A stretch of DNA of 64,000 nt from Cellulosilyticum lentocellum DSM 5427 (GTDB lineage: Bacteria; Bacillota; Clostridia; Lachnospirales; Cellulosilyticaceae), in contig NC_015275.1 in assembly GCF_000178835.2 (NCBI RefSeq), positions 2,191,001-2,255,000 of the forward strand. Reading direction: 5' to 3'. How positions within the stretch are numbered: the first letter of the stretch is position 1; the number at the start of each line of letters is the position of its first letter. The notes beneath the pieces were generated by a model, which saw nothing but the letters and a program-made list of their open reading frames with translations, was not told the DNA's origin and ran no database searches. Positions 1 through 64,000 of the stretch are shown here, in pieces. Position numbers and translations under genes: made by a program.

Positions 1-9
1 CTTCTGTAT

Positions 10-1272
10 CTATATTTGTTTGTTATAAACCTTTTCGTCTAATTCATTTTCGCTTTTAGCAATAAGAATAGTACAAACATTATCACCAGCTACATTAATA
101 GCTGTACGAAGCATATCAATAATACGATCAACACCCATAATGAGAGCAATTCCTTCTAATGGTAAATTAACAGAAGCAAGTACCATAGTCAGCATAACCA
201 TACCTACACCAGGTACTCCAGCAGTTCCGATAGAAGCCAGTACAGCAGATAAGATGACCATGATATAATCATTGAAACCTAAGGAAATGCCATAAATTTG
301 AGCAATGAACATAACGGAAATCCCTTGCATAATGGCAGTACCATCCATATTAATGGTTGAACCTAGAGGAAGGGTAAAAGAACTCACGCGTTTAGAAACC
401 CCAAAGGATGTTTCAGAGTGTTCTAAAGCCAGAGGTAATGCAGCACTGGAGGAAGCAGTTGATAAACAAATGTTAAAAATAGGTGCGAACTTTTTAAGAA
501 ATAAGCTAGGACGCAGTTTTCCAATGAAAAGAAGCATACCCATATAAACAACTAAAAGTTGCAAGCCTAGGCCTATAACAACTGTGACAACATATTTAAT
601 AAGTGGCATCAGTGCTGAAAAACCAAAGTTCGCAAAGGTTGTCGAAAGTAGTGCGAATACACCGTAAGGAGCAAAGCACATAATAATCTGCACTAATTTT
701 AAAAGCACCTCATTAGCTGATTCAAAAAGCACAATAAGAGGTTTTGCTTTTTCACCTACCATAGTCATGCTAAGACCTAATAAGATGGCAAAGAAGATAA
801 TACCTAATATGTTACCTTCTACAAAAGCAGTAAAAATGTTAGTTGGAATCATATTTAAAAGGGTATCAACAAAATGAACATCAGTAGCTACTGGAGTAGT
901 TGTTAACTCGTTAGCTTGAAGAAGAGCAAGATCAACACCAACACCCGGTTTTAAAAGACCACCGACTAATAAAGCTAAAATAATAGCGAGAGCAGTGGTT
1001 AAGGTATAGAAGAAAAATGTTTTACCGCCAATACGACCAATTTTCTTAAGGTCATCTAAAGAAGCTGTTGCATAAACGATAGAGATAAAAACTAAAGGTA
1101 CAACAATAAGTTTAATTGCGTTTAAAAAGCCTGTGCCCAATAGCTTTAATAAGCCATTCAATAAAATGGTCTGAGTAAACCAGTTTTCTGGTACATGTGA
1201 AAGCATAATTCCAAAAACAGCACCTAAAAATAGTGCAAGTAGTGTTTTAGAGGTTAAAGACAATTTTTTCAT
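10..1272 (-). CDS. Dicarboxylate/amino acid:cation symporter (DAACS/SLC1 family)
   Basis: Membrane symporter of about 420 residues that imports an acidic amino acid or dicarboxylate with cations. Family marks seen: a serine-rich hairpin (TASSSAALPL), the NMDGTA motif, the second hairpin IGTAGVPG, and a last core helix with D386, R389, N393 and D397. In this family the arginine at that place goes with acidic substrates, whereas neutral amino acid carriers replace it; this is inference by alignment from memory. The ATG at 1270-1272 is chosen because AGGAG lies 8 nt upstream; an in-frame TTG six codons earlier has no ribosome site. The gene stands alone on the minus strand. Substrate (glutamate, aspartate, C4-dicarboxylate or cystine) is not settled. 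Confidence 0.9.
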   Translation of the reverse strand: MKKLSLTSKTLLALFLGAVFGIMLSHVPENWFTQTILLNGLLKLLGTGFLNAIKLIVVPLVFISIVYATASLDDLKKIGRIGGKTFFFYTLTTALAIILALLVGGLLKPGVGVDLALLQANELTTTPVATDVHFVDTLLNMIPTNIFTAFVEGNILGIIFFAILLGLSMTMVGEKAKPLIVLFESANEVLLKLVQIIMCFAPYGVFALLSTTFANFGFSALMPLIKYVVTVVIGLGLQLLVVYMGMLLFIGKLRPSLFLKKFAPIFNICLSTASSSAALPLALEHSETSFGVSKRVSSFTLPLGSTINMDGTAIMQGISVMFIAQIYGISLGFNDYIMVILSAVLASIGTAGVPGVGMVMLTMVLASVNLPLEGIALIMGVDRIIDMLRTAINVAGDNVCTILIAKSENELDEKVYNKQI

Positions 1273-1565
1273 ATGTAAATCTCCTAGCAATATTTTCTGT
1301 CAACAATGAAGTGGATTGATTACTTATAAGTTAACATAATTAATAAGAAGGTGCAAGAAAAAAATAGATGGTATTTATTTCATTAAAAGATTTTGAAATG
1401 TATTTAAATTATAAATGCCTATAAAATCAAGGATGGTATAAAAAATAATAGTAAATAAATCAGAGAAACAATAAAATAATAGCTATAATTATTCAGACTA
1501 ATGGTGAATTAAATTGTCAAATGCTGCACCTTTGGACTGAATAGTAAGAAAATAATCAACTACAC

Positions 1566-1615
1566 ATAGCTATAAAGCTATATGAGTAGATACTACTCAT
1601 ATTCTATTGTATAAT
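1566..1615 (+). promoter_or_regulatory. Promoter with paired inverted repeats ahead of the dihydrouridine synthase gene
   Basis: A consensus TATAAT lies at 1610-1615. Just upstream are two perfect inverted repeats: 6-bp arms at 1566-1571/1576-1581 and 10-bp arms at 1580-1589/1593-1602 with a 3-nt spacer. The larger one covers the place where a -35 box would sit, so it looks like an operator. No regulator can be named. The rest of the gap 1273-1565 is AT-rich and shows nothing else. Confidence 0.45.
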
Positions 1616-1670
1616 AGCTTAAGAATGGAAACAGGAAGTAAATAGCTAGAATAAAGGAGTTATAAGATAA

Positions 1671-2645
1671 ATGAAATTTTATTGTGCACCTATGGAAGGT
1701 CTGACTGGTTATATTTATAGGAATGCTCATGCCACCTTTTTTAATCATGTAGATAAATATTTTACACCTTTTATTGCGACTACACAGCATGGGAAGTTTA
1801 CCACAAGGGAATTACATGATATTTTGCCGGAGCATAATCAGGGTTTAGTAGTCATACCTCAGATTTTGAGCAACAATGCTGAAGATTTTATGACAACTGT
1901 TACGCAGTTAAAGGCATTTGGTTATGAGGAAGTTAATCTTAATCTAGGATGTCCCTCAGGAACTGTTGTTTCGAAAAATAAAGGCTCAGGTTTTTTGGCT
2001 GAAAAAGAGGCATTGGATCAATTCTTAGAAGAGATTTTCTCCAAGGCTATTACTAAAATTTCAATCAAGACAAGAATAGGAAAAGAAAGACCAGAAGAAT
2101 TTGAAGAGCTTATTCATATCTTTAATAAATATCCTTTGGAAGAACTAATTATCCATCCAAGAGTGCAAAAGGATTATTATAGAAATACACCTAATTGGGA
2201 GAGTTTTAGTACTGGAGTTCAGTTGAGTAACAATTCAGTTGGCTATAATGGTGATATTTTTACAGCTCAACGTTATGAATTATTTGCTAAGCAATTTCCA
2301 AGTGTGGATACCATCATGCTTGGGAGAGGTCTTGTTGCTAATCCTGGTCTTATCAGTGATATTAAGGATAATATCACCCTTGATAAACAGTTATTAAAGG
2401 CTTTTCATGATAAAATTTATGAAGATTACCAAGAAGTTCTTTCTGGGGAACGGAATGTACTGTTTAAAATGAAAGAAAATTGGTTTTACATGATTCATAT
2501 GTTTTCTAATGCTGATAGGTATGCTAAGAAAATTAAAAAGTCACAAAGACTAAGAGATTATGAAGAAGCAGTTACAGAATTATTTAAAGAGCAGGAAATC
2601 GTTGAAGGAGCAGGAGTATTTTCAAACTCTACGGTTCGTAGATAG
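1671..2645 (+). CDS. tRNA-dihydrouridine synthase family protein
   Basis: Flavoenzyme that reduces uridine to dihydrouridine in the tRNA D-loop or variable arm using FMN and NAD(P)H. The 324 residues fit the Dus family: the N-terminal APMEGLTG motif, NLGCPSG with the catalytic cysteine, IKTRIG, IHPR, and the phosphate-binding end GRGLVANPGL. The match is to the compact clostridial Dus type rather than to a full DusB. AAAGGAG lies 11 nt before the ATG. The gene has its own promoter with a palindromic operator. A CAT-like gene follows after 60 bp and may be co-transcribed, though no functional link is evident. Confidence 0.9.
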   Translation: MKFYCAPMEGLTGYIYRNAHATFFNHVDKYFTPFIATTQHGKFTTRELHDILPEHNQGLVVIPQILSNNAEDFMTTVTQLKAFGYEEVNLNLGCPSGTVVSKNKGSGFLAEKEALDQFLEEIFSKAITKISIKTRIGKERPEEFEELIHIFNKYPLEELIIHPRVQKDYYRNTPNWESFSTGVQLSNNSVGYNGDIFTAQRYELFAKQFPSVDTIMLGRGLVANPGLISDIKDNITLDKQLLKAFHDKIYEDYQEVLSGERNVLFKMKENWFYMIHMFSNADRYAKKIKKSQRLRDYEEAVTELFKEQEIVEGAGVFSNSTVRR

Positions 2646-2708
2646 CTTATAAAGCAGGTATGAATTATAATGAGCCTATAATCCGATTAGTCAAATGAGG
2701 TGAGGCAG

Positions 2709-3377
2709 ATGAATTCAAACTTTCATAGCATAGATATAAAAACATGGCCTAGAAGTCAGTATTTTTATTATTTTACAAAGATGCTTCCAACAGGGTTTAA
2801 TCTTAATGCTGAAATTGATGTAACAGCTGCGTATTACGCATTAAAAAAACAAAACAGAAAATTTTTTCCAGCATATTTATTTTTAACAACTAAGCTTATT
2901 AATAAAGAACCTTATTTTAAGATAGCTTATCAAAATGAGCAATTAGGTTATTATGAAGTACTCAATCCTTCATATGCCTGTTTTCATGAGGATGATCAAA
3001 CAATGTCTAATATGTGGACGGTATATGATGAAGATTTTAATACTTTTTATAATAACTATATTGAAGATCAAAAACAATATGGAAAAAATCATGGTATTCT
3101 AGCTAAACCAGAGATGCCACCAGCCAATAGTTTTATGGTAGGTGTCATTCCGTGGATATCTTTTAAAAGTTATTCACCGATTCCATTTGGTTTTGGAGAG
3201 ATTAATAACTTTTTTCCGATATTAGAAGCCGGCAAGTTTTATGAAAAAGATAATAAACTTTTAATGCCAGTATCAATGACGGTTCATCATGCTATAGCAG
3301 ATGGCTATCAGGTAAGTGCATTTTTTAATGCATTACAGGTAGAAATGAATCATCCAGAAAATTGGATGAATAGTTAA
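2709..3377 (+). CDS. Chloramphenicol acetyltransferase-like protein
   Basis: Cytosolic trimeric acetyltransferase fold of the CAT family, 222 residues, which is the usual length. It has the diagnostic C-terminal motif HHAIADGYQVSAFFNAL, with the catalytic histidine at about residue 194, plus PWISFKSYSPI, the counterpart of the family's PWTSF block. The start at 2709 gives MNSNFHSIDIKTW, matching the usual CAT N-terminus; the GTG at 2700 lies inside the ribosome site AGGTGAGG. Chromosomal CAT-like proteins do not always act on chloramphenicol, so resistance is only a possibility. The neighbours show no mobile element, which argues against recent transfer as a resistance cassette. Confidence 0.85.
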   Translation: MNSNFHSIDIKTWPRSQYFYYFTKMLPTGFNLNAEIDVTAAYYALKKQNRKFFPAYLFLTTKLINKEPYFKIAYQNEQLGYYEVLNPSYACFHEDDQTMSNMWTVYDEDFNTFYNNYIEDQKQYGKNHGILAKPEMPPANSFMVGVIPWISFKSYSPIPFGFGEINNFFPILEAGKFYEKDNKLLMPVSMTVHHAIADGYQVSAFFNALQVEMNHPENWMNS

Positions 3378-3402
3378 AGTATTAATAAGAAGAGGTGATA
3401 AA

Positions 3403-3987
3403 ATGGATTGTGAAAAGGTAGGTGAATTAATTCGTTCACTGCGCATTGAGTGTGGGTTAACACAAAAACAATTAGCAGATGCGATGAACATTAGTGATAA
3501 GACAGTGAGTAAGTGGGAAAGAGGGTTAGGTTGCCCAGATATTTCTTTACTGCCGGAGCTCTCAATTCTTTTAAAAGTTAACATTGAAAAAATTTTATCG
3601 GGAGATTTAAATCCCAATGAATTATTAGGAGGTAATATGAGAATGACACAGTTTTATGTTTGCTCTGAGTGTGGAAACATCATGACAAGCACAGGAAATG
3701 CAGAACTTTCTTGTTGTGGTAGAAAATTAGAAGCATTAGTCCCTGAAAAAGCTAATGAAACACATGTTTTGCAACTTGAGACAATTGAAGATGAGTGGTA
3801 TATCGAAACATCTCATGAAATGACAAAAGCACATTATATCTCTTTTATTGCATTTGTTACAGGAGAAAAAATGTATCTGGTGAAGCAATATCCTGAATGG
3901 GGTATTCATTTACGACTACCTAAAATGGGGCATGGCAAGTTATATCATTATTGTAACCAACATGGCTTGTTTTATCAAATCATATAG
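3403..3987 (+). CDS. XRE-type regulator fused to a complete desulfoferrodoxin (superoxide reductase) domain
   Basis: Two-part protein of 194 residues. Residues 6-62 are an XRE/Cro helix-turn-helix (LRIECGLTQKQLADAMN, then SDKTVSKWERG). Residues 82-112 form a desulforedoxin-like metal site, YVCSECGNIM ... CCGRKLEAL, with C87, C90, C104 and C105. Residues 119-194 match the superoxide reductase domain, with all five expected iron ligands in order: H121, H138, H144, C184 and H187 (HEMTKAHYI and CNQHGLF). In Desulfovibrio-type desulfoferrodoxin the same elements reduce superoxide at a His4-Cys iron centre. Inference: either an iron- or superoxide-sensing repressor or an enzyme tethered to a DNA-binding head. 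AGAGGTGAT precedes the ATG. Confidence 0.88.
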   Translation: MDCEKVGELIRSLRIECGLTQKQLADAMNISDKTVSKWERGLGCPDISLLPELSILLKVNIEKILSGDLNPNELLGGNMRMTQFYVCSECGNIMTSTGNAELSCCGRKLEALVPEKANETHVLQLETIEDEWYIETSHEMTKAHYISFIAFVTGEKMYLVKQYPEWGIHLRLPKMGHGKLYHYCNQHGLFYQII

Positions 3988-3992
3988 TTAGG

Positions 3993-4021
3993 AGCTTCTG
4001 GGAAGACCGGAGGCTTTTTTT
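3993..4021 (+). terminator. Intrinsic terminator after the XRE-desulfoferrodoxin gene
   Basis: A 9-bp stem (3993-4001 with 4007-4015, some G-U pairs) is followed by seven T residues. Confidence 0.8.
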
Positions 4022-4241
4022 GTTAAACCATAACAGCAATCTAATTTACTTTTACATTTTTCGACTGAAGATGTTACAATAGGAGAAAAGAAGTTCAATT
4101 AAACAAAGAAAGGATAGAGAGAGAAGAAGATAATGTTTTATAAAAAATGAGGTTTAGAGAAGAATAAGATTCATAAAAGCATCATATGAATAGGCTAAAA
4201 TGATATTTTGTGAAGAACAGTGTTGAAAATAGAGGTGGGAA

Positions 4242-4877
4242 ATGATAGTTGAATTATGGATGGTTATCATAGGGGTTTTATCAGGAGCAGTAATGTATTC
4301 TTATTACATACCTAAATGGATTTTAAAAAAAGATATTAGAAAAAATACAACAGATGAGAATCCAGGTGGTTATAATGCTTATAGCGCTCATAAGGGAATA
4401 GGGCTTGTATGTATTTTATTAGATATGTTAAAAGGATTTATTCCAGTATATCTTTTGGTTAAAATAAAAGGAATCGAAACACCTTGGATTACACTCATGG
4501 TATTGGCTCCTATTTTAGGTCATGCATTTACACCATTTTTAAAAGGAAAGGGAGGGAAAGCTCTTTCAACAGCAGCAGGAAGTATGTTAGGATTAACACC
4601 TGCAAGTAGCTTGGGAATTTTATTAGTAACAATGGCTATATTTTTCTCGTTTGTACTCATTATTGATCCCTTTGCTTCTAGAGTAGTGGGAGTTATGTTG
4701 GTATTTAACATAGTGACAATGCTTTTCAGATTGGCAAATTTATGGCTAACCATAGCATCATGGGGAATAACGGGTATACTATGGTATAAACAACTTCAAG
4801 TAAGGGACCCGAGACGTGCTGTCGTTTATTGGTGGTTCTCTAAAAATGCAAATAATCATTATAGAGAGCTTTCTTAA
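4242..4877 (+). CDS. PlsY-like glycerol-3-phosphate acyltransferase family protein
   Basis: Polytopic membrane protein of 211 residues related to PlsY, which moves an acyl group from acyl phosphate to glycerol-3-phosphate in phospholipid synthesis. Visible PlsY elements are DENPGGYNAY (canonical GSGNPGATN), LLDMLKGF, and GHAFTPFLKGKGGKALST (canonical GH..PVFL.FKGGKG). The first motif is divergent: the GSGN block reads TDEN. That suggests a paralogue with changed substrate rather than the housekeeping enzyme. AGAGGTGGG precedes the ATG. The stop codon sits in the loop of the following terminator. It is monocistronic. Confidence 0.8.
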   Translation: MIVELWMVIIGVLSGAVMYSYYIPKWILKKDIRKNTTDENPGGYNAYSAHKGIGLVCILLDMLKGFIPVYLLVKIKGIETPWITLMVLAPILGHAFTPFLKGKGGKALSTAAGSMLGLTPASSLGILLVTMAIFFSFVLIIDPFASRVVGVMLVFNIVTMLFRLANLWLTIASWGITGILWYKQLQVRDPRRAVVYWWFSKNANNHYRELS

Positions 4878-4893
4878 ATGAAAGCTCTTTTTT
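4865..4893 (+). terminator. Intrinsic terminator overlapping the end of the PlsY-like gene
   Basis: A 9-bp stem, 4865-4873 with 4880-4888, is followed by a T run to 4893. The TAA stop at 4875-4877 is in the loop. Confidence 0.85.
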
Positions 4894-4962
4894 GTGGCTT
4901 TAATTGTAAAATTCATTTTTAACCTTTATACTGTAAGAAAAGAGGGTGTGGAGGAAAAAATT

Positions 4963-5259
4963 ATGGAGAGAAAAGACCAGAGACATTTGATGTGGCTAGT
5001 AGGGTTAATAGCCTTTGTAATACTATATGGCTTTTACTACTTTAACCATTTGGAAGAGAAAATAAGGTCACATGTGGATACGTATACTTGGTATCCTTTA
5101 CTATTATTAATTTTTGGTATTATATTAGGGGTAAGAGGGTTTAAACAGAAAAACAGGATAGTAAAATTACTAGACTTGAGTAGTGCCTCAATTTTGATTA
5201 TAATAATGCAAGTTTGCTGGATACTAATGGAACGAGTTAATTGTTGCCCAGGAGGTTAA
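4963..5259 (+). CDS. Small hypothetical membrane protein
   Basis: I do not recognise a family. The 98-residue product has a charged N-terminus (MERKDQRH), a hydrophobic helix at about residues 9-26, a second around 43-56, a basic link RGFKQKNR and a third helix around 74-88. It ends in CCPGG. The ATG at 4963 is preceded by GGAGG with 8-nt spacing; an upstream in-frame start at 4894 falls in the previous terminator and is unlikely. The next gene is a small DNA-binding protein 51 bp downstream, so the two may form a membrane protein/regulator pair. Confidence 0.6.
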   Translation: MERKDQRHLMWLVGLIAFVILYGFYYFNHLEEKIRSHVDTYTWYPLLLLIFGIILGVRGFKQKNRIVKLLDLSSASILIIIMQVCWILMERVNCCPGG

Positions 5260-5310
5260 GAAAAGCCTAAATTTTATGGAGTATATTAAAGAAAGTTAGA
5301 GGAATAGATA

Positions 5311-5505
5311 GTGGAAGAAAAAATGAATGAATTAATGACTCAGTATTATGTGACTTTTGATGAGCTAGCTGTAAGATTAGGTGTCAGTAAACGAACTCTG
5401 ACAAGGAAGTTCAAAGGAACGACAGATTGGACCTACCCAGAAATGATGTTACTGGCTCAAATCTTTAATATAGAAGATCCTACTCAGTTTTTCTTTCAAT
5501 CATAA
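5311..5505 (+). CDS. Small helix-turn-helix DNA-binding protein
   Basis: Sixty-four residues that are almost entirely a Cro/C1-like helix-turn-helix: FDELAVRLGVSKRTLTRKF, then TDWTYPEMMLLAQIFNI. This is a minimal regulator without sensor domain. The GTG at 5311 has AGAGGA 7 nt upstream; the alternative ATG at 5323 has no good ribosome site. It follows a small membrane protein gene and precedes the PflX-type radical SAM gene by 75 bp, and could regulate either. No operator sequence was recognised. Confidence 0.7.
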   Translation: MEEKMNELMTQYYVTFDELAVRLGVSKRTLTRKFKGTTDWTYPEMMLLAQIFNIEDPTQFFFQS

Positions 5506-5580
5506 AAGAGCATAGGGTAAGAAGTAGAATCTGATTAAGAATTGATTAGAGAGTGAATTTTATGGTAAAAGGAGGTAAAA

Positions 5581-6483
5581 ATGCAGGGAATGTTAGAAGC
5601 ATGTCAGCTATGTCCTAGAGGGTGCCGAGTGAATAGAACAAAAGGAGAAAAAGGCTATTGTAGACAAACTAGTGAAGTGATGATAGCTAGAGCTGCTTTA
5701 CATTTATGGGAAGAACCTTGTTTAACGGGTGAAAATGGTTCCGGAACTCTATTTTTTTCTGGATGTACTTTAGGCTGCGTTTATTGTCAAAATCGTTCGA
5801 TTGCAACCAGTAAAGTAGGTAAGGTCATTTCTATAACTCGTTTAGTAGAAATCTTCTTTGAACTTAAGGCGCAAGGGGCCCATAATATTAATTTAGTAAC
5901 TGGAACACACTTTATTCCACAAATTGTAGAAGCCTTACAATTAGCCAAAGATAAAGGGCTAGAACTTCCCATTGTTTATAATACCAGTGGATATGAAAAA
6001 GTAGAAAGTCTCCAATTGCTAAGAGGTTATGTGGACATCTATTTACCAGATTTAAAATACAAAGATGAAATATTTAGCACTCGTTATTCTTATGCCAAAG
6101 ATTATTTTGAATATGCAAGTAAGGCTATTGCTGAGATGGTAAGCCAGGTAGGTATGCCTACTTTTGATGAAGGAACAGGACTTATGAAAAAAGGTGTAAT
6201 GGTGAGGCATTTATGTCTTCCGGGTGCTGCTAAGGATACTAAGGCCATACTACGTTATTTATATCAAACTTATGGGGATACTATTTATATGAGTATCATG
6301 AATCAATTTACCCCTATTTGTGACTTGCAGGCTTATCCAGAGATTAACCGCAGGCTCACAGAAAGAGAATATAATCATTTAATAGATTATGCATTAGATT
6401 TGGGAATTGAGCAGGCTTTTATTCAAGAAGGTGAAACAGCAAAAGAGAGCTTTATTCCAGAATTTGATTTACAGGGTGTATAA
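5581..6483 (+). CDS. PflX-type radical SAM protein (pyruvate formate-lyase activase homologue)
   Basis: Radical SAM enzyme of 300 residues. The cluster motif CTLGCVYC gives C62, C66 and C69 for the SAM-binding [4Fe-4S] cluster. An N-terminal block ACQLCPRGCRVNR with a later GYC (C8, C11, C15, C27) could hold a further cluster or metal, as is typical of the COG1313 (PflX) group. No glycyl-radical enzyme partner lies beside it, and its substrate is unknown for the family. AAGGAGGT precedes the ATG. It ends at a strong bidirectional terminator facing the zinc transporter gene. Confidence 0.85.
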   Translation: MQGMLEACQLCPRGCRVNRTKGEKGYCRQTSEVMIARAALHLWEEPCLTGENGSGTLFFSGCTLGCVYCQNRSIATSKVGKVISITRLVEIFFELKAQGAHNINLVTGTHFIPQIVEALQLAKDKGLELPIVYNTSGYEKVESLQLLRGYVDIYLPDLKYKDEIFSTRYSYAKDYFEYASKAIAEMVSQVGMPTFDEGTGLMKKGVMVRHLCLPGAAKDTKAILRYLYQTYGDTIYMSIMNQFTPICDLQAYPEINRRLTEREYNHLIDYALDLGIEQAFIQEGETAKESFIPEFDLQGV

Positions 6484-6532
6484 ATAAACAGGCTAGAAGA
6501 TCTATTTATTTAGATTTTCTAGCCTGTTTATT
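6483..6532. terminator. Bidirectional terminator between convergent genes
   Basis: A perfect 16-bp inverted repeat (6483-6498 with 6517-6532) continues inward for about six more pairs. A-rich and T-rich flanks serve both strands. It separates the radical SAM gene from zupT. Confidence 0.9.
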
Positions 6533-6551
6533 TATATAGATTTATAAGTTA

Positions 6552-7355
6552 TTAAATAAATAATAACAAACTAATGGCCATTACCATCATGCCACTTACC
6601 AAACCATAGATGGATAAGTGATGTTGGCCATATTTTTGAGCTGATGGTAGTAACTCATCTAGAGATATAAATACCATAATACCAGCAACACTTGCAAAAA
6701 TGATGCCAAAAACTAAGTCATTCATAAAAGGCATTAGTACTAGATATCCAATAATAGCTCCTAATGGTTCTGAAAGACCAGATAAGAAAGAGAATAGAAA
6801 AGCTTTTTTGCGGTCTCCGGTAGCATAATAAACAGGAACAGAAACGGCAATTCCTTCAGGAATATTATGTAGAGCTATAGCAACTGTTATAGGAATAGCA
6901 ATAGAAGGTTCTTGAAGAGCGGAAATAAACGTTGCAAGTCCCTCAGGGAAATTATGTATGCCAATAGCTAAAGCTGTAAAAAAGCCCATGCGCAAAAGTT
7001 GTGTATTAGTATTGGAGGAGTTTGATTTAATATCCTCTACTTTATACATATCATGTGGATTTTCACCACTTGGGATAAGTTTATCGATGAGAGCAATGAC
7101 TAACATACCACCAAAAAAGGAAGCCACCGTTACCCAAGAACCTAGTTTAATACCAAGTTCATTAGTAAGAGAGGTTTTTGCTTTAAAAAAGATTTCAATA
7201 GTAGAAACATAAATCATTACACCAGCTGAAAAGCCAAGACTGATAGAAAGAAATTTAGTGTTAGTTCTTTTAGTAAAAAAGGCTAAGGCACTACCTATAC
7301 CGGTACATAAGCCAGCAAAGAGTGTTAAGCAAAAAGCAAACAGTAAATTCTGCAT
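6552..7355 (-). CDS. zupT: ZIP family divalent metal transporter (ZupT-like)
   Basis: Polytopic inner-membrane transporter of 267 residues that takes up zinc and possibly iron or manganese. Key helices are HNFPEGLATF and ALHNIPEGIAV, the two metal-binding H-N-x-P-E-G motifs of ZIP proteins. Length and topology fit bacterial ZupT. The ATG lies 2 nt after the ferritin stop codon and has no ribosome site of its own, so translation is probably coupled to the ferritin gene. That pairing of a metal importer with an iron store suggests iron may be a substrate here (inference). Confidence 0.9.
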   Translation of the reverse strand: MQNLLFAFCLTLFAGLCTGIGSALAFFTKRTNTKFLSISLGFSAGVMIYVSTIEIFFKAKTSLTNELGIKLGSWVTVASFFGGMLVIALIDKLIPSGENPHDMYKVEDIKSNSSNTNTQLLRMGFFTALAIGIHNFPEGLATFISALQEPSIAIPITVAIALHNIPEGIAVSVPVYYATGDRKKAFLFSFLSGLSEPLGAIIGYLVLMPFMNDLVFGIIFASVAGIMVFISLDELLPSAQKYGQHHLSIYGLVSGMMVMAISLLLFI

Positions 7356-7357
7356 TG

Positions 7358-7870
7358 TTAGTTAGTCAAAGAGGGTTGGATAAAAGTTCTTGCAGCCAAC
7401 TCTGTATCTAGTAAGTATAATCCCTTGCCATCTGTAGCAAATAGTTGAAATCTTTTTACTAAATCTTCTGTGTTTTTTTCTTCTTCAGCTTGTTCTTTAA
7501 TAAACCAATCTAAAAATTGGGTAGTTCTAAAATCTTTTTTCTCTAAAGCAACAGCATAAATGTTTTCAATAGATGCAGTAACTGATTGTTCATGTTTTAA
7601 AGCGAGGTGCAAGGGGTCTATAAAATTTTGAAATACAGTATTATCTGCTTCTACTGCCTTTAAAGAAACAGGTTCACCATTATCTTGTAGATATTGAATA
7701 AAAAATCTAACATGTGCTAATTCTTCTTGGACTTGGACATTAAACCAATTAGCAAAGCCTAATAAATTTTCATAGGTATAATAGTTAGCGATATGTAGAT
7801 ATAAGTAAGTAGAAAATAATTCCTTATTAATTTGATCATTAATTAAAGTTGAAATTTCAGGTTTAAGCAT
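7358..7870 (-). CDS. ftnA: Non-haem ferritin
   Basis: Iron-storage protein of 170 residues forming a 24-mer shell that oxidises Fe(II) and stores Fe(III). All ferroxidase residues of E. coli FtnA occur at the same numbers: E17, E50, H53, E94, Q127 and E130. No haem-ligand methionine pattern of bacterioferritin is visible. AGAGGTGAT precedes the ATG. It is the first gene of a two-gene unit with zupT and is read away from the methyltransferase gene. No Fur or PerR box was recognised in the upstream gap. Confidence 0.95.
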   Translation of the reverse strand: MLKPEISTLINDQINKELFSTYLYLHIANYYTYENLLGFANWFNVQVQEELAHVRFFIQYLQDNGEPVSLKAVEADNTVFQNFIDPLHLALKHEQSVTASIENIYAVALEKKDFRTTQFLDWFIKEQAEEEKNTEDLVKRFQLFATDGKGLYLLDTELAARTFIQPSLTN

Positions 7871-8089
7871 ATAATCACCTCTTTGTTTTTGTTTTATTAT
7901 AATACAAAAATATAAAATTTTAAATATATATGAAAAATATAAGTAATTTAAGGAATGTATTTACTAACGGAGACTTTCTGTCGAAAATTAATAGTTAACA
8001 TCTATTTAAAGTTTTATTGTTGTAGAATTATTTAAAGAGAAAAAATAGTTAAATTTAGTCTGTGAAGATTAAAATTTTTGGTAATTTTG

Positions 8090-8119
8090 TTGACAATAGC
8101 GAAGTTACAATCTTATAAT
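8090..8119 (+). promoter_or_regulatory. Sigma-A type promoter for the ICMT-like gene
   Basis: TTGACA at 8090-8095 and TATAAT at 8114-8119, 18-nt spacing, both consensus. Confidence 0.75.
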
Positions 8120-8159
8120 AAAACATATGAACATTTATTCATATAAAGGAGGGGAAAAA

Positions 8160-8741
8160 ATGAATAATACGCAGTTACTAGCATTACTATTATTAGTTGT
8201 TTTTTATGGTGCATATTATAAAAAAACTTTATTGCAGAAGAAGAAAGGAATTAAAACCAATCAATTAGGAATAGGAAATAAGAATCAAAGGACCATAAGA
8301 GTAGAAAAAGGATTACGTATAGCCAGTATGATTATTGTACCTATAGAAGTGATTAGTATTTTATATAATCAATCACAGGAACAACTATTTTTCAAGAATT
8401 TAGGTCTTATTTTAATAGGTTTAGGTGTAGTGTTTTTCTGTATGGCAATGTGGCATATGCGTGATAGTTGGCGTGCTGGAATTCCTGCTACAGATCAAAC
8501 AGAACTTGTAACGACTGGTATTTATAAATGGAGTAGAAATCCAGCTTTCCTAGGTTTTGATTTAACCTACATAGGTGTTTTGATAGCATTTTATAATCCG
8601 GTGTTACTAGTAGTTACTATATGGGTAATGGTGATGATGCATCTGCAAATTATAGAAGAAGAAAAATTTCTGAAGTTAGTTTTTAAAGAAGCTTATGAAG
8701 TTTATTGCCAAAGAACAGGAAGATACCTCTGGTTAGTTTAA
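8160..8741 (+). CDS. Isoprenylcysteine carboxyl methyltransferase-like membrane methyltransferase
   Basis: Membrane methyltransferase of the ICMT/PEMT superfamily, 193 residues with about four hydrophobic segments. The SAM-binding C-terminal half shows TTGIYKWSRNPAFLGF (family GiY...RHP.Y.G), then EEEKFLKLVFKEAYEVYCQ and GRYLWLV. Bacterial members methylate small lipids or unknown acceptors; the acceptor here cannot be told. AAAGGAGGGG precedes the ATG at 8160; an upstream in-frame ATG at 8127 lies just after the promoter and lacks a ribosome site. A broken methyltransferase gene follows. Confidence 0.8.
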   Translation: MNNTQLLALLLLVVFYGAYYKKTLLQKKKGIKTNQLGIGNKNQRTIRVEKGLRIASMIIVPIEVISILYNQSQEQLFFKNLGLILIGLGVVFFCMAMWHMRDSWRAGIPATDQTELVTTGIYKWSRNPAFLGFDLTYIGVLIAFYNPVLLVVTIWVMVMMHLQIIEEEKFLKLVFKEAYEVYCQRTGRYLWLV

Positions 8742-8781
8742 CACTAATAAAATAAATCATAACAATAAGGAGAGATGTAAT

Positions 8782-9040
8782 TTGAAATGGTATGATGATA
8801 GCTAAATACAAAAAGGCATCAGAAGTCCATTGCATTGATCAAAATGAGGGGATGTTAAGTTTAGCTAAAAAGAAAAAGCAAAAACAAAATTTATCATCAA
8901 TGCATACCTATTTAGAGGATGCCACACATACTCATTTTTCAAAGGAACTATTCGATTATGTTATCATATCACTTGTTTTGTATGAAATGAATAATACTTT
9001 AGCTGATACATTATTAAAGGAAGCATATACCCTATTATAG
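8782..9040 (+). pseudogene. Remnant of a SAM-dependent methyltransferase gene
   Basis: A TTG at 8782 has a good ribosome site (AAGGAGAG) and opens with LKWYDDS, then stops at 8803. In a different frame, 8792-9040 encodes the middle of a class I methyltransferase: SEVHCIDQNEGMLSLAKKK, the acidic motif after the first strand, and FDYVIISLVLYEM. The glycine-rich SAM motif (D.GCGTG) that should lie between the two pieces is missing, and the C-terminal half is absent. This looks like an internal deletion with frameshift plus a 3' truncation at a palindrome. A functional product is unlikely. Confidence 0.7.
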
Positions 9041-9047
9041 GGTATAT
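9025..9047. terminator. Palindrome at convergent gene ends
   Basis: Perfect inverted repeat with 11-bp arms (9025-9035 and 9037-9047) around one central base. It spans the stop of the methyltransferase remnant and touches the stop of the antiporter gene. Whether it terminates transcription is uncertain, as there is no clear T run. Confidence 0.45.
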
Positions 9048-10387
9048 TAAAATGTAATTGATTTTTGATAAACATAAAAAGGAATACCTATAAACATTAA
9101 AAGGAATATCCACATAGCAGCCTCAGCACCTGAACCATAAATAATATAAATGGCATAAAGGAAGGCAATTAGTGATAAATAGCTGTGGCTTAAAAAACGA
9201 CTTAATTTCATATGATGGTCTTTTTTGATGGTGAGTAATATTTCTGCACAAGCTGTTAACGCATAAGCTGGTATAAAAGATAAAGTAGCTAAATTAACCA
9301 TAAAATCAAAAGCGGCTGTTAAGCTAGATACATAGTTAAGGATTAATATTAAGTTAGTACAGATGCCTGTAATAATAAGTGAGACATATGGCGTTTCATA
9401 TTTAGAGTGTACCTTAGCAAAGAAATGAGGGAAAAGCTGGTCTTCTCCTGCTGCAAAAGAGAGTCTGGCAGTGGTTAATACCCAACCAGAAAGAGCACCA
9501 GTAGCCGAGATAATAATACCTAGTGCGATGAAAGCACCACCCCAAGTTGCTCCAGTAATACGATTAATAATACTTGCTAGTGGTGCGCTAGAGATAGCAA
9601 GTTCTTGCTGTGGCAAGGCACCCATGGCAATAACAGAAATAAAAAGATAAATAATAGCTACAAATAAAGTACCCAAAAAGGTGCTTCTTTTTATATTAAC
9701 CTCAGGGTTTTTAATCTCACCACCTGAAATAGAAGCACTTTCTAATCCTATAAAAGACCATAAAGTAACAGCAATAGCAGCAGGTAAAGACCCCAAGCCT
9801 TGCACATCGGGAGAAGAATAGGTTGATAAATACTTAGTATTAAAGCCCCATAAAGCAATAAGAACAAATACCAAAATGACTCCAAGCTTTAAGATAGTAC
9901 TAATAATACTAATATAGCCAGCTTGTTTAACACCTAAGCAATTGATAACAGTAAAGATCCATAAAATAGCTGATGAAATAATAAAAGAAAGTAAATTGTT
10001 ATCACTAATAGAGGGGAAAAATACGGTTAGGTAACGAATAATGGCCGTAATAATAGCTGCATTTCCGATCCAAGAACCAATCCAGAAAGTCCAAGCGACT
10101 AAAAAAGCCATAAAAGGGCCAAAGGCTTGGTTAGTATAAACAATAGGACCACCGGTACTAGGATAAAGTGCTCCTAGGTTAGCAAAAGATAGCGCAAGAA
10201 GAATAGAGCCAATACCTGTAATAATCCACGCCAAAATGGTTGTCGTTGGATTACCTACAAGCGCTAGTGTTTGAGGTGAAGTGAAAATACCAGACCCTAT
10301 CATATTTCCTACTACAATAGCAGTAGCAGCTCCCAGTCCTAATTCACGTTTTAAAGAAGGTTCTTTTTTTGTTTCATCAGTACGCAT
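9047..10387 (-). CDS. APC-family amino acid/polyamine antiporter (AdiC/PotE-like)
   Basis: Twelve-helix APC transporter of 446 residues, the length of AdiC. Aligned from memory it keeps the substrate-binding loop GNMIGSGIFTSPQ, the tryptophan in LWSFIGLESAS (AdiC W202) and the one in LSGWVLTT (AdiC W293). That supports exchange of a basic amino acid for its amine or another amino acid. No decarboxylase or deiminase gene is adjacent, so the substrate pair stays open. The ATG at 10387 is preferred over 10396 because AAAGGA is 8 nt upstream. The regulator gene of the HxlR type is divergent. Confidence 0.85.
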   Translation of the reverse strand: MRTDETKKEPSLKRELGLGAATAIVVGNMIGSGIFTSPQTLALVGNPTTTILAWIITGIGSILLALSFANLGALYPSTGGPIVYTNQAFGPFMAFLVAWTFWIGSWIGNAAIITAIIRYLTVFFPSISDNNLLSFIISSAILWIFTVINCLGVKQAGYISIISTILKLGVILVFVLIALWGFNTKYLSTYSSPDVQGLGSLPAAIAVTLWSFIGLESASISGGEIKNPEVNIKRSTFLGTLFVAIIYLFISVIAMGALPQQELAISSAPLASIINRITGATWGGAFIALGIIISATGALSGWVLTTARLSFAAGEDQLFPHFFAKVHSKYETPYVSLIITGICTNLILILNYVSSLTAAFDFMVNLATLSFIPAYALTACAEILLTIKKDHHMKLSRFLSHSYLSLIAFLYAIYIIYGSGAEAAMWIFLLMFIGIPFYVYQKSITF

Positions 10388-10617
10388 AAAAATCATCCTT
10401 TTATCTGATATGTCTTTATTATATAGAGTGAGGTAAAAACTACAAAAACATACTCATAAGAAAATAAATCAATAATAAATAATTTACTGAAAAATTCAAT
10501 AATATATGTTAAAAAATTTGGATTATTATAAGATTATGGTATAATAAGGTAAAATAGTTTATAAAGAGAATTGGAGTAGGAGGAAGAAGATAAGATTTGA
10601 GGGAAGGATGATGCGAG

Positions 10618-11025
10618 ATGACGTTAAATCTAAGGGAAGATTTAAAGAGTAAATTCAGAAAAGGGGAATTTAATTGTGAAAAGGAACTTACTTTGTCTAT
10701 TATTAGTGGTAAGTGGAAGGTTGTTATTATTTATCATTTAGGCCATGAAGGAGCTTATCGTTATGGGGCATTAAAGCGCTTGTTCTTGGGGAATATTAGC
10801 AATCAGATTTTAGCTAAGCAATTGCGAGAATTAGAACAGGACGGTATTGTGGAACGAACAGTTTACCCTGAAATACCACCACGGGTAGAATATAATTTAA
10901 CTACGAGGGGATATACTCTAGTTCCTATTATTGATTCACTTTATGAATGGGGTAAAACTAATATGGATTATTACATAGAAAGATTATTAATTGATCAGGA
11001 ACAAGAAGAGGAATTGGATGAATAA
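10618..11025 (+). CDS. HxlR-family winged-helix regulator
   Basis: One-component DNA-binding protein of 135 residues. The HxlR signature is visible: NCEKELTLSIISGKWKVVIIYHL, here given as two parts around C20, then LGNISNQILAKQLRELEQDGIV and the wing with RVEYNLTTRG. The cysteine just before the first helix is the residue used for redox or electrophile sensing in HypR/HxlR proteins, so a thiol switch is plausible. GGAAGG precedes the ATG. It is divergent from the AdiC-like gene and convergent with the aldehyde dehydrogenase gene, its likely targets by position. Confidence 0.9.
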   Translation: MTLNLREDLKSKFRKGEFNCEKELTLSIISGKWKVVIIYHLGHEGAYRYGALKRLFLGNISNQILAKQLRELEQDGIVERTVYPEIPPRVEYNLTTRGYTLVPIIDSLYEWGKTNMDYYIERLLIDQEQEEELDE

Positions 11026-11043
11026 AGTCCAATTCCTCTTCTT
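11003..11043. terminator. Hairpin terminator covering the end of the HxlR gene
   Basis: A perfect 16-bp stem, 11003-11018 with 11028-11043. The left arm is coding sequence and the stop codon lies in the loop. It sits between convergent genes. The T run is short. Confidence 0.7.
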
Positions 11044-11066
11044 AGTTTTGCTAAATGAATATATTT

Positions 11067-12506
11067 TTAAAGGATATTTTTTAAAACAATAGTCTTGATT
11101 TGTGTCATTTCTTCTAAAGTACAAGCGATTCCTTCATTACCGATACCGCTCATTTTATAGCCTCCAAAAGGCATTTCGCAAGATCTAAAGAAGCTACATC
11201 CATTAATAACTACGCCACCTGCCTGAAGTTGGCTAGCTACCTTTAAAGCAAGTTGCATATCTTGAGTAAATACATTACTAGATAAACCAAAACTAGATTG
11301 GTTGGCAATAGCAATAGCTTCTTCAGGTGTATTAAAGCCTATAATAGGAATAACAGGTCCGAAGATTTCTAAGTCCTTTGCAACCTCCATATTGGCTGTT
11401 ACATTTGTTAGTACAGTAGGAGGATAAAAGGCGCCTGAACGTTCACCACCATAAAGAAGGCTGGCACCTTCATAAATAGTAAGATTAACTTGAGTTTCTA
11501 CATTTTTAGCAGCTTCCTCACTAATTAAACAACCTACATTTGTTTCAGGGTCAGCAGGATCACCAACCTTGAGGGTTTTAAGACGTGCTATGAGTTTGTC
11601 TGTATACTCTTGTTTGCGACTTTCGTGAATTAAAAAACGTTTACTAGCACAGCATACCTGACCGGTATTATAGGTTCTACCAAAAATAGTTTCTTCTACG
11701 GCTAAGTCTACATTGCCATCTTCTAAGAGGATAAAAGCGTCATTGCCACCTAGTTCTAATGCAACTGGTGTAAGGTTTTTAGCAGCGGTCCCAGCAGTTT
11801 CAATACCTACCTTTGTGCTACCTGTTAAGCTAATGAGATGAATACCTGGATTTTTAACAAGCCATCTAGGCACATCGGCTGGGTCACCTGTTAATACTTG
11901 AATGGCACCATCTGGTACCCCTGCTGCTACAAGAAGTTCACAAAGTTTCATAAGTGTAAGAGGGTTGTGAGTAGAAGGCTTAACAATGGCAGCATTACCT
12001 GCAATAAGCGCAGGCGCAATCTTTTGTCCAAATAAATCTACAGGGAAGTTAAATGGAATGATACAAGCAACGGTTCCTACAGGTTCTCTAGTAATAATTT
12101 GAAGTGTATGCTCTGTTCCAGGTTCTATACCTGCTGGAATCGTTGTGTCATAAAGGTGTTTCGCTTTTTCAATGAAGCCACCAAATAGGGAAGGAATATT
12201 CCCAATTTCAGCAATAGCTTCTGTAATAGGTTTGCCTGTTTCTTGTGAAAGAAGAGAAGCAAGACTATATTTCATTTCAGGCTCTTGAGTCAGATTAATA
12301 AATTTGGAAAGAATAGTGCCTCTCTTATAAAGCGGATAAGAGGCCCAAATCTTTTGACCTTTTGCAGCACACGCTACAGCTAGTTCTACATCATTTTCTG
12401 TAGCTGCAGGGATGGTGCTAACCAGCTTCCCATTAGCAGGATTAATAACATTTAAGGTTGCTCTATTAGAAGCATCTACTTGTTTACCATCTATGATCAT
12501 TTTCAT
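11067..12506 (-). CDS. NAD(P)-dependent aldehyde dehydrogenase
   Basis: Soluble aldehyde dehydrogenase of 479 residues that oxidises an aldehyde to the acid. Family residues seen: PFNFPVD with N153, the cofactor loop SLTGSTKVG, LELGGND with the general-base glutamate E251, and the active-site TGQVCCASKR with C285. The end EMPFGGYKMSGIGNEG is the usual oligomerisation and anchor block. Nearest in style to succinate-semialdehyde and related broad-range dehydrogenases; the substrate is not certain. GGAGAG precedes the ATG. It follows the FIST gene by 37 bp on the same strand, so they probably form one unit. Confidence 0.9.
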   Translation of the reverse strand: MKMIIDGKQVDASNRATLNVINPANGKLVSTIPAATENDVELAVACAAKGQKIWASYPLYKRGTILSKFINLTQEPEMKYSLASLLSQETGKPITEAIAEIGNIPSLFGGFIEKAKHLYDTTIPAGIEPGTEHTLQIITREPVGTVACIIPFNFPVDLFGQKIAPALIAGNAAIVKPSTHNPLTLMKLCELLVAAGVPDGAIQVLTGDPADVPRWLVKNPGIHLISLTGSTKVGIETAGTAAKNLTPVALELGGNDAFILLEDGNVDLAVEETIFGRTYNTGQVCCASKRFLIHESRKQEYTDKLIARLKTLKVGDPADPETNVGCLISEEAAKNVETQVNLTIYEGASLLYGGERSGAFYPPTVLTNVTANMEVAKDLEIFGPVIPIIGFNTPEEAIAIANQSSFGLSSNVFTQDMQLALKVASQLQAGGVVINGCSFFRSCEMPFGGYKMSGIGNEGIACTLEEMTQIKTIVLKNIL

Positions 12507-12543
12507 CTATAATCACTCTCCTTATGAATAAAGTGGATATCTA

Positions 12544-13710
12544 TTATTTCTCAAAGGCACTAAAGGATAGCATTAAACCACCACAGGTGTTATTACCATC
12601 ATCTTCAAAGCCATATTCACCGAATGTAAAGACGCCAAGAAAAGGAACATCACCAGCAGCTTTTTTGAGATTTTCTGCCACTTCATCAATACGGTCGCCT
12701 ATACCAGCACGGCGGCCACCACAATGTACAATATGATAAGCGCCAATTTCTTTATCAAGTTTTGATTTCAGTTTTTCTAAGGTTGTATAGGGTGAATCAA
12801 TGAGATCATCTACTGTGGCTTCCATCATGATAACAGCTGTATTTTCAGCTACGTTATTGCCAATGGACATGGAATAATCTGGATTACCACTCATAGGATG
12901 TCTAATAGCTACTAAATCACCTAAACGGTCTTTAACACCTAGTGGTGCAGTGATAGTTGCTGCTAGTAAGTTGGCGCCTAATAAACTATCAGCCTCAGTA
13001 CCTGTCCAATCTGCATAAACTTTGACAGCAGGCTTACCGTCTATTTCAATTAAACCACGTTTGCCATCGACTTTAGTAATAACTCCTACATGATTACTTT
13101 CTTTATAAGCACCTGTAAATTCATTGGCGAAAGCTTTATCTGTATAAAAGAAAGCAACTGCCACACCATCAGCAAAAGCACCTTCGTGAGTAAAAAGTGA
13201 CCACTCTCCAGAAATGCTATTATCAGCGGCACTACCACCAAAGAAAGGTACACGACCAATAATATCTTGGATTCCTTTTAGATAGCTTTCTTCTTCCCCA
13301 GGAGAAGCAACCATATAAAAGTATTTAGGGGCATCAGAGCGGTTCGCATGCTTAAGTGCTTTTTTTGCAACTTCACGGCCAATCAGGCGGGCATCACCTG
13401 TCTTAGGTAAACCTGCAATACCGACACTGAGAGCATCATCTGCTAAAGCCATCATTCCTATAAAGCCATCATCCCCACTTATGTAGCCGTCTGGTGTAAG
13501 GACACCAGTAAAAGAAGTACAGCCAATAATAGGAACATCGGGTAGTAAGTCAGAAGTTGCTTTTAGAAGTTCTTGCTGGTCATAAACAACGCTGCTGTAC
13601 ATAAACACGAGTTTGGGATTAGTGAGTCCTTCGGAAGCCATAAGTAAAGCTTCTTTGCTTGAAGTGTAGGCGTTTGAGTTTGTAGAATAACCGACTTTTG
13701 ATTTAAGCAT
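12544..13710 (-). CDS. FIST-domain sensor-like protein
   Basis: Cytosolic protein of 388 residues made of a FIST N and a FIST C domain without output module. Seen: the N-terminal strand-loop LVFMYSSVVYDQQELL, PIIGCTSFTGV (typical FIST N), PFFGGSAADN in the centre, and the C-terminal HCGGRRAGIGDR and PFLGVFTFGEYG. FIST domains are thought to bind small ligands such as amino acids in signalling proteins. The ATG at 13710 has GAGGGGG upstream; twelve extra in-frame codons further up have no ribosome site. It lies directly ahead of the aldehyde dehydrogenase gene, which hints that it senses or handles a related metabolite. Confidence 0.85.
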   Translation of the reverse strand: MLKSKVGYSTNSNAYTSSKEALLMASEGLTNPKLVFMYSSVVYDQQELLKATSDLLPDVPIIGCTSFTGVLTPDGYISGDDGFIGMMALADDALSVGIAGLPKTGDARLIGREVAKKALKHANRSDAPKYFYMVASPGEEESYLKGIQDIIGRVPFFGGSAADNSISGEWSLFTHEGAFADGVAVAFFYTDKAFANEFTGAYKESNHVGVITKVDGKRGLIEIDGKPAVKVYADWTGTEADSLLGANLLAATITAPLGVKDRLGDLVAIRHPMSGNPDYSMSIGNNVAENTAVIMMEATVDDLIDSPYTTLEKLKSKLDKEIGAYHIVHCGGRRAGIGDRIDEVAENLKKAAGDVPFLGVFTFGEYGFEDDGNNTCGGLMLSFSAFEK

Positions 13711-13895
13711 AATAAATACCCCCTCTTTTTTACTAACCAATAGCAATTGATAAAACTGACTATTAATTAGTTATTTATATTTATAATTTTATGATAATTG
13801 TATAGTGAAAAAATGTAAAGTACGCATTTGATTGTGATATAGTCACATAAATGTGACTAATGGATAAATAGAGTATAAGAAATATAATTTTTTGG

Positions 13896-13924
13896 TTGAA
13901 ATAGGGACAATAGCATAGTATAAT
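13896..13924 (+). promoter_or_regulatory. Promoter of the fluoride-riboswitch transcript
   Basis: TTGAAA at 13896-13901, 17-nt spacer, TATAAT at 13919-13924. Transcription would start near 13931, about ten bases before the riboswitch. Confidence 0.75.
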
Positions 13925-13940
13925 AAATACAAATAAATAA

Positions 13941-14001
13941 GGGGAATGAAGTACTCCCTAAGTTTGATACTTAAACCGCTTATAAAGCTGATGACTTCTG
14001 T
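13941..14001 (+). ncRNA. Fluoride riboswitch (crcB motif)
   Basis: The element follows the crcB fold seen in the Thermotoga petrophila aptamer. P1 pairs 13942-13945 with 13955-13958. The P1 loop AUGAAGUA contains GAAGU (13948-13952), which forms the pseudoknot with ACUUC (13994-13998). P3 is GCUU 13978-13981 with AAGC 13985-13988, followed by the conserved CUGAUG. An optional hairpin, 13959-13963 with 13969-13973, lies in the linker ahead of the conserved AAACCGC. Fluoride binding should stabilise the aptamer and stop the following terminator from forming, switching the antiporter gene on. Confidence 0.9.
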
Positions 14002-14035
14002 GAAACATATAATCACAGGAGAATCAGCTTTTTTT
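13984..14035 (+). terminator. Riboswitch-controlled terminator (expression platform)
   Basis: Outer stem 13984-13992 with 14023-14031, inner stem 13998-14003 with 14013-14018, then seven T residues at 14029-14035. The left arm reuses the 3' half of the aptamer (P3 and pseudoknot strand), so aptamer and terminator exclude each other. Confidence 0.88.
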
Positions 14036-14060
14036 GCATGTAGAATTGGAGGAGAAGTAA

Positions 14061-15239
14061 ATGCTTACAAGTTTAGCACTTATTTTTTTAATGGGCTTAT
14101 TACTAGGTTCTATTTTCAACAAGCTAAAATTACCCAATCTATTGGGGATGATTATAACAGGGATGATTTTAGGCCCTTATGCAATAGGTGCATTAGATGC
14201 ATCTATTTTAAGAATTTCCCCGGATTTAAGACAATTAGCATTGGTTATTATTTTAACAAGGGCAGGACTGTCTTTAGAGCTAGAAGATTTGAAAAAAGTA
14301 GGAAGACCTGCTGTTTTAATGTGCTTTATACCGGCTTGTTTTGAAATAATGGGTGTTATTCTTTTGGCACCTCAATTACTGGGAATTAGTATATTAGAAG
14401 CAGCTATTATGGGAACTGTTATTGCCGCAGTCTCACCAGCTGTTATTGTACCTCGAATGCTACACTTGATGGAAGAAGGTTATGGCGTAAAAAAGAGTGT
14501 ACCGCAGCTAATTTTAGCAGGTGCTTCAGTAGATGATGTATTTGTCATTGTGCTATTTACAGCATTTACAGCTCTAGCTTCGGGAGGAGAAGTTTCAATA
14601 GGAAGCTTTGTGCAGATACCTATTGCTATTGTTGTAGGAATAGCAATAGGTATAGGTGTGGGTATCCTTTTAGTAATTTTTTTCAAAAAGTGGCATTTGA
14701 GAGATTCAATGAAAATACTGATTATCTTGAGTATTTCATTTTTGCTAATAGAGATGGAACATCGTTTAGTAGATATTGTGCCGATGTCAGGCTTATTAGC
14801 AATTATGACTTTAGGTATTATATTGAATCGGCAATATGGTGCTTTAGCCAAACGTTTAGCTATCAAATATAATAAACTCTGGGTAGCAGCAGAGGTCATT
14901 TTATTTGTACTAGTAGGTGCTACAGTAGACTTAAACTACGCTATAAAGGCAGGAATTGTAGCCGTTATGGTGGTACTCGGGGCTTTAATTATTCGTATGT
15001 TGGGTGTTTTTATAAGTTTATTAGGAACAACGCTTACGGCAAATGAAAAGTTATTTTGCATGTTAGCTTATACCCCAAAAGCAACTGTACAAGCTGCTAT
15101 AGGAGGGATTCCTTTAACAATGGGGCTACCATGTGGAGAGTTGGTTTTAACAGTAGCCGTGTTAGCTATACTTATAACAGCACCTTTTGGTGCTATAGGA
15201 GTAGATAATACTTATAGAAAACTACTGGAGAAATTGTAA
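14061..15239 (+). CDS. Cation:proton antiporter (CPA family) under fluoride control
   Basis: Polytopic antiporter of 392 residues with around 11-12 membrane helices. The N-terminal half has LPNLLGMIITGMILGPYA; the core has AAVSPAVIVPRML and an ASVDDVF acidic pair, the ion-binding type of site in CPA antiporters. There is no C-terminal TrkA domain. It lies 25 nt behind the terminator of a fluoride riboswitch; Na+/H+ antiporter genes are among the known members of that regulon besides CrcB and CLC-F. So a role in fluoride tolerance or in the pH stress that accompanies it is likely. GGAGGAG precedes the ATG. Confidence 0.9.
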   Translation: MLTSLALIFLMGLLLGSIFNKLKLPNLLGMIITGMILGPYAIGALDASILRISPDLRQLALVIILTRAGLSLELEDLKKVGRPAVLMCFIPACFEIMGVILLAPQLLGISILEAAIMGTVIAAVSPAVIVPRMLHLMEEGYGVKKSVPQLILAGASVDDVFVIVLFTAFTALASGGEVSIGSFVQIPIAIVVGIAIGIGVGILLVIFFKKWHLRDSMKILIILSISFLLIEMEHRLVDIVPMSGLLAIMTLGIILNRQYGALAKRLAIKYNKLWVAAEVILFVLVGATVDLNYAIKAGIVAVMVVLGALIIRMLGVFISLLGTTLTANEKLFCMLAYTPKATVQAAIGGIPLTMGLPCGELVLTVAVLAILITAPFGAIGVDNTYRKLLEKL

Positions 15240-15264
15240 AACATGAAGAAAATAGAGGGCTATA

Positions 15265-16155
15265 TTATGGTCCTAATTGTTCTCTAACCATTTCCATCAG
15301 TTTTAGAGTTGCAGGGGAAATAAATTTACTTTTATTATAAATTAAATTATAAGGATAAACCCATTGCATATCTTTAACTTTTAATTGCGTGAGTAGCCCA
15401 CGTTCAAGTTCTATGGCAACAGCTGAATAAGGAATAAAAGCAAGGCCTAAATCAGCAGCAACCGCTTGTTTAATGGCATCAATACTACCTAGAGTCATAG
15501 CAATATTTTCCTCTAATTGAAGCTGGTTAATTGCTTTTTTATAAGCAAGATAAAGTTGGGAGTTATTATGATGCACAATAAAAGTGATAGCCTCTAAATC
15601 CTCTGGCAATAATTCGTGAGGGCGAACATAAGCGCTATTAGGAGATGCTACAAGGACTAAAGGGTCTTCTTTTAAAGGAATAACTTGTGTTTGGGTGGTA
15701 TAAGCAACATCACCACCATTAATAGCAAAGTCTAAAACATCATTGTAAATAAGATTGGCGATTTCATAAGTATTACCAATGTGAAGTTCAATATTGACTT
15801 GAGGATAAAGCTGCTTAAAAGAGCCGATAATGCGAGGGAGAAGATAGCTACCTGCAGTATTACTTCCCCCAATAGTGATTTGACCACTAATTGTGAGTTT
15901 ACGATCAGTAAGTTGATTAGAGGCTTCTTGAACAAGCTGAAAGATTTGTTTTGTATAATTAAAAAGAATTTCTCCATTTTCATTTAAAATAAGACGAGTC
16001 CCTATTTTGTTAAATAGCTTAAGTCCTAAGCCATCCTCTAATTTTTTTATTTGAATGGATAAAGCGGGTTGGCTAATATGCATTTGTTCACTTGCTTTAG
16101 TCATGCTTCCTAAAGAAGCTACTGTATTAAAGAGTTTAAGGTAGTGTAAGTCCAT
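15265..16155 (-). CDS. LysR-family transcriptional regulator
   Basis: Standard LysR protein of 296 residues: an N-terminal winged helix (FNTVASLGSMTKASEQMHISQPALS, residues 9-33, in two parts) and a periplasmic-binding-like effector domain from about residue 90. It reads away from the OadB-type operon across a 152-bp AT-rich gap, the classical arrangement for a LysR activator of its divergent neighbour. That makes a carboxylate or its decarboxylation product the likely effector (inference). The gap contains no T-N11-A box that I can single out. Confidence 0.92.
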   Translation of the reverse strand: MDLHYLKLFNTVASLGSMTKASEQMHISQPALSIQIKKLEDGLGLKLFNKIGTRLILNENGEILFNYTKQIFQLVQEASNQLTDRKLTISGQITIGGSNTAGSYLLPRIIGSFKQLYPQVNIELHIGNTYEIANLIYNDVLDFAINGGDVAYTTQTQVIPLKEDPLVLVASPNSAYVRPHELLPEDLEAITFIVHHNNSQLYLAYKKAINQLQLEENIAMTLGSIDAIKQAVAADLGLAFIPYSAVAIELERGLLTQLKVKDMQWVYPYNLIYNKSKFISPATLKLMEMVREQLGP

Positions 16156-16307
16156 AGCTAATCCTTTCTTTAAAGACTTTAACAGATTGTTAATATATAA
16201 ATTATTTATATTTAAGTTAAATTATATATATTAGAAAAATAAATTAAAGGTAATATAATAAATCTATACGAAATATATACACAGTAATAAGTAGAGGAGT
16301 GAGAGAA

Positions 16308-16406
16308 ATGAATCTATCATTAGTGCAAATTGCGAGTGGTGTTGTGGTAGGGATTATCGTACTAGCTATTTATACGATGAACATTAAGAAAGAACTCAGT
16401 GAATAA
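16308..16406 (+). CDS. 32-residue single-helix microprotein ahead of the OadB-type gene
   Basis: A short gene with AGAGGAG 9 nt before its ATG. The product starts MNLSLVQIASG, has one hydrophobic helix (about residues 9-23) and ends in the charged tail NIKKELSE. No family can be assigned. It is the first gene of a run with a 43-residue protein, the OadB-type pump subunit and a 37-residue protein. By size, topology and place it may be a stripped-down accessory subunit of the pump, comparable in position to OadG, but no sequence motif proves this. Confidence 0.6.
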   Translation: MNLSLVQIASGVVVGIIVLAIYTMNIKKELSE

Positions 16407-16440
16407 TGAAAGCGGTAATTCTTAAAGGAGGATGTTGTAT

Positions 16441-16572
16441 ATGTTTGAAAGTGTTGTTGTGCCTATGGGGATTTATGCATTAGGATTTGTTATTTCATTA
16501 GGTATTGCCATTTTGATCAATGGATTGTTAAAAATTACACAATTGGTAAGCGTAGAAGAGGAGAAACACTAA
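16441..16572 (+). CDS. 43-residue single-helix microprotein ahead of the OadB-type gene (OadG-like position)
   Basis: AAAGGAGG is well placed before the ATG. The product has one hydrophobic helix (about residues 9-31, starting at IYALGFVISLG) and a short charged tail SVEEEKH. OadG/gamma subunits of Na+-pumping decarboxylases have one N-terminal helix and a longer soluble tail; this one lacks almost all of the tail. It lies 34 bp after the first microprotein gene and 26 bp before the OadB-type gene, clearly one transcript. Confidence 0.65.
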   Translation: MFESVVVPMGIYALGFVISLGIAILINGLLKITQLVSVEEEKH

Positions 16573-16598
16573 ACAAACTAAAGAAAGGTTGACAAAAT

Positions 16599-17810
16599 AT
16601 GAATATTTTAGATTTGTTTCAGGGGATTGCTACCTTATTGGAACAAGACCCTGCAGTGGCAATCATGAGGATAGTGCTTATTGGTGTGGGATTGCTTATT
16701 TTTTATTTAGGCGCCAAAGGAACATTAGAGCCACTGGTTATGGTACCAATGGGATTGGGCATGTCTGCAGTAAATGCAGGAGTTCTTTTTTTATCACCAG
16801 GGCAAACAGGAACTATTTTTATGGATCCGATTATGTCAGATACAGATGGTTTGATGCAAATCTTGCAAATTGATTTCTTACAACCTATTTATACTTTTAT
16901 GTTTAGTAATGGGCTAATTGCATGTTTAGTTTTTATGGGAATAGGCGTTATCACAGATGTAGGCTTCTTACTTGCTAATCCTTTTACAAGCATGTTTATT
17001 GCCATGTGTGCAGAGTTAGGTACAGTAGCTACTTTTCCTATTGCTAAATGTTTTGGGCTTACCAATGGAGAAGCAGCTGCTATTGCTATGGTAGGTGGAG
17101 CAGATGGTCCCATGGTCTTATATACTTCCCTAACTTTGGCTAAAGATTTATTTGTACCCATTACTATAGTGGCTTATCTTTACTTAAGCCTTACATATGG
17201 AGGTTATCCGTACTTAGTACGACTACTTATTCCTAAAGAATTAAGGGGAATTGCTATTCAGCCACCTAAGGTGCCGAAGAAAACCATTACCAAGAAGCAA
17301 AAACTTACATTTGCTATTGTAACAAATACTGTTTTATGTTTACTCTTTCCAGTAGCAGCACCTTTATTTTTAAGCTTTTTCTTAGGAGTTGTTATTAGAG
17401 AAGTAGGGCTCGATAAATATGTGAAATTAATTGAAAATGGCTTTTTATATGGCGGAACATTTTTCCTAGGTTTACTTCTAGGCGTATTGTGTGAAGCAAG
17501 TACACTTCTTAATCCTAAAGTACTTATTTTACTTGTTTTGGGAATGGTTGCCTTATTACTTTCTGCTATTGGAGGAATTATTGGAGGCTATATTGTGTAT
17601 TGGATCAGTAAGAAGAACTTTAACCCTACTATAGGAATAGCGGGTGTTTCATGTGTACCTTCAACCGCCAAAATAGCTCAGAAAGAAGTAAGTAAAGTAA
17701 ATAAGTATAGTTTCATTATCCAGTATGCTATGGGTGCTAATATTTGTGGTGTTATTACAACTGCTATTTTAACAGGTATATATGTTACTATTATTCCTTT
17801 GTTAAAATAA
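16599..17810 (+). CDS. oadB: Sodium-translocating decarboxylase beta subunit (OadB/GcdB/MadB type)
   Basis: Integral membrane carboxy-lyase subunit of 403 residues that couples decarboxylation of carboxybiotin to Na+ export. Family motifs: an N-terminal amphipathic part, GVITDVGFLLANP, MVGGADGPMVLYTS with the functional aspartate D169 (position of D203 in OadB), and the C-terminal GVSCVPSTAKIAQK. Length fits OadB and GcdB. No carboxyltransferase (alpha) or biotin carrier gene is in the window, so the pump must use partners encoded elsewhere. It is flanked by one-helix microproteins and controlled probably by the divergent LysR protein. Confidence 0.9.
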   Translation: MNILDLFQGIATLLEQDPAVAIMRIVLIGVGLLIFYLGAKGTLEPLVMVPMGLGMSAVNAGVLFLSPGQTGTIFMDPIMSDTDGLMQILQIDFLQPIYTFMFSNGLIACLVFMGIGVITDVGFLLANPFTSMFIAMCAELGTVATFPIAKCFGLTNGEAAAIAMVGGADGPMVLYTSLTLAKDLFVPITIVAYLYLSLTYGGYPYLVRLLIPKELRGIAIQPPKVPKKTITKKQKLTFAIVTNTVLCLLFPVAAPLFLSFFLGVVIREVGLDKYVKLIENGFLYGGTFFLGLLLGVLCEASTLLNPKVLILLVLGMVALLLSAIGGIIGGYIVYWISKKNFNPTIGIAGVSCVPSTAKIAQKEVSKVNKYSFIIQYAMGANICGVITTAILTGIYVTIIPLLK

Positions 17811-17917
17811 GAAAAAATATTTTGCTATTCTTAACAGTTTCTTTATGATGTTTAGAGGTATGATTTAGGTAGAAGATGTATTCATTTGAGATCATAAAGG
17901 GAATTGAGGGGGATAAA

Positions 17918-18031
17918 ATGTTAGGTATTATGGCTTTTATAGGATTTTCAGTTGCATTTACGTTGCTATTATGGTTTTCGAGTGCTTTAATAGATTGGAT
18001 TGGAGAAGGCTTATCTAAAAGTAAAGAGTAG
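17918..18031 (+). CDS. 37-residue single-helix microprotein after the OadB-type gene
   Basis: GAGGGGG precedes the ATG. The product has one hydrophobic helix (about residues 4-26, MAFIGFSVAFTLLLW) and the tail EGLSKSKE. It lies 107 bp after the pump gene and before the operon terminator, so it belongs to the same transcript or to a small one of its own. It does not resemble the two upstream microproteins in sequence, only in build. Function unknown. Confidence 0.55.
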   Translation: MLGIMAFIGFSVAFTLLLWFSSALIDWIGEGLSKSKE

Positions 18032-18075
18032 AAATGAAAGAGAGCTTACATTATTTTAAGTAAAAATAGACAGTC

Positions 18076-18117
18076 AAATGAGCTATTGCAAATACTTTGT
18101 TTTGCAATAGCTCATTT
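18076..18117 (+). terminator. Terminator of the OadB-type operon
   Basis: A perfect 17-bp stem (18076-18092 with 18101-18117), an 8-nt loop, and T-rich 3' arm. Confidence 0.9.
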
Positions 18118-18223
18118 TTGCTTTTTCTTAGTGAATTTTAATTTTATTATAATCTTGTACTTATCATATCTAAAAATAAACTATGCTATGATGAATTTAT
18201 CTAGATAAAAAAGAAGGGTGAAG

Positions 18224-18442
18224 ATGATGGGCATTTTATTTTGGTTGATAGCACTACCATTTATTTTGATTGGGGGAATATTAGGATTCGTATTTAAATT
18301 AACAGGAAAACTTCTCACTATTAGTTTAGGGAGTATCATTCTTATATTAGGTATTATTTTATGTTTAACGTTGATAGCATTACCAATAGGTATAGTGTTT
18401 TGTTTATTAGGAGCAGGTATGGTTTTTAAGGGTATATTTTAA
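18224..18442 (+). CDS. Small hydrophobic membrane protein
   Basis: Seventy-two residues, two hydrophobic hairpin segments (about 3-25 and 33-66) and almost no charged residues. Glycine- and isoleucine-rich, ending GMVFKGIF. No family recognised. The ATG at 18224 is favoured by the spacing from AGAAGGG; 18227 is possible. It stands between two terminated units, 75 bp ahead of the next small gene. Small membrane proteins of this kind are common in clostridia without known role. Confidence 0.6.
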   Translation: MMGILFWLIALPFILIGGILGFVFKLTGKLLTISLGSIILILGIILCLTLIALPIGIVFCLLGAGMVFKGIF

Positions 18443-18517
18443 CTACTACTTGTCAAGCATATCAATTTATATTACTCTTAGGAAGTAAATGATGCATCAA
18501 GTAGAAGGAGAATGAAG

Positions 18518-18772
18518 ATGAAAGCATTATACAATCACATTGAATCGTGTATTAAAGCGTCTGGTTACATGGGACCAATAAGTGGAGAAGAAGTCTATGA
18601 AGATATTTGTGAAGAAATAGAAGATAAAGAAGATGGAAGTTATATTTTTATGTGTAAAAAAGAAGACCAAATTTTCTTTGAATATAAGATTGATGTGATG
18701 GAGGATGAGTTTAATCTAGGTTACCTGATTATTCATACACCTAAACAAAAATATGAAATTCAATTTGATTAA
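18518..18772 (+). CDS. Hypothetical acidic protein
   Basis: Soluble, strongly acidic protein of 84 residues (MKALYNHIESCIKASGYMG at the start, DICEEIEDKEDG in the middle). It looks like a small alpha/beta domain ending with beta strands (GYLIIHTP, YEIQFD). No family is recognised. The ATG at 18518 has AAGGAG 7 nt upstream, whereas 18512 is too close to it. The ferredoxin gene follows after 21 bp, so the two are probably co-transcribed and this protein might be a ferredoxin partner (inference). Confidence 0.65.
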   Translation: MKALYNHIESCIKASGYMGPISGEEVYEDICEEIEDKEDGSYIFMCKKEDQIFFEYKIDVMEDEFNLGYLIIHTPKQKYEIQFD

Positions 18773-18793
18773 TCAAGAGAGCATAGTGTATTA

Positions 18794-18991
18794 ATGAAGA
18801 AAGAAAATCAACAAATAAGCTATGTGATTGATAAAGCATGTATAGCTTGTGGTGCATGTAAGGTGGTTTGTCCAAAACACTGTATTAGTAAAGGATTGCC
18901 TCATGTTATTAATCAGGAGCAATGTATACGATGTGGCAAATGTGTAACAAGGTGTTGGAGAAATCTTATTAAACGACAATCGCTAAAGTAA
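18794..18991 (+). CDS. Small 2[4Fe-4S] ferredoxin
   Basis: Electron carrier of 65 residues with two cysteine sets: CIACGACKVVCP (C16, C19, C22, C26) and CIRCGKCVTRCW (C44, C47, C50, C54). In the second set the usual proline after the last cysteine is a tryptophan, and the C-terminus is basic (RNLIKRQSLK). An extra C30 is present. It sits behind a small acidic protein. The ribosome site is weak (AGAGAG), so translation may depend on the upstream gene. Confidence 0.88.
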   Translation: MKKENQQISYVIDKACIACGACKVVCPKHCISKGLPHVINQEQCIRCGKCVTRCWRNLIKRQSLK

Positions 18992-19015
18992 AAGCAGATG
19001 ATTAATAGAACAACA

Positions 19016-19062
19016 AAAAAGCTGATTCTACAGAGAAATTAAGGATGTAGAATCAGCTTTTT
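19016..19062. terminator. Bidirectional terminator
   Basis: A perfect 17-bp stem, 19016-19032 with 19046-19062, with A5 and T5 ends, between the ferredoxin gene and the convergent lysozyme-like gene. Confidence 0.92.
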
Positions 19063-19078
19063 ATAGTGGATTGTATTT

Positions 19079-20182
19079 TTAATGAATAGGTTCTAGTATG
19101 GCTACCTTTTCTAATTGGTTAAGTAAAGCAGTAACGCCTTTATACCAATTTGGGTCTTCAGCATAATTTTGATTAAGCCACATAATCGGATCAGCATCCT
19201 CAGGACAGCCCTTACTTAAATTAATGATGGTGCGAGCTGCGATACGGGAAGAGTCTTCGATAGAGGTATTGTAAGTTTTCCAACTCCCATAGACATTAAA
19301 AGGATTACTAGCTATTTCTAAAGCATTAGTATGATGCTTAGGAACGAAGCCTTGTTCTTGACCTGTAATAGCAAAGAGTAAAAGTGGATTAATATTAAAG
19401 TCCTTAGCAGTAGCAATAATCTGGTTGAAATAAGGTTCTTCAGATAATAGGGAATTACGTTCTTTTAACCAATCTTGCAGCGCACTTTTATTTACCTCTT
19501 TATACTGAAGGTGTTTTTGTAAATGATTAGATTTTTCGATTAAGGTAATGGAAATAGGTAACTCGGTTGTTTCTAGAGAAAATGCTTCAAGAGTAGCCAG
19601 TGGTAAAGAAACAGTTTTGCTTTTGGTATGAGTATAACTCGTAATGCTTATAAGGCTTATAATGCCTATAAAAAGCCCTAGTAGGATATAATAAAGCCAC
19701 TCATTAGTTATAAAGTTAAGTTTAGTAGACATGGGGAAATCAGGTATGAGTGGTAAAGCAGCTTGTTCTAAGGCTAGAGGTATAGCAGCTGAAGGATTGA
19801 TAAGATGGCTTAAGGAAGACACATCCTTAGGTGTAAGCTGTTTAGGTTGATGTGTATTAAGCCAATTCGTAAAAGCAGTTAGTGTTTCTCCTTCAGTAAG
19901 TTTTAAGTCAATGCAAGTTTTGCAGACATCATACGCATTAATAGCAAACTCTTCTTTTTGTACAGCTTCATTAAGTAAAGACATTTTAATATTCTTTTGC
20001 TGTTCTACGCTAAAAGGAAAAAGAATATGGTCAATGACTTGATGCACATTTTTAGCAAAAATAATAGCACGTTCCTCAGTCGAGTACATAGGATATTTCG
20101 CTTTAATTGTTGATTGAAGTTGATGGATTTGATAAGAGGATAAAATTTGATTCTTTTTCAAATCATCTAAAATAGCTTGCAT
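19079..20182 (-). CDS. Membrane-anchored lysozyme-like (glucosaminidase-type) protein
   Basis: A 367-residue protein with an N-terminal cytosolic helical part (1-160), a single membrane helix around residues 164-184 (WLYYILLGLFIGIISLISI) and an extracellular C-terminal domain. The latter (about 255-355) reads INPLLLFAITGQEQGF, then ASNPFNVYGSW and AARTIINLSKG, matching the lysozyme-like fold of bacterial N-acetylglucosaminidases with E as likely acid. A cell-wall cleaving or muropeptide-trimming role is inferred. The N-terminal part has no recognised domain. AAAGGTGA precedes the ATG. Monocistronic. Confidence 0.7.
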   Translation of the reverse strand: MQAILDDLKKNQILSSYQIHQLQSTIKAKYPMYSTEERAIIFAKNVHQVIDHILFPFSVEQQKNIKMSLLNEAVQKEEFAINAYDVCKTCIDLKLTEGETLTAFTNWLNTHQPKQLTPKDVSSLSHLINPSAAIPLALEQAALPLIPDFPMSTKLNFITNEWLYYILLGLFIGIISLISITSYTHTKSKTVSLPLATLEAFSLETTELPISITLIEKSNHLQKHLQYKEVNKSALQDWLKERNSLLSEEPYFNQIIATAKDFNINPLLLFAITGQEQGFVPKHHTNALEIASNPFNVYGSWKTYNTSIEDSSRIAARTIINLSKGCPEDADPIMWLNQNYAEDPNWYKGVTALLNQLEKVAILEPIH

Positions 20183-20421
20183 ATATTCACCTTTATCTTT
20201 TGAAATAATAAATAACTAAATAGATTACATTCAAACACGATGTTAATATAGCTCAGATACTTAAATAATATTCTAGCATAAATTAGTAAAAAATTAAACT
20301 TCTTAAAAAAAGATAGATAAAGACCTTGAAAATCCTAAATGTCTTAAAAATATTGATAACTACCAAAAAATAAATTATAATAATAAATAAGAAGTGATTA
20401 TATAGAAAAAGAGGTAGCGTT

Positions 20422-21060
20422 ATGAAAATTGCATTAATTAATGAAAATAGTCAAGCCACGAAAAATAGTTTAATCTGTGAGACACTTAGAAAAGTAGTGG
20501 AACCAATGGGACATAAAGTATTTAACTATGGTATGTATTCAGCAGAGGATGTACACCAACTTACATATGTACAAGCTGGTCTATTAACAGCTATTTTAAT
20601 TAACTCAAAAGCAGCAGACTTTGTTGTAACAGGTTGTGGAACAGGTTCAGGTGCAATGCTTGCTGCTAACTCTTTCCCAAATGTTTTATGTGGCCTTATC
20701 GTAGATCCATCAGATGCCTATATGTTTGGGCAAATCAATGATGGTAATGCCATTGCCATGCCTTATGCAAAAGGATTTGGTTGGGGAGCAGAACTTAATC
20801 TTCAATACATATTTGAAAAATTATTTGAAGGAGAGCGTGGACTTGGTTATCCAAGAGAGCGTGCTGTACCAGAACAACGTAATAAAAGAATTTTAGATGA
20901 TGTAAAAAAAGTAACTCATGTAGATATGCTAACTATTCTTCATAATATTGATCAAGAGTTCTTAAAACAAACAATAAGCGGAGAAAGATTCCAAGAATAT
21001 TTCTTTGCAAATTGTCAAGATGAAGCTATTGCAACTTATTTAAAAGCGATTTTAGCTTAA
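20422..21060 (+). CDS. RpiB/LacA/LacB-family sugar-phosphate isomerase
   Basis: Soluble isomerase of 212 residues. The core carries the RpiB signature around the catalytic cysteine, VVTGCGTGSGAMLAAN (C72), followed by the phosphate-contact region. It is about 60 residues longer than classical RpiB (near 150), with an added C-terminal helical region. This fits the longer clostridial subgroup annotated for aldose/ketose phosphate interconversion; ribose-5-phosphate is not certain as substrate. AGAGGT precedes the ATG. It is monocistronic, ending at a strong terminator. Confidence 0.85.
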   Translation: MKIALINENSQATKNSLICETLRKVVEPMGHKVFNYGMYSAEDVHQLTYVQAGLLTAILINSKAADFVVTGCGTGSGAMLAANSFPNVLCGLIVDPSDAYMFGQINDGNAIAMPYAKGFGWGAELNLQYIFEKLFEGERGLGYPRERAVPEQRNKRILDDVKKVTHVDMLTILHNIDQEFLKQTISGERFQEYFFANCQDEAIATYLKAILA

Positions 21061-21065
21061 TAGTT

Positions 21066-21109
21066 AAAAAGCCATTTGGTAAGTATAAAAACCTATCAAA
21101 TGGCTTTTT
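21066..21109 (+). terminator. Terminator after the isomerase gene
   Basis: A 13-bp perfect stem (21066-21078 with 21097-21109) ending in T5. Confidence 0.9.
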
Positions 21110-21229
21110 GTTATAGGTCTATTTTGTGAGGGTTTTCACAAGGTGGCATAAATGAACATCCACTAGAATATGTATAAAAGTGTGCCAGTAGAAAAACTGG
21201 TTAGATAGTATACATAAGGTGGGAACAAT

Positions 21230-22030
21230 ATGGGGATTTGGTATAAAGGAAATTTGAATCAAGCTGTTAATAGACGCGAATTAGAAGGTCATATTTACTA
21301 TATTAGAGGAACTATTAAAGTGGAAGAGCAGTGCTATGAGCGTTATGGTATTCAAACACATTTTATTGAAGAAGGTGAAGACTATCTGACGTTAATTGAA
21401 AAATATGTATTACCTCTTTATCAGATAGGTGATATTTTATCAATTAGCGAGAAAGTAATTGCAATGTGCCAAAAAAGAACTGCTAGAAAGGAAAATGTGA
21501 AATTAAGTTTTTGGGCTAAATTTTTATCACGTTTTGCTGCAAAAAGTAAGAATGGCGTAGGGATGAGCGAACCTTATAAATTGCAACTTGCTATACAATT
21601 AAAGGGGCTACCTTTGGTTTTATGGGCAAGTATTTGTAGTGCTATTGGCAAGATTTTTAAAAGACGAGGCATATTCTATCAAATCCTAGGAAAAGAAGTA
21701 GCGGGAATCGATGGTTTTTATGAGCATTCTACCTTTGAAAGGTATCACCATTTAGCAGTACTTAGCCCTAAAAATCCTAATGGTGTATGTGAAATGATTT
21801 ACGAACGCTTTAGCTTAAGTACATTAATAGCTGATGCTAACGATATAGCCATTGAGATATTGGGTGTTTCTCCTGATTTAAAGGGAAAAGAAGAGTGGAT
21901 AAAAGGTCTACTACAAGATAATCCGGCTGGTCAGGATGATGAGTGTACACCTTTTGTATTAATTAGGCTGATCAAAGAAACAGAAGCAGAGCCCTATATA
22001 CCTATAACACCCATTGCTTGTCCCCATTAA
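21230..22030 (+). CDS. CofE-like (F420-0:gamma-glutamyl ligase domain) protein
   Basis: A 266-residue protein with the fold of coenzyme F420-0:L-glutamate ligase. Visible: IEKYVLPLYQIGDILSISEK (family: GD.LVISEKVV), and near the C-terminus LIADANDIAIEILGVS, the family's DANDLG(V) motif. Firmicutes of this type do not make F420, so the protein probably ligates glutamate or another amino acid to a different acceptor. The N-terminal 20 residues and the basic stretch at 85-115 are extra. AAGGTGGG precedes the ATG. Monocistronic. Confidence 0.75.
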   Translation: MGIWYKGNLNQAVNRRELEGHIYYIRGTIKVEEQCYERYGIQTHFIEEGEDYLTLIEKYVLPLYQIGDILSISEKVIAMCQKRTARKENVKLSFWAKFLSRFAAKSKNGVGMSEPYKLQLAIQLKGLPLVLWASICSAIGKIFKRRGIFYQILGKEVAGIDGFYEHSTFERYHHLAVLSPKNPNGVCEMIYERFSLSTLIADANDIAIEILGVSPDLKGKEEWIKGLLQDNPAGQDDECTPFVLIRLIKETEAEPYIPITPIACPH

Positions 22031-22066
22031 TGACTTTTAAAAAACAATACCATTGGAAGTTAAATG

Positions 22067-22111
22067 AAAAAATGCTAGGAGCTAAAATAAAGTTAGCACC
22101 TAGCATTTTTT
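22067..22111. terminator. Bidirectional terminator
   Basis: Outer 13-bp perfect stem (22067-22079 with 22099-22111), inner 5-bp stem, A6 and T6 ends. Placed between the convergent CofE-like and prfC genes. Confidence 0.9.
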
Positions 22112-22113
22112 GC

Positions 22114-23724
22114 TTATTCCACAGGTTTTAAATGTGTTTCTCTTAAAATAACTTGAGGATTACGTTCTTGAATTTGGCGAATAGACCATTCGAATTCACA
22201 AAGTAAAACTGGTTCCCCTTCAGGTGTTTCTACTAGAGTAGAGTCCATAGAGCCCTTAAAGGTATCATAATTAAAGTCATTTGCTTCAATCCAACGGATA
22301 AAGCGATAAGGTAAACGTGTCATACGAATCTCTACACCATATTCATTTTTAAGACGATATTCTAATACTTCAAATTGAAGAACCCCTACAACTCCTACAA
22401 TAACTTCTTCTGTTCCAGTTAAGTGAGGTCTAAAGACCTGAATAGAACCTTCTTCAGCTAGTTGTAGTATTCCTTTTAAGAATTGCTTTCTCTTAAGGGC
22501 ATTCACAGTAGAAATGCGCATAAAGTGTTCTGGAGCAAATTGAGGAATGCCTTCAAAGTAAAGTTTAATATTATCACTGCATAAGGTATCTCCAATATTA
22601 AAGATACCAGGATCATGAATACCAATAATATCGCCTGGATAAGCCACATCAACTGTAGCACGGTCTTGAGCTAAAAATTGCTGTGGTTGTGCTAATTTCA
22701 CTTTTTTACCCTTTTGTACATGATTGACCATCATTCCTTTTTCGAATACACCGGAACAAATACGAAGAAAAGCAATACGGTCACGGTGAGCAGGATTCAT
22801 ATTAGCTTGAATTTTAAAGATAAATCCTGAAAAATAAGGTGCTGTTGTAGCAATAGGGCCTAAATTACTTTGGCGAGGTTGAGGTGGTGTCGTAATGTCT
22901 AGGAAAGCCTCAAGGAAAGGTTCTACACCAAAGTTTGTTAACGCACTACCAAAGAATACAGGGGTTAATTCACCATTTAAGATTTTTTCTAGATCATAAT
23001 CATCTCCGGCCATATCTAAAAGCTCAATATCTTCAAGTAGTTTATCATGAAGGTATTCACCTAGTAATTCCCTAAACTTTGGATCAGCTACATCACCTGT
23101 AACGGAGTCAACAATAGCTTCACCGTGCTTGCCTTCATCAAAAAGTTCAATCTGACTTTTACGGCGGTTGTAAACACCTTTAAATTCTTTACCACTACCA
23201 ATAGGCCAATCCATTGGATAAGAACGAATACCAAGGACATTTTCAAGTTCCTCCATGAGCTCAAAAGGATCTTTACCATGTGCATCCATTTTATTAATAA
23301 AAGTAAAAATAGGAATACCACGCATTTTACAAACTTTAAAAAGTTTTTTGGTTTGTTCTTCAACACCTTTTGCCGCATCAATAACCATGACAGCGCTATC
23401 TGCTGCTACTAAAGTACGATAAGTATCTTCACTAAAGTCTTGATGCCCAGGGGTATCAAGAATATTAATACAGAAATTATTATAATTAAATTGAAGGACG
23501 CTGGAGGTAACAGAGATTCCTCTTTGTTTTTCAATTTCCATCCAGTCAGATACCGCATGTTTTTGAGAACGTCTAGATTTAACAGAACCAGCTTCACGTA
23601 TAGCCCCTCCATAAAGAAGGAACTTTTCTGTTAGAGTGGTTTTACCAGCATCTGGGTGAGAGATGATAGCAAAGGTTCGACGTCTTTGTATTTCAGGGGT
23701 CGTATTGACGTTTTCTAATGACAT
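22114..23724 (-). CDS. prfC: Peptide chain release factor 3
   Basis: GTPase of 536 residues that recycles RF1/RF2 from the ribosome after peptide release. G1 is SHPDAGKTT, G2 region RGISVTSSV, G3 DTPGHQDF, G4 NKMD; the RF3-specific segments GGAIREAGSVKSRR and DWMEIEKQRG follow at once after G1. Length and domains match standard RF3. AAGGATGG precedes the ATG. Monocistronic. Confidence 0.98.
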   Translation of the reverse strand: MSLENVNTTPEIQRRRTFAIISHPDAGKTTLTEKFLLYGGAIREAGSVKSRRSQKHAVSDWMEIEKQRGISVTSSVLQFNYNNFCINILDTPGHQDFSEDTYRTLVAADSAVMVIDAAKGVEEQTKKLFKVCKMRGIPIFTFINKMDAHGKDPFELMEELENVLGIRSYPMDWPIGSGKEFKGVYNRRKSQIELFDEGKHGEAIVDSVTGDVADPKFRELLGEYLHDKLLEDIELLDMAGDDYDLEKILNGELTPVFFGSALTNFGVEPFLEAFLDITTPPQPRQSNLGPIATTAPYFSGFIFKIQANMNPAHRDRIAFLRICSGVFEKGMMVNHVQKGKKVKLAQPQQFLAQDRATVDVAYPGDIIGIHDPGIFNIGDTLCSDNIKLYFEGIPQFAPEHFMRISTVNALKRKQFLKGILQLAEEGSIQVFRPHLTGTEEVIVGVVGVLQFEVLEYRLKNEYGVEIRMTRLPYRFIRWIEANDFNYDTFKGSMDSTLVETPEGEPVLLCEFEWSIRQIQERNPQVILRETHLKPVE

Positions 23725-23905
23725 ATAAAACCATCCTTATTTCTCATTTTTTTAATCATAAGTACAACATATAATTATCATGCCCAACAACTATAAAAGT
23801 CAAGTATAAATTATGCTATTTCCTTTGAAATAGACATTTTGTATAAATGCTTTTAAATGAGAAATAATAAAACCATTAATGAAAAAGGGAAAAAGAGGGA
23901 TGCAT

Positions 23906-25090
23906 ATGATTTTAATTATTAATGGTAAGATTTTAACCATGACAGGTAAGATTTATGAAAAGGGTAGTATTCTTATAAAGGGCAGAAAGATTGCCCAGGT
24001 GGCGGAATATATTAAGCCAACAGAAGACATGCAGATTATAGATGTACAAGGTGCATGGGTGATGCCTGGTATTATAGAGGCACACTGCCACCTAGGGATT
24101 ACAGAAGAAAAAAAGGGTGTCGAAGGAGATGATTGTAACGAAACAACGGATCCTGTTACCCCTTATTTAAGAGCTATAGATGGGATTAATACTTTAGATG
24201 CAGCTTTTGATGAAGCAGTACGTGCTGGCATTACTTCTGCTATGATTGGGCCTGGAAGTGCTAATGTAGTAGGTGGACAATTTGTTTTTATGAAAACAAA
24301 AGGAAGAGTTATTGATGAAATGACTTTATTAGAACCAGCAGCTATGAAAGTAGCTTTTGGAGAAAACACAAAACGTGTTTATAGTGGGCAAAAAAAGATG
24401 CCAGCTACCCGTATGGCTATAGCAAGCCTTTTAAGAGAAGCCTTGTTTAAAGCAGTTCAGTATAAAGAAAAGAAAGAAAAGGCCTTACAAAAAGGAGAGG
24501 CCTTTGAAGAAGATTTTAAGCTGGAGTCTTGGCTTCCAGTGCTAGACAAGAAAATACCGTTAAAAGCTCATGTACATCGTACAGATGATATTTTAACGGC
24601 AGTACGTATTGCAAAGGAATATGGTTTGAGAATGACCTTAGACCATTGTAGTGAGGGATACCTGATACCAGAAGAACTCAAACGTTTTGGTTTTCCAGCC
24701 ATTGTAGGGCCGGCATTAGCTTCACGAAATAAAATTGAAGTCCAAAATGTAAGTTTTAAAACTCCAGGTATTTTATACAAAGCCGGCATTAAAATAGCCA
24801 TTACTACAGACCATCCAGTTACACCTATTCAGTATTTAGCTAAATGTGCTGGTTTCGCAGCTAGAGATGGTTTAGGGGTGGAAGCTGGTCTGAAAGCCAT
24901 TACGATTAGCGCAGCAGAAATTTGTGGTGTTGCAGATCGGGTAGGAAGTTTAGAACCTGGTAAAGATGCAGATATTGCTATTTTTAACGATAACCCAATG
25001 CAGACCCTAACCCATACTCTATATACGTTTATTAATGGAGAAATAGCATATAGTCATGAGCATGTGCATACTGAGAAAGAAGTATATTAA
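23906..25090 (+). CDS. Metal-dependent amidohydrolase (imidazolonepropionase-like group)
   Basis: Amidohydrolase-superfamily enzyme of 394 residues. The N-terminal beta domain leads into GIIEAHCHLGI, with metal ligands H60 and H62; then KAHVHRTDD, LDHCSEG, and TTDHPVTP, giving the further His ligands and the catalytic Asp. The C-terminal GSLEPGKDADIAIFN closes the composite beta domain as in imidazolonepropionase and related hydrolases. Substrate unknown. The start at 23906 is chosen for AGAGGG 6 nt upstream. Its stop codon overlaps the stop of the convergent zinc-ribbon gene by three bases. Confidence 0.88.
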   Translation: MILIINGKILTMTGKIYEKGSILIKGRKIAQVAEYIKPTEDMQIIDVQGAWVMPGIIEAHCHLGITEEKKGVEGDDCNETTDPVTPYLRAIDGINTLDAAFDEAVRAGITSAMIGPGSANVVGGQFVFMKTKGRVIDEMTLLEPAAMKVAFGENTKRVYSGQKKMPATRMAIASLLREALFKAVQYKEKKEKALQKGEAFEEDFKLESWLPVLDKKIPLKAHVHRTDDILTAVRIAKEYGLRMTLDHCSEGYLIPEELKRFGFPAIVGPALASRNKIEVQNVSFKTPGILYKAGIKIAITTDHPVTPIQYLAKCAGFAARDGLGVEAGLKAITISAAEICGVADRVGSLEPGKDADIAIFNDNPMQTLTHTLYTFINGEIAYSHEHVHTEKEVY

Positions 25091-25491
25091 GTATGTTTAC
25101 GAAAGTCTGTATGACATTTAGGGCAAGTAATACAGATATTCCCCTTACCTTTAGGAACTCTTAAAGTCTGTTTACACTTAGGACATTTAAAAAAGCGATG
25201 AGTTTTACGTTCTTTTAGGTGTTTAAGGCTTAAGTTTATACGTTTTTGAATAGGTGTATAGAAACGTATAAATTTAAAGAGTTCTTGTTGACGTTTATAT
25301 TTGTTTTTAGAAAAAATTCTAAAATAACATAGAACTAAAGGAATAAGAGGTAAAAGTCTTAAAAGTGGTGAGTGAAAAGGCAGTGTAAACACCATTAATA
25401 TGAGGCAAAGTATGAGTAAAGCTAAAGAAAGCTGATCACCACCATATCTACCCTGCATCCATTTAGTAAAGCGTTCCTTAAAATGTTCCAT
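25087..25491 (-). CDS. Membrane protein with C-terminal zinc ribbon
   Basis: A 134-residue protein: a basic N-terminus, a hydrophobic double segment at about residues 22-58 (LALLILCLILMVF and LLPLIPLVLCYF), a highly basic middle and a zinc ribbon FKCPKCKQTLRVP ... ITCPKCHTDF at the end. Related clostridial proteins are annotated only as zinc-finger membrane proteins. The start at 25491 follows GAAGGAGG; the longer frame upstream has no ribosome site. Function unknown; a nucleic-acid or regulator contact at the membrane is conceivable. Confidence 0.75.
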   Translation of the reverse strand: MEHFKERFTKWMQGRYGGDQLSLALLILCLILMVFTLPFHSPLLRLLPLIPLVLCYFRIFSKNKYKRQQELFKFIRFYTPIQKRINLSLKHLKERKTHRFFKCPKCKQTLRVPKGKGNICITCPKCHTDFRKHT

Positions 25492-25564
25492 GAATAAGGC
25501 CTCCTTCAAAATCATTTTTATAAACTGATTATAAGAAAGAGGCATAAAGAAATGATATAGAAAT

Positions 25565-25663
25565 TCAATCAAAGACTGCACCTATTATTTGTTTAACAGA
25601 GACTTCTGATGTCTCAGTGGAATGCCCAAAAACTTCTATTTGTTCATGATCTAAGTGGGTCAT
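25565..25663 (-). CDS. Possible 32-residue ORF or gene remnant
   Basis: An open frame reads MTHLDHEQIEVFGHS ... IIGAVFD with protein-like composition and stays open eight codons further upstream, but I see no ribosome site. It could be a C-terminal remnant of a lost gene. The rest of the gap 25492-25834 holds no other recognisable element. Confidence 0.2.
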   Translation of the reverse strand: MTHLDHEQIEVFGHSTETSEVSVKQIIGAVFD

Positions 25664-25834
25664 ATTTAAAAGTTCTATTTTATCCCATTATAGAATTAGT
25701 TATAATGAAGGTAAATAATAGGACTAAGGCTTTAAATAAGGCCATTAGAATAGGAAAAGTAGCTATGAGATTTTAAAATAGGATATACTAATAAATAACG
25801 AGATGAAATTTAAAGGTAGGAGAGGAAAGTATAG

Positions 25835-26389
25835 ATGAAACTTAATACAATTAATATTGCTCATGGTTGGATGTGCCAATATCTTAAAGCAGGAGATTTA
25901 TGTATAGATGCAACAGCAGGGAGAGGGCATGATACAGTTTTTTTATGTGAGTTAGTAGGTGATACAGGTAGAGTACTAGCTTTTGATATTCAAGAAGAAG
26001 CCGTGAATAGTACAAAGTTTCTTTTAAAAGAAAAAGGATTAAAAGCAGAAGTATACCTTGAAAGTCATACTCATATGGATCACTATGTGAAACCAGAGAC
26101 TGTAGATGGCATTGTATTTAATTTTGGTTATTTGCCAGGAGGAGATCATAGTATGAGTACGAAAGCTGATACGAGTAAGCTAGCTATTGAGAAGGGACTT
26201 GTATTACTCAAACGCCATGGTGTAATGAGTTTATGTATTTATCATGGTGGAGATACAGGGTTTGAGGAAAAAGAAGTTTTAATGACCTATTTAAAGAGTT
26301 TGGATGCAAAAGCTTATACAGTAGCTGTATGTGAACTGTATAACAAACCTAATCATCCACCATTAGCCGTACTTATTCAGAAACATTAA
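25835..26389 (+). CDS. mnmM: tRNA mnm5s2U34 methyltransferase MnmM (YtqB family)
   Basis: Class I SAM methyltransferase of 184 residues, formerly the rRNA-methylase-like YtqB family, shown to make the last methylation of mnm5(s2)U34 in tRNA of Gram-positive bacteria. Motifs: DATAGRGHDTVFL (SAM loop), AFDIQEEAV, FNFGYLPGGDHSM and NKPNHPPLAVLIQ, all characteristic. GGAGAGG precedes the ATG. A fumarylacetoacetase-family gene follows after 78 bp. Confidence 0.92.
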   Translation: MKLNTINIAHGWMCQYLKAGDLCIDATAGRGHDTVFLCELVGDTGRVLAFDIQEEAVNSTKFLLKEKGLKAEVYLESHTHMDHYVKPETVDGIVFNFGYLPGGDHSMSTKADTSKLAIEKGLVLLKRHGVMSLCIYHGGDTGFEEKEVLMTYLKSLDAKAYTVAVCELYNKPNHPPLAVLIQKH

Positions 26390-26467
26390 AAGTAAAACTT
26401 GATTTATATTCAGTTAATTTATAAAATAATTAAAAATAATGACAAGTTTTACATAGAGGAGAAGCAA

Positions 26468-27349
26468 ATGAAACTTTTAACTTTTAAATATGAGGGAAAA
26501 GAACAAATAGGTGTTTTGGCATACGATGGTATGAGTATTCATGCTTTAAGTGATTTAGGATTAAACTATGAAACGATGAATGATTTCATTACCCATGCTA
26601 CAGAGACAGAGTGGGTGTTACTAAAAGAAAAGACAAATCAAAAAATAGGAAAAATCCGTTTAAGTGAAATTGAAAAAAGACCTCCTATTCCGCAGCCTAA
26701 ACAAGATTTGATTTGTTTAGGGATTAACTATATGGCACATGCAGAAGAGTCAGCACGCTATAAGAAGGAGGCCTTTGGAGGAGAAAGAAATCATGCCGTT
26801 TATTTCTCTAAGAGAGTAAATGAAGCAGTAGCAGATGGCAATGATATTTTAAGTCATAGTGACATCGTAGACAGCTTAGATTATGAAGTGGAATTAGCAG
26901 TCATTATTAAAAAGGATGCTAAGAATGTGCAAAAAGAACAGGCCTATGACTATGTTTTAGGTTATACTATCATTAATGATGTAAGTGCTAGAAGCCTGCA
27001 AACAAGACATAAGCAGTGGTATTTTGGAAAAAGTTTAGATGGCTTTTTACCCATGGGACCTTGGATTGTGACAGCAGATGAAATACCTATGCCACCTAAA
27101 CTTAAGATTTGTTCTAAAGTTAATGGAGAGTTAAGACAAGATGCTAACACAGAATTACTTATTTTTGATATTGCACATGTTATTGCAGAGTTATCTCAAG
27201 GAATGACTTTAAAAGCAGGAACCATCATTGCCATGGGAACTCCAGCGGGTGTGGGTATGGGATTTGAACCGCCACGTTTTTTAAAACCAGGAGATATCGT
27301 AAGCTGTGAAATTGAAAAAATAGGGGTACTTACTAATACTATCAAATAA
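26468..27349 (+). CDS. Fumarylacetoacetate hydrolase family protein
   Basis: Metal-dependent hydrolase/decarboxylase/tautomerase fold, 293 residues. N-terminal FAH_N-like part, then the catalytic domain from about residue 75: LICLGINYMAHAEES, DYEVELAVII with the metal-binding glutamates, GYTIINDVSAR, KSLDGFLPMGPWIV, and IAMGTPAGVG. The FAH family includes 2-keto-3-deoxy acid dehydratases, acylpyruvases and oxaloacetate tautomerases, and the sequence does not decide among them. The start at 26468 follows GAGGAG. Likely co-transcribed with mnmM and the DUF1653 gene. Confidence 0.9.
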   Translation: MKLLTFKYEGKEQIGVLAYDGMSIHALSDLGLNYETMNDFITHATETEWVLLKEKTNQKIGKIRLSEIEKRPPIPQPKQDLICLGINYMAHAEESARYKKEAFGGERNHAVYFSKRVNEAVADGNDILSHSDIVDSLDYEVELAVIIKKDAKNVQKEQAYDYVLGYTIINDVSARSLQTRHKQWYFGKSLDGFLPMGPWIVTADEIPMPPKLKICSKVNGELRQDANTELLIFDIAHVIAELSQGMTLKAGTIIAMGTPAGVGMGFEPPRFLKPGDIVSCEIEKIGVLTNTIK

Positions 27350-27380
27350 ACTGAGATATATGGTGAGAAAGGTATGACAG

Positions 27381-27644
27381 ATGAGAGACATAACAAATCA
27401 AAAAGGAAAAATCTTCAGACATTTTAAAGGTGACTTATATTTATTTGTAGATTTAGTTAAGCACTCAGAAACAGGAGAAATACTAGTGCTTTATAAGGCG
27501 TTATATGGTGAGTGTGGTTTATTTGTAAGACCTTATTGTATGTTTTGTGAAGAAGTTCCTAAAGACCGCATTAATCCTACAGGACAAACTTATCGTTTTG
27601 AATGCTATGAAGTATCTAGTGTAAAAGTTGAAAGTAAATTATAA
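27381..27644 (+). CDS. DUF1653 domain protein
   Basis: Eighty-seven residues, nearly all one DUF1653 domain: FRHFKGDLYLFVDLVKHSETG, here with the conserved HFKG, KHSETGE, YKALYGE.GLFVRPYCMF. Family function is unknown; members are small single-domain proteins in many bacteria. It is the last gene of the mnmM group, and its stop codon is the beginning of the terminator stem. Confidence 0.88.
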   Translation: MRDITNQKGKIFRHFKGDLYLFVDLVKHSETGEILVLYKALYGECGLFVRPYCMFCEEVPKDRINPTGQTYRFECYEVSSVKVESKL

Positions 27645-27696
27645 ACAAGGAGTAGCTACAATAGTCAGAGATGACTATGATAGCTACTCCTTGTTT
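27643..27696 (+). terminator. Long terminator hairpin after the DUF1653 gene
   Basis: Outer stem of 16 bp (27643-27658 with 27681-27696), inner stem of 7 bp (27661-27667 with 27672-27678). T-rich 3' arm. Confidence 0.85.
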
Positions 27697-28061
27697 GTTA
27701 GTTAACTTTTAGAGGCATTTGGTATAAGAGTTTGTTTAATAGAAGTTCTCCTAAAGTTGACTATATTTTTGTAAAAGCTAGAAGTTTTAACACAAGTCAA
27801 AAAGTTAGAAGTGTCAAGAGAAAAATGAGAAATAAATAATAAAAAATTTCTCAGCTTTATTTTGAAAAAAGAAATCGAATCAAGGCTCATAAACTCGGCA
27901 TTAATCTTGTCAATACCCAAAATTTGTACACGATTTTAGGACAGGGTATACAATAGACAAAGACTATTAAAGATGATATATTTTTTAAAGTTAGATAGAC
28001 TTATGCGATAGGTCGTAACAAGCTTTTACTAGAAAATTACAGCATAAGGTAGGGTTAGAAA
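27697..28061. other. Gene-free leader region of the anaerobic ribonucleotide reductase operon
   Basis: AT-rich, 365 bp. A weak promoter candidate is TTGTAC at 27924-27929 with TATACA at 27947-27952 (17-nt spacing), about 100 nt upstream of nrdD. I found no convincing NrdR box (ACAC-ATATAT-GTGT type) and no riboswitch. Short protein-like frames around 27770-27950 are interrupted by stops and might be a decayed gene. Confidence 0.35.
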
Positions 28062-30182
28062 ATGAAAGTAATAAAAAGAGATGGGGAAGCGGTAGCTTTT
28101 GATGAAGGTAAAATTTATAGTGCTATTATAAAGGCCATGACTTATGGAAGTGGTATTGTAGATCAAGACATAGCAAGGAAAATCTCAATGGAAATAAAGA
28201 GCCTTGTTTCGAAATTGCCAGCGTCTCCTACTATATTTCAAATAGAAACATATGTTTACTTAAAGCTTATAGAGAATGGTCACGAGCTTACTGCAAAAGC
28301 CTATGAGGGCTATCGTGCGATTCAAGCTTTTAAACGAGAAACTAATACAACTGATCAAAGTATATTAGGTCTCATTGAAATGACAAATGAAGAGGTTATG
28401 AATGAGAACTCTAATAAAAATGCGATGATGGCAGCTACACAAAGAGATCTGATTGCAGGGGAAGTATCAAAAGATATTGCTAGGCGTAAAAAACTTCCTG
28501 CACGTATTGTACAAGCTCATGATGAAGGGGTACTCCACTTTCATGATATGGATTATTTTATGCAATCCATCTTTAACTGTTGTTTGATTAATATAAAAGA
28601 TATGTTAGATCATGGGACAGTTATTAATGGGCGTATGATTGAATCGCCTAAAAGTTTTCAAGTGGCTTGTACAGTAATGACTCAAATTATTGCTCAAGTG
28701 GCAAGTAGCCAATATGGTGGACAGTCTGTAGATATTAGGCACTTAGGACGCTATTTAAGAAGAAGCTATGAAAAATATGAGAGCATGTTGCAAGAGGTTG
28801 TGTCAGATAATCATGAGCGTCAGATAGCAGTTAATAAACTTTTACGTAAGGAATTAGAATCAGGTGTGCAAACGATTCAATACCAAATTAATACGTTAAT
28901 GACTACTAATGGACAAAGCCCATTTGTAACCTTGTTTTTAAATATAGAAGAAGATGATGAGTATGCCAAAGAGGTGGCAATGATTGTAGAAGAAATCCTC
29001 AAGCAGCGTTTAGAAGGCATTAAAAATGAAAAAGGTATTTATACAACGCCCACTTTCCCTAAACTGATTTATGTGCTTCATGAACATAATTGTCTAGAAG
29101 GTGGCAAATATGATTATGTGACAAATTTAGCAGCAGCATGTAGTGCTAAACGTTTATATCCCGACTATATTTCGGCCAAAGAAATGAAGAAGATTTATGA
29201 GGGCAATGTATTCTCATGTATGGGTTGTCGATCCTTCTTATCACCTTGGAAAGATGAAGAGGGGCACTATCAATTTGAAGGACGTTTCAATCAGGGAGTT
29301 GTCAGTTTGAATTTACCTCAAATAGGGATTGTTGCAGCTGGCGATGAAAATATTTTTTGGAAGCTCCTTGATAATCGCTTAAATCTTTGTTTTGAAGCGT
29401 TAATGTGCCGTCACGAAGCTTTGAAAGGTACTTTATCGGATGAATCACCTATTCACTGGCAACATGGCGCTATTGCAAGACTACAAAAAGGCCAAGTCAT
29501 TGACCCACTCTTAATGGATGGCTATTCCACTATTTCATTAGGCTACATTGGGCTTTATGAAGCAACGCTATTAATGACAGGCGTTTCACATACACAGTCA
29601 GAGGGCGAAGCTTTTGCTTTAAAAGTGATGCACAAGCTAAGAGAAGCTACAGACAGATGGAAAGCAGAAACAGGACTTGGCTTTGGCTTATATGGTAGTC
29701 CGGCAGAATCTTTATGTTATCGTTTTGCAAAAATAGATTATCAAAAATTTGGTGCTATTAAGGATGTCACAGATAAAGGTTATTACACCAATAGTTATCA
29801 TGTAGATGTCAGAGAAGAAATAGATGCATTCAGCAAGCTTAAATTTGAAAGTCAATTTCAGCCGATATCTACTGGAGGATGTATTTCTTATATTGAAATG
29901 CCACCGATGGGGCATAATTTGGAAGCTATTAAACAAATTATTCATTATATTTACCATAACATTCAATATGCAGAGTTTAATACCAAGTCAGATTGCTGTC
30001 ACGAATGCCTGTATGAAGGGGAAATGATTGTGACCGATGCATTAGAATGGGAGTGTCCACAATGTCATAATAAAGACCAGAGTAAGATGAATGTTATAAG
30101 GCGTACTTGTGGTTACTTAGGAGGGAATTATTGGAATAAAGGAAAGACACAAGAAATTAAAAATCGTGTCTTACATTTATAG
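28062..30182 (+). CDS. nrdD: Anaerobic ribonucleoside-triphosphate reductase, copy 1
   Basis: Oxygen-sensitive glycyl-radical enzyme (class III) of 706 residues that reduces NTPs to dNTPs. Residues 1-90 are an ATP cone for allosteric control (MKVIKRDGEAVAFDEGKI). The active-site cysteines lie in FSCMGCRSFLSPW (C386, C389). The C-terminus has a zinc site CHEC ... CPQC (C646, C649, C665, C668) and the radical loop RRTCGYLG with G684. An additional cysteine, C645, sits beside the zinc site and is Tyr in copy 2. First gene of the nrdD-nrdG-dut-nrdD operon. Confidence 0.97.
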   Translation: MKVIKRDGEAVAFDEGKIYSAIIKAMTYGSGIVDQDIARKISMEIKSLVSKLPASPTIFQIETYVYLKLIENGHELTAKAYEGYRAIQAFKRETNTTDQSILGLIEMTNEEVMNENSNKNAMMAATQRDLIAGEVSKDIARRKKLPARIVQAHDEGVLHFHDMDYFMQSIFNCCLINIKDMLDHGTVINGRMIESPKSFQVACTVMTQIIAQVASSQYGGQSVDIRHLGRYLRRSYEKYESMLQEVVSDNHERQIAVNKLLRKELESGVQTIQYQINTLMTTNGQSPFVTLFLNIEEDDEYAKEVAMIVEEILKQRLEGIKNEKGIYTTPTFPKLIYVLHEHNCLEGGKYDYVTNLAAACSAKRLYPDYISAKEMKKIYEGNVFSCMGCRSFLSPWKDEEGHYQFEGRFNQGVVSLNLPQIGIVAAGDENIFWKLLDNRLNLCFEALMCRHEALKGTLSDESPIHWQHGAIARLQKGQVIDPLLMDGYSTISLGYIGLYEATLLMTGVSHTQSEGEAFALKVMHKLREATDRWKAETGLGFGLYGSPAESLCYRFAKIDYQKFGAIKDVTDKGYYTNSYHVDVREEIDAFSKLKFESQFQPISTGGCISYIEMPPMGHNLEAIKQIIHYIYHNIQYAEFNTKSDCCHECLYEGEMIVTDALEWECPQCHNKDQSKMNVIRRTCGYLGGNYWNKGKTQEIKNRVLHL

Positions 30183-30206
30183 ATTAAGAAAGAAGGCGTA
30201 ATAAAA

Positions 30207-30716
30207 ATGTACTATGCACAAATGAGAAAATTTGATGTAGCCAACGGCGTTGGTATCAGGTCGACACTTTTTGTATCTGGATGTCGTCATCAGTGTAAAG
30301 GATGTTTTAATGAGGCCTATCAAGATTTTCATTATGGACATGCATGGGATGAAAAAGCAGAAGCTACTTTTATGAACTATTTAAACGATCCTAATGTACA
30401 TGGTGTTACTTTTCTTGGAGGAGAACCCATGGAACAAATAGAGGATGAGGACTTCTTAAACCTACTTAAACGTATTAAGCGAGAAACGAATCATTCGATT
30501 TGGATTTATTCTGGTTATACTTATGAGGCAATTATAACGCATTCTAAGCGCTTAGCGCTTTTGAAATGGTGCGATGTACTTGTAGATGGCCCTTATATAG
30601 AGTCTCTTAAAGATTTAACACTTAGATTTAGAGGAAGTAGCAATCAACGTATTATAGATGTAAAAGCCTCGCTTGCCTCAGAAAAAGTAGTATTATATGA
30701 ACTATCCTACAAGTAG
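30207..30716 (+). CDS. nrdG: Anaerobic ribonucleotide reductase activating protein
   Basis: Radical SAM activase of 169 residues that places the glycyl radical on NrdD. Cluster motif CRHQCKGC gives C26, C30 and C33; FLGGEPM is the SAM-binding GGE motif. Short, as usual for NrdG. It starts 24 bp after copy 1 of nrdD; it is the only activase gene in view, so it probably serves both reductases. Confidence 0.97.
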   Translation: MYYAQMRKFDVANGVGIRSTLFVSGCRHQCKGCFNEAYQDFHYGHAWDEKAEATFMNYLNDPNVHGVTFLGGEPMEQIEDEDFLNLLKRIKRETNHSIWIYSGYTYEAIITHSKRLALLKWCDVLVDGPYIESLKDLTLRFRGSSNQRIIDVKASLASEKVVLYELSYK

Positions 30717-30789
30717 TCATAAAAATCTAAAAGCCTTGCATAAAAAATAAATAAAAATGAAAATAAGATGAAGTTAAAGGAGCAGAAAA

Positions 30790-31287
30790 ATGAATGAACA
30801 ACAAATTTATTTTGCAAAAGTGAAAGAAAATGCTATTATTCCTTCAAAAAGAGTAGAAGATGGGGCATTTGATATTTATGCATGTTTTGAAGAAGACTAT
30901 AAAGTGATTGAGCCTCATGAAACATTGCTTGTTCCTACAGGGCTTGCATCTGCTTTTTCCACTGATTACGTAGCTATTTTAAAAGAACGAGGTTCAACAG
31001 GAACAAAAGGGATGGGGCAAAGAGCAGGTGTAGTTGATTCAGGATATCGTGGTGAATGGTTTATTCCTATTACGAATCATAATAGTAAGCCACTTGTTAT
31101 TATGAAAGAAGATTATAAAGATCAAGCAGCTTTTAAAGATGCTATTATTTATCCTTATGAGAAAGCGCTTAGTCAATGTATTATGGTACGTGTACCTCAG
31201 CTTTCTATTACAGAAATTAGCTATGAAGAATTATTAAAATTTGAATCTGAAAGAGGCACAGGTCGCTTGGGTTCTTCTGGAAAATAA
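30790..31287 (+). CDS. dut: dUTP diphosphatase-family protein
   Basis: Trimeric dUTPase fold of 165 residues, hydrolysing dUTP to dUMP and PPi. Motif 1 DGAFDIYA, motif 2 ERGSTGTKGM, motif 3 GVVDSGYRGEW with the uracil-contact loop, motif 4 KALSQCIMV, and the P-loop-like motif 5 RGTGRLGSSGK. Motif 2 is unusual (ERGSTG rather than RSGLA), as in a clostridial subgroup, so dCTP or another nucleotide cannot be excluded. It sits between nrdG and the second nrdD, a logical place for dNTP pool control. AAAGGAG precedes the ATG. Confidence 0.88.
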   Translation: MNEQQIYFAKVKENAIIPSKRVEDGAFDIYACFEEDYKVIEPHETLLVPTGLASAFSTDYVAILKERGSTGTKGMGQRAGVVDSGYRGEWFIPITNHNSKPLVIMKEDYKDQAAFKDAIIYPYEKALSQCIMVRVPQLSITEISYEELLKFESERGTGRLGSSGK

Positions 31288-31341
31288 AGCTTAAGTATAA
31301 AGTAAAATGAATATATATAGAGAAGATGGGGAGGCATAGGC

Positions 31342-33462
31342 ATGGAAGTAGTAAAGAGAGATGGGATGAGTGTTGCATTTAACGAAAGAAAGATCTACGA
31401 AGCCATTATCAAAGCTATGAAATATGGTAGTGGGATTGTAGATGAAGGTATTGCGGAGAAGATTGCCAACGAAATTAAAGGGATTTTTGAAAAGTCTAAT
31501 AGTAAACCTACCATTTTTCAAATAGAAACTTATGTTTATTTAAAGCTAATTGAAAATGGACACGAGTTAACAGCGAAAGCGTATGAAGGATACCGAGCTA
31601 TACAAGCCTTTAAACGAGAAACTAATACGACAGACCACAGTATTTTAAGTCTTATAGAGTTAAGTAACGAAGAGGTTATGAGAGAAAATTCTAATAAAAA
31701 TGCCATGATGGCTTCAACGCAAAGAGACTTAATTGCAGGAGAAGTATCTAAGGATATTTCAAGAAGAAAGAAACTTCCAGCACGTATTGTGCAAGCTCAT
31801 GACGAAGGAATTCTGCATTTTCATGATATGGATTATTTTATGCAATCTATTTTTAACTGTTGTTTAATTAATATAGGGGATATGTTAGATTATGGAACAG
31901 TCATAAATAAGCGTATGATTGAGTCGCCAAAAAGTTTTCAAGTAGCTTGTACGGTTATGACTCAAATTATTGCACAAGTAGCTAGTAATCAGTATGGCGG
32001 ACAATCTGTAGATATTAGGCATTTAGGTAAGTATTTAAGAAAAAGTAAAGAGAAGTACATCAAGTTAGTGGCTAATAGTGTAGAGGATGAAAAAACACGA
32101 GAGGAGCTTGCAAAGGTTCTTCTTCAAAAAGAATTAGAAGCAGGGGTGCAAACCATTCAATATCAAATTAATACGTTAATGACAACAAATGGTCAAAGCC
32201 CATTTGTAACCTTGTTTTTAAATATAGAAGAAGATGATGAGTATGTAGAAGAAGTAGCTGAGATTGTCAAAGAAATTCTTAAACAACGTTTACAAGGTAT
32301 TAAAAATGAAAAAGGAGTCTTTACGACACCTGCTTTTCCAAAGCTTATTTATGTTCTTCATGAGCATAACCACTTAGCCGGAGGAACATACGATGAAGTA
32401 ACTGAATTAGCCGTTAAATGTAGTGCTAAGCGTCTTTATCCAGATTACATATCTGCTAAAGAAATGAAAAAGATTTATGAAGGTAATGTATTTTCATGTA
32501 TGGGCTGTCGTTCATTTTTATCACCTTGGAAAGATGAAAATGGAGAATATAAGTTTGAAGGACGTTTTAATCAAGGGGTTGTCAGTCTAAATCTTCCTCA
32601 AATTGGAATAGTAGCAGAAAAAGATAAAGAACGTTTTTGGGAGTTATTAGATAATCGTTTAAACTTATGCTTTGAGGCATTAATGTGCCGTCATGAAGCT
32701 TTAAAAGGAACATTGTCAGATGAATCTCCTGTGCACTGGCAACATGGCGCTATTGCAAGATTAGGGCAAGGTGAGGTAATCGATCCACTACTTATGAATG
32801 GCTATTCAACCATATCTTTGGGCTATATAGGACTTTATGAAGTAACCAAATTAATGACAGGTGTTTCGCATACACAGCCAGAAGGTGAAGCTTTTGCTCT
32901 AGAGGTCATGCATAAGTTAAGATCAGCTACAGATAGATGGAAAGCTGAAACAGGGCTTGGTTTTGGTTTGTATGGTAGTCCTGCTGAATCCTTATGTTAT
33001 CGTTTTGCTAAAATAGACCGAGCTAAATTTGGTGAAATAGAAGATATAACAGATAAAGGCTATTATACTAATAGCTATCATGTAGATGTGCGAGAAGAGA
33101 TAGATGCTTTTAGTAAGCTTAAATTTGAAAGCAAGTTCCAACCTATTTCTAGTGGAGGATGTATTTCTTATATTGAAATTCCCAATATGAGTCATAATTT
33201 AGAAGCTTTAAGACAGATGATTCCTTTTATTTATGACAATATTCAATATGCAGAGTTTAATACGAAATCCGATTACTGTCATATATGTGGCTATGAAGGT
33301 GAAATTACCATTAATGATGATTTAGAATGGGAATGTCCTAACTGCCATAATAAGGATCAAAATCGTATGAATGTCATTAGACGTACCTGTGGTTATCTAG
33401 GAGATAATTTCTGGAATAAGGGAAAAACACAAGAAATTAAAAGTCGTGTGTTGCATTTATAA
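31342..33462 (+). CDS. nrdD: Anaerobic ribonucleoside-triphosphate reductase, copy 2
   Basis: Second full-length class III reductase, also 706 residues, collinear with copy 1 and with most residues identical. The ATP cone (MEVVKRDGMSVAFNERKI), active site FSCMGCRSFLSPW, zinc site CHIC ... CPNC and radical loop RRTCGYLG are all intact. Differences cluster in the ATP cone, in the region around residues 235-260, and in the zinc-site neighbourhood. Many codons differ synonymously, so this is an old duplication under selection and not an assembly error. Last gene of the operon, ended by a strong terminator. Confidence 0.96.
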   Translation: MEVVKRDGMSVAFNERKIYEAIIKAMKYGSGIVDEGIAEKIANEIKGIFEKSNSKPTIFQIETYVYLKLIENGHELTAKAYEGYRAIQAFKRETNTTDHSILSLIELSNEEVMRENSNKNAMMASTQRDLIAGEVSKDISRRKKLPARIVQAHDEGILHFHDMDYFMQSIFNCCLINIGDMLDYGTVINKRMIESPKSFQVACTVMTQIIAQVASNQYGGQSVDIRHLGKYLRKSKEKYIKLVANSVEDEKTREELAKVLLQKELEAGVQTIQYQINTLMTTNGQSPFVTLFLNIEEDDEYVEEVAEIVKEILKQRLQGIKNEKGVFTTPAFPKLIYVLHEHNHLAGGTYDEVTELAVKCSAKRLYPDYISAKEMKKIYEGNVFSCMGCRSFLSPWKDENGEYKFEGRFNQGVVSLNLPQIGIVAEKDKERFWELLDNRLNLCFEALMCRHEALKGTLSDESPVHWQHGAIARLGQGEVIDPLLMNGYSTISLGYIGLYEVTKLMTGVSHTQPEGEAFALEVMHKLRSATDRWKAETGLGFGLYGSPAESLCYRFAKIDRAKFGEIEDITDKGYYTNSYHVDVREEIDAFSKLKFESKFQPISSGGCISYIEIPNMSHNLEALRQMIPFIYDNIQYAEFNTKSDYCHICGYEGEITINDDLEWECPNCHNKDQNRMNVIRRTCGYLGDNFWNKGKTQEIKSRVLHL

Positions 33463-33470
33463 ATCTATTG

Positions 33471-33505
33471 AAGAAAAGAAGACCTGAAAAAGGTCTTCTT
33501 TTCTT
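33471..33505 (+). terminator. Terminator of the nrd operon
   Basis: A perfect 15-bp stem, 33471-33485 with 33491-33505, loop GAAAA, T-rich 3' arm. Confidence 0.92.
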
Positions 33506-33608
33506 TGTTATTATTAAGGAGCTTGTCTGACAAATGGATAACTTGTTCTATAAAGTCTAGAAAGTGAATATAAACATATTAAGCGTAAGTTTTTAGAGGA
33601 GGCTTAAT

Positions 33609-34718
33609 ATGAGTGATAGTATTGATGTATGTGTAAGCTTTGATACAACAGGTTCTATGTATCCTTGCTTAACGCAGGTAAGACGTTACATAGGAGAGAT
33701 AGTGCGGAAACTTTTTAAAGATATTCCAGACCTAAGAATAGCTATCATTGCCCATGGGGATTATTGTGACGAAGGTAATCCTTATACGGTTCAAATGCTA
33801 GATTTTTCTAAGGATGAAGAGAAGATAAAAAACTTTGTAACTCAAGTAGCACCTACTTACGGAGGAGATGCACCAGAATGCTATGAGCTTGTACTACGTG
33901 AGGCACGTACATCATTAAGTTGGGAGTCCGGCCGCGGGAAAGCACTTATTATTATTGGCGATGATGTACCACATGGTCCAAATGAAAAACAAAATAAGCA
34001 AAAGATTAATTGGAGAAATGAATTGGGACTTCTTCTAGAAGCAGGTATTCATGTTTATGGTGTGCATGCAATGCCAGGAATTCGTAAGCATTCAAGAGCC
34101 TTTTATGAGGAAATAGCATATCAAACAGGGGGCTTTTATTTGACTTTAGATCAGTTTGCTAATGTGACATCACTTCTTATGGCGATTTGTTATCAGCAAG
34201 AAGGAGAAGCGCAGTTGAAGCTTTTTGAAGAACAACTTAAAGAAAAAGGTAAGCTGAACTATAATCTGAAAAATTGTATTGCTAAACTGCAAAACGAAAC
34301 ATTAACTGAATATCAAAGCAATGATGCTCTTATTCCTGTTCCAGAAGGGCGTTTTCAAGAGCTTTTTGTAGAGAAAGAAATGAGTATTAAAGCGTTTATT
34401 TTAGAACAAGGTGCTAGTTTTAGAGTAGGAAGAGGATTTTATGAATTAACAAAAAGTGAAAAAGTAGGCAGGCAAAAAGAAATCCTATTAGTAGAAAGAG
34501 AAACAGGAAAAATTTTTAATGGCTCACAAGTGAGAGATATTTTAGGATTAAGTAGTCAGATTAAAGAAAAGGGACATAATGAAACTTTAAAAGCTGTACA
34601 TTTAGACAAATATAAAGTGTTTATTCAATCAACATCATATAATAGAAAATTAATGGCTAACACCTCTTTACTCTATGAAGTAGAAGACTGGGATAAAGGA
34701 GGGGAGGTAAGGCTATGA
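33609..34718 (+). CDS. von Willebrand factor A domain protein with intact MIDAS (first of pair)
   Basis: Cytosolic protein of 369 residues, no signal peptide. The vWA domain fills residues 5-200: strand 1 with the metal site SFDTTGSM (D12, T14, S16), RIAIIAHGDYCDEG, APTYGGDAPECYEL and LIIIGDDVPHGP, then TGGFYLTLDQFANV. Residues 210-369 are an alpha/beta tail with no recognised domain. vWA domains with MIDAS bind partner proteins through a divalent metal. The stop codon overlaps the start of the second vWA gene (ATGA), so the two are translationally coupled. AGAGGAGG precedes the ATG. Role unknown. Confidence 0.8.
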   Translation: MSDSIDVCVSFDTTGSMYPCLTQVRRYIGEIVRKLFKDIPDLRIAIIAHGDYCDEGNPYTVQMLDFSKDEEKIKNFVTQVAPTYGGDAPECYELVLREARTSLSWESGRGKALIIIGDDVPHGPNEKQNKQKINWRNELGLLLEAGIHVYGVHAMPGIRKHSRAFYEEIAYQTGGFYLTLDQFANVTSLLMAICYQQEGEAQLKLFEEQLKEKGKLNYNLKNCIAKLQNETLTEYQSNDALIPVPEGRFQELFVEKEMSIKAFILEQGASFRVGRGFYELTKSEKVGRQKEILLVERETGKIFNGSQVRDILGLSSQIKEKGHNETLKAVHLDKYKVFIQSTSYNRKLMANTSLLYEVEDWDKGGEVRL

Positions 34719-36886
34719 AATCATTTCCATTTCAAATAACCTACAAAGGAAAAGCAGTACTTCCTTTTACTAATAAAACCCAGAAAGAGTGCTATTTTTA
34801 TGAAGTTGCCAGTAAAAAGCCATTGTCAGCAGCTATTCATCATCATATTCTTATAATAGATTTTCAAGGCAATCAAGAAGAGGAGAAAGAGCAACTAAAA
34901 AAATGTTTAATAAAGACTTTAGATGTGTTATGCAAAAAAGGAAAGCATTATGTTTCACTACTGGCTTATAAAAAACATGAAGGACTAGTACGTGTTTTAA
35001 GTAGTATAAGATGTGATCGTGCATCTTATAAAATGGCAGAAATAGATCGACTAATCGAAGAAGCAATTCAGTTGGCTTGTCAAGGGCCACTTTCTCAATC
35101 ATTAGAAGTAGCCCTAGAATTGACTAAGAGGTTAAAAGAGCATTGTGATGCACAGCATATCACTTTATTTACTGATGGTTTTTCTTCTTCACCTATAGGG
35201 AAAGCAGGAGAAGTAGAGACCTGCATGCAATTATGTAGGCGTTGTTACGAAGATGAGATTTCTTTAAATCTAATTGCATTAGGTACGTATTATGATAGCC
35301 AGTTCTTAAAATCACTGATTCAAGATAGTAGTAGCGAATTGTTGCATGTGGAGCAAATAGCAGATTATGAAGGCGCCATGGCCTTATTAATTTCAAGAGT
35401 AGAGGCTATTTCTAAAGACAAAATCAATGTTCAAAATAAAACTTCATTTTTGTGTGAGACACGTCATTACTATACAAATGCAGGAAGTATTCAAGGCTTA
35501 AGTGAAAAGGGAATCAATCTTTTAGTTACCTACGATGAACCTTTGCAGTTACTTGATACAAAAGTGAAAATTAAAAAGCAAGAAACTTTGAGCCAAGTTA
35601 TACCGTATTACCTGTATCAATTTGGGGCATATCTAGTAAAAGAAGGCGATATTGAAACAGCAGAGGAAGTTATTGCTGAAACAGGAGATATAGCTACTTA
35701 TAAAAAAGTATGTAGTATATATAGCACTAGAGAAAAAGGGAACTTCTTCAAAGAATTGATTCAGCTAGCAGAGAAACCACAAAAGCGTTATAAAGAAGGT
35801 AAACAAATCATAGATAGGCAAACTTTAAAGAGAGAAGAACCATTATGTTTACTAGAGATACTTTCTATCATTTTAAATGATGCAGAATCTAAGCTGTTTT
35901 GGGATTATAGTTATCCTTACGAAAGGATTGGGCCGGCTTATAGGAAGGAAGAACTAGGATATGCTTTTATAAAGCCTACTTTGGGGTATGGAGAAATAGA
36001 AAAAGTCTGTATTGGAAGCAAAAAACTTAACATAGGGGTACAAGTGAAGGTAAATGGGCAAGTAGAGGAACTTAAAACCCACTTAAAGTTAGATGCTGCT
36101 GTTTACAGGGAATATAATATTATAGTGAATGGTAATCTGAATACTAAGTATCTCATCACTGAGTTATCTAGAAAAGTGAGAGCTCAGTTAAGAAAACAAG
36201 GTGTTATTAAGGTGGCATTTAAGCAAGATAAGAAAGTATTCCATAAACTTCAATTAGAGAAGCTGAAAGTAGTAAATGCTAGGATCATAGAGCAAATAAT
36301 AGCAGAACAAGTAGCCGGGTATCTTTATGAATTAGAGATATTAAAGCTTAGGGAGAGTTGCATCAGAAAATATTTAAAAAATATTTTTCAACCTATGCAG
36401 CCACTTACCAAAAAGCAACTTAAGCTTTACGAGCGTTTTCATATTAATGAAAAAGGCTTATTCGAAACAAAGCAACAAGGACTAGATTACAGCTTACCAG
36501 TTTCTTATTATAAAGCCGAAGTAGTGGAGTGGAAAATTGAAAAGTTTCCCAAAAAAAAATTAGAAGATGAAATTATAGAGGATTATCACTTAGATCATTT
36601 AAAGTCCACAGCTAAACAAATCAAACAACTTCAAGAATCACTAAGTGAGTTGAAACAAAAGAAGCAGTTACTAAATAATGCTGTGCAAATGATAAGAATA
36701 GGTAGTACTTTAATGAATAAACCTATTTTTAACTGGGAACATACAGTTATAAAACCTAAAAGGCAAGCTATTCCATTATCTGAAGGCAATGCTGTAGTAG
36801 GAGAGTGCATGCATGTTTCTACAGTACAAATACAAGACTTATTTATTAAACAAGAAAGGTATAGTTTGATGGTAACTCATCATTAA
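34715..36886 (+). CDS. Large protein with degenerate vWA domain (second of pair)
   Basis: A 723-residue cytosolic protein. Residues 45-225 resemble a vWA fold: strand HHILIIDFQGN replaces the D-x-S-x-S metal motif, so the MIDAS is lost, but the later strand HITLFTDGFSSSP keeps the T-D-G element. Residues 300-560 have no recognised domain and contain several beta stretches. Residues 505-560 and 610-660 are strongly helical and charged (KQIKQLQESLSELKQKKQ), probably coiled coil. Shares a 4-bp overlap with the first vWA gene. Likely forms a complex with it; function not known from sequence. Confidence 0.7.
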   Translation: MKSFPFQITYKGKAVLPFTNKTQKECYFYEVASKKPLSAAIHHHILIIDFQGNQEEEKEQLKKCLIKTLDVLCKKGKHYVSLLAYKKHEGLVRVLSSIRCDRASYKMAEIDRLIEEAIQLACQGPLSQSLEVALELTKRLKEHCDAQHITLFTDGFSSSPIGKAGEVETCMQLCRRCYEDEISLNLIALGTYYDSQFLKSLIQDSSSELLHVEQIADYEGAMALLISRVEAISKDKINVQNKTSFLCETRHYYTNAGSIQGLSEKGINLLVTYDEPLQLLDTKVKIKKQETLSQVIPYYLYQFGAYLVKEGDIETAEEVIAETGDIATYKKVCSIYSTREKGNFFKELIQLAEKPQKRYKEGKQIIDRQTLKREEPLCLLEILSIILNDAESKLFWDYSYPYERIGPAYRKEELGYAFIKPTLGYGEIEKVCIGSKKLNIGVQVKVNGQVEELKTHLKLDAAVYREYNIIVNGNLNTKYLITELSRKVRAQLRKQGVIKVAFKQDKKVFHKLQLEKLKVVNARIIEQIIAEQVAGYLYELEILKLRESCIRKYLKNIFQPMQPLTKKQLKLYERFHINEKGLFETKQQGLDYSLPVSYYKAEVVEWKIEKFPKKKLEDEIIEDYHLDHLKSTAKQIKQLQESLSELKQKKQLLNNAVQMIRIGSTLMNKPIFNWEHTVIKPKRQAIPLSEGNAVVGECMHVSTVQIQDLFIKQERYSLMVTHH

Positions 36887-36974
36887 AACTAAATTCAATG
36901 AACTAGTTCATAATTAACAAAAAAGATGGTCAGTAAAAAGAAATTTTTGTTGAATAGTAGTACAAAAAAAGACT

Positions 36975-37002
36975 AGAACATATGTTCGATATTGTGTATA
37001 AT
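36975..37002 (+). promoter_or_regulatory. LexA (SOS) box overlapping a promoter
   Basis: At 36975-36988 the sequence AGAACATATGTTCG matches the Gram-positive LexA/DinR box CGAACATATGTTCG in 13 of 14 positions. A consensus -10 box TATAAT lies at 36997-37002, eight bases further on; the box covers the -35 position. Repression by LexA and induction by DNA damage is the obvious reading. Confidence 0.8.
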
Positions 37003-37043
37003 AAGGATAAATCAAATGAGATATACGAAGTGGAGGAGAATCT

Positions 37044-37214
37044 ATGAAGTCAGGAGAAACAATGTGCTACTATCGTGCACGAGGTGGAGAAAAAAGTATT
37101 TATGTGACCATGTTATATGACAAGAATCAACTAAGAGGAAGTATTATTCAAAACTATAACCCACAGATTTTAAAACCAACAACATCTTTAAAAAAGGATT
37201 GTTTATCTGCATGA
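37044..37214 (+). CDS. 56-residue protein behind an SOS promoter
   Basis: Small gene with GGAGGAG before its ATG. The product begins MKSGETMCYYRARGG, is basic and polar, and has no hydrophobic segment. No family recognised. It is the first gene behind the LexA box and is followed after 45 bp by the DUF488 gene. Small proteins encoded first in SOS operons can be partners or inhibitors (YolD/YneA-type), but no similarity to those is visible. Confidence 0.65.
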   Translation: MKSGETMCYYRARGGEKSIYVTMLYDKNQLRGSIIQNYNPQILKPTTSLKKDCLSA

Positions 37215-37259
37215 TGAGTAGTAATGGGTAGAACGTGAGCTAGATAAAGGAGACAACAG

Positions 37260-37904
37260 ATGGAAAAATGTGCTTATACTATAGGTTATGCGCATCATAC
37301 TCAAGAAAGTTTTTTAGCTTTAATAAAAAAGTATCACATCAATTGCGTCATTGATGTAAGAACAATGGCTTATTCTAATTTTCACCCGCAATTTAACAAA
37401 GAACCAATTAAGCATTTTCTTAATACAGAAAATATTTTGTATCGTCAAATGCAAGAAGCCTTTGGCATTATTAGACCTAGTAGCCCACTTTTAAATCAAG
37501 CAGGTTATCTGGATTTCGTGAAGATAGCAGAACTTCCTAGCTTTCAAGAAGGAATAGAAACCATTATAAGAGGGATTGAGGCTGGCTATCAGATTGCGTT
37601 TATGTGTGCGGAAAAAGCACCTAGTGATTGCCATAGAAGTACCTTAGTAGGAAGAGCTTTAGCCTTTAGAGGCTATAAGATGTACCACATTTTACATGAT
37701 GGTCACTTACAAACGCAAAGTGATTTAGAGGAAGAACTATTAGAAAAATATTTTCCCAATCATCCCCAATTAAATTTATTTAATAGACCCCATAAAACAG
37801 AGTTGATTAATGCGGCTTATGAATTACAAAGTAATCAAATAGTAGAAGTTAATTCAAAACGAGTGTTAAAAGAATCATATGATTCACCTAAAAAGAAAAT
37901 ATAA
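37260..37904 (+). CDS. DUF488 family protein, SOS-linked
   Basis: Soluble protein of 214 residues. DUF488 motifs: YTIGYAHHTQESF, IDVRTMAYSNFHPQFNKE (family DVR..P.SR..P.F), and MCAEKAPSDCHRSTLVGRAL with the conserved CaE and CHR. The conserved Cys/His/Arg set suggests an enzymatic site, but the family has no settled activity. The C-terminal 45 residues are an extra polar tail. AAAGGAG precedes the ATG. Being behind a LexA box, it probably acts on damaged DNA or nucleotides (inference). Confidence 0.85.
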   Translation: MEKCAYTIGYAHHTQESFLALIKKYHINCVIDVRTMAYSNFHPQFNKEPIKHFLNTENILYRQMQEAFGIIRPSSPLLNQAGYLDFVKIAELPSFQEGIETIIRGIEAGYQIAFMCAEKAPSDCHRSTLVGRALAFRGYKMYHILHDGHLQTQSDLEEELLEKYFPNHPQLNLFNRPHKTELINAAYELQSNQIVEVNSKRVLKESYDSPKKKI

Positions 37905-37950
37905 TATTAAAAGGAGGAATTAATAGAAATTGATCCCTTCTTTTAATATT
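37903..37950. terminator. Bidirectional terminator
   Basis: Stem of 10 perfect pairs (37903-37912 with 37941-37950), extended inward by imperfect G/C pairs. A/T runs serve both convergent genes (DUF488 and hemerythrin). Confidence 0.75.
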
Positions 37951-38371
37951 AACTTGATAGTCGCTGATAATAAGCTTCTATATCTTTATCTTGTTTAACC
38001 ATATGTTCGAAAACCCATTCAACAATAGCATTTCTAAGATGTGTTAATTCCTTATAAGGAGAAGCACAAAGGGCAGTATAGTCGATACTATTAATGTAGT
38101 TTTTAAAGGATTCATGTTCAGCTATATGTTGCACGATATGAGGATAATGAATTGTTTTCATAAAAGTCTCTTCATCATAAAAATGATAAGTAACATATTC
38201 TCTGAGATCATATAAAATATTCATTAATTCTTGCTCAGTAACACCTATACATTGAATAAGTAATATTTGCTCTATATGTCGACCTATTTGAAAAAAAGCT
38301 TGATGTTGACTATCTATTTGTTCAATTCCCAGTGTCAGACGGCCATCCCAGTTAAAGTTAAAATCAAACAT
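37949..38371 (-). CDS. Bacteriohemerythrin
   Basis: Di-iron O2-binding protein of 140 residues. Ligand pattern complete: H23 in DSQHQAFF, H63 and E67 in YHFYDEETFM, H82 and H86 in HIAEH, H123 and D128 in EHMVKQD. As a single-domain protein it could carry, store or sense O2 in an anaerobe. AGGAGGT precedes the ATG. It stands next to the flavodiiron protein gene, which reduces O2, on the same strand but separated by a 58-bp palindrome, so the two have separate promoters. Confidence 0.93.
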   Translation of the reverse strand: MFDFNFNWDGRLTLGIEQIDSQHQAFFQIGRHIEQILLIQCIGVTEQELMNILYDLREYVTYHFYDEETFMKTIHYPHIVQHIAEHESFKNYINSIDYTALCASPYKELTHLRNAIVEWVFEHMVKQDKDIEAYYQRLSS

Positions 38372-38400
38372 ACAGCACCTCCTGGAAAATATATTTTATG

Positions 38401-38415
38401 TATACTTTAAGTATA
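38401..38415 (-). promoter_or_regulatory. 7-1-7 palindrome in the hemerythrin promoter
   Basis: TATACTT-T-AAGTATA is a perfect inverted repeat around one base. On the minus strand it covers a plausible -10 box TATACT 30 bp before the hemerythrin start. The regulator is unknown; it does not fit the Fur/PerR pattern. Confidence 0.4.
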
Positions 38416-38509
38416 GCATAAGAGTAAAGAGAAAATAAATAATTTTACGAAAAGGTGCTGAGATTGTATTTGAGTTAAGACATCAAGTTAAGATAGAAAT
38501 ATAAGTTGA

Positions 38510-38567
38510 TGATTAGGATAAATAAAAGGGTAACCCATATGGGTTACCCTTTTATTTATCCTAATCA
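38510..38567. repeat. 58-bp perfect palindrome (probable terminator)
   Basis: Two 29-nt arms (38510-38538 and 38539-38567) are exact reverse complements with no spacer. The centre is GGGTAACCCATATGGGTTAC. It lies 9 bp after the flavodiiron gene. A terminator role is likely because the arm contains TTTTATTT, but its length is far above a normal terminator. Confidence 0.85.
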
Positions 38568-38575
38568 CTATAAAT

Positions 38576-39784
38576 CTATTTAACAAGCGTTGAAGCAAAA
38601 TCTTTACCAAAATTAAAAGCTTCCTGTAAATTGGTCTCACCTAGTTTAAAAACGCAAGCTAACGGTTGAAGAGGTATACGACATTTTAGCTGTTTAAAGC
38701 GTTCTTGTATATGAGGAAGTGCTTCACCACTCCAGCCATAAGAACCAAATGTTCCAACAGTTAAGTGTCTATGAACTACTGGGTTAAGAGAAGTAAGTAC
38801 ATTCCAAATAGGAGGAAGTGCATCTGCTAAAATAGTAGGAGAACCTAAAAGAAGTCCTTCAGCGGTCTCAATATGTGCCATCGCATCAGCAAGGCTATCT
38901 GTTTCTAAGTTAAGAAGAACAACTTCTCCTGTATAATCACTAGCATCAATACCTTTGCAAATGGTTTCAGCCATTTCTTTTGTATAACCATAAGCAGATA
39001 CATAAGCTACAACAATCTTAGGTGAAAGTGCTTTTGGTGTACTCCAAGTTTTATAGAAATCTAAGTATTTTTGCATATTAGTTTCATCTAAAATCATACC
39101 ATGACCAGGGCAAATAAATTTGATAGACAAATCTTTAATTTTATCTAAGGCCTTTAAAACAAAGGGTTTAAAAGGTCCCATAATCATATCAAAATAATAT
39201 TTATAAGCAGACACATAGTCAGCTTCACGATCAGTTTCTAAAGCGTTTTTAAAAATACGTTCATCAGAGTAATGGGCTCCAAAAGAGTCACAGGTAATTA
39301 AAAGGCCATCTTCTTCTATATAAGAGTACATCGTATCAGGCCAATGAAGTTGAGGAACACTTAAAAAGCGAATCGTTTTATTTCCTAAAGAAAGTGTTTC
39401 TCCATCTTTAACAACAAGGCTTTTAAAAGGAGCATTGATGATTTGGCTTATAAACCTAATAGCTAAAGCACTACCTACAACAGTAGCATTTGGTGTATAA
39501 GGAAGTAATTTAGCTACACTCCCAGCATGATCAGGTTCTGTGTGATCTACAATTATATACTTAATATCCTCAAGAGCCACTATTTTTTTTAGTTTTTCAA
39601 GGTACTTATCAAAACACTTGTCTTTAACAGTTTCAAAGAGGGCAATACCTTCACTACCTTTTAAAAGATAAGCATTATAGGTAGTACCAAATTCAGTTTC
39701 CATTACAATATCGAAAGTACGAAGGGTTGGATCAAGAGCCCCTACCCAATAAAAATCTGGTGTTACATTTAATATATCGGACAT
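38576..39784 (-). CDS. fprA: Flavodiiron protein (A-type flavoprotein, O2/NO reductase)
   Basis: A 402-residue cytosolic enzyme that reduces O2 to water (or NO to N2O) with electrons from rubredoxin or NADH systems. The N-terminal metallo-beta-lactamase-like domain has the di-iron motif HTEPDH (H81, E83, D85, H86), then PQLHWPDTM and CPGHG. From residue 250 a flavodoxin domain binds FMN (VVAYVSAYGYTKEMAE). No rubredoxin tail. The start at 39784 follows AGAGGAG. A consensus promoter with a Fur/PerR-like box over the -10 lies upstream. Confidence 0.96.
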   Translation of the reverse strand: MSDILNVTPDFYWVGALDPTLRTFDIVMETEFGTTYNAYLLKGSEGIALFETVKDKCFDKYLEKLKKIVALEDIKYIIVDHTEPDHAGSVAKLLPYTPNATVVGSALAIRFISQIINAPFKSLVVKDGETLSLGNKTIRFLSVPQLHWPDTMYSYIEEDGLLITCDSFGAHYSDERIFKNALETDREADYVSAYKYYFDMIMGPFKPFVLKALDKIKDLSIKFICPGHGMILDETNMQKYLDFYKTWSTPKALSPKIVVAYVSAYGYTKEMAETICKGIDASDYTGEVVLLNLETDSLADAMAHIETAEGLLLGSPTILADALPPIWNVLTSLNPVVHRHLTVGTFGSYGWSGEALPHIQERFKQLKCRIPLQPLACVFKLGETNLQEAFNFGKDFASTLVK

Positions 39785-39857
39785 GTAAACAACTCCTCTA
39801 CAAATAATATACATTGTGTATTAATTTAAAGTGTATTAATTTAAAATAATTTCATTT

Positions 39858-39872
39858 GATAATAATTATTAT
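39858..39872 (-). promoter_or_regulatory. Fur/PerR-type box over the fprA promoter
   Basis: GATAATAATTATTAT; with the preceding T it matches the Fur 7-1-7 consensus TGATAATNATTATCA in 14 of 15 positions (13 of 15 for PerR). On the minus strand a consensus promoter TTGACA (39895-39890), 16-nt spacer, TATAAT (39873-39868) feeds fprA; the box overlaps this -10. Confidence 0.75.
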
Positions 39873-39954
39873 AGAATAAATGCATGGGTTGTCAAGAAAA
39901 TCACAGAAAATGGATTGTACTAAAAAAAATACTGGAAAATCTGAGAAAAAAGTA

Positions 39955-39983
39955 TATAATATATTTCAGATAATAATTATTAT
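39955..39983 (+). promoter_or_regulatory. nifJ promoter with identical Fur/PerR-type box
   Basis: A TATAAT at 39955-39960 is followed nine bases later by the same 15-bp GATAATAATTATTAT (39969-39983) found at the fprA promoter, placed at the expected transcription start. A bound repressor would block initiation. Confidence 0.7.
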
Positions 39984-40060
39984 TACTTGGAAAAGGCGAA
40001 GGATAAAGAAGTAAAAAATCTTTAATCGCTTTAAGATAAAAATATTAATTTATTTTATAA

Positions 40061-43636
<3,576 letters not shown>

Positions 43637-43641
43637 TAATG

Positions 43642-43693
43642 AAAAAACAAAAGGTGTTAGTAGCATAGATGCTATTAACACCTTTTGTTTTTT
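43642..43693 (+). terminator. Terminator after nifJ
   Basis: An 18-bp perfect stem (43642-43659 with 43676-43693) with an inner 5-bp stem and T6 end. Confidence 0.92.
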
Positions 43694-43924
43694 AGTTATT
43701 TCTATGAGTTTTAAAAAAATCAAATAGGCTAAGATAATCTTGAGTAAATAAGCTATTTTTAGTGCAGATAAAAGTTTCTTTCTCTGAGCAATTCTTGATG
43801 GGACAAATGTGATATATAGTATTATAAATAATATATAATTTTTTATTTAATTATTGAATCCAATATTGAACATAGAAAAGCAATTGAATTTAAACATATG
43901 GTTAGAACTAGAGTTGTGTTATAA

Positions 43925-44048
43925 AATGTGGTATAATCAATTTACTGAACAAATGGGAAGAGATAAAGAACTACTACTGGTAAAAAGTAGATGTATAACG
44001 GATGATAAGAAAGGCTTATATTTTTATAAAAATAGGATATTCTATTAA
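43925..44048 (+). CDS. Doubtful short ORF with its own terminator
   Basis: A frame ending at 44048 reads MWYNQFTEQMGRDKELLL ... YKNRIFY from an ATG near 43925 (the frame is open from 43854, where it begins with TTG). No ribosome site is visible. What makes the segment noteworthy is a strong terminator directly behind it, so some transcript, coding or not, should end here. Confidence 0.25.
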
Positions 44049-44081
44049 AATGACACTGGCACTTTACAGTGTCATTTTAAT
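44044..44081 (+). terminator. Terminator upstream of the HNH gene
   Basis: A perfect 15-bp stem (44044-44058 with 44067-44081). A 3' T-rich arm follows. It isolates the HNH gene from whatever is transcribed at 43.85-44.04 kb. Confidence 0.8.
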
Positions 44082-44128
44082 GTCCCACTTTATCTTATAA
44101 ATAGACAACTAAAAGTAGAGGTAATGAC

Positions 44129-45517
44129 ATGGCACAATTAGACAGTGAACAACTTAAAAAAGCATTTCATCAAGAAATGATTGCACTTTATAAGCGTATG
44201 ACAAAAGAACTGAGATATAAGTCACCTCGTTTGATGGACCTTATTAATAAATATGGTGGTTATGAAGCAGCAGTCAAATATATTACGACTGAAAATAATG
44301 TACAGGATTTTGCGGTACTTTGGGAGAATGAAAGGTTAGACTTAAGTGTAGAAGCACTTATTACCAATAATCGCTATCGTCAGCTGTTTATGGAGGAGAT
44401 TGTTAAATATTGTGATAGAAAATTAGAGGAATATAGCTATGCACCTAATAAGATTGAAGAAGAAATAGAAGAAGAACCGATAACATTTTATGAAGAAGAG
44501 CCATTATTCACTAAGAACGGGATATTGACCACTCTAGCAGAGGAAAATCAGGAGGAAAATACTGGAGAAACCTTAGAGTCACCTTATATGCTTTATTCAG
44601 AAGGCATAGCTATTACACAAGCCATGTGGGAAGAGGTACTACAAAATACTCAGTTAATTTCTCAAAAAAATCTAGATTTATTGCTTAGAATCTATTTGAT
44701 GGGAGATGCTGTGACACCGGAAGAACTTTCAAAAGAAGAAGGCTATTTAGCAACATATCCTTATAATGAGGTAGTAGCTGCTATGGCTAAGCGGATTAAA
44801 GCTTATTTAAAAATAGAAGCGCCAATAAGTATAGAGGGTAAACCTTTATGGTGGCATATTTTATTTGTAGGTGGTGTAAAGGATAATAGTTGCTTTGAAT
44901 GGAGTTTAAGAAGTGATTTAAGAATGGCGATCAAACAAATGATAGAAGAAGGTAAATTTCAAGTAGAGCAGCTAACCGTTCATACACATAAAAGTTTACT
45001 AGATATAAAAGAAAAAGCATTGAAAGTGCCAGAGAAACTAGAAGAAGATAATGATTTATCAGATTTTGACCGCTTATTTGAAGCCATTATGATGCCTAAA
45101 GCAAAAAGTGAACCGCCGGTAACCCAAGAAGACTTAATACAGAAAAGTAAAATGAATACACCAAAAGAAGAATTACCACAAGCTGCTACACCAATAGCCA
45201 TCATAAAAGAAGATGAAAAAGAAATGGAAGAGGATAAAACAAAACAGCTTACAAAAGAACAAATCAAAGCAGAATGCATTAGTTATTATGGAGCTGTTTG
45301 TGATATTTGTGGTTTTGACTATGGCTATACTTATGGAGAAGCTTATGAAATGGCTATAGAAGTACACAATATTAAAGACGAGTCACATGAAGAGATCTTA
45401 CCCAATACACATCCAATAGAGGATTTAGTGCCTATTTGTCATAATTGTCATCATGTCCTTCATAGTCATCAACCAGCCTTAACTATTGAAAAAATGAGAC
45501 AAATGGTTAAAGCATAA
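44129..45517 (+). CDS. McrA-like HNH endonuclease-domain protein
   Basis: A 462-residue protein in three parts. Residues 10-105 match a domain often found on restriction-type nucleases (RLMDLINKYGGYEAAVKYI ... LWENERLDLSVEALI). Residues 175-275 are a winged-helix-like segment with WWHILFVGGV and FEWSLRSDLRMAIKQ. Residues 385-455 are an HNH zinc fold: CDICGFDYGYTYG, AIEVHNIKDESH, HPIEDLVPICHNCHHVLH. The usual EVHHI reads EVHNI, so the presumed general-base histidine is Asn. Either it is catalytically altered or the remaining histidine serves. Possibly a modification-dependent restriction enzyme; no methylase gene is adjacent. Confidence 0.75.
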   Translation: MAQLDSEQLKKAFHQEMIALYKRMTKELRYKSPRLMDLINKYGGYEAAVKYITTENNVQDFAVLWENERLDLSVEALITNNRYRQLFMEEIVKYCDRKLEEYSYAPNKIEEEIEEEPITFYEEEPLFTKNGILTTLAEENQEENTGETLESPYMLYSEGIAITQAMWEEVLQNTQLISQKNLDLLLRIYLMGDAVTPEELSKEEGYLATYPYNEVVAAMAKRIKAYLKIEAPISIEGKPLWWHILFVGGVKDNSCFEWSLRSDLRMAIKQMIEEGKFQVEQLTVHTHKSLLDIKEKALKVPEKLEEDNDLSDFDRLFEAIMMPKAKSEPPVTQEDLIQKSKMNTPKEELPQAATPIAIIKEDEKEMEEDKTKQLTKEQIKAECISYYGAVCDICGFDYGYTYGEAYEMAIEVHNIKDESHEEILPNTHPIEDLVPICHNCHHVLHSHQPALTIEKMRQMVKA

Positions 45518-45531
45518 CCAAGAAAGAGGGG

Positions 45532-45567
45532 ATTGTATAACAAGAAATGTTGTGCAATCTCCTTTTT
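45532..45567 (+). terminator. Terminator after the HNH gene
   Basis: An imperfect hairpin, arms around 45534-45543 and 45547-45561, includes GGGGATTG with CAATCTCC and ends in T6. Confidence 0.75.
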
Positions 45568-45701
45568 TGTTAATAGTTCATAAGATATTCTTTGTTGAAA
45601 ATATAATAAGGGTACTATTTTTTAGAAGATAAAAGACTGGAAAAAGCTATAAGAGTAAAACCATAAAGGGTAGCATATCCTAAAACTGAAAGGAGGCAGA
45701 T

Positions 45702-46703
45702 ATGCAGCATTTAAAAAAAGGTTTTATTTTATATGTGGCTATGTTTCTACTCATTAAACCCTATTCGGCACAACCTCTTAAAACCTATGCACATTATATA
45801 CTTATAGAAAAGCAAAGGCTTGAGGAAGAAAGTGGTGTTCTTTTGATGAGCAATTCCCCAGAAGATGTTAAAGAAGTTGGTGTTTTATATCAAGGTGAAC
45901 TCTGGGGTAAAGGCAGATTGCTTTATCATCATGTCAATGAAAGCGAAGAAAAGAATTTACGATTAGTCATAGAAATTGTAAATCAAGAAAAGACTCCCCA
46001 GTTATTACGTATTAGGAAAGCTGTTGTAGATGGACCATCTTATCGGTTTCTCAAAACAGGACAAACATTACTTAGAGATTACTTTAATTCAGTAAGTGAT
46101 GAGCTTTATTATCTTCAACCAGAGGAAAAGTGGATACTTTATGATTCAGAAGGAAAGCTATGGACAAAAGGGAGTTTGCTCTCGGGAATGATGGATGTAG
46201 AAACAACAGGACTTATGACTGTTACTTATAAAGCTATATCAAACGAGTCAGGGAAAGAAGCAACAAACTTGAAGATTTTAGAAAAAGATTTGGCACCCAG
46301 AGGGAGTTTTAATATATTAGAACGTACTTATACCATGGAGGTTCCAGCAGAAATAGGATATTATTACCACTTATTAGGAACTCCTAAAGATTGGGTTAAA
46401 GGTATAGATGAACTTACTGGAGAAAATGCACTTAATGAAGGAAATTATGGTATAATGGAGCATATTCGAATAACAGCCAAGGCTGATACAACGGTTATTT
46501 TATGTCCGAGAGGTGGTATTTTTCAAGGTGTAGTGAGATGGGACGATGGAAGTTTACATTTAGTAGAGCGTTCTCACTCATTTAAGAGAAAAAAAGAGTG
46601 TATTGAAATTGGTAAACTAAAGAAGGGAGAAACAAAACAGTTAGACTATATGTTACCTAATGGTTCTGCAGCACCGGCACTTTTAGGGTTTTGGGTAAAG
46701 TGA
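45702..46703 (+). CDS. Exported protein of a clostridial copper-amine-oxidase-like stalk family (partial resemblance)
   Basis: A 333-residue exported protein: signal peptide in residues 1-24 (KKGFILYVAMFLLIKPYSA). The mature part has RLLYHHVNESEEKNLRLVI and several beta stretches, as in the C-terminal region of clostridial stalk-domain (copper amine oxidase N-like) proteins, but the stalk repeat itself is absent. Function unknown. GAAAGGAGG precedes the ATG. Next come an M16 peptidase gene, 17 bp later, and an L,D-transpeptidase gene, so it probably belongs to an envelope operon. Confidence 0.65.
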   Translation: MQHLKKGFILYVAMFLLIKPYSAQPLKTYAHYILIEKQRLEEESGVLLMSNSPEDVKEVGVLYQGELWGKGRLLYHHVNESEEKNLRLVIEIVNQEKTPQLLRIRKAVVDGPSYRFLKTGQTLLRDYFNSVSDELYYLQPEEKWILYDSEGKLWTKGSLLSGMMDVETTGLMTVTYKAISNESGKEATNLKILEKDLAPRGSFNILERTYTMEVPAEIGYYYHLLGTPKDWVKGIDELTGENALNEGNYGIMEHIRITAKADTTVILCPRGGIFQGVVRWDDGSLHLVERSHSFKRKKECIEIGKLKKGETKQLDYMLPNGSAAPALLGFWVK

Positions 46704-46720
46704 TTAGGAAAGGGATGTGT

Positions 46721-49639
46721 ATGCAATTAAAAATAGGAGAAAGCATGAGTGGCTTTCGTTTAATAGAAGAACAAACAATTTCAGAAATAGGAGGAATAGG
46801 TAGGGTATTTGAGCATGAAAAAAGTGGGGTTCGTGTTGTTAGCTTAAAGAACGAAGACCCTCATCAAGTATTTACAATGGGTTTTCAAACTTTACCGATG
46901 GATGAGACGGGAGCCGCACATATTGTAGAACATGCTGTCTGTTGTGCTTCAAAACATTACCCGTTAAAAGAAACTTTTGTAGCTTTAGGACAAGGCTCTA
47001 TTTGCACAACTATGAATGCGTGTACGTATCCTGATATGACCATTTATTATGCAGCAAGTCCTCATGAAGAAGATTTAATGGGAGTTGCTAAAGTCTATCT
47101 AGATTTAGTATTTCATCCGCTTATTTATGAGAAAAGTGATTACTTTAAGCAAGAAGGCTGGCATTATCATGTAGAAGAAGATGGCAATTTAAGCTATAGC
47201 GGTGTAGTTTACCATGAAATGGAAGGAGAATATGCTGAGGCTATTACCCATTTAGAGAACCAAAAACAAAAGGCTTTATTTCCAGATACACCTTATCGAT
47301 ATGATTCAGGAGGATTACCAGAAGCTATTCCCAATTTAACAGAAGAAGCTTTTTTAGCTTTTCATCAAAAATATTATCAGGGAAGTAATTGTATCATTAT
47401 CCTCTATGGAGATGGTAATCTCAAGGATCAACTTCACTATTTAAATGAAAATGGTTTACAACAAGTACCCAAAGGAGATTATAAAGCCATACTACCTTGT
47501 CAGGAGCCTTTTAAAGCTTTACAACGACGTACTGCTTATTATCCAGTTGAAGTAGAGGAAGAAGCAGAGACTTTAATCTGCTTGAGTTTTGTTATAGGAG
47601 ATTCTAGTGATCAGGCTCTTCGTTTAAGCTTTGAAGTTTTAGAACATATGTTACTTAGAAGTGCAGCTTCTCCTCTTTTAAAAACCTTAGTGATAGAGGA
47701 AGAGTTGGGTGTTAGTTTAAGTGACGGTGGTTATGATACTTCTAGAAAGCAACCTGTCTTTACGATTACATTAAAGGGTTGTGAAGAAGAAGCAGGAAAG
47801 CAGTTTGAAAGCAGTGTATTTCGAGTGCTTCGCACATTAGTCAAAGAAGGCATTCCTAAAGATTTAATAGAAGCAAGTTTACAAACATTAGCTTTTGAGT
47901 TAAAAGAAGTAGATGCTAGCTATGAACCTATAGGAATTCAATATAGTGAAATGGTATTAAGCAGTTGCTTTTATGGACAAGGGACTTTTGAACCTTTATA
48001 TTATGAAAAAGCTTTTGAAAAACTCAACGAGTTGAGGCATGAGGGCTATTTTGAAACTTTGATTGAAAAGTATCTCTTAAATAATCCTCATAGTCTTTGT
48101 ATGACATTGATCCCTAGTGAAGCCTTAGGGAGAGCTAATGAAGAACAAAAGATAAAAATACTTGAAGTAGCAAAGGCAGCTATGACAAAGGCACAGTTTC
48201 GAAAACTTATTCAAGATAACAAACGTCTTAAAAATGAGCAGTTAATAGAAAATACTAAGGAGGGCTTAGGTCTTTTACCTCATTTGACAAAAAGACAGAT
48301 GCCAAAGCTTTTAAAAGTACCCAAATTAGAGCAATTAACTCTAGAAGGTTGCGAGGTGTTAATAGAAGAAGCAGACACCAAGGATATTGCATATATTCAC
48401 TTTCTTTTTAATGCTAGAGGTGTTCCGCAAGAAGATTTACCTTACTTAGGCATTTTAGCTCACTTATTTACTTATGTGGGAACCGAAACAAAGGATTACG
48501 TGGCAATTGAAAATACGATCAATACTCATACTGGGGGCATACATAGTGCTATTCATGCGTATCATTTATTCAATGAAGATGGCTATAGTCCAATTTTTAA
48601 AGTAAGCTGCAAGGTATTAACAGAAGCACTAGGTGCATTTGAAGCCTTAATGACAGATTTGTTTTTGAATACCACCTTTAAAGAAAAAGCTAAAATAAAA
48701 GAAGCATTAGGTCATATGGTGTATGAAATGGAAAGAAGCTATATAGGGGCACCAGAATACCGTAGTATGCAGAGGCTTTATACGTATTTTTCAGAAGAAG
48801 GAAGCTATGAAGACCAGGTATCTGGTTTGGCTTTTTATCATTTTATCAAGCCACTTTACGAGCATTTTGAGGAACAGTTTGAACAATTGAGTAAAGCTTT
48901 AAAATCAGTACTTGAAAAGGTTATTAGAAAATCTAATGTGCGCCTTGCTATAACAATAGGGAAGCATCAAAAGCAAAAGGTTCTTTATACTATAAGATCA
49001 CTTATAACCCATTTGCCTGGAGAAAAGGGAGTAGACTATACGTATACCTTTAAGGTGCAGGAGACTAAAGAAGCATTTTGTGTAGGACAAGAAGTGCAAG
49101 CTATTGCAGCGGGGTTTGACTTTAAGAAGCAAGGTTATCGGTATGATGGCAGTTTAGAGGTGATTTCTAATATTTTAGAGAATACGTATTTATGGGATCG
49201 GGTACGTTTACAAGGCGGTGCATACGGCTGTGAAATATTTTTAAGTGAGGAGGGTTATCTAGCAATTTCTTCATACTGTGACCCCCATTTAAAAAAGACC
49301 TTAGAGGTTTATCAAGGTATTGGAATGTATTTAGAACAGCTTGAAATAGAACCAGATTTGCTAGAACGTTATATAGTGAGCACTCTAGGAACAATGTTAG
49401 CACCTATTAGTATGGAGAGAAGAAGCGAGAGGCTTTGCCACTATCTTATAACTCATACGGGCCCGAAAGAGCGTCAGCAAATTTATGATGAAATATTAAA
49501 TACAACACCTGAAAGTTTACAAAAAGCAAGTCAATTATTTAAAGCTATGAGTAGTCACAATCATTATTGTGTAATAGGTAACAAAGAAACAATCACCAAA
49601 TGTAAAAATATATTTGAGGTTATACATTTTACGATTTAG
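46721..49639 (+). CDS. M16 family metallopeptidase (presequence protease-like, M16C)
   Basis: Zinc peptidase of 972 residues with two pseudo-repeats, the build of M16C/PreP enzymes that clip short peptides inside a closing chamber. The inverted zinc motif H-I-V-E-H is at residues 67-71 (GAAHIVEHAVCC), the second glutamate region is VVYHEMEGEYA. M16C-associated domain in the middle (about 460-700). No signal peptide, so cytosolic. The ATG at 46721 is used because AAAGGG stands 6 nt upstream; earlier frames overlap the preceding gene. Followed after 27 bp by the L,D-transpeptidase gene. Confidence 0.92.
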   Translation: MQLKIGESMSGFRLIEEQTISEIGGIGRVFEHEKSGVRVVSLKNEDPHQVFTMGFQTLPMDETGAAHIVEHAVCCASKHYPLKETFVALGQGSICTTMNACTYPDMTIYYAASPHEEDLMGVAKVYLDLVFHPLIYEKSDYFKQEGWHYHVEEDGNLSYSGVVYHEMEGEYAEAITHLENQKQKALFPDTPYRYDSGGLPEAIPNLTEEAFLAFHQKYYQGSNCIIILYGDGNLKDQLHYLNENGLQQVPKGDYKAILPCQEPFKALQRRTAYYPVEVEEEAETLICLSFVIGDSSDQALRLSFEVLEHMLLRSAASPLLKTLVIEEELGVSLSDGGYDTSRKQPVFTITLKGCEEEAGKQFESSVFRVLRTLVKEGIPKDLIEASLQTLAFELKEVDASYEPIGIQYSEMVLSSCFYGQGTFEPLYYEKAFEKLNELRHEGYFETLIEKYLLNNPHSLCMTLIPSEALGRANEEQKIKILEVAKAAMTKAQFRKLIQDNKRLKNEQLIENTKEGLGLLPHLTKRQMPKLLKVPKLEQLTLEGCEVLIEEADTKDIAYIHFLFNARGVPQEDLPYLGILAHLFTYVGTETKDYVAIENTINTHTGGIHSAIHAYHLFNEDGYSPIFKVSCKVLTEALGAFEALMTDLFLNTTFKEKAKIKEALGHMVYEMERSYIGAPEYRSMQRLYTYFSEEGSYEDQVSGLAFYHFIKPLYEHFEEQFEQLSKALKSVLEKVIRKSNVRLAITIGKHQKQKVLYTIRSLITHLPGEKGVDYTYTFKVQETKEAFCVGQEVQAIAAGFDFKKQGYRYDGSLEVISNILENTYLWDRVRLQGGAYGCEIFLSEEGYLAISSYCDPHLKKTLEVYQGIGMYLEQLEIEPDLLERYIVSTLGTMLAPISMERRSERLCHYLITHTGPKERQQIYDEILNTTPESLQKASQLFKAMSSHNHYCVIGNKETITKCKNIFEVIHFTI

Positions 49640-49666
49640 GGATATGCTAAAGCTGAGGAGGATACT

Positions 49667-51076
49667 ATGAAAAGAGTAAAATCAATCAGTTTAACAGTAA
49701 TCTTCATTTTAAGCAGTGTTTTTTTATTAGGGAGTAAACCTATAAGTTGTCAGAGGCGTTACGAAACCGTTTTAATAGGGGTTGTAGAAGAAGCAGAACG
49801 TTATCTTATTATAGAACAGCACCTTTATCCTATTGTTAAGGTACGTCACGATGACTATATTCCATTAAGCTATCTGCAGCAGGCCGGTATAAGCATTAAG
49901 GAAATAGAAGGTATTACTTACTTACAAGAAACTAAAGAAAGAGGGACATATAAGCTTGCCTTAAATTTAAAAGATGCTCTAGCTTATATGAATGACACTC
50001 CAGTTTACTGTGGTAATATAAGGAGCTATGCCCTTAAAACAAGAGAAGAACTACTTATTCCAGTAGCAGCTTTAAAAGGACTTTGGATGATTAAGCCTCA
50101 TGAAGGTGCTTATGAAGCAAGTAAAAAAATCAATTTAAGTGATGATAACCTTATTGAAATGACAGAAACAACTATTAAAAATAGCAGTAATCATGTCATG
50201 CGTATTTCTTGGGTGAGTTTATTTTGGAATGGTAAGGCTTTTATAGAACTACCAAAAAGGGAAGTGCTCTTTGAGCCTGGAGAAAGTAGATTATTAGAAG
50301 AACCAAATGGAAAAGGGCTTACTTATGTGACGACTTTATTGACCTGTGTTAATGAAGAGCTATTAGATATAGCAGATACTTTTGGTCAAAAGGATACTTC
50401 TTTTTTTATGCATTATACAGCAGTTGTTAGAAGCGAAGCTTTAAATCAACTTTTTCCTAGGTATACCATCAGAGCAATGATGAAATACACAATAGGTAGT
50501 TTAGAAGCAAAGTCTCGTATAGAATTATGGCGAGCAGAAAAAAGAAACTATTTTGTGGTCAAGGATAAAAAAGGTAAGAAGTTTCAAGTACCTTATAATA
50601 GTATTCATATTGATGGAGACTGGGGAACTTTAAGCTCTAAGCCAAGTGCGGCTGATATAGAAGATTTTGTAACATTAAATCAGTTAGAAAGTAAGACATC
50701 TTATTTATTATGGACGGATATCTATCGTCAGCGTACGCATGTCTTAAAGAAGCAAGAAGGAATATGGCATTTAGAGAAAACTTTTGTTTGCTCCACCGGT
50801 AAAAATATTAATCCAACGCCACAGGGCCTTTATGAAGTACAATATACAATTCCCTTTATTGGAATGGATAAAGGCTACCGTTGTAAAAATGCTTTGGTTT
50901 TTTATAGAGATTATATGTTTCACTCAATTTTGTTTGATAAAACTGGGAAATATATTAAAAGTGGACAATATGAGTTAGGCCAGAAGGCTTCTCATGGTTG
51001 TATTCGTTTATCAGAAGAAGATAGTGCATGGCTTTATCAGCATATTCCGGTAGGGAGTACCGTATGGATTCGCTAG
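49667..51076 (+). CDS. Exported L,D-transpeptidase (YkuD domain)
   Basis: A 469-residue exported protein with signal peptide (residues 1-29). Residues 30-150 resemble a stalk domain (HDDYIPLSYLQQAGI). The C-terminal 140 residues are a YkuD catalytic domain with CSTGKNINPTPQGLY and SHGCIRLSEEDSAWLY, where the cysteine is the nucleophile that makes 3-3 peptidoglycan cross-links or anchors proteins. A middle beta domain (155-300) is unassigned. GAGGAGG precedes the ATG. It closes an envelope gene group that ends at the next terminator. Confidence 0.9.
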   Translation: MKRVKSISLTVIFILSSVFLLGSKPISCQRRYETVLIGVVEEAERYLIIEQHLYPIVKVRHDDYIPLSYLQQAGISIKEIEGITYLQETKERGTYKLALNLKDALAYMNDTPVYCGNIRSYALKTREELLIPVAALKGLWMIKPHEGAYEASKKINLSDDNLIEMTETTIKNSSNHVMRISWVSLFWNGKAFIELPKREVLFEPGESRLLEEPNGKGLTYVTTLLTCVNEELLDIADTFGQKDTSFFMHYTAVVRSEALNQLFPRYTIRAMMKYTIGSLEAKSRIELWRAEKRNYFVVKDKKGKKFQVPYNSIHIDGDWGTLSSKPSAADIEDFVTLNQLESKTSYLLWTDIYRQRTHVLKKQEGIWHLEKTFVCSTGKNINPTPQGLYEVQYTIPFIGMDKGYRCKNALVFYRDYMFHSILFDKTGKYIKSGQYELGQKASHGCIRLSEEDSAWLYQHIPVGSTVWIR

Positions 51077-51139
51077 TCAATTCATGTAATCTGAAGAAGA
51101 ATTTAAGACATCAGTAATCACCAAAGATTTGTATTAAGA

Positions 51140-51186
51140 AAAACCATGCATACCGCTAGAATCAGTGTCTAGGAATGCATGGTTTT
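51140..51186. terminator. Terminator between convergent genes
   Basis: Outer stem of 12 bp (51140-51151 with 51175-51186), inner stem 51156-51160 with 51168-51172. Serves the L,D-transpeptidase gene, perhaps also the aminotransferase gene. Confidence 0.8.
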
Positions 51187-51241
51187 GTTCGTAAATAGTC
51201 AATTGATACTTTATAGCCGTTTTAATTTTTACAAGGGTTGC

Positions 51242-52405
51242 CTAGGTATTTAAAATACCGCTTGCTTGTATTTGCTTAATAGCTTTGGCCATAGCTTCTT
51301 CATTTTGAACTAAGGCAATGCGCACATAGCCTTCACCTTCTTCGCCAAAGCTAATGCCAGGGACAACAACTACACCGGCTTGATGCATTAAATCCTGTGT
51401 AAAGTTCATAGAAGAAGTATAATGTCTAGGAATGGGGGCCCATACAAACATACTACCTTTAGGTAAAGGGATATTCCAACCGATTTCTTTTAAACCTTGG
51501 ATTAAAAACTGGCCTCTTGTTTCATATAAATCATGAATGAATTTGACTTCATCTTGAGGTCCTGTTAAAAGAGAGACAGCAACTTTTTGGAAAGGTAAAA
51601 ACATGCCGTAGTCAACATGTGATTTAAGTGTTTTTAAAGCACTGACCATTTCTTTGTTACCTACAGCAAAAGCTGTGCGACAGCCTGGAATACTATAGGT
51701 TTTAGAAAGCGAATTAAATTCGATACCCACCTCTTTAGCACCAGGGATACTAAGAAAGCTTTCACCTCTTTGACCATCAAATAAAAGTTCACTATAGGCA
51801 TTATCATGAAGAACCATAATGTTATAGCGTTTAGCAAAAGCAACTAATGCTTTATAAAATTCAGGGTTAGCTGTAGCTGCTGTAGGGTTATTAGGATATG
51901 AAACAATCATCAGTTTAGCAGCTATGGCTACATCCTTTGGAATAGCCTCGAAGTCAATAAGATAATCGTTTTCTTTTAAAAGTGGCATTTTATGTAAGAG
52001 CGCACCTGCTAAATGAGGGCCAATTGTAAAAATCGGATAACTTGGACTAGGCACGAGGACGATGTCACCAGGATTAATTAAACAAAGAGCTAGTTCAGTA
52101 AAGCCGCTTTGAGAACCTAATAAAGAAATGACTTCATCTGTTTCCAAAGTAACTTGATAGCGCTGATGATACCAATGACACACGGCATCAATAAGCTCTT
52201 GAGTATCAGAAATAGCATAACGGTAGTTAAGAGGATCTCCAGTCGCCTCAGAAAGAAGTTTCATGACACGGTCTGAGGGAGGTGAATCAGGTGTGCCGAT
52301 ACTAAAATCAATCATTGAACGCCCTGCCTTCATAAGGGCTTTTTTTTGCTCATTAAGCTCCGAAAAAATAGCGGAGGAAAGCTGCTGCATTTTGTCTGCA
52401 ATCAT
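51242..52405 (-). CDS. Class I/II pyridoxal-phosphate aminotransferase (DapL/AspC-like)
   Basis: Fold-type I aminotransferase of 387 residues. Features: SFGSQSGF-type loop (GSQSGFTEL), SYPNNPTAA, VLHDNAYSELLFDG, the Schiff-base lysine in FNSLSKTYSIPGCR, and the C-terminal RIALVQNEE with the carboxylate-binding arginine. Closest in style to aspartate aminotransferases and LL-diaminopimelate aminotransferases; which one is not settled. AAAGGAGG precedes the ATG. Divergent from the DUF815 ATPase gene. Confidence 0.88.
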   Translation of the reverse strand: MIADKMQQLSSAIFSELNEQKKALMKAGRSMIDFSIGTPDSPPSDRVMKLLSEATGDPLNYRYAISDTQELIDAVCHWYHQRYQVTLETDEVISLLGSQSGFTELALCLINPGDIVLVPSPSYPIFTIGPHLAGALLHKMPLLKENDYLIDFEAIPKDVAIAAKLMIVSYPNNPTAATANPEFYKALVAFAKRYNIMVLHDNAYSELLFDGQRGESFLSIPGAKEVGIEFNSLSKTYSIPGCRTAFAVGNKEMVSALKTLKSHVDYGMFLPFQKVAVSLLTGPQDEVKFIHDLYETRGQFLIQGLKEIGWNIPLPKGSMFVWAPIPRHYTSSMNFTQDLMHQAGVVVVPGISFGEEGEGYVRIALVQNEEAMAKAIKQIQASGILNT

Positions 52406-52545
52406 GGGTAAGCCTCCTTTAAGCTGAAAATAAATGATATTGTATACATCATTTATTATAATTATGAAATTTAAAAATAGTCAATGTATAAATTTTGTAC
52501 TATAATAGCTTGTAATAAAATAATCTTACTTAGGAGGCAAGCAGC

Positions 52546-53712
52546 ATGCAGTTCATATTTTATAGACGACTTAATGAAATAGCTATCTTAAAAGGAGCTC
52601 AAACCTTGCAAGAAGAAAAAAATGAGGTACTTTATCAAAAGATTTTAGGAGAGCTTTTAGAGCAAAGCTACCATTTAAAGCTAGGCCAAGATCTTTTTAA
52701 AATGTATCTCTGTTTTTTAGTGGCGAATGATGAAAATGCATTTTCACTAACAGCGGAAAAAGAGGGAGAAGGGATGGATGATAATCTTAAGGCATTAGTT
52801 CTTAAAGACTTAACAACTCTTATTCAGCTTTTTCATAGCCAAGTCATAACATTAAGTGTAAAAAACCAAGAGAAGACTGAGTCCTACTATAAACTTTACG
52901 AAGCTTTGGAAAAAGAGCCAAGCCCTGAGTCATTTTTACATACCCTTATAGCGTATTATAAACAATATGGATGTGGTAATATGAACCGCTACAAGGCCTT
53001 TAAGTGGCAACAAGATAAAGGCCTTATTGGGATTAGTGAGTGTGATCCTATTACGCTGAAAGAATTGATTGGATGTAATTATCAAAAAGAAGCACTTATT
53101 AAAAATACAGAAAACTTCTTACAAGGAAAACCTGCTAATAATGCACTTTTATTTGGAGATAGTGGCACAGGTAAATCATCTATGGTAAAAGCTTTGCTGA
53201 ATGCCTATTATGATCAAGGGATTAGAATCATTGATCTTTCAAAAGCAGATTTTATGTATTTTAATCGTATTTTGCCACTTCTAAGAAACAGAGGGCTTCA
53301 CTATATTATTTTTTTGGATGATTTATCTTTTGAAGAGTTTGAAACCGAATATAAATATATGAAGGCTCTTATAGAAGGAGGTGTGGAAGTTAAGCCTAAT
53401 AATGTGCTTATTTATGCTACTTCTAATAGAAGACATTTGATTAGAGAGACTTGGGAGGAGCGACAAGGCCAAGATATTCATATTACAGATACGAGACAAG
53501 AGAAACTATCCTTATCCGATCGCTTTGGATTAAGTCTAACTTTTACCTCACCTGCTCAGAATGCTTATTTAGAAATTGTAACAGCTTTAGCTGCGCAATA
53601 TGGAGTAGACATAGATGCTAATAGGCTTAGAGAAAAAGCTATTCAATGGGAATTAGCTCATGGTGGGCGCTCGGGGCGAGTTGCTAAGCAATTCATTCAA
53701 TCTTTACTATAG
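52546..53712 (+). CDS. DUF815 family AAA-type ATPase
   Basis: P-loop ATPase of 388 residues. Walker A FGDSGTGKSS (about 203-212), Walker B YIIFLDDLSFE, sensor-like YATSNRRHL and a C-terminal arginine-rich AHGGRSGRVAKQF. The N-terminal 160 residues are helical. DUF815 proteins are widespread ATPases with no firmly known client. TAGGAGG precedes the ATG. Followed by the SulP gene after 158 bp with its own promoter region. Confidence 0.9.
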   Translation: MQFIFYRRLNEIAILKGAQTLQEEKNEVLYQKILGELLEQSYHLKLGQDLFKMYLCFLVANDENAFSLTAEKEGEGMDDNLKALVLKDLTTLIQLFHSQVITLSVKNQEKTESYYKLYEALEKEPSPESFLHTLIAYYKQYGCGNMNRYKAFKWQQDKGLIGISECDPITLKELIGCNYQKEALIKNTENFLQGKPANNALLFGDSGTGKSSMVKALLNAYYDQGIRIIDLSKADFMYFNRILPLLRNRGLHYIIFLDDLSFEEFETEYKYMKALIEGGVEVKPNNVLIYATSNRRHLIRETWEERQGQDIHITDTRQEKLSLSDRFGLSLTFTSPAQNAYLEIVTALAAQYGVDIDANRLREKAIQWELAHGGRSGRVAKQFIQSLL

Positions 53713-53870
53713 TCTTTTTAAACATAATTCTAAAGATAAATGATATTTTATTAGATAAATGTAATGAATTTTTAATACAAATATATAAAAATATAGAAAA
53801 TATGAATTTAACAAGGTATACTAAAAACGTTTATTAAAATATAATAGAATGGGAAATAAGGTGGGAAAAA

Positions 53871-55514
53871 ATGTTTAAGCAGTATATCGTTGACCTCAAA
53901 AAAGAATTTAAAGATTATAACGGCAAAAAATTATCACAAGATGCTTTGGCTGGTCTAACAGTAACAGCCGTTGCTTTGCCGTTAGCGTTAGCTTTTGGGG
54001 TGAGTAGTGGCGCAGATGCGGCAGCAGGGCTTATTACAGCTATTTTATCAGGATTTTTAATGAGTGCTTTATCAGGAGCTTCCTATCAAATATCAGGACC
54101 TACAGGGGCTATGACTGCTATCTTAATAGGGCTTGTAGCTAAATATCAGATGGAAGGGGTATTTATTGCTACTTTATTAGCAGGTATTATTTTACTTATT
54201 GCAGGTCTGTTAAAGATTGGTAAACTAGTTTCACTTATTCCAAGTCCAGTTATCACAGGATTTACTTCAGGAATTGCTATTATTATTGCTCTTGGACAGA
54301 TTGATAACTTTTTTGGTGTGACTTCTCAAGGAGGTACTAATATTGAAAAGCTCCTTTCTTATGGTACATTAGGTTTTCAGCCTAATTGGTATGCAGTAGG
54401 CTTAGGAACGCTTGTTATAGTTATTATGCTGGCTTGGCCTAAAAAATGGAATGCGAAGGTACCTTCTTCATTAGTAGGTATCATTATAGCTTTAGTAGTT
54501 AGTATGATTTTAAAGAAGGATGTTGCTATGGTAGGAGATATTCCTAAAACCTTGCTACCAGCAACACGTTTAAGTTTGTCTGATTTATCCATGGAGAAAA
54601 TCAATTTACTTTTTAGTTCATCTATTAGTATTGCAGCACTAGGAATGATTGAAAGTTTATTATGTGGGGCATCTGCGGGACGAATGAAAGATGAAAAACT
54701 TAATGCAGATCGTGAATTAGTGGCACAAGGCATAGGTAATATGATTATTCCTTTTTTCGGGGGAGTACCTTCGACAGCAGCTATTGCACGTACCAGTGTT
54801 GCTATTAAGTCAGGTGCACAAACAAGAATAACAGGGATTTTCCATGCAGTAGGTTTATTAGCATCTATGTTTTTATTAGGAGGTGTTATGTCACAGATTC
54901 CTTTATCAGCTTTGGCTGGGGTGTTGATGGTGACGGCGTGGCGAATGAATGAATGGGAGAGTATTCGCTTTATCTTTAGTAAAAAACTAAAAACAGCTAT
55001 TGCACAGTTTTGTATTACTATGTTAGCAACTGTTATTTTTGACTTAACCTTAGCTATTTTATTAGGTGTTATATTCTCTATTTTATTCTTTGTAGTAAAT
55101 ATTTCGGGCATTGAAATTAATTTAAGTGATATTGACCCTGCAAGACTTGCATCTAATGGCTTACATATTGAACATGATCACGAAAAAACAAAGGTCGTTT
55201 ATTTAACAGGGCCGGTCTTCTTTACAACCACAGAAAAAATTAAAGCAGAAATCAGTCAATTAACTGATTTAGAATATGTTATTTTTTCTATGAGGGGAGT
55301 TCCTCTTTTAGATGCTACTGGTACACAACTTTTTAGTGAGTTAAATGAAAGCTTCAAAGCGCAAGGGACAACCGTATTATTTTCAGGCTTACAACCTAAG
55401 GTAAAACATTTAATGGAACGAAGTGGATTAATGGAAACTGTTGGGGAAGAAAATTTCTTCTGGAGTGTAGAACAAAGTATTATGGCTATTGAAAAAGAAC
55501 AGCTTGCAAGTTAG
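53871..55514 (+). CDS. SulP/SLC26 family anion transporter with STAS domain
   Basis: Membrane transporter of 547 residues with about 12-14 helices (residues 25-415) and a cytosolic STAS domain (440-540). Signature pieces: VTAVALPLALAFGVSSGADA, QISGPTGAMTAIL, and in the STAS part MRGVPLLDATGTQLF. Bacterial members move sulfate, bicarbonate or dicarboxylates. No sulfate-assimilation or carbonic anhydrase gene lies nearby to settle this. AATAAGGTGGG precedes the ATG. A transglutaminase-like exported protein gene follows after 36 bp. Confidence 0.94.
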   Translation: MFKQYIVDLKKEFKDYNGKKLSQDALAGLTVTAVALPLALAFGVSSGADAAAGLITAILSGFLMSALSGASYQISGPTGAMTAILIGLVAKYQMEGVFIATLLAGIILLIAGLLKIGKLVSLIPSPVITGFTSGIAIIIALGQIDNFFGVTSQGGTNIEKLLSYGTLGFQPNWYAVGLGTLVIVIMLAWPKKWNAKVPSSLVGIIIALVVSMILKKDVAMVGDIPKTLLPATRLSLSDLSMEKINLLFSSSISIAALGMIESLLCGASAGRMKDEKLNADRELVAQGIGNMIIPFFGGVPSTAAIARTSVAIKSGAQTRITGIFHAVGLLASMFLLGGVMSQIPLSALAGVLMVTAWRMNEWESIRFIFSKKLKTAIAQFCITMLATVIFDLTLAILLGVIFSILFFVVNISGIEINLSDIDPARLASNGLHIEHDHEKTKVVYLTGPVFFTTTEKIKAEISQLTDLEYVIFSMRGVPLLDATGTQLFSELNESFKAQGTTVLFSGLQPKVKHLMERSGLMETVGEENFFWSVEQSIMAIEKEQLAS

Positions 55515-55550
55515 ATATCATTCAGTTTTATTAAGGAAAAGAGGGGAGAT

Positions 55551-56855
55551 ATGGGGAAAAAACAATATGTAAAAGGGATATTGCTTAGTTTACTAGTAAG
55601 TTTATGGCTATGTACAGGTCTATATGCACAAACCAATCTAATGACGTCTGTACCCTGCGATGGTAAAAGCTATACCATTCAATTTTCGGGAGATAAAGCG
55701 TTATTAAGCAGAGATGGTAGCCTAGCTGTGCCTGTTGTTTCAGGAACTAAAATCACTAAACCAGGAACTTATTATTTAAGTGTATACGAAGCTACAGGAC
55801 TTAGAGTAGAAACTTTTAAAATAAAAAGCCAAACGAAAAGTAGCTGGGCTATTACAAAAGAAAGTGATTTAAATGAGGCTATCAAAAGCTGTTTAGAAAA
55901 CTATCAAAAATCAGTAACTATTAACTTTAAATACCAAACGAGTATGGACCAAGTAGAAACTATTTTGTCCAAGCATATTCAAGAGGTAACGGATACCTAT
56001 CCCATGCTCATGATACAAAATTATTATGGTAAGCTTTCTCAAGATAGTAAAGGAAATCTGAGTGCACAGGTCAACTTTAAATATCCTCTTCAAGTTACCA
56101 ATACCTTGAAGAAATATGACACACAAGCATTAAGTGGCATGGCTAATATGGTAAATACATTAGTTAAGCCTTATATGAAGGATTACGAAATAGAGCAGGC
56201 TTTGCTTATGGGGCTAATGAATCGAGTAACTTATTCACTTCATGAAGATGCTAGTATTAATGCGACATCTATGACACATACCTTACAAGGTGCTTTTATA
56301 GGAGAGAAGAAGATTGTATGTGATGGCTATGCCAAAACGTTTATGCATTTGATGAATATGGTTGGGGTACCTACACAATTAATAACAGGAACTTCTACAG
56401 ATCGTTTAGGAGAAAGTGTAGGGCATGCATGGAATTTAATTAAAATCCAAGGGGCCTATTATCATGTAGATAGTACTTGGGCAGATCAACATTTTGAAAC
56501 ATTGGGCTTATATGACTATATTAATGAACAAGATACTTATATGGCACAAGATCACGTTTGGGATAAAAGTCGGTATCCCAAAGCTGTTACGTTAACCTAT
56601 ACATTTCCTAATAGTCCTGTTAGTGTGAGTCAGGTAACAAAAGTAGCATCACCGAATGAACTAGAAGCTGGCATTGAAAAGGTTAAAAGTCAGCAAAAAG
56701 GAAATGGTACACTTATTTTGCAAAAACAAAGTCAGTGGCATTGGGATGAGGAAGAAGTAGCTGAGCAGCTATATGAAGTATTAGATGAAAGTTATAGTTG
56801 TTATAGTGAAGAAAAGTATGATTGTGTAATGATTTATTATTTAAAAGAAGAGTAA
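55551..56855 (+). CDS. Exported transglutaminase-like (papain-fold) protein
   Basis: A 434-residue exported protein with a signal peptide (residues 1-25, LLSLLVSLWLCTGLYA). The central domain has a complete transglutaminase-type triad: C257 in VCDGYAKTF, His in VGHAWNLIKI and Asp in YHVDSTWADQ. Such domains in Firmicutes act as peptidases or cross-linkers at the cell surface. The C-terminal 90 residues are an additional alpha/beta part. GAGGGGAG precedes the ATG. It ends at a bidirectional terminator. Confidence 0.88.
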   Translation: MGKKQYVKGILLSLLVSLWLCTGLYAQTNLMTSVPCDGKSYTIQFSGDKALLSRDGSLAVPVVSGTKITKPGTYYLSVYEATGLRVETFKIKSQTKSSWAITKESDLNEAIKSCLENYQKSVTINFKYQTSMDQVETILSKHIQEVTDTYPMLMIQNYYGKLSQDSKGNLSAQVNFKYPLQVTNTLKKYDTQALSGMANMVNTLVKPYMKDYEIEQALLMGLMNRVTYSLHEDASINATSMTHTLQGAFIGEKKIVCDGYAKTFMHLMNMVGVPTQLITGTSTDRLGESVGHAWNLIKIQGAYYHVDSTWADQHFETLGLYDYINEQDTYMAQDHVWDKSRYPKAVTLTYTFPNSPVSVSQVTKVASPNELEAGIEKVKSQQKGNGTLILQKQSQWHWDEEEVAEQLYEVLDESYSCYSEEKYDCVMIYYLKEE

Positions 56856-56894
56856 TTAAAAAAACATCCCATAATGGGATGTTTTTTTAATTAC
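56852..56894. terminator. Bidirectional terminator overlapping two stop codons
   Basis: A perfect 20-bp stem (56852-56871 with 56875-56894), loop TAA, A7/T7 runs. It contains the stop codons of the transglutaminase-like gene and of the convergent zinc-ribbon gene. Confidence 0.93.
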
Positions 56895-57081
56895 TCCACT
56901 GACCAGTAGTATGACAGTAAGGGCAAACAATTTGATGATAAGGCTTTACATTGAGGTCGAGTAGGGTGCTATTACTATACATAGGACCATCATTGCATAA
57001 GGAAGAATCTACTGTATTAGAAAGGTACTCAGCACCTACCATATCATAACCACAATTCGTACATAATAAATGTTTAACCAT
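56887..57081 (-). CDS. Small zinc-ribbon protein
   Basis: Sixty-four residues with paired CxxC motifs at both ends: LLCTNCGYDMVGAEYL at residues 5-20 and VCPYCHTTGQW at the C-terminus. This suggests one structural zinc. No family recognised. The ATG at 57081 is favoured since AGAGGT lies 7 nt upstream; the in-frame GTG at 57090 is inside that site. Read divergently from the repeat-rich exported protein. Confidence 0.65.
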   Translation of the reverse strand: MVKHLLCTNCGYDMVGAEYLSNTVDSSLCNDGPMYSNSTLLDLNVKPYHQIVCPYCHTTGQWSN

Positions 57082-57238
57082 AGCATTCACCTCTTTTAAG
57101 TAATTTTAAGATTAAAATTACTATGTCCAATTTTTCTAGAAATATGCATAAATAAAAGATCACTACCTTATATTGACAGTATAGAAAATGTGAATTTCCA
57201 TATGCTATTACTAACATTTTAAAATTAGGAGGTTCATG

Positions 57239-57874
57239 ATGAATAAACAAAAATGGCAAGGACTTACCATTGCCTTAATGATAAGTGTGTTAGCAAGTAC
57301 AACTTTCGGTTCAGTAAATAGAAATGTACCAGCTCCTAGTCCATCACCAATAGCATCACCAAGTGCAAAACCAGTGCCAACAGTAGCACCAACTACAAAA
57401 CCAGCACCAACGATGGCACCAACTACAAAACCAGCACCAACGATGGCACCAACTACAAAACCAGCACCAACGATGGCACCAACTACAAAACCAGCACCAA
57501 CGATGACACCGACTACAAAACCAGCACCAACGATGGTACCCTCTACAAAACCAGGACCATGTACAAAACCAGCACAAGATCAAAAGGCTAAACCTTTTAT
57601 GTTAGATAATTTTAAAGTAATTGCAAATACTTTAGCTGGGCTTGGTGTAGATGAAGCTAAACTTACTTCATATATTAAGGAAGGTAAGAAGTTAGAGGAT
57701 GTTTTAAAGGTTGAGAAGATTTCTACACGCAAATTCAAAAAATGTGTGATTAAAGAATATAATAGAGTAGTAGATCAAGCTGTTAAAAACAAACAACTTA
57801 CTTGTGAACAAGCAAAACAACTTAAAGCGGCTATTAAACAAACTATTAAAAATTGGCTTCCAAAAAGTAAATAA
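57239..57874 (+). CDS. Exported protein with Pro/Thr-rich decapeptide repeats
   Basis: A 211-residue exported protein. Signal peptide about residues 1-24 ([17 protein letters not shown]). Residues 30-112 are low-complexity, built on the decapeptide [10 protein letters not shown]. The C-terminal 95 residues are a basic helical domain ([19 protein letters not shown] ... [22 protein letters not shown]) without recognised family. No LPXTG or other wall anchor. The Pro/Thr stretch resembles linkers of extracellular clostridial proteins and could be glycosylated. AGGAGG precedes the second of two ATGs. Confidence 0.75.
57361..57550 (+). repeat. 30-bp in-frame tandem repeat
   Basis: Three identical copies (57391-57420, 57421-57450, 57451-57480), then one with a single change (57481-57510), one with a few changes (57511-57540), and degenerate ends on both sides. 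Each unit codes for ten residues, so copy-number change keeps the frame. Confidence 0.95.
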
Positions 57875-57893
57875 TCAATTCATAATGTTTAGT

Positions 57894-57926
57894 AAAACTG
57901 TTGATTACATGTTAATCAACAGTTTT
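57894..57926 (+). terminator. Terminator after the repeat-protein gene
   Basis: A 14-bp stem, 57894-57907 with 57913-57926, ends in T4. Confidence 0.85.
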
Positions 57927-58005
57927 ATTGAATGAATAAAATAGTAAAAATATTATATAAAAAGACAACTTTATAATTTAGGCTAGCATTCATATAATAT
58001 TATGG

Positions 58006-58011
58006 TATAAT
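58006..58011 (+). promoter_or_regulatory. -10 box of the glmS transcript
   Basis: TATAAT preceded by TGG gives an extended -10 element; no good -35 box. Transcription would start about 20 bases ahead of the ribozyme. Confidence 0.6.
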
Positions 58012-58037
58012 AGGCGAAGGGAAATAGAAAATAAAAA

Positions 58038-58190
58038 GCGCCAGAACTTGACAGTTACGTGAAAAATGTTAAGTTGACGAGGACTAGAGTGATCGAAAAT
58101 TCGGCGGATGCTCTAGAGGGTTCACACCCTAAATAAGCCAACAAAACTAAAAAGTGATTTTTAGGACAAAGGGTTTATCGTGAATTTCCC
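58038..58190 (+). ncRNA. glmS ribozyme-riboswitch
   Basis: Self-cleaving leader that responds to glucosamine-6-phosphate. Recognised core pieces: AAGCGCCAGAACTTGA at the 5' end, GTTGACGAGGA, ATCGAAAATTCGGCGGATG, and the P3/P4 region further on. The cleavage site should lie between A58037 and G58038. It ends about 37 nt before the glmS start codon. High GlcN6P cleaves the mRNA and lowers GlmS. Confidence 0.95.
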
Positions 58191-58226
58191 TGATTTTATT
58201 TTAAATATCAAGGAGGTTTATTTGTT

Positions 58227-60056
58227 ATGTGCGGAATTGTAGGTTATATCGGTTCAAAACAAGCATCAGACGTTATTATTGACGGATTAGAAAAACTAGA
58301 ATACAGAGGTTATGATTCAGCAGGAGTTGCAGTTGTAAATGGTGATGACAAAATTAGTTGGGCTAAAAAACAAGGAAGATTAAGTGGGTTAGAAGCCATT
58401 CTTGCTAAGAAGCCAGTAGAGGGAACTGTAGGAATAGGCCATACAAGATGGGCTACACACGGGGCACCATCAGACTTAAATTCTCATCCTCATTTAAATG
58501 CAGCAGAGACTATTGCTGTTGTTCATAATGGAATCATTGAAAATTATATGGAACTTCGTGAGATGCTTATAGCAGAAGGATATGTTTTCAAATCAGAAAC
58601 AGATACAGAAGTAGCAGTTCACTTAATTGATAAATTCTATGAAGGAGATTTATTAACAGCTGTTTATAGAGCAGTAGAGCAATTTAGAGGTGCTTATGCT
58701 CTTGGGGTTGTATCAGCCAATCACCCAGGTGAATTAGTAGCTGTAAGAAAAGAAAGTCCATTAATTGTTGGCGTGGGTGAAGGTGAATATTTTATTGCCT
58801 CTGATGTACCAGCTATCTTAAAATATACTAGAAATGTTTATTATTTAGAAAATGATGAAGTAGTTTATGTTAAGGATGGCAAGTTAACTATTTTAGATGG
58901 GGAGCAAAAGGTTATTGATAAAGAACTTAAAGTTGTAGAATGGGATATTGAAGCAGCTTCTAAAGGTGGTTTTGACCATTTTATGATGAAAGAAATTTAT
59001 GACCAACCACAAGCTATTCATGATACACTGATGAGAAGACTTGATGAAGATGGTATGATTCATTTAGATGATATCAAACTTACAAAAGAAGATTTAGATG
59101 GTATTACTAAAATGTATATTGTGGCATGTGGTACAGCTTATCATGCAGGCCTTGTAGGTAAATATGCAATTGAAAAATTAGCTAAAGTACCTGTTGAAGT
59201 AGACATTGCTTCAGAATTCAGATATAGTGATCCATTTATTGATGAACACACGATGCTTATTGTTGTTTCTCAATCAGGCGAAACAGCAGATACATTAGCA
59301 GCTATGAAACTTGCTAAAGCAAAGGGTGCAAGAGTACTTGCAATTACTAACGTGGTTGGCTCATCAGTAGCTAGAGAGGCTCATGATGTATTTTATACAT
59401 GGGCAGGTCCAGAAATTGCTGTAGCATCTACTAAAGCGTATACAGCACAGATGATTGCTTTTTATATGATTGCTTTAGATTTTGCTTATAAAAAAGGAAC
59501 GATTACTTTAGAGGCTTATCATGAAACGATTAAAAAGATTGAAGCTTTAGCACCGCTTGTTCAAGAGATTTTAGCAGACAAAGATGAAATTGAAAAAATA
59601 GCTATGGACATGAAAGATGCACAAAATGCCTTTTACCTTGGTAGAGGAGTTGATTATACAACAGCTAGAGAAGCAGCTCTTAAATTAAAAGAGATTTCTT
59701 ATATTTACACAGAAGCTTTTGCAGCTGGAGAATTGAAACATGGTCCTATTGCGTTAATTGATCAAGGTACACCAGTACTTTGTATTGTGACACAAGAAGC
59801 GTTGGAAGAAAAAATGATTTCTAATATCAAAGAAGTTAAAGCAAGAGGGGCTTTTGTTATTGCCATTACTAGAAAAGGAAATACAGAAGTAGCTAAAGTG
59901 GCTGATGATGTCATTTATATCCCAGGAGCTGATGATTTATTAATGCCAGTATTATCTGTTATTCCTACTCAGCTTATTTCTTATTATGTATCTATTGCTA
60001 GAGGCAATGATGTTGATAAACCACGTAATCTTGCAAAATCGGTTACAGTAGAATAG
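58227..60056 (+). CDS. glmS: Glutamine-fructose-6-phosphate aminotransferase (isomerizing)
   Basis: GlmS of 609 residues makes glucosamine-6-phosphate for peptidoglycan and other amino sugars. The N-terminal glutaminase begins MCGIVGYIG, where C2 is the nucleophile, with GHTRWATHG; two SIS domains follow (YIVACGTAYHAG, VVSQSGETADT), and the C-terminus is NLAKSVTVE. AAGGAGG precedes the ATG. Controlled by the upstream glmS ribozyme. No clear terminator follows, so read-through into the next region is possible. Confidence 0.98.
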   Translation: MCGIVGYIGSKQASDVIIDGLEKLEYRGYDSAGVAVVNGDDKISWAKKQGRLSGLEAILAKKPVEGTVGIGHTRWATHGAPSDLNSHPHLNAAETIAVVHNGIIENYMELREMLIAEGYVFKSETDTEVAVHLIDKFYEGDLLTAVYRAVEQFRGAYALGVVSANHPGELVAVRKESPLIVGVGEGEYFIASDVPAILKYTRNVYYLENDEVVYVKDGKLTILDGEQKVIDKELKVVEWDIEAASKGGFDHFMMKEIYDQPQAIHDTLMRRLDEDGMIHLDDIKLTKEDLDGITKMYIVACGTAYHAGLVGKYAIEKLAKVPVEVDIASEFRYSDPFIDEHTMLIVVSQSGETADTLAAMKLAKAKGARVLAITNVVGSSVAREAHDVFYTWAGPEIAVASTKAYTAQMIAFYMIALDFAYKKGTITLEAYHETIKKIEALAPLVQEILADKDEIEKIAMDMKDAQNAFYLGRGVDYTTAREAALKLKEISYIYTEAFAAGELKHGPIALIDQGTPVLCIVTQEALEEKMISNIKEVKARGAFVIAITRKGNTEVAKVADDVIYIPGADDLLMPVLSVIPTQLISYYVSIARGNDVDKPRNLAKSVTVE

Positions 60057-60142
60057 TGAATGAAACTCAGTAGCTTTATTTTTTAAAACTTTATTAGGGA
60101 ATCATCTTTTTGATCACATATACAATAGTGTAAAGATAAAAC

Positions 60143-60577
60143 AAATAACTTTCCAAAGCAGAATCACCACAGCTTTAATCTGAGGAACTGACCGGGTCAG
60201 CCAAGTCTCAATCTATTGTTATAGGTACCTCTGGACTTAAGGAAAATGTTCACTGATGCGCTGTAAAGGGAGACGCTTAAATGATAAGTTGTTTAATTAG
60301 GCTTTACACACGAAGTAGTACCAAAAACAAAGTTTAAAACCAGAGTCTTAAAGCCTTAGCTTCCTCATCACAAGGGTGCACCGGCTAAGACTTTTAAGGA
60401 GCTCCTCACTCTTCGTTTAAACTTTTATAACTTGTGCTATTTATCCTTAAAGTGCATACTGCCCTGAGGAGCTACAGTCATGCCCTTTGAGATGGTAGCG
60501 TAAGTTTTTAAAAGTGAATAATGAAGAGCTGGTAAGCAAAAATAGCCAAGTGATATATGTCGCTTGGCTATTTTTGC
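60143..60577 (+). ncRNA. Candidate large structured non-coding RNA
   Basis: A 430-nt stretch without a credible reading frame but rich in complementary segments: 60188-60192/60196-60200; 60229-60234/60340-60345; 60262-60268/60302-60308; 60329-60338/60416-60425 (10 bp); 60347-60353/60391-60398 stacked on 60355-60360/60384-60389; and 60400-60408/60465-60473 (9 bp). It ends in a perfect 15-bp terminator stem (60536-60550 with 60563-60577). GC content looks higher than the flanks. I cannot name the RNA; by size OLE-like RNAs are the first thing to test. Start point approximate. Confidence 0.55.
60536..60577 (+). terminator. Terminator of the candidate RNA
   Basis: A perfect 15-bp stem with 12-nt loop and T5 at 60571-60575. 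Confidence 0.92.
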
Positions 60578-60579
60578 GT

Positions 60580-60660
60580 GTGTGCTCAGCATGGCGCAAT
60601 CTAATGGGTGAAAGTCCTGAGTATGGATTGATAGGGCAGTACGGGGATATTTTGTGCCTA
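60580..60660 (+). mobile_element. Truncated 5' end of a group II intron (class C-like)
   Basis: The segment opens with GTGTGCTCAGCATGG, followed by CAATCTAATGGGTGAAAGTCC, the conserved 5' end of bacterial group II introns (compare Oceanobacillus IIC: GUGUGCCCGGCAUGG, then GGGUGAGAGUCC). It starts two bases after the preceding terminator hairpin, the usual target of class C introns. The rest of domain I, the reverse transcriptase gene and domains V/VI are missing. The 3' limit is uncertain. Confidence 0.75.
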
Positions 60661-60789
60661 CAATAAGGCAGCGTATTACAATTTATAAATTGATTTTATT
60701 TTTGAGAATAGAGATTAATTATTAAAAATTAAGACGTTGACAATGTACTATAGTTGGCTGGATAATGAAAATAAAAAGGAGGATTTTTT

Positions 60790-61617
60790 ATGAGTAAACA
60801 AGATAAAATAGCTGTATTAATTGATGCAGAAAATGTGTCAAATAAGTATATAAAATTAATTATGGATGAAGTTAATAACTATGGTATTGCTACATATAAG
60901 AGGGTATATGGAGATTATTCAAATCCAAGCGTCATGGCGTGGATGAAAAACTTAGAAGAATATGCACTTACACCAGCATTGCAATGTAATTATACTTCGG
61001 GGAAAAGTGCATCAGATTCGGCTTTAATTATTGATGCGATGGATATTCTTTACTCTGGAAAAGTAAGTGCTTTTTGCTTAGTCTCATCTGATAGTGATTT
61101 TACAAAACTTGCTATGAGATTGAAAGAGGCAGGAATGAATGTAATCGGAATGGGAGAAGGGAAAACACCTAAATCACTTGTTTCCGCTTGTGAAACATTT
61201 AAATATCTAGATATACTGTATAGAGAAGAAGCACTGGCAGAAGCAGAAGCAGTTGTTGAAGATAAAATAGCAGAAAAAGATAAAACAACAAAAAGGGTAA
61301 CAACGCAAGAAAAGAAACATGAGGTTTCACAAGATATTGAAGAAGCTGCTGAAGAAATAGTTAGTATTCCAACGCTTAGTGATATTGAGAAAGAAGTTAT
61401 TTCTATTATCTCGACAAATGCAGAAGAAAATGGATGGATCAATATAGCTGAACTTGGAGTAAACCTTAGCAAAAGAGTGCCAGGGTTTGATCCAAGAAAT
61501 TATAAGTGTCGAAAGTTATCAGCTCTACTAGAAAAAATTAATTTGATAGAATTAAATACTGTTGAAAATCCTCACAACAGTTTATTGAAAATAGTTTATG
61601 CAAAAATTAAAGATTAA
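60790..61617 (+). CDS. NYN-domain ribonuclease-like protein with C-terminal LOTUS/OST-HTH
   Basis: A 275-residue protein. Residues 5-145 are a NYN (LabA/DUF88) PIN-like nuclease domain: VLIDAENVS with D12, SASDSALIIDAMD, and SSDSDFTKLAMRLKEAG provide the acidic metal site. Residues 150-195 are a charged linker, and residues 200-270 an OST-HTH/LOTUS-type winged helix (IISTNAEENGWINIAELG). This pairing is known from bacterial and eukaryotic RNA-regulating proteins. It lies next to the candidate structured RNA, but with 200 bp between. AAGGAGG precedes the ATG. Confidence 0.9.
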   Translation: MSKQDKIAVLIDAENVSNKYIKLIMDEVNNYGIATYKRVYGDYSNPSVMAWMKNLEEYALTPALQCNYTSGKSASDSALIIDAMDILYSGKVSAFCLVSSDSDFTKLAMRLKEAGMNVIGMGEGKTPKSLVSACETFKYLDILYREEALAEAEAVVEDKIAEKDKTTKRVTTQEKKHEVSQDIEEAAEEIVSIPTLSDIEKEVISIISTNAEENGWINIAELGVNLSKRVPGFDPRNYKCRKLSALLEKINLIELNTVENPHNSLLKIVYAKIKD

Positions 61618-61840
61618 CAGATAACAGACATAGGGTGTGCGGGTTACTGTGGGTTAAAAGGAAGAAAGTATAAAAGTTCTAAATAGATATCCTTAAAGAG
61701 AAAAATCAAACTTATATTTTTTAAATAAAGGGAATATGTAAATTATAAAAATATAAATTACTAATTATAAATACATAAGATATTTATTATCAATAAACAA
61801 TAAAAGGTGATGAAAGGCTCTTAAGAAGGGAGAAATGAAG

Positions 61841-62227
61841 ATGTCTGAAGAGGAAGTACGCGCATTTTTTGAACAGGATTTATTTGCCAAACATTGTGGC
61901 ATCCGAATTGATCATATAGAAGAAAATCAAGCTATTTGTAGTATGGAGCTTACTGCAAAACATAGAAATGCTGGAGGACAGGTACAAGGAGGTGCTATTT
62001 TTACATTAGGAGACTTTGCTTTTGCTGTAGCCGCTAATAGTGGCGAAAAAAAAGCAGTTTCTTTAGATAATCAAATTGCTTTTATGCGAAAGGTACAAGG
62101 GGATAAACTGATTGCTACTGCTTCTGTGATTTCTTCAACCTATAAAATTTGTTTTTACCAAGTGGATATAGAAGATGAATGGGGGACCAAGGTAGCTAGA
62201 ATGTCTGTGACGGGATATTATGTTTAA
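61841..62227 (+). CDS. PaaI-type hotdog-fold thioesterase
   Basis: Acyl-CoA thioesterase-like protein of 128 residues. Hotdog features: AKHCGIRIDHIEENQAICSM, GGQVQGGAIFTLGDFAFAVAAN with the catalytic acidic residue (D or E position after the long helix start), and SLDNQIAFMRKV. PaaI-like enzymes hydrolyse aromatic or short acyl-CoAs; the substrate here is open. The start at 61841 follows AAGGGAG at 8 nt. The hydrogenase-type gene comes 70 bp later on the same strand. Confidence 0.88.
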   Translation: MSEEEVRAFFEQDLFAKHCGIRIDHIEENQAICSMELTAKHRNAGGQVQGGAIFTLGDFAFAVAANSGEKKAVSLDNQIAFMRKVQGDKLIATASVISSTYKICFYQVDIEDEWGTKVARMSVTGYYV

Positions 62228-62297
62228 GTTTTTTGTATAAAAATAGGACGATTTATTTACAATAACCCTAAAGCACAAGGTTTTAAAGGAGACTAAA

Positions 62298-63644
62298 ATG
62301 AACGAAAGATATCGAACTTTGTATGGGAAATTAGTAAGAGCTTATTACAGCCAGGAGTTTGAAAAGACTTTTGAAAAAATGCTAGAAGAGGATTTTACAG
62401 ATACTCATGAAGCAAGAGAAATTTTAGGAGCTTTATGTGGTGTAGAGATAGGTGAATGTGAAGATGATTACATGTTTGTTCAAACACTGATTGATGCTAT
62501 GACTAAACAACGTGTAAGAGAAAAAATTGTTCAGAAGGTAAGCGTATGTCCTAAAGACTGTGAAAATAAGGAAGGTAAGAGTAAGTGTCAAAGTGTTTGT
62601 CCTTTTGATGCCATCGTTAGGAAGGGGAAAGATAAGTGGATTGATGAAAAATTATGTATAAGTTGTGGCAGATGTGTGAGTGCATGTGATGCAGGAAATT
62701 ATATGGAAACTCTTCAGTTTTTGCCTATTGCCTCTTTATTACAAGAAAAGAAAAAAGTATTTGCTATAGTAGCACCTGCTATTTCGGGTCAATTTGGTGA
62801 AAATGTAAACCTTGATCAATTAAGAGAAGCTTTTATTAAACTTGGATTTACTGATATGATGGAAGTAGCGGTAGCAGCAGACATCCTAAGCTTAAAAGAG
62901 GCCCTAGAATTTAATCACCATATTAAACAAGAAGGAGATTTTATGATTACTTCCTGTTGTTGTCCAATGTGGGTGGCAGCGCTTCGTAAGGTTTATAACC
63001 AAGTTATTTCTAATGTTTCTCCTTCGGTCTCTCCTATGATTGCTATGGCACGTATACTTAAACTATTAGATCCTGAGGTTAAAGTTGTTTTTGTGGGGCC
63101 TTGTATAGCGAAAAAAGCAGAAGCTAAGGAAAAGGACCTAATAGGAGATGTAGATGCTGTATTAACCTTTGAGGAGTTACAAGTGATTTTTGATACATTT
63201 AATATACAGCCTCAAGATTTGGATGGCATACCTTCTATTGATTATGCTTCTAAAGGTGGTCGTTTATATGCAAGAACTGGTGGCGTTTCAGAAGCTGTAT
63301 GGGACATTGTGGATCAGCTTTTTCCTGAGAAGCGTCACTTGTTTAGTGCTACACAAGTAGATGGCATGAAGGATTGTAAAGCTCTACTAGAAGAATTAAC
63401 AGAGGGTAAGATTAGTGCTAGTTTTATAGAAGGAATGGGTTGCAAAGGAGGCTGTGTTGGTGGGCCTAAAGCTATTATAAAAGCAGAAGAAGGTAAAAGA
63501 GCAGTAGAAAAAACAGCTTATGATTCAGCTATTAAAATTCCAGTACACAGTGAAGTGTTATTAGGCTTACTTGAAAAAGTAGGTATGAAAGATTTAAAAG
63601 ACTTAACAGAAGAACAAAGTTTATTTGAAAGAACTTTTGAGTAA
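62298..63644 (+). CDS. [FeFe]-hydrogenase-type protein (group B-like)
   Basis: A 448-residue protein. Two [4Fe-4S] sites lie at C84/C88/C97/C101 and C120/C123/C126/C130. The H-cluster domain follows with L1 TSCCCPMW (C220-C222), L2 VGPCIAKKAEA (C269) and L3 EGMGCKGGCVGG (C382, C386). Canonical enzymes read TSCCPxW, MPCxxKxxE and MACxGGC. The extra cysteine in L1 and Gly for the residue before L2's proline fit the divergent group B described in clostridia (CpIII-like), where H2 uptake or another bias is reported. No maturases in the window. AAAGGAG precedes the ATG. Confidence 0.85.
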   Translation: MNERYRTLYGKLVRAYYSQEFEKTFEKMLEEDFTDTHEAREILGALCGVEIGECEDDYMFVQTLIDAMTKQRVREKIVQKVSVCPKDCENKEGKSKCQSVCPFDAIVRKGKDKWIDEKLCISCGRCVSACDAGNYMETLQFLPIASLLQEKKKVFAIVAPAISGQFGENVNLDQLREAFIKLGFTDMMEVAVAADILSLKEALEFNHHIKQEGDFMITSCCCPMWVAALRKVYNQVISNVSPSVSPMIAMARILKLLDPEVKVVFVGPCIAKKAEAKEKDLIGDVDAVLTFEELQVIFDTFNIQPQDLDGIPSIDYASKGGRLYARTGGVSEAVWDIVDQLFPEKRHLFSATQVDGMKDCKALLEELTEGKISASFIEGMGCKGGCVGGPKAIIKAEEGKRAVEKTAYDSAIKIPVHSEVLLGLLEKVGMKDLKDLTEEQSLFERTFE

Positions 63645-63652
63645 ATTCTAAA

Positions 63653-63680
63653 TGGGTTGCTAGCCAGCAGCCTATTTTTT
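63653..63680 (+). terminator. Terminator after the hydrogenase-type gene
   Basis: A 9-bp stem, 63653-63661 with 63666-63674, AGCC loop, followed by T6. Confidence 0.8.
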
Positions 63681-63720
63681 ATATCGTCCTTTTGGAAGTA
63701 ATCATTCTCTTTTATACTAG

Positions 63721-63861
63721 GATAGCATACTGTTAAAGGCTATATCGAAATTTGTAAAAACTTATGGTATAAGAAAAAAAGCTGATTGTATGATTTTAAG
63801 CGATGGCGACATGAAATTAGTATTAGAAGTGAGTCGGTTATTAGAAGAAATAGGGTATTAA
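63721..63861 (+). pseudogene. Short protein-like frame, perhaps a gene remnant
   Basis: The frame reads LLKAISKFVKTYGIRKKAD ... LLEEIGY and stops at 63861, with believable protein composition but no start codon with a ribosome site. It may be the C-terminal remnant of a lost gene. Nothing else is seen between the hydrogenase terminator and the last gene. Confidence 0.25.
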
Positions 63862-63937
63862 GCCTTTGCTAAAAAGAAGAGGATGAGTATAATAATATCA
63901 GGATTAGTTACTTAAAAAATAATCGGAGGATGAACTG

Positions 63938-64000
63938 ATGAAATATACTACGTTTACTCAAAGGATGGAAGAGCATAATGAAGTTTTAAGAAAGAAGGGA
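63938..64000 (+). CDS. Start of a gene cut by the window end
   Basis: GGAGGA is followed after 7 nt by an ATG, and the frame MKYTTFTQRMEEHNEVLRKK stays open to the end of the window. Too short to assign a family. Confidence 0.7.
   Translation, partial: MKYTTFTQRMEEHNEVLRKKG

What the first reader, a model, noticed from the sequence alone, without database searches (positions are those of the whole stretch)
60143..60577. Gene-free, complementarity-rich 430-nt block with its own terminator: candidate large structured RNA
Seen: no usable ORF, at least six complementary segment pairs of 5-10 bp over long range (for example 60329-60338 with 60416-60425, and 60400-60408 with 60465-60473), some nested and some crossing, plus a perfect 15-bp terminator. 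A 5-bp crossing pair, 60372-60376 with 60483-60487, suggests a pseudoknot. Known: several bacterial RNAs of this size class (OLE, ROOL, GOLLD, raiA) look like this. Inference: a large ncRNA, possibly a diverged known class or a new one. A NYN-LOTUS RNA-binding protein gene is next door.
Basis: partly seen in the sequence, partly recalled or inferred. Interest (0 to 1): 0.72.

Follow-up and report, generated by a model that had tools for sequence, protein, structure and literature searches.

The report
High-copy structured RNA gene family
The block is one of about 40 scattered copies of an intricately folded RNA gene, with what look like its own start and stop signals, that I found in no RNA catalogue and almost only in this one bacterium; its function is unknown.

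Summary
The block at 60143-60577 is most of an RNA gene: promoter-like motif 60094-60122 (TTAGGGA-N15-ACATATA), a 5' domain (60128-60309), a 3' domain with a pseudoknot (60329-60534) and a terminator (60536-60577). The same genome holds 38 strong copies of the 3' domain, one divergent full copy and some partial ones; 29 of the 38 have the full 5' domain, one part of it, eight none by model. Base pairs covary strongly in both domains; support for the pseudoknot rests mainly on two divergent members. No Rfam family matches. Relatives: one copy in a sister species, decayed or weak ones in another genus; in an even sample of 391 genomes of the class only the own genome matched. Neighbouring genes do not recur, so a link to glmS or the NYN-LOTUS gene is unlikely. 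In related species the same motif precedes DnaD-like replication genes, DUF1659 operons and an endolysin-like amidase. At least three recent copies lie between inverted arms of a palindromic repeat. Best reading: a new family of large structured RNAs, probably acting in trans, amplified in one species. Expression and function are not shown; selfish spread is the main rival.

The parts
60094..60122 (+). promoter-like bipartite motif TTAGGGA-N15-ACATATA
   Evidence: 34 exact sites in the genome, 32 of them at copies of this RNA (L125 and the weak L128 included); 46 sites within one mismatch against 7 for the reversed control. 34 of the 38 strong copies have it within one mismatch; L039, L065, L073 and L119 do not
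60126..60577 (+). inferred RNA transcript, about 450 nt (start inferred from the -10-like element, end from the terminator)
   Evidence: inference from motif, P1 and terminator; no transcript data
60128..60309 (+). 5' domain, closed by P1 (60128-60137 with 60300-60309); absent from short-form copies
   Evidence: RNA model R1: 29 full-length places and 1 short one in own genome; covariation
60329..60534 (+). 3' domain, closed by P3 (60340-60343 with 60529-60532)
   Evidence: RNA models R2 and R3: 38 strong copies in own genome; covariation
60344..60392 (+). hairpin P4
   Evidence: 10 + 6 pairs, 89.7% and 91.5% of cells paired, 5 pairs with changes on both sides
60400..60473 (+). pseudoknot helix, 60400-60408 with 60465-60473, crossing P5
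   Evidence: 89.6% of cells paired, 5 of 9 pairs with a change on both sides, one row each: three in L125, one in L139 (G005), one in L073 at the end pair, which is paired in only 13 rows
60409..60527 (+). long helix P5, 60409-60434 with 60502-60527
   Evidence: helices 5 and 6, 20 pairs, 13 with changes on both sides
60482..60493 (+). small hairpin P6 inside P5
   Evidence: 5 pairs, 4 with changes on both sides, 80% of cells paired
60329..60425 (+). alternative helix, 60329-60338 with 60416-60425, exclusive with the middle of P5
   Evidence: seven of ten pairs standard in 29-36 of 37 rows, three in only 6-14; duplex energy among the best 5% of shuffles in 23 of 37 rows, not in L119, L125, L139 and 11 others
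60536..60577 (+). intrinsic terminator, perfect 15-bp stem
   Evidence: sequence; a hairpin in register in 33 of 36 copies, the stem alike within close groups and different between them

Best explanation
The block is one member of a new family of large, independently transcribed, structured noncoding RNAs. A promoter of one fixed type starts an RNA of about 450 nt. It folds into an optional 5' domain closed by P1 and a core 3' domain closed by P3, with hairpin P4, long helix P5 and a pseudoknot between the strand just before P5 and the loop of P5; a terminator ends it. The gene was amplified to about 40 dispersed copies in this species by DNA-level duplication, in part as cargo of a palindromic MITE-like repeat. 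The RNA most likely acts in trans as a structural RNA (bound by a protein or assembling with itself), turned on together with phage-like replication and lysis genes that share its promoter motif. Shown: the family, its structure by covariation, the shared motif, the copy number. Inferred: transcription, trans action, partner, co-regulation.
For: Copies: 38 strong matches to the 3' domain in the genome, plus L125; 29 full 5' domains. Structure: 3' domain, 37 rows, 30 of 54 pairs with changes on both sides (shuffles 17.3, 0 of 500 reach it), 87.6% of cells paired against at most 53.5% when slid; 5' domain, 27 rows, 12 of 51 pairs (shuffles 5.2, 0 of 500). In the 5' domain the four highest-ranked column pairs of all are compensatory base pairs. 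Per copy: the window's own copy keeps 46 of 53 pairs with 22 changed paired bases, 38.2 expected, 0 of 400 simulations as high. Motif and terminator in register. No protein family recurs beside more than three copies, which argues for action in trans. The motif also stands before DUF1659, DnaD-like and amidase genes.
Against: No transcript data. High copy number in one species, truncated and interrupted copies, as expected of a selfish repeat. Paralogues share ancestry, and 13 close copies dominate the consensus, so the covariation tests overstate independence; the structures were derived from the same copies. In the 3' domain the ranking is less clean: ranks 2, 3 and 5 of the column pairs are not standard pairs and ranks 4 and 7 are not in the structure. 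In the 5' domain 'further pair types' is not above shuffles (149 of 500). Several copies alone keep no more pairs than chance gives easily (L139 53, L072 75, L073 90, L070 39, L046 31 of 400). The pseudoknot's changes on both sides come from single rows. The motif also precedes what looks like a tRNA-Gln gene (by eye), so it may be a general promoter type.
Confidence: 0.7

Rival explanations
1. A selfish, non-autonomous mobile element whose RNA or DNA structure serves its own spread (intron-, omegaRNA- or MITE-like); the host has no use for it.
For: About 40 copies in one species and few in relatives; truncated copies; inverted arms of a roughly 300-bp palindromic repeat on both sides of L050, L056, L057 and, weakly, L053, 4 of 14 copies tested; a copy beside what looks by eye like a truncated chemotaxis gene; not seen behind glmS in five relatives.
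Against: 24 of 37 rows show no arm motif nearby; old single copies mostly keep pairs, motif and terminators; no recurring companion protein; no Rfam intron or HEARO match.
Confidence: 0.22
2. A cis-acting element: 3' UTR or attenuator of glmS, or leader of the NYN-LOTUS gene.
For: It lies between these genes on the same strand.
Against: Own promoter-like motif and terminator; other copies have other neighbours; of 36 copies 17 lie antisense to both neighbours and 25 have a convergent downstream gene; not seen behind glmS in five relatives.
Confidence: 0.03
3. A diverged member of a known large RNA class (OLE, raiA, ROOL, GOLLD, HEARO).
For: Size class and ornate fold.
Against: No match to any of 4227 Rfam models at gathering scores over the window except glmS and fluoride, and nothing credible in permissive searches of the block and of seven other loci.
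Confidence: 0.03
4. A decayed protein gene.
For: None found.
Against: No usable frame in the window's copy and no ORF that spans the copies in the loci read; covariation on RNA helices. No protein-database search of the translated block was made.
Confidence: 0.01

Closest known systems
OLE, ROOL, GOLLD and raiA RNAs (large ornate bacterial RNAs)
   Same: Large, no ORF, complex fold (general features recalled)
   Different: No Rfam match; about 40 paralogues in one genome; optional 5' domain; found here in one bacterial family only
HEARO and other IS200/IS605-associated RNAs
   Same: Multi-copy, structured, dispersed; copies can lack an ORF (recalled)
   Different: No Rfam match; no protein family recurs near copies; terminator of its own
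MITEs and palindromic intergenic repeats
   Same: Dispersed, intergenic, species-restricted; some copies sit between inverted arms
   Different: Most copies show no such arms; RNA-level covariation, motif and terminator kept

Membership tests
Known Rfam classes (OLE, raiA, ROOL, GOLLD, HEARO, introns) | Match to the family covariance model at its gathering score | tested here: not met
   Window: only glmS ribozyme and fluoride riboswitch; block and seven other loci with permissive thresholds: nothing credible over the RNA
Large structured trans-acting ncRNA (generic kind) | Conserved secondary structure shown by covariation | tested here: met
   with the caveats on shared ancestry
Large structured trans-acting ncRNA (generic kind) | Independent transcription unit | tested here: inconclusive
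   Motif and terminators in sequence; no transcript data
Large structured trans-acting ncRNA (generic kind) | Expressed RNA of the predicted size | not testable with these tools
   No RNA-seq available
MITE | Terminal inverted repeats and target duplication at the element's own ends | tested here: inconclusive
   Inverted flanks in 4 of 14 copies tested, no arm motif near 24 of 37 rows; target duplications not examined
HEARO / IS605-type RNA | Neighbouring IscB/TnpB-like gene or its remains | tested here: inconclusive
   Neighbour ORFs were only clustered with each other; no family beyond pairs and triples; they were not searched in Pfam
Large RNAs tied to one neighbour gene | Conserved gene neighbourhood | tested here: not met

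The most novel reading that the evidence does not exclude
An RNA-only genomic resident: a pseudoknotted RNA gene without any protein, run by the promoter type of a domesticated phage-like programme (DnaD-like replication proteins, endolysin-like amidase, DUF1659/DUF2922), that multiplied to about 40 copies and is either the RNA arm or an RNA parasite of that programme.
Probability: 0.2. Interest if true: 0.85.

Novelty: new variant of a known kind. Interest (0 to 1): 0.72.

Why it matters
Large structured bacterial RNA families outside the classical ones are few and several have no assigned function (general knowledge). This one brings strong covariation, a testable pseudoknot, a removable domain and dozens of natural variants in one genome, so structure and function could be dissected quickly. 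If the cell uses it, it is an unusual expansion of an RNA gene family; if it is selfish, it is an RNA gene that spread without a protein. The shared promoter motif gives a concrete handle: which regulator, which condition.

Tried and rejected
Rfam gathering and permissive searches: no known family over the RNA, chance-level hits only. Neighbour-gene link (NYN-LOTUS, glmS): rejected. One exact pattern scanned over genome contigs and over viral contigs: 0 hits each, with the tool's note that the window's own or very near genomes may be left out there; phages and plasmids, one copy as query: no match. R2 over 392 genomes of the order (3 with a match, own included) and R3 over 391 of the class (1, the own), both with stricter filters that lose weak matches and few candidates scored per genome. 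The G023 hit of R3 (E 0.005) shows no such RNA by eye. G001's candidate RNA (L140) was found by the motif, folds well (z -8.5 against 60 simple shuffles) and has a possible pseudoknot helix by eye, but R2, R1 and R3 do not detect it; left as a candidate. A SigO-RsoA-like sigma factor as reader of the motif: looked for in papers, no consensus seen; not claimed. Alignment A4 was not used: it holds a minus-strand row of L073 that I take for a palindrome artefact. Rows dropped: L039, L061 and L066 from A1, A2 and A5, because inserts lie in or the script chose another hairpin at their terminators; L068-L073 from the 5' alignment A3, because they lack all or part of that domain.

Literature. A claim that this is not in print rests only on these searches: 'large noncoding RNA' + Cellulosilyticum, 0 papers; lentocellum + 'noncoding RNA', 0; names of large RNA classes, 8, listing and abstracts' starts seen; structured-ncRNA surveys, 24, of which 15 listed; species name, 76, of which 25 listed; DUF1659/DUF2922, 1; SigO/RsoA, 123, of which 10 listed. 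PMC10028694: passages seen. No paper was read in whole or by section.

Full report
Where it is. The block lies between glmS (58227-60056) and an NYN + OST-HTH/LOTUS gene (60790-61617) on the same strand. The window is 2191001-2255000 of a one-contig genome of 4,714,237 bases.

The observation. No usable ORF; the three complementary segment pairs given with coordinates and the 15-bp terminator are there. Folding energy is far below shuffles on the + strand (z -5.3) and less so on the - strand (z -4.1). G-U exceed A-C cells in the named pairs (219 to 105 and 105 to 13), which favours the + strand. Rfam finds nothing credible in the block.

It is a high-copy family. A search of the own genome with 60100-60700 gave 43 matches at E <= 1, 36 of them at E <= 5.4e-15, the query's own place included. 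I fetched these places. A covariance model of the 3' domain (R2) gave 42 matches in the own genome at E <= 0.1, 38 of them at E <= 8.4e-13. The better model R3 gave 45: the same 38 at E <= 1.1e-22, L125 (63 bits), five partial ones and L128 (E 0.019); L119, L120, L125 and the G005 copy were in R3's own alignment. The 5' domain model R1 gave 30, one of them a short stretch. So of 38 copies 29 are long, one (L069) keeps part of the 5' domain and eight lack it by this model; in those I read (L070-L073, L119, L120) the 3' domain follows the promoter-like stretch closely. Copies are spread around the chromosome among unrelated genes. Of 36 copies 17 are antisense to both neighbours, 25 have a convergent downstream gene and 8 run along with both neighbours. 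A quick tree of the 3' domain puts 13 copies on short branches together (L044, L047, L049-L057, L062, L071); most others sit on long branches.

Structure. Consensus folding of 27 long copies and 33 3' domains gives the helices listed in parts. In the 5' domain the four highest-ranked of all column pairs are canonical and compensatory (CG 21/UA 6; AU 21/GC 6; UA 14/CG 12/UG 1; GC 18/AU 7). In the 3' domain rank 1 is a P5 pair and rank 6 a P4 pair, but ranks 2, 3 and 5 are not standard pairs and ranks 4 and 7 lie outside the structure. Counting named pairs: 5' domain, 12 of 51 pairs changed on both sides, shuffles 5.2; 96.6% of 1369 cells paired, shuffles 94.4; 'further pair types' is not above shuffles (149 of 500). 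3' domain with the pseudoknot, 37 rows: 30 of 54 pairs, shuffles 17.3; 105 cells, shuffles 41.2; 87.6% of 1955 cells paired, best slid version 53.5%. RNAalifold's own default run on the poorly cut alignment A1 found little covariation (22 pairs, 2 with a two-sided change); cutting the domains apart and leaving out the short forms made the difference.

Pseudoknot. The helix 60400-60408/60465-60473 is nearly invariant among close copies. It has two-sided changes at three pairs in L125, one in the G005 copy and one in L073 at the end pair; L120, L073 and L065 each break one or more pairs. L128, not in the alignment, has a changed end pair by eye. In partial copies that lack the 5' strand, the 3' strand has drifted in two by eye (L075 and G007) but not in L122. 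So the pseudoknot is likely but rests on few rows.

Per copy. I compared kept pairs with random placement of the same number of changes: 1699 of 1919 kept, 1516.8 expected (3' domain); 1323 of 1369, 1239.8 expected (5' domain). The window's copy: 46 of 53, 38.2 expected, 0 of 400; 47 of 51, 41.5 expected, 0 of 400. Several divergent copies alone are not significant (L139, L072, L073, L070, L046), and copies with few changes say little. The test ignores shared ancestry. Single-sequence folds of L125, L128 and L120 show, by eye, a P4-like hairpin, a P5-like stem and a terminator; those of G005 and G001 were not compared helix by helix.

Alternative helix. It excludes the middle of P5. It may be a folding intermediate or a switch; that is inference.

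Ends. The motif TTAGGGA, 15 bases, ACATATA occurs 34 times exactly in the genome, 32 at copies of this RNA (L125 and L128 included); the other two precede a tRNA-Gln gene (by eye) and a DUF1659-DUF2922 gene pair. Twelve more sites have one mismatch: four at copies of the RNA, two at remnants that keep little but motif and terminator (L129, L132), one before a RepA_N/DnaB_2 gene, one before a decayed DUF2922-like gene (by eye), four without clear meaning. The reversed control gives 7. Four strong copies (L039, L065, L073, L119) lack it within one mismatch. A script that looked for the two halves with mismatches reported mixed gaps of 12 and 14 because its second half could match two bases early; the exact-spacing search is the better evidence. 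In the other 23 genomes of the family a slightly shorter motif occurs 15 times in 9 genomes, against 4 for the reversed control in the same genomes. The 15 sites precede: DUF1659 genes 6 (all six Pfam-tested), replication-initiation or DnaD-like genes 6 (three tested against PHROGs, three by eye), an Amidase_2/endolysin-like gene 1, the G005 RNA 1, a candidate RNA in G001 1. So the motif is old in the family and belongs to a small set of genes with a phage-like flavour. Whether a dedicated sigma factor reads it is unknown. At the 3' end 33 of 36 copies have a terminator hairpin in register; its stem is alike within close groups and different between them. In the other three the script chose another hairpin; L039 and L066 carry inserts there by eye.

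Spread. In relatives R3 gives one copy in G005 (74 bits; part of its alignment), two in G007 (E 1.7e-6 and 0.026, partial) and a doubtful one in G023, of 24 genomes; R2 gives 3 of 392 genomes of the order and R3 1 of 391 of the class, own included each time, both with stricter filters. Behind glmS in G001, G005, G006, G007 and G014 I saw no such RNA, with only 328 and 696 bases held for G005 and G006. A second repeat, about 300 bp and palindromic, gives 66 matches in the genome. It flanks L050 (79% over 270 bp), L056 (75% over 187), L057 (78% over 311) and weakly L053 (75% over 48) as inverted arms, 4 of 14 copies tested; in L057 end motifs lie 323 before and 799 after the equivalent of 60100. 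In L055 and L047 such a repeat starts just after the terminator. Recent copies therefore may have moved inside this repeat; how the older ones spread is not known.

How it works. What is conserved is the RNA fold, copies have no common neighbour, and nearly all have their own start-like and stop signals. I therefore prefer a trans-acting structural RNA over a cis element. Selfish spread is not excluded and may be true as well: an RNA under selection can ride on mobile repeats.

Known or not. It matches no Rfam family. It works like other large structured RNAs only in the generic sense. My paper searches showed no report of it in their listings, but most subscription papers are not in that library and long lists were cut.

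Noticed in passing
60578-60700: Directly after the terminator the DNA resembles the 5' end of a group II intron of the type that inserts behind terminators (recalled; Rfam shows no match). L042 has a similar-looking stretch behind its terminator (Rfam nothing credible).
   Followed up: partly
own genome, e.g. L062:2620-3010: A palindromic repeat family of about 300 bp, 66 matches in the genome, often as inverted pairs with a spacer, some around copies of the RNA.
   Followed up: partly
G000:C1:316187, 319064 and L138-L155: A promoter-like motif shared across the family in front of DnaD-like replication genes, DUF1659-DUF2922 operons and an endolysin-like amidase: a possible alternative-sigma or phage-like regulon.
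   Followed up: partly
L126:1096-1124: The same motif lies just before what looks like a tRNA-Gln gene (by eye).
   Followed up: no
L075, L121, L122, L182, L183, L184: Partial copies that match mainly the P5 region of the 3' domain (profile positions about 78-200) in the own genome and G007; L075 and the G007 C15 copy also match part of the 5' domain.
   Followed up: partly
L039 and L066, terminators: Insertions that look like ends of IS elements sit inside the terminator loops (by eye).
   Followed up: no
L062, upstream flank: The copy borders what looks like a truncated chemotaxis receptor gene on the other strand (by eye; an 88-aa fragment similar to a 698-aa ORF of L063).
   Followed up: no
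window 13933-14007 and 58026-58188: Fluoride riboswitch and glmS ribozyme.
   Followed up: no
window 57236-57874: Predicted protein with a run of near-identical [10 protein letters not shown]-like repeats.
   Followed up: no
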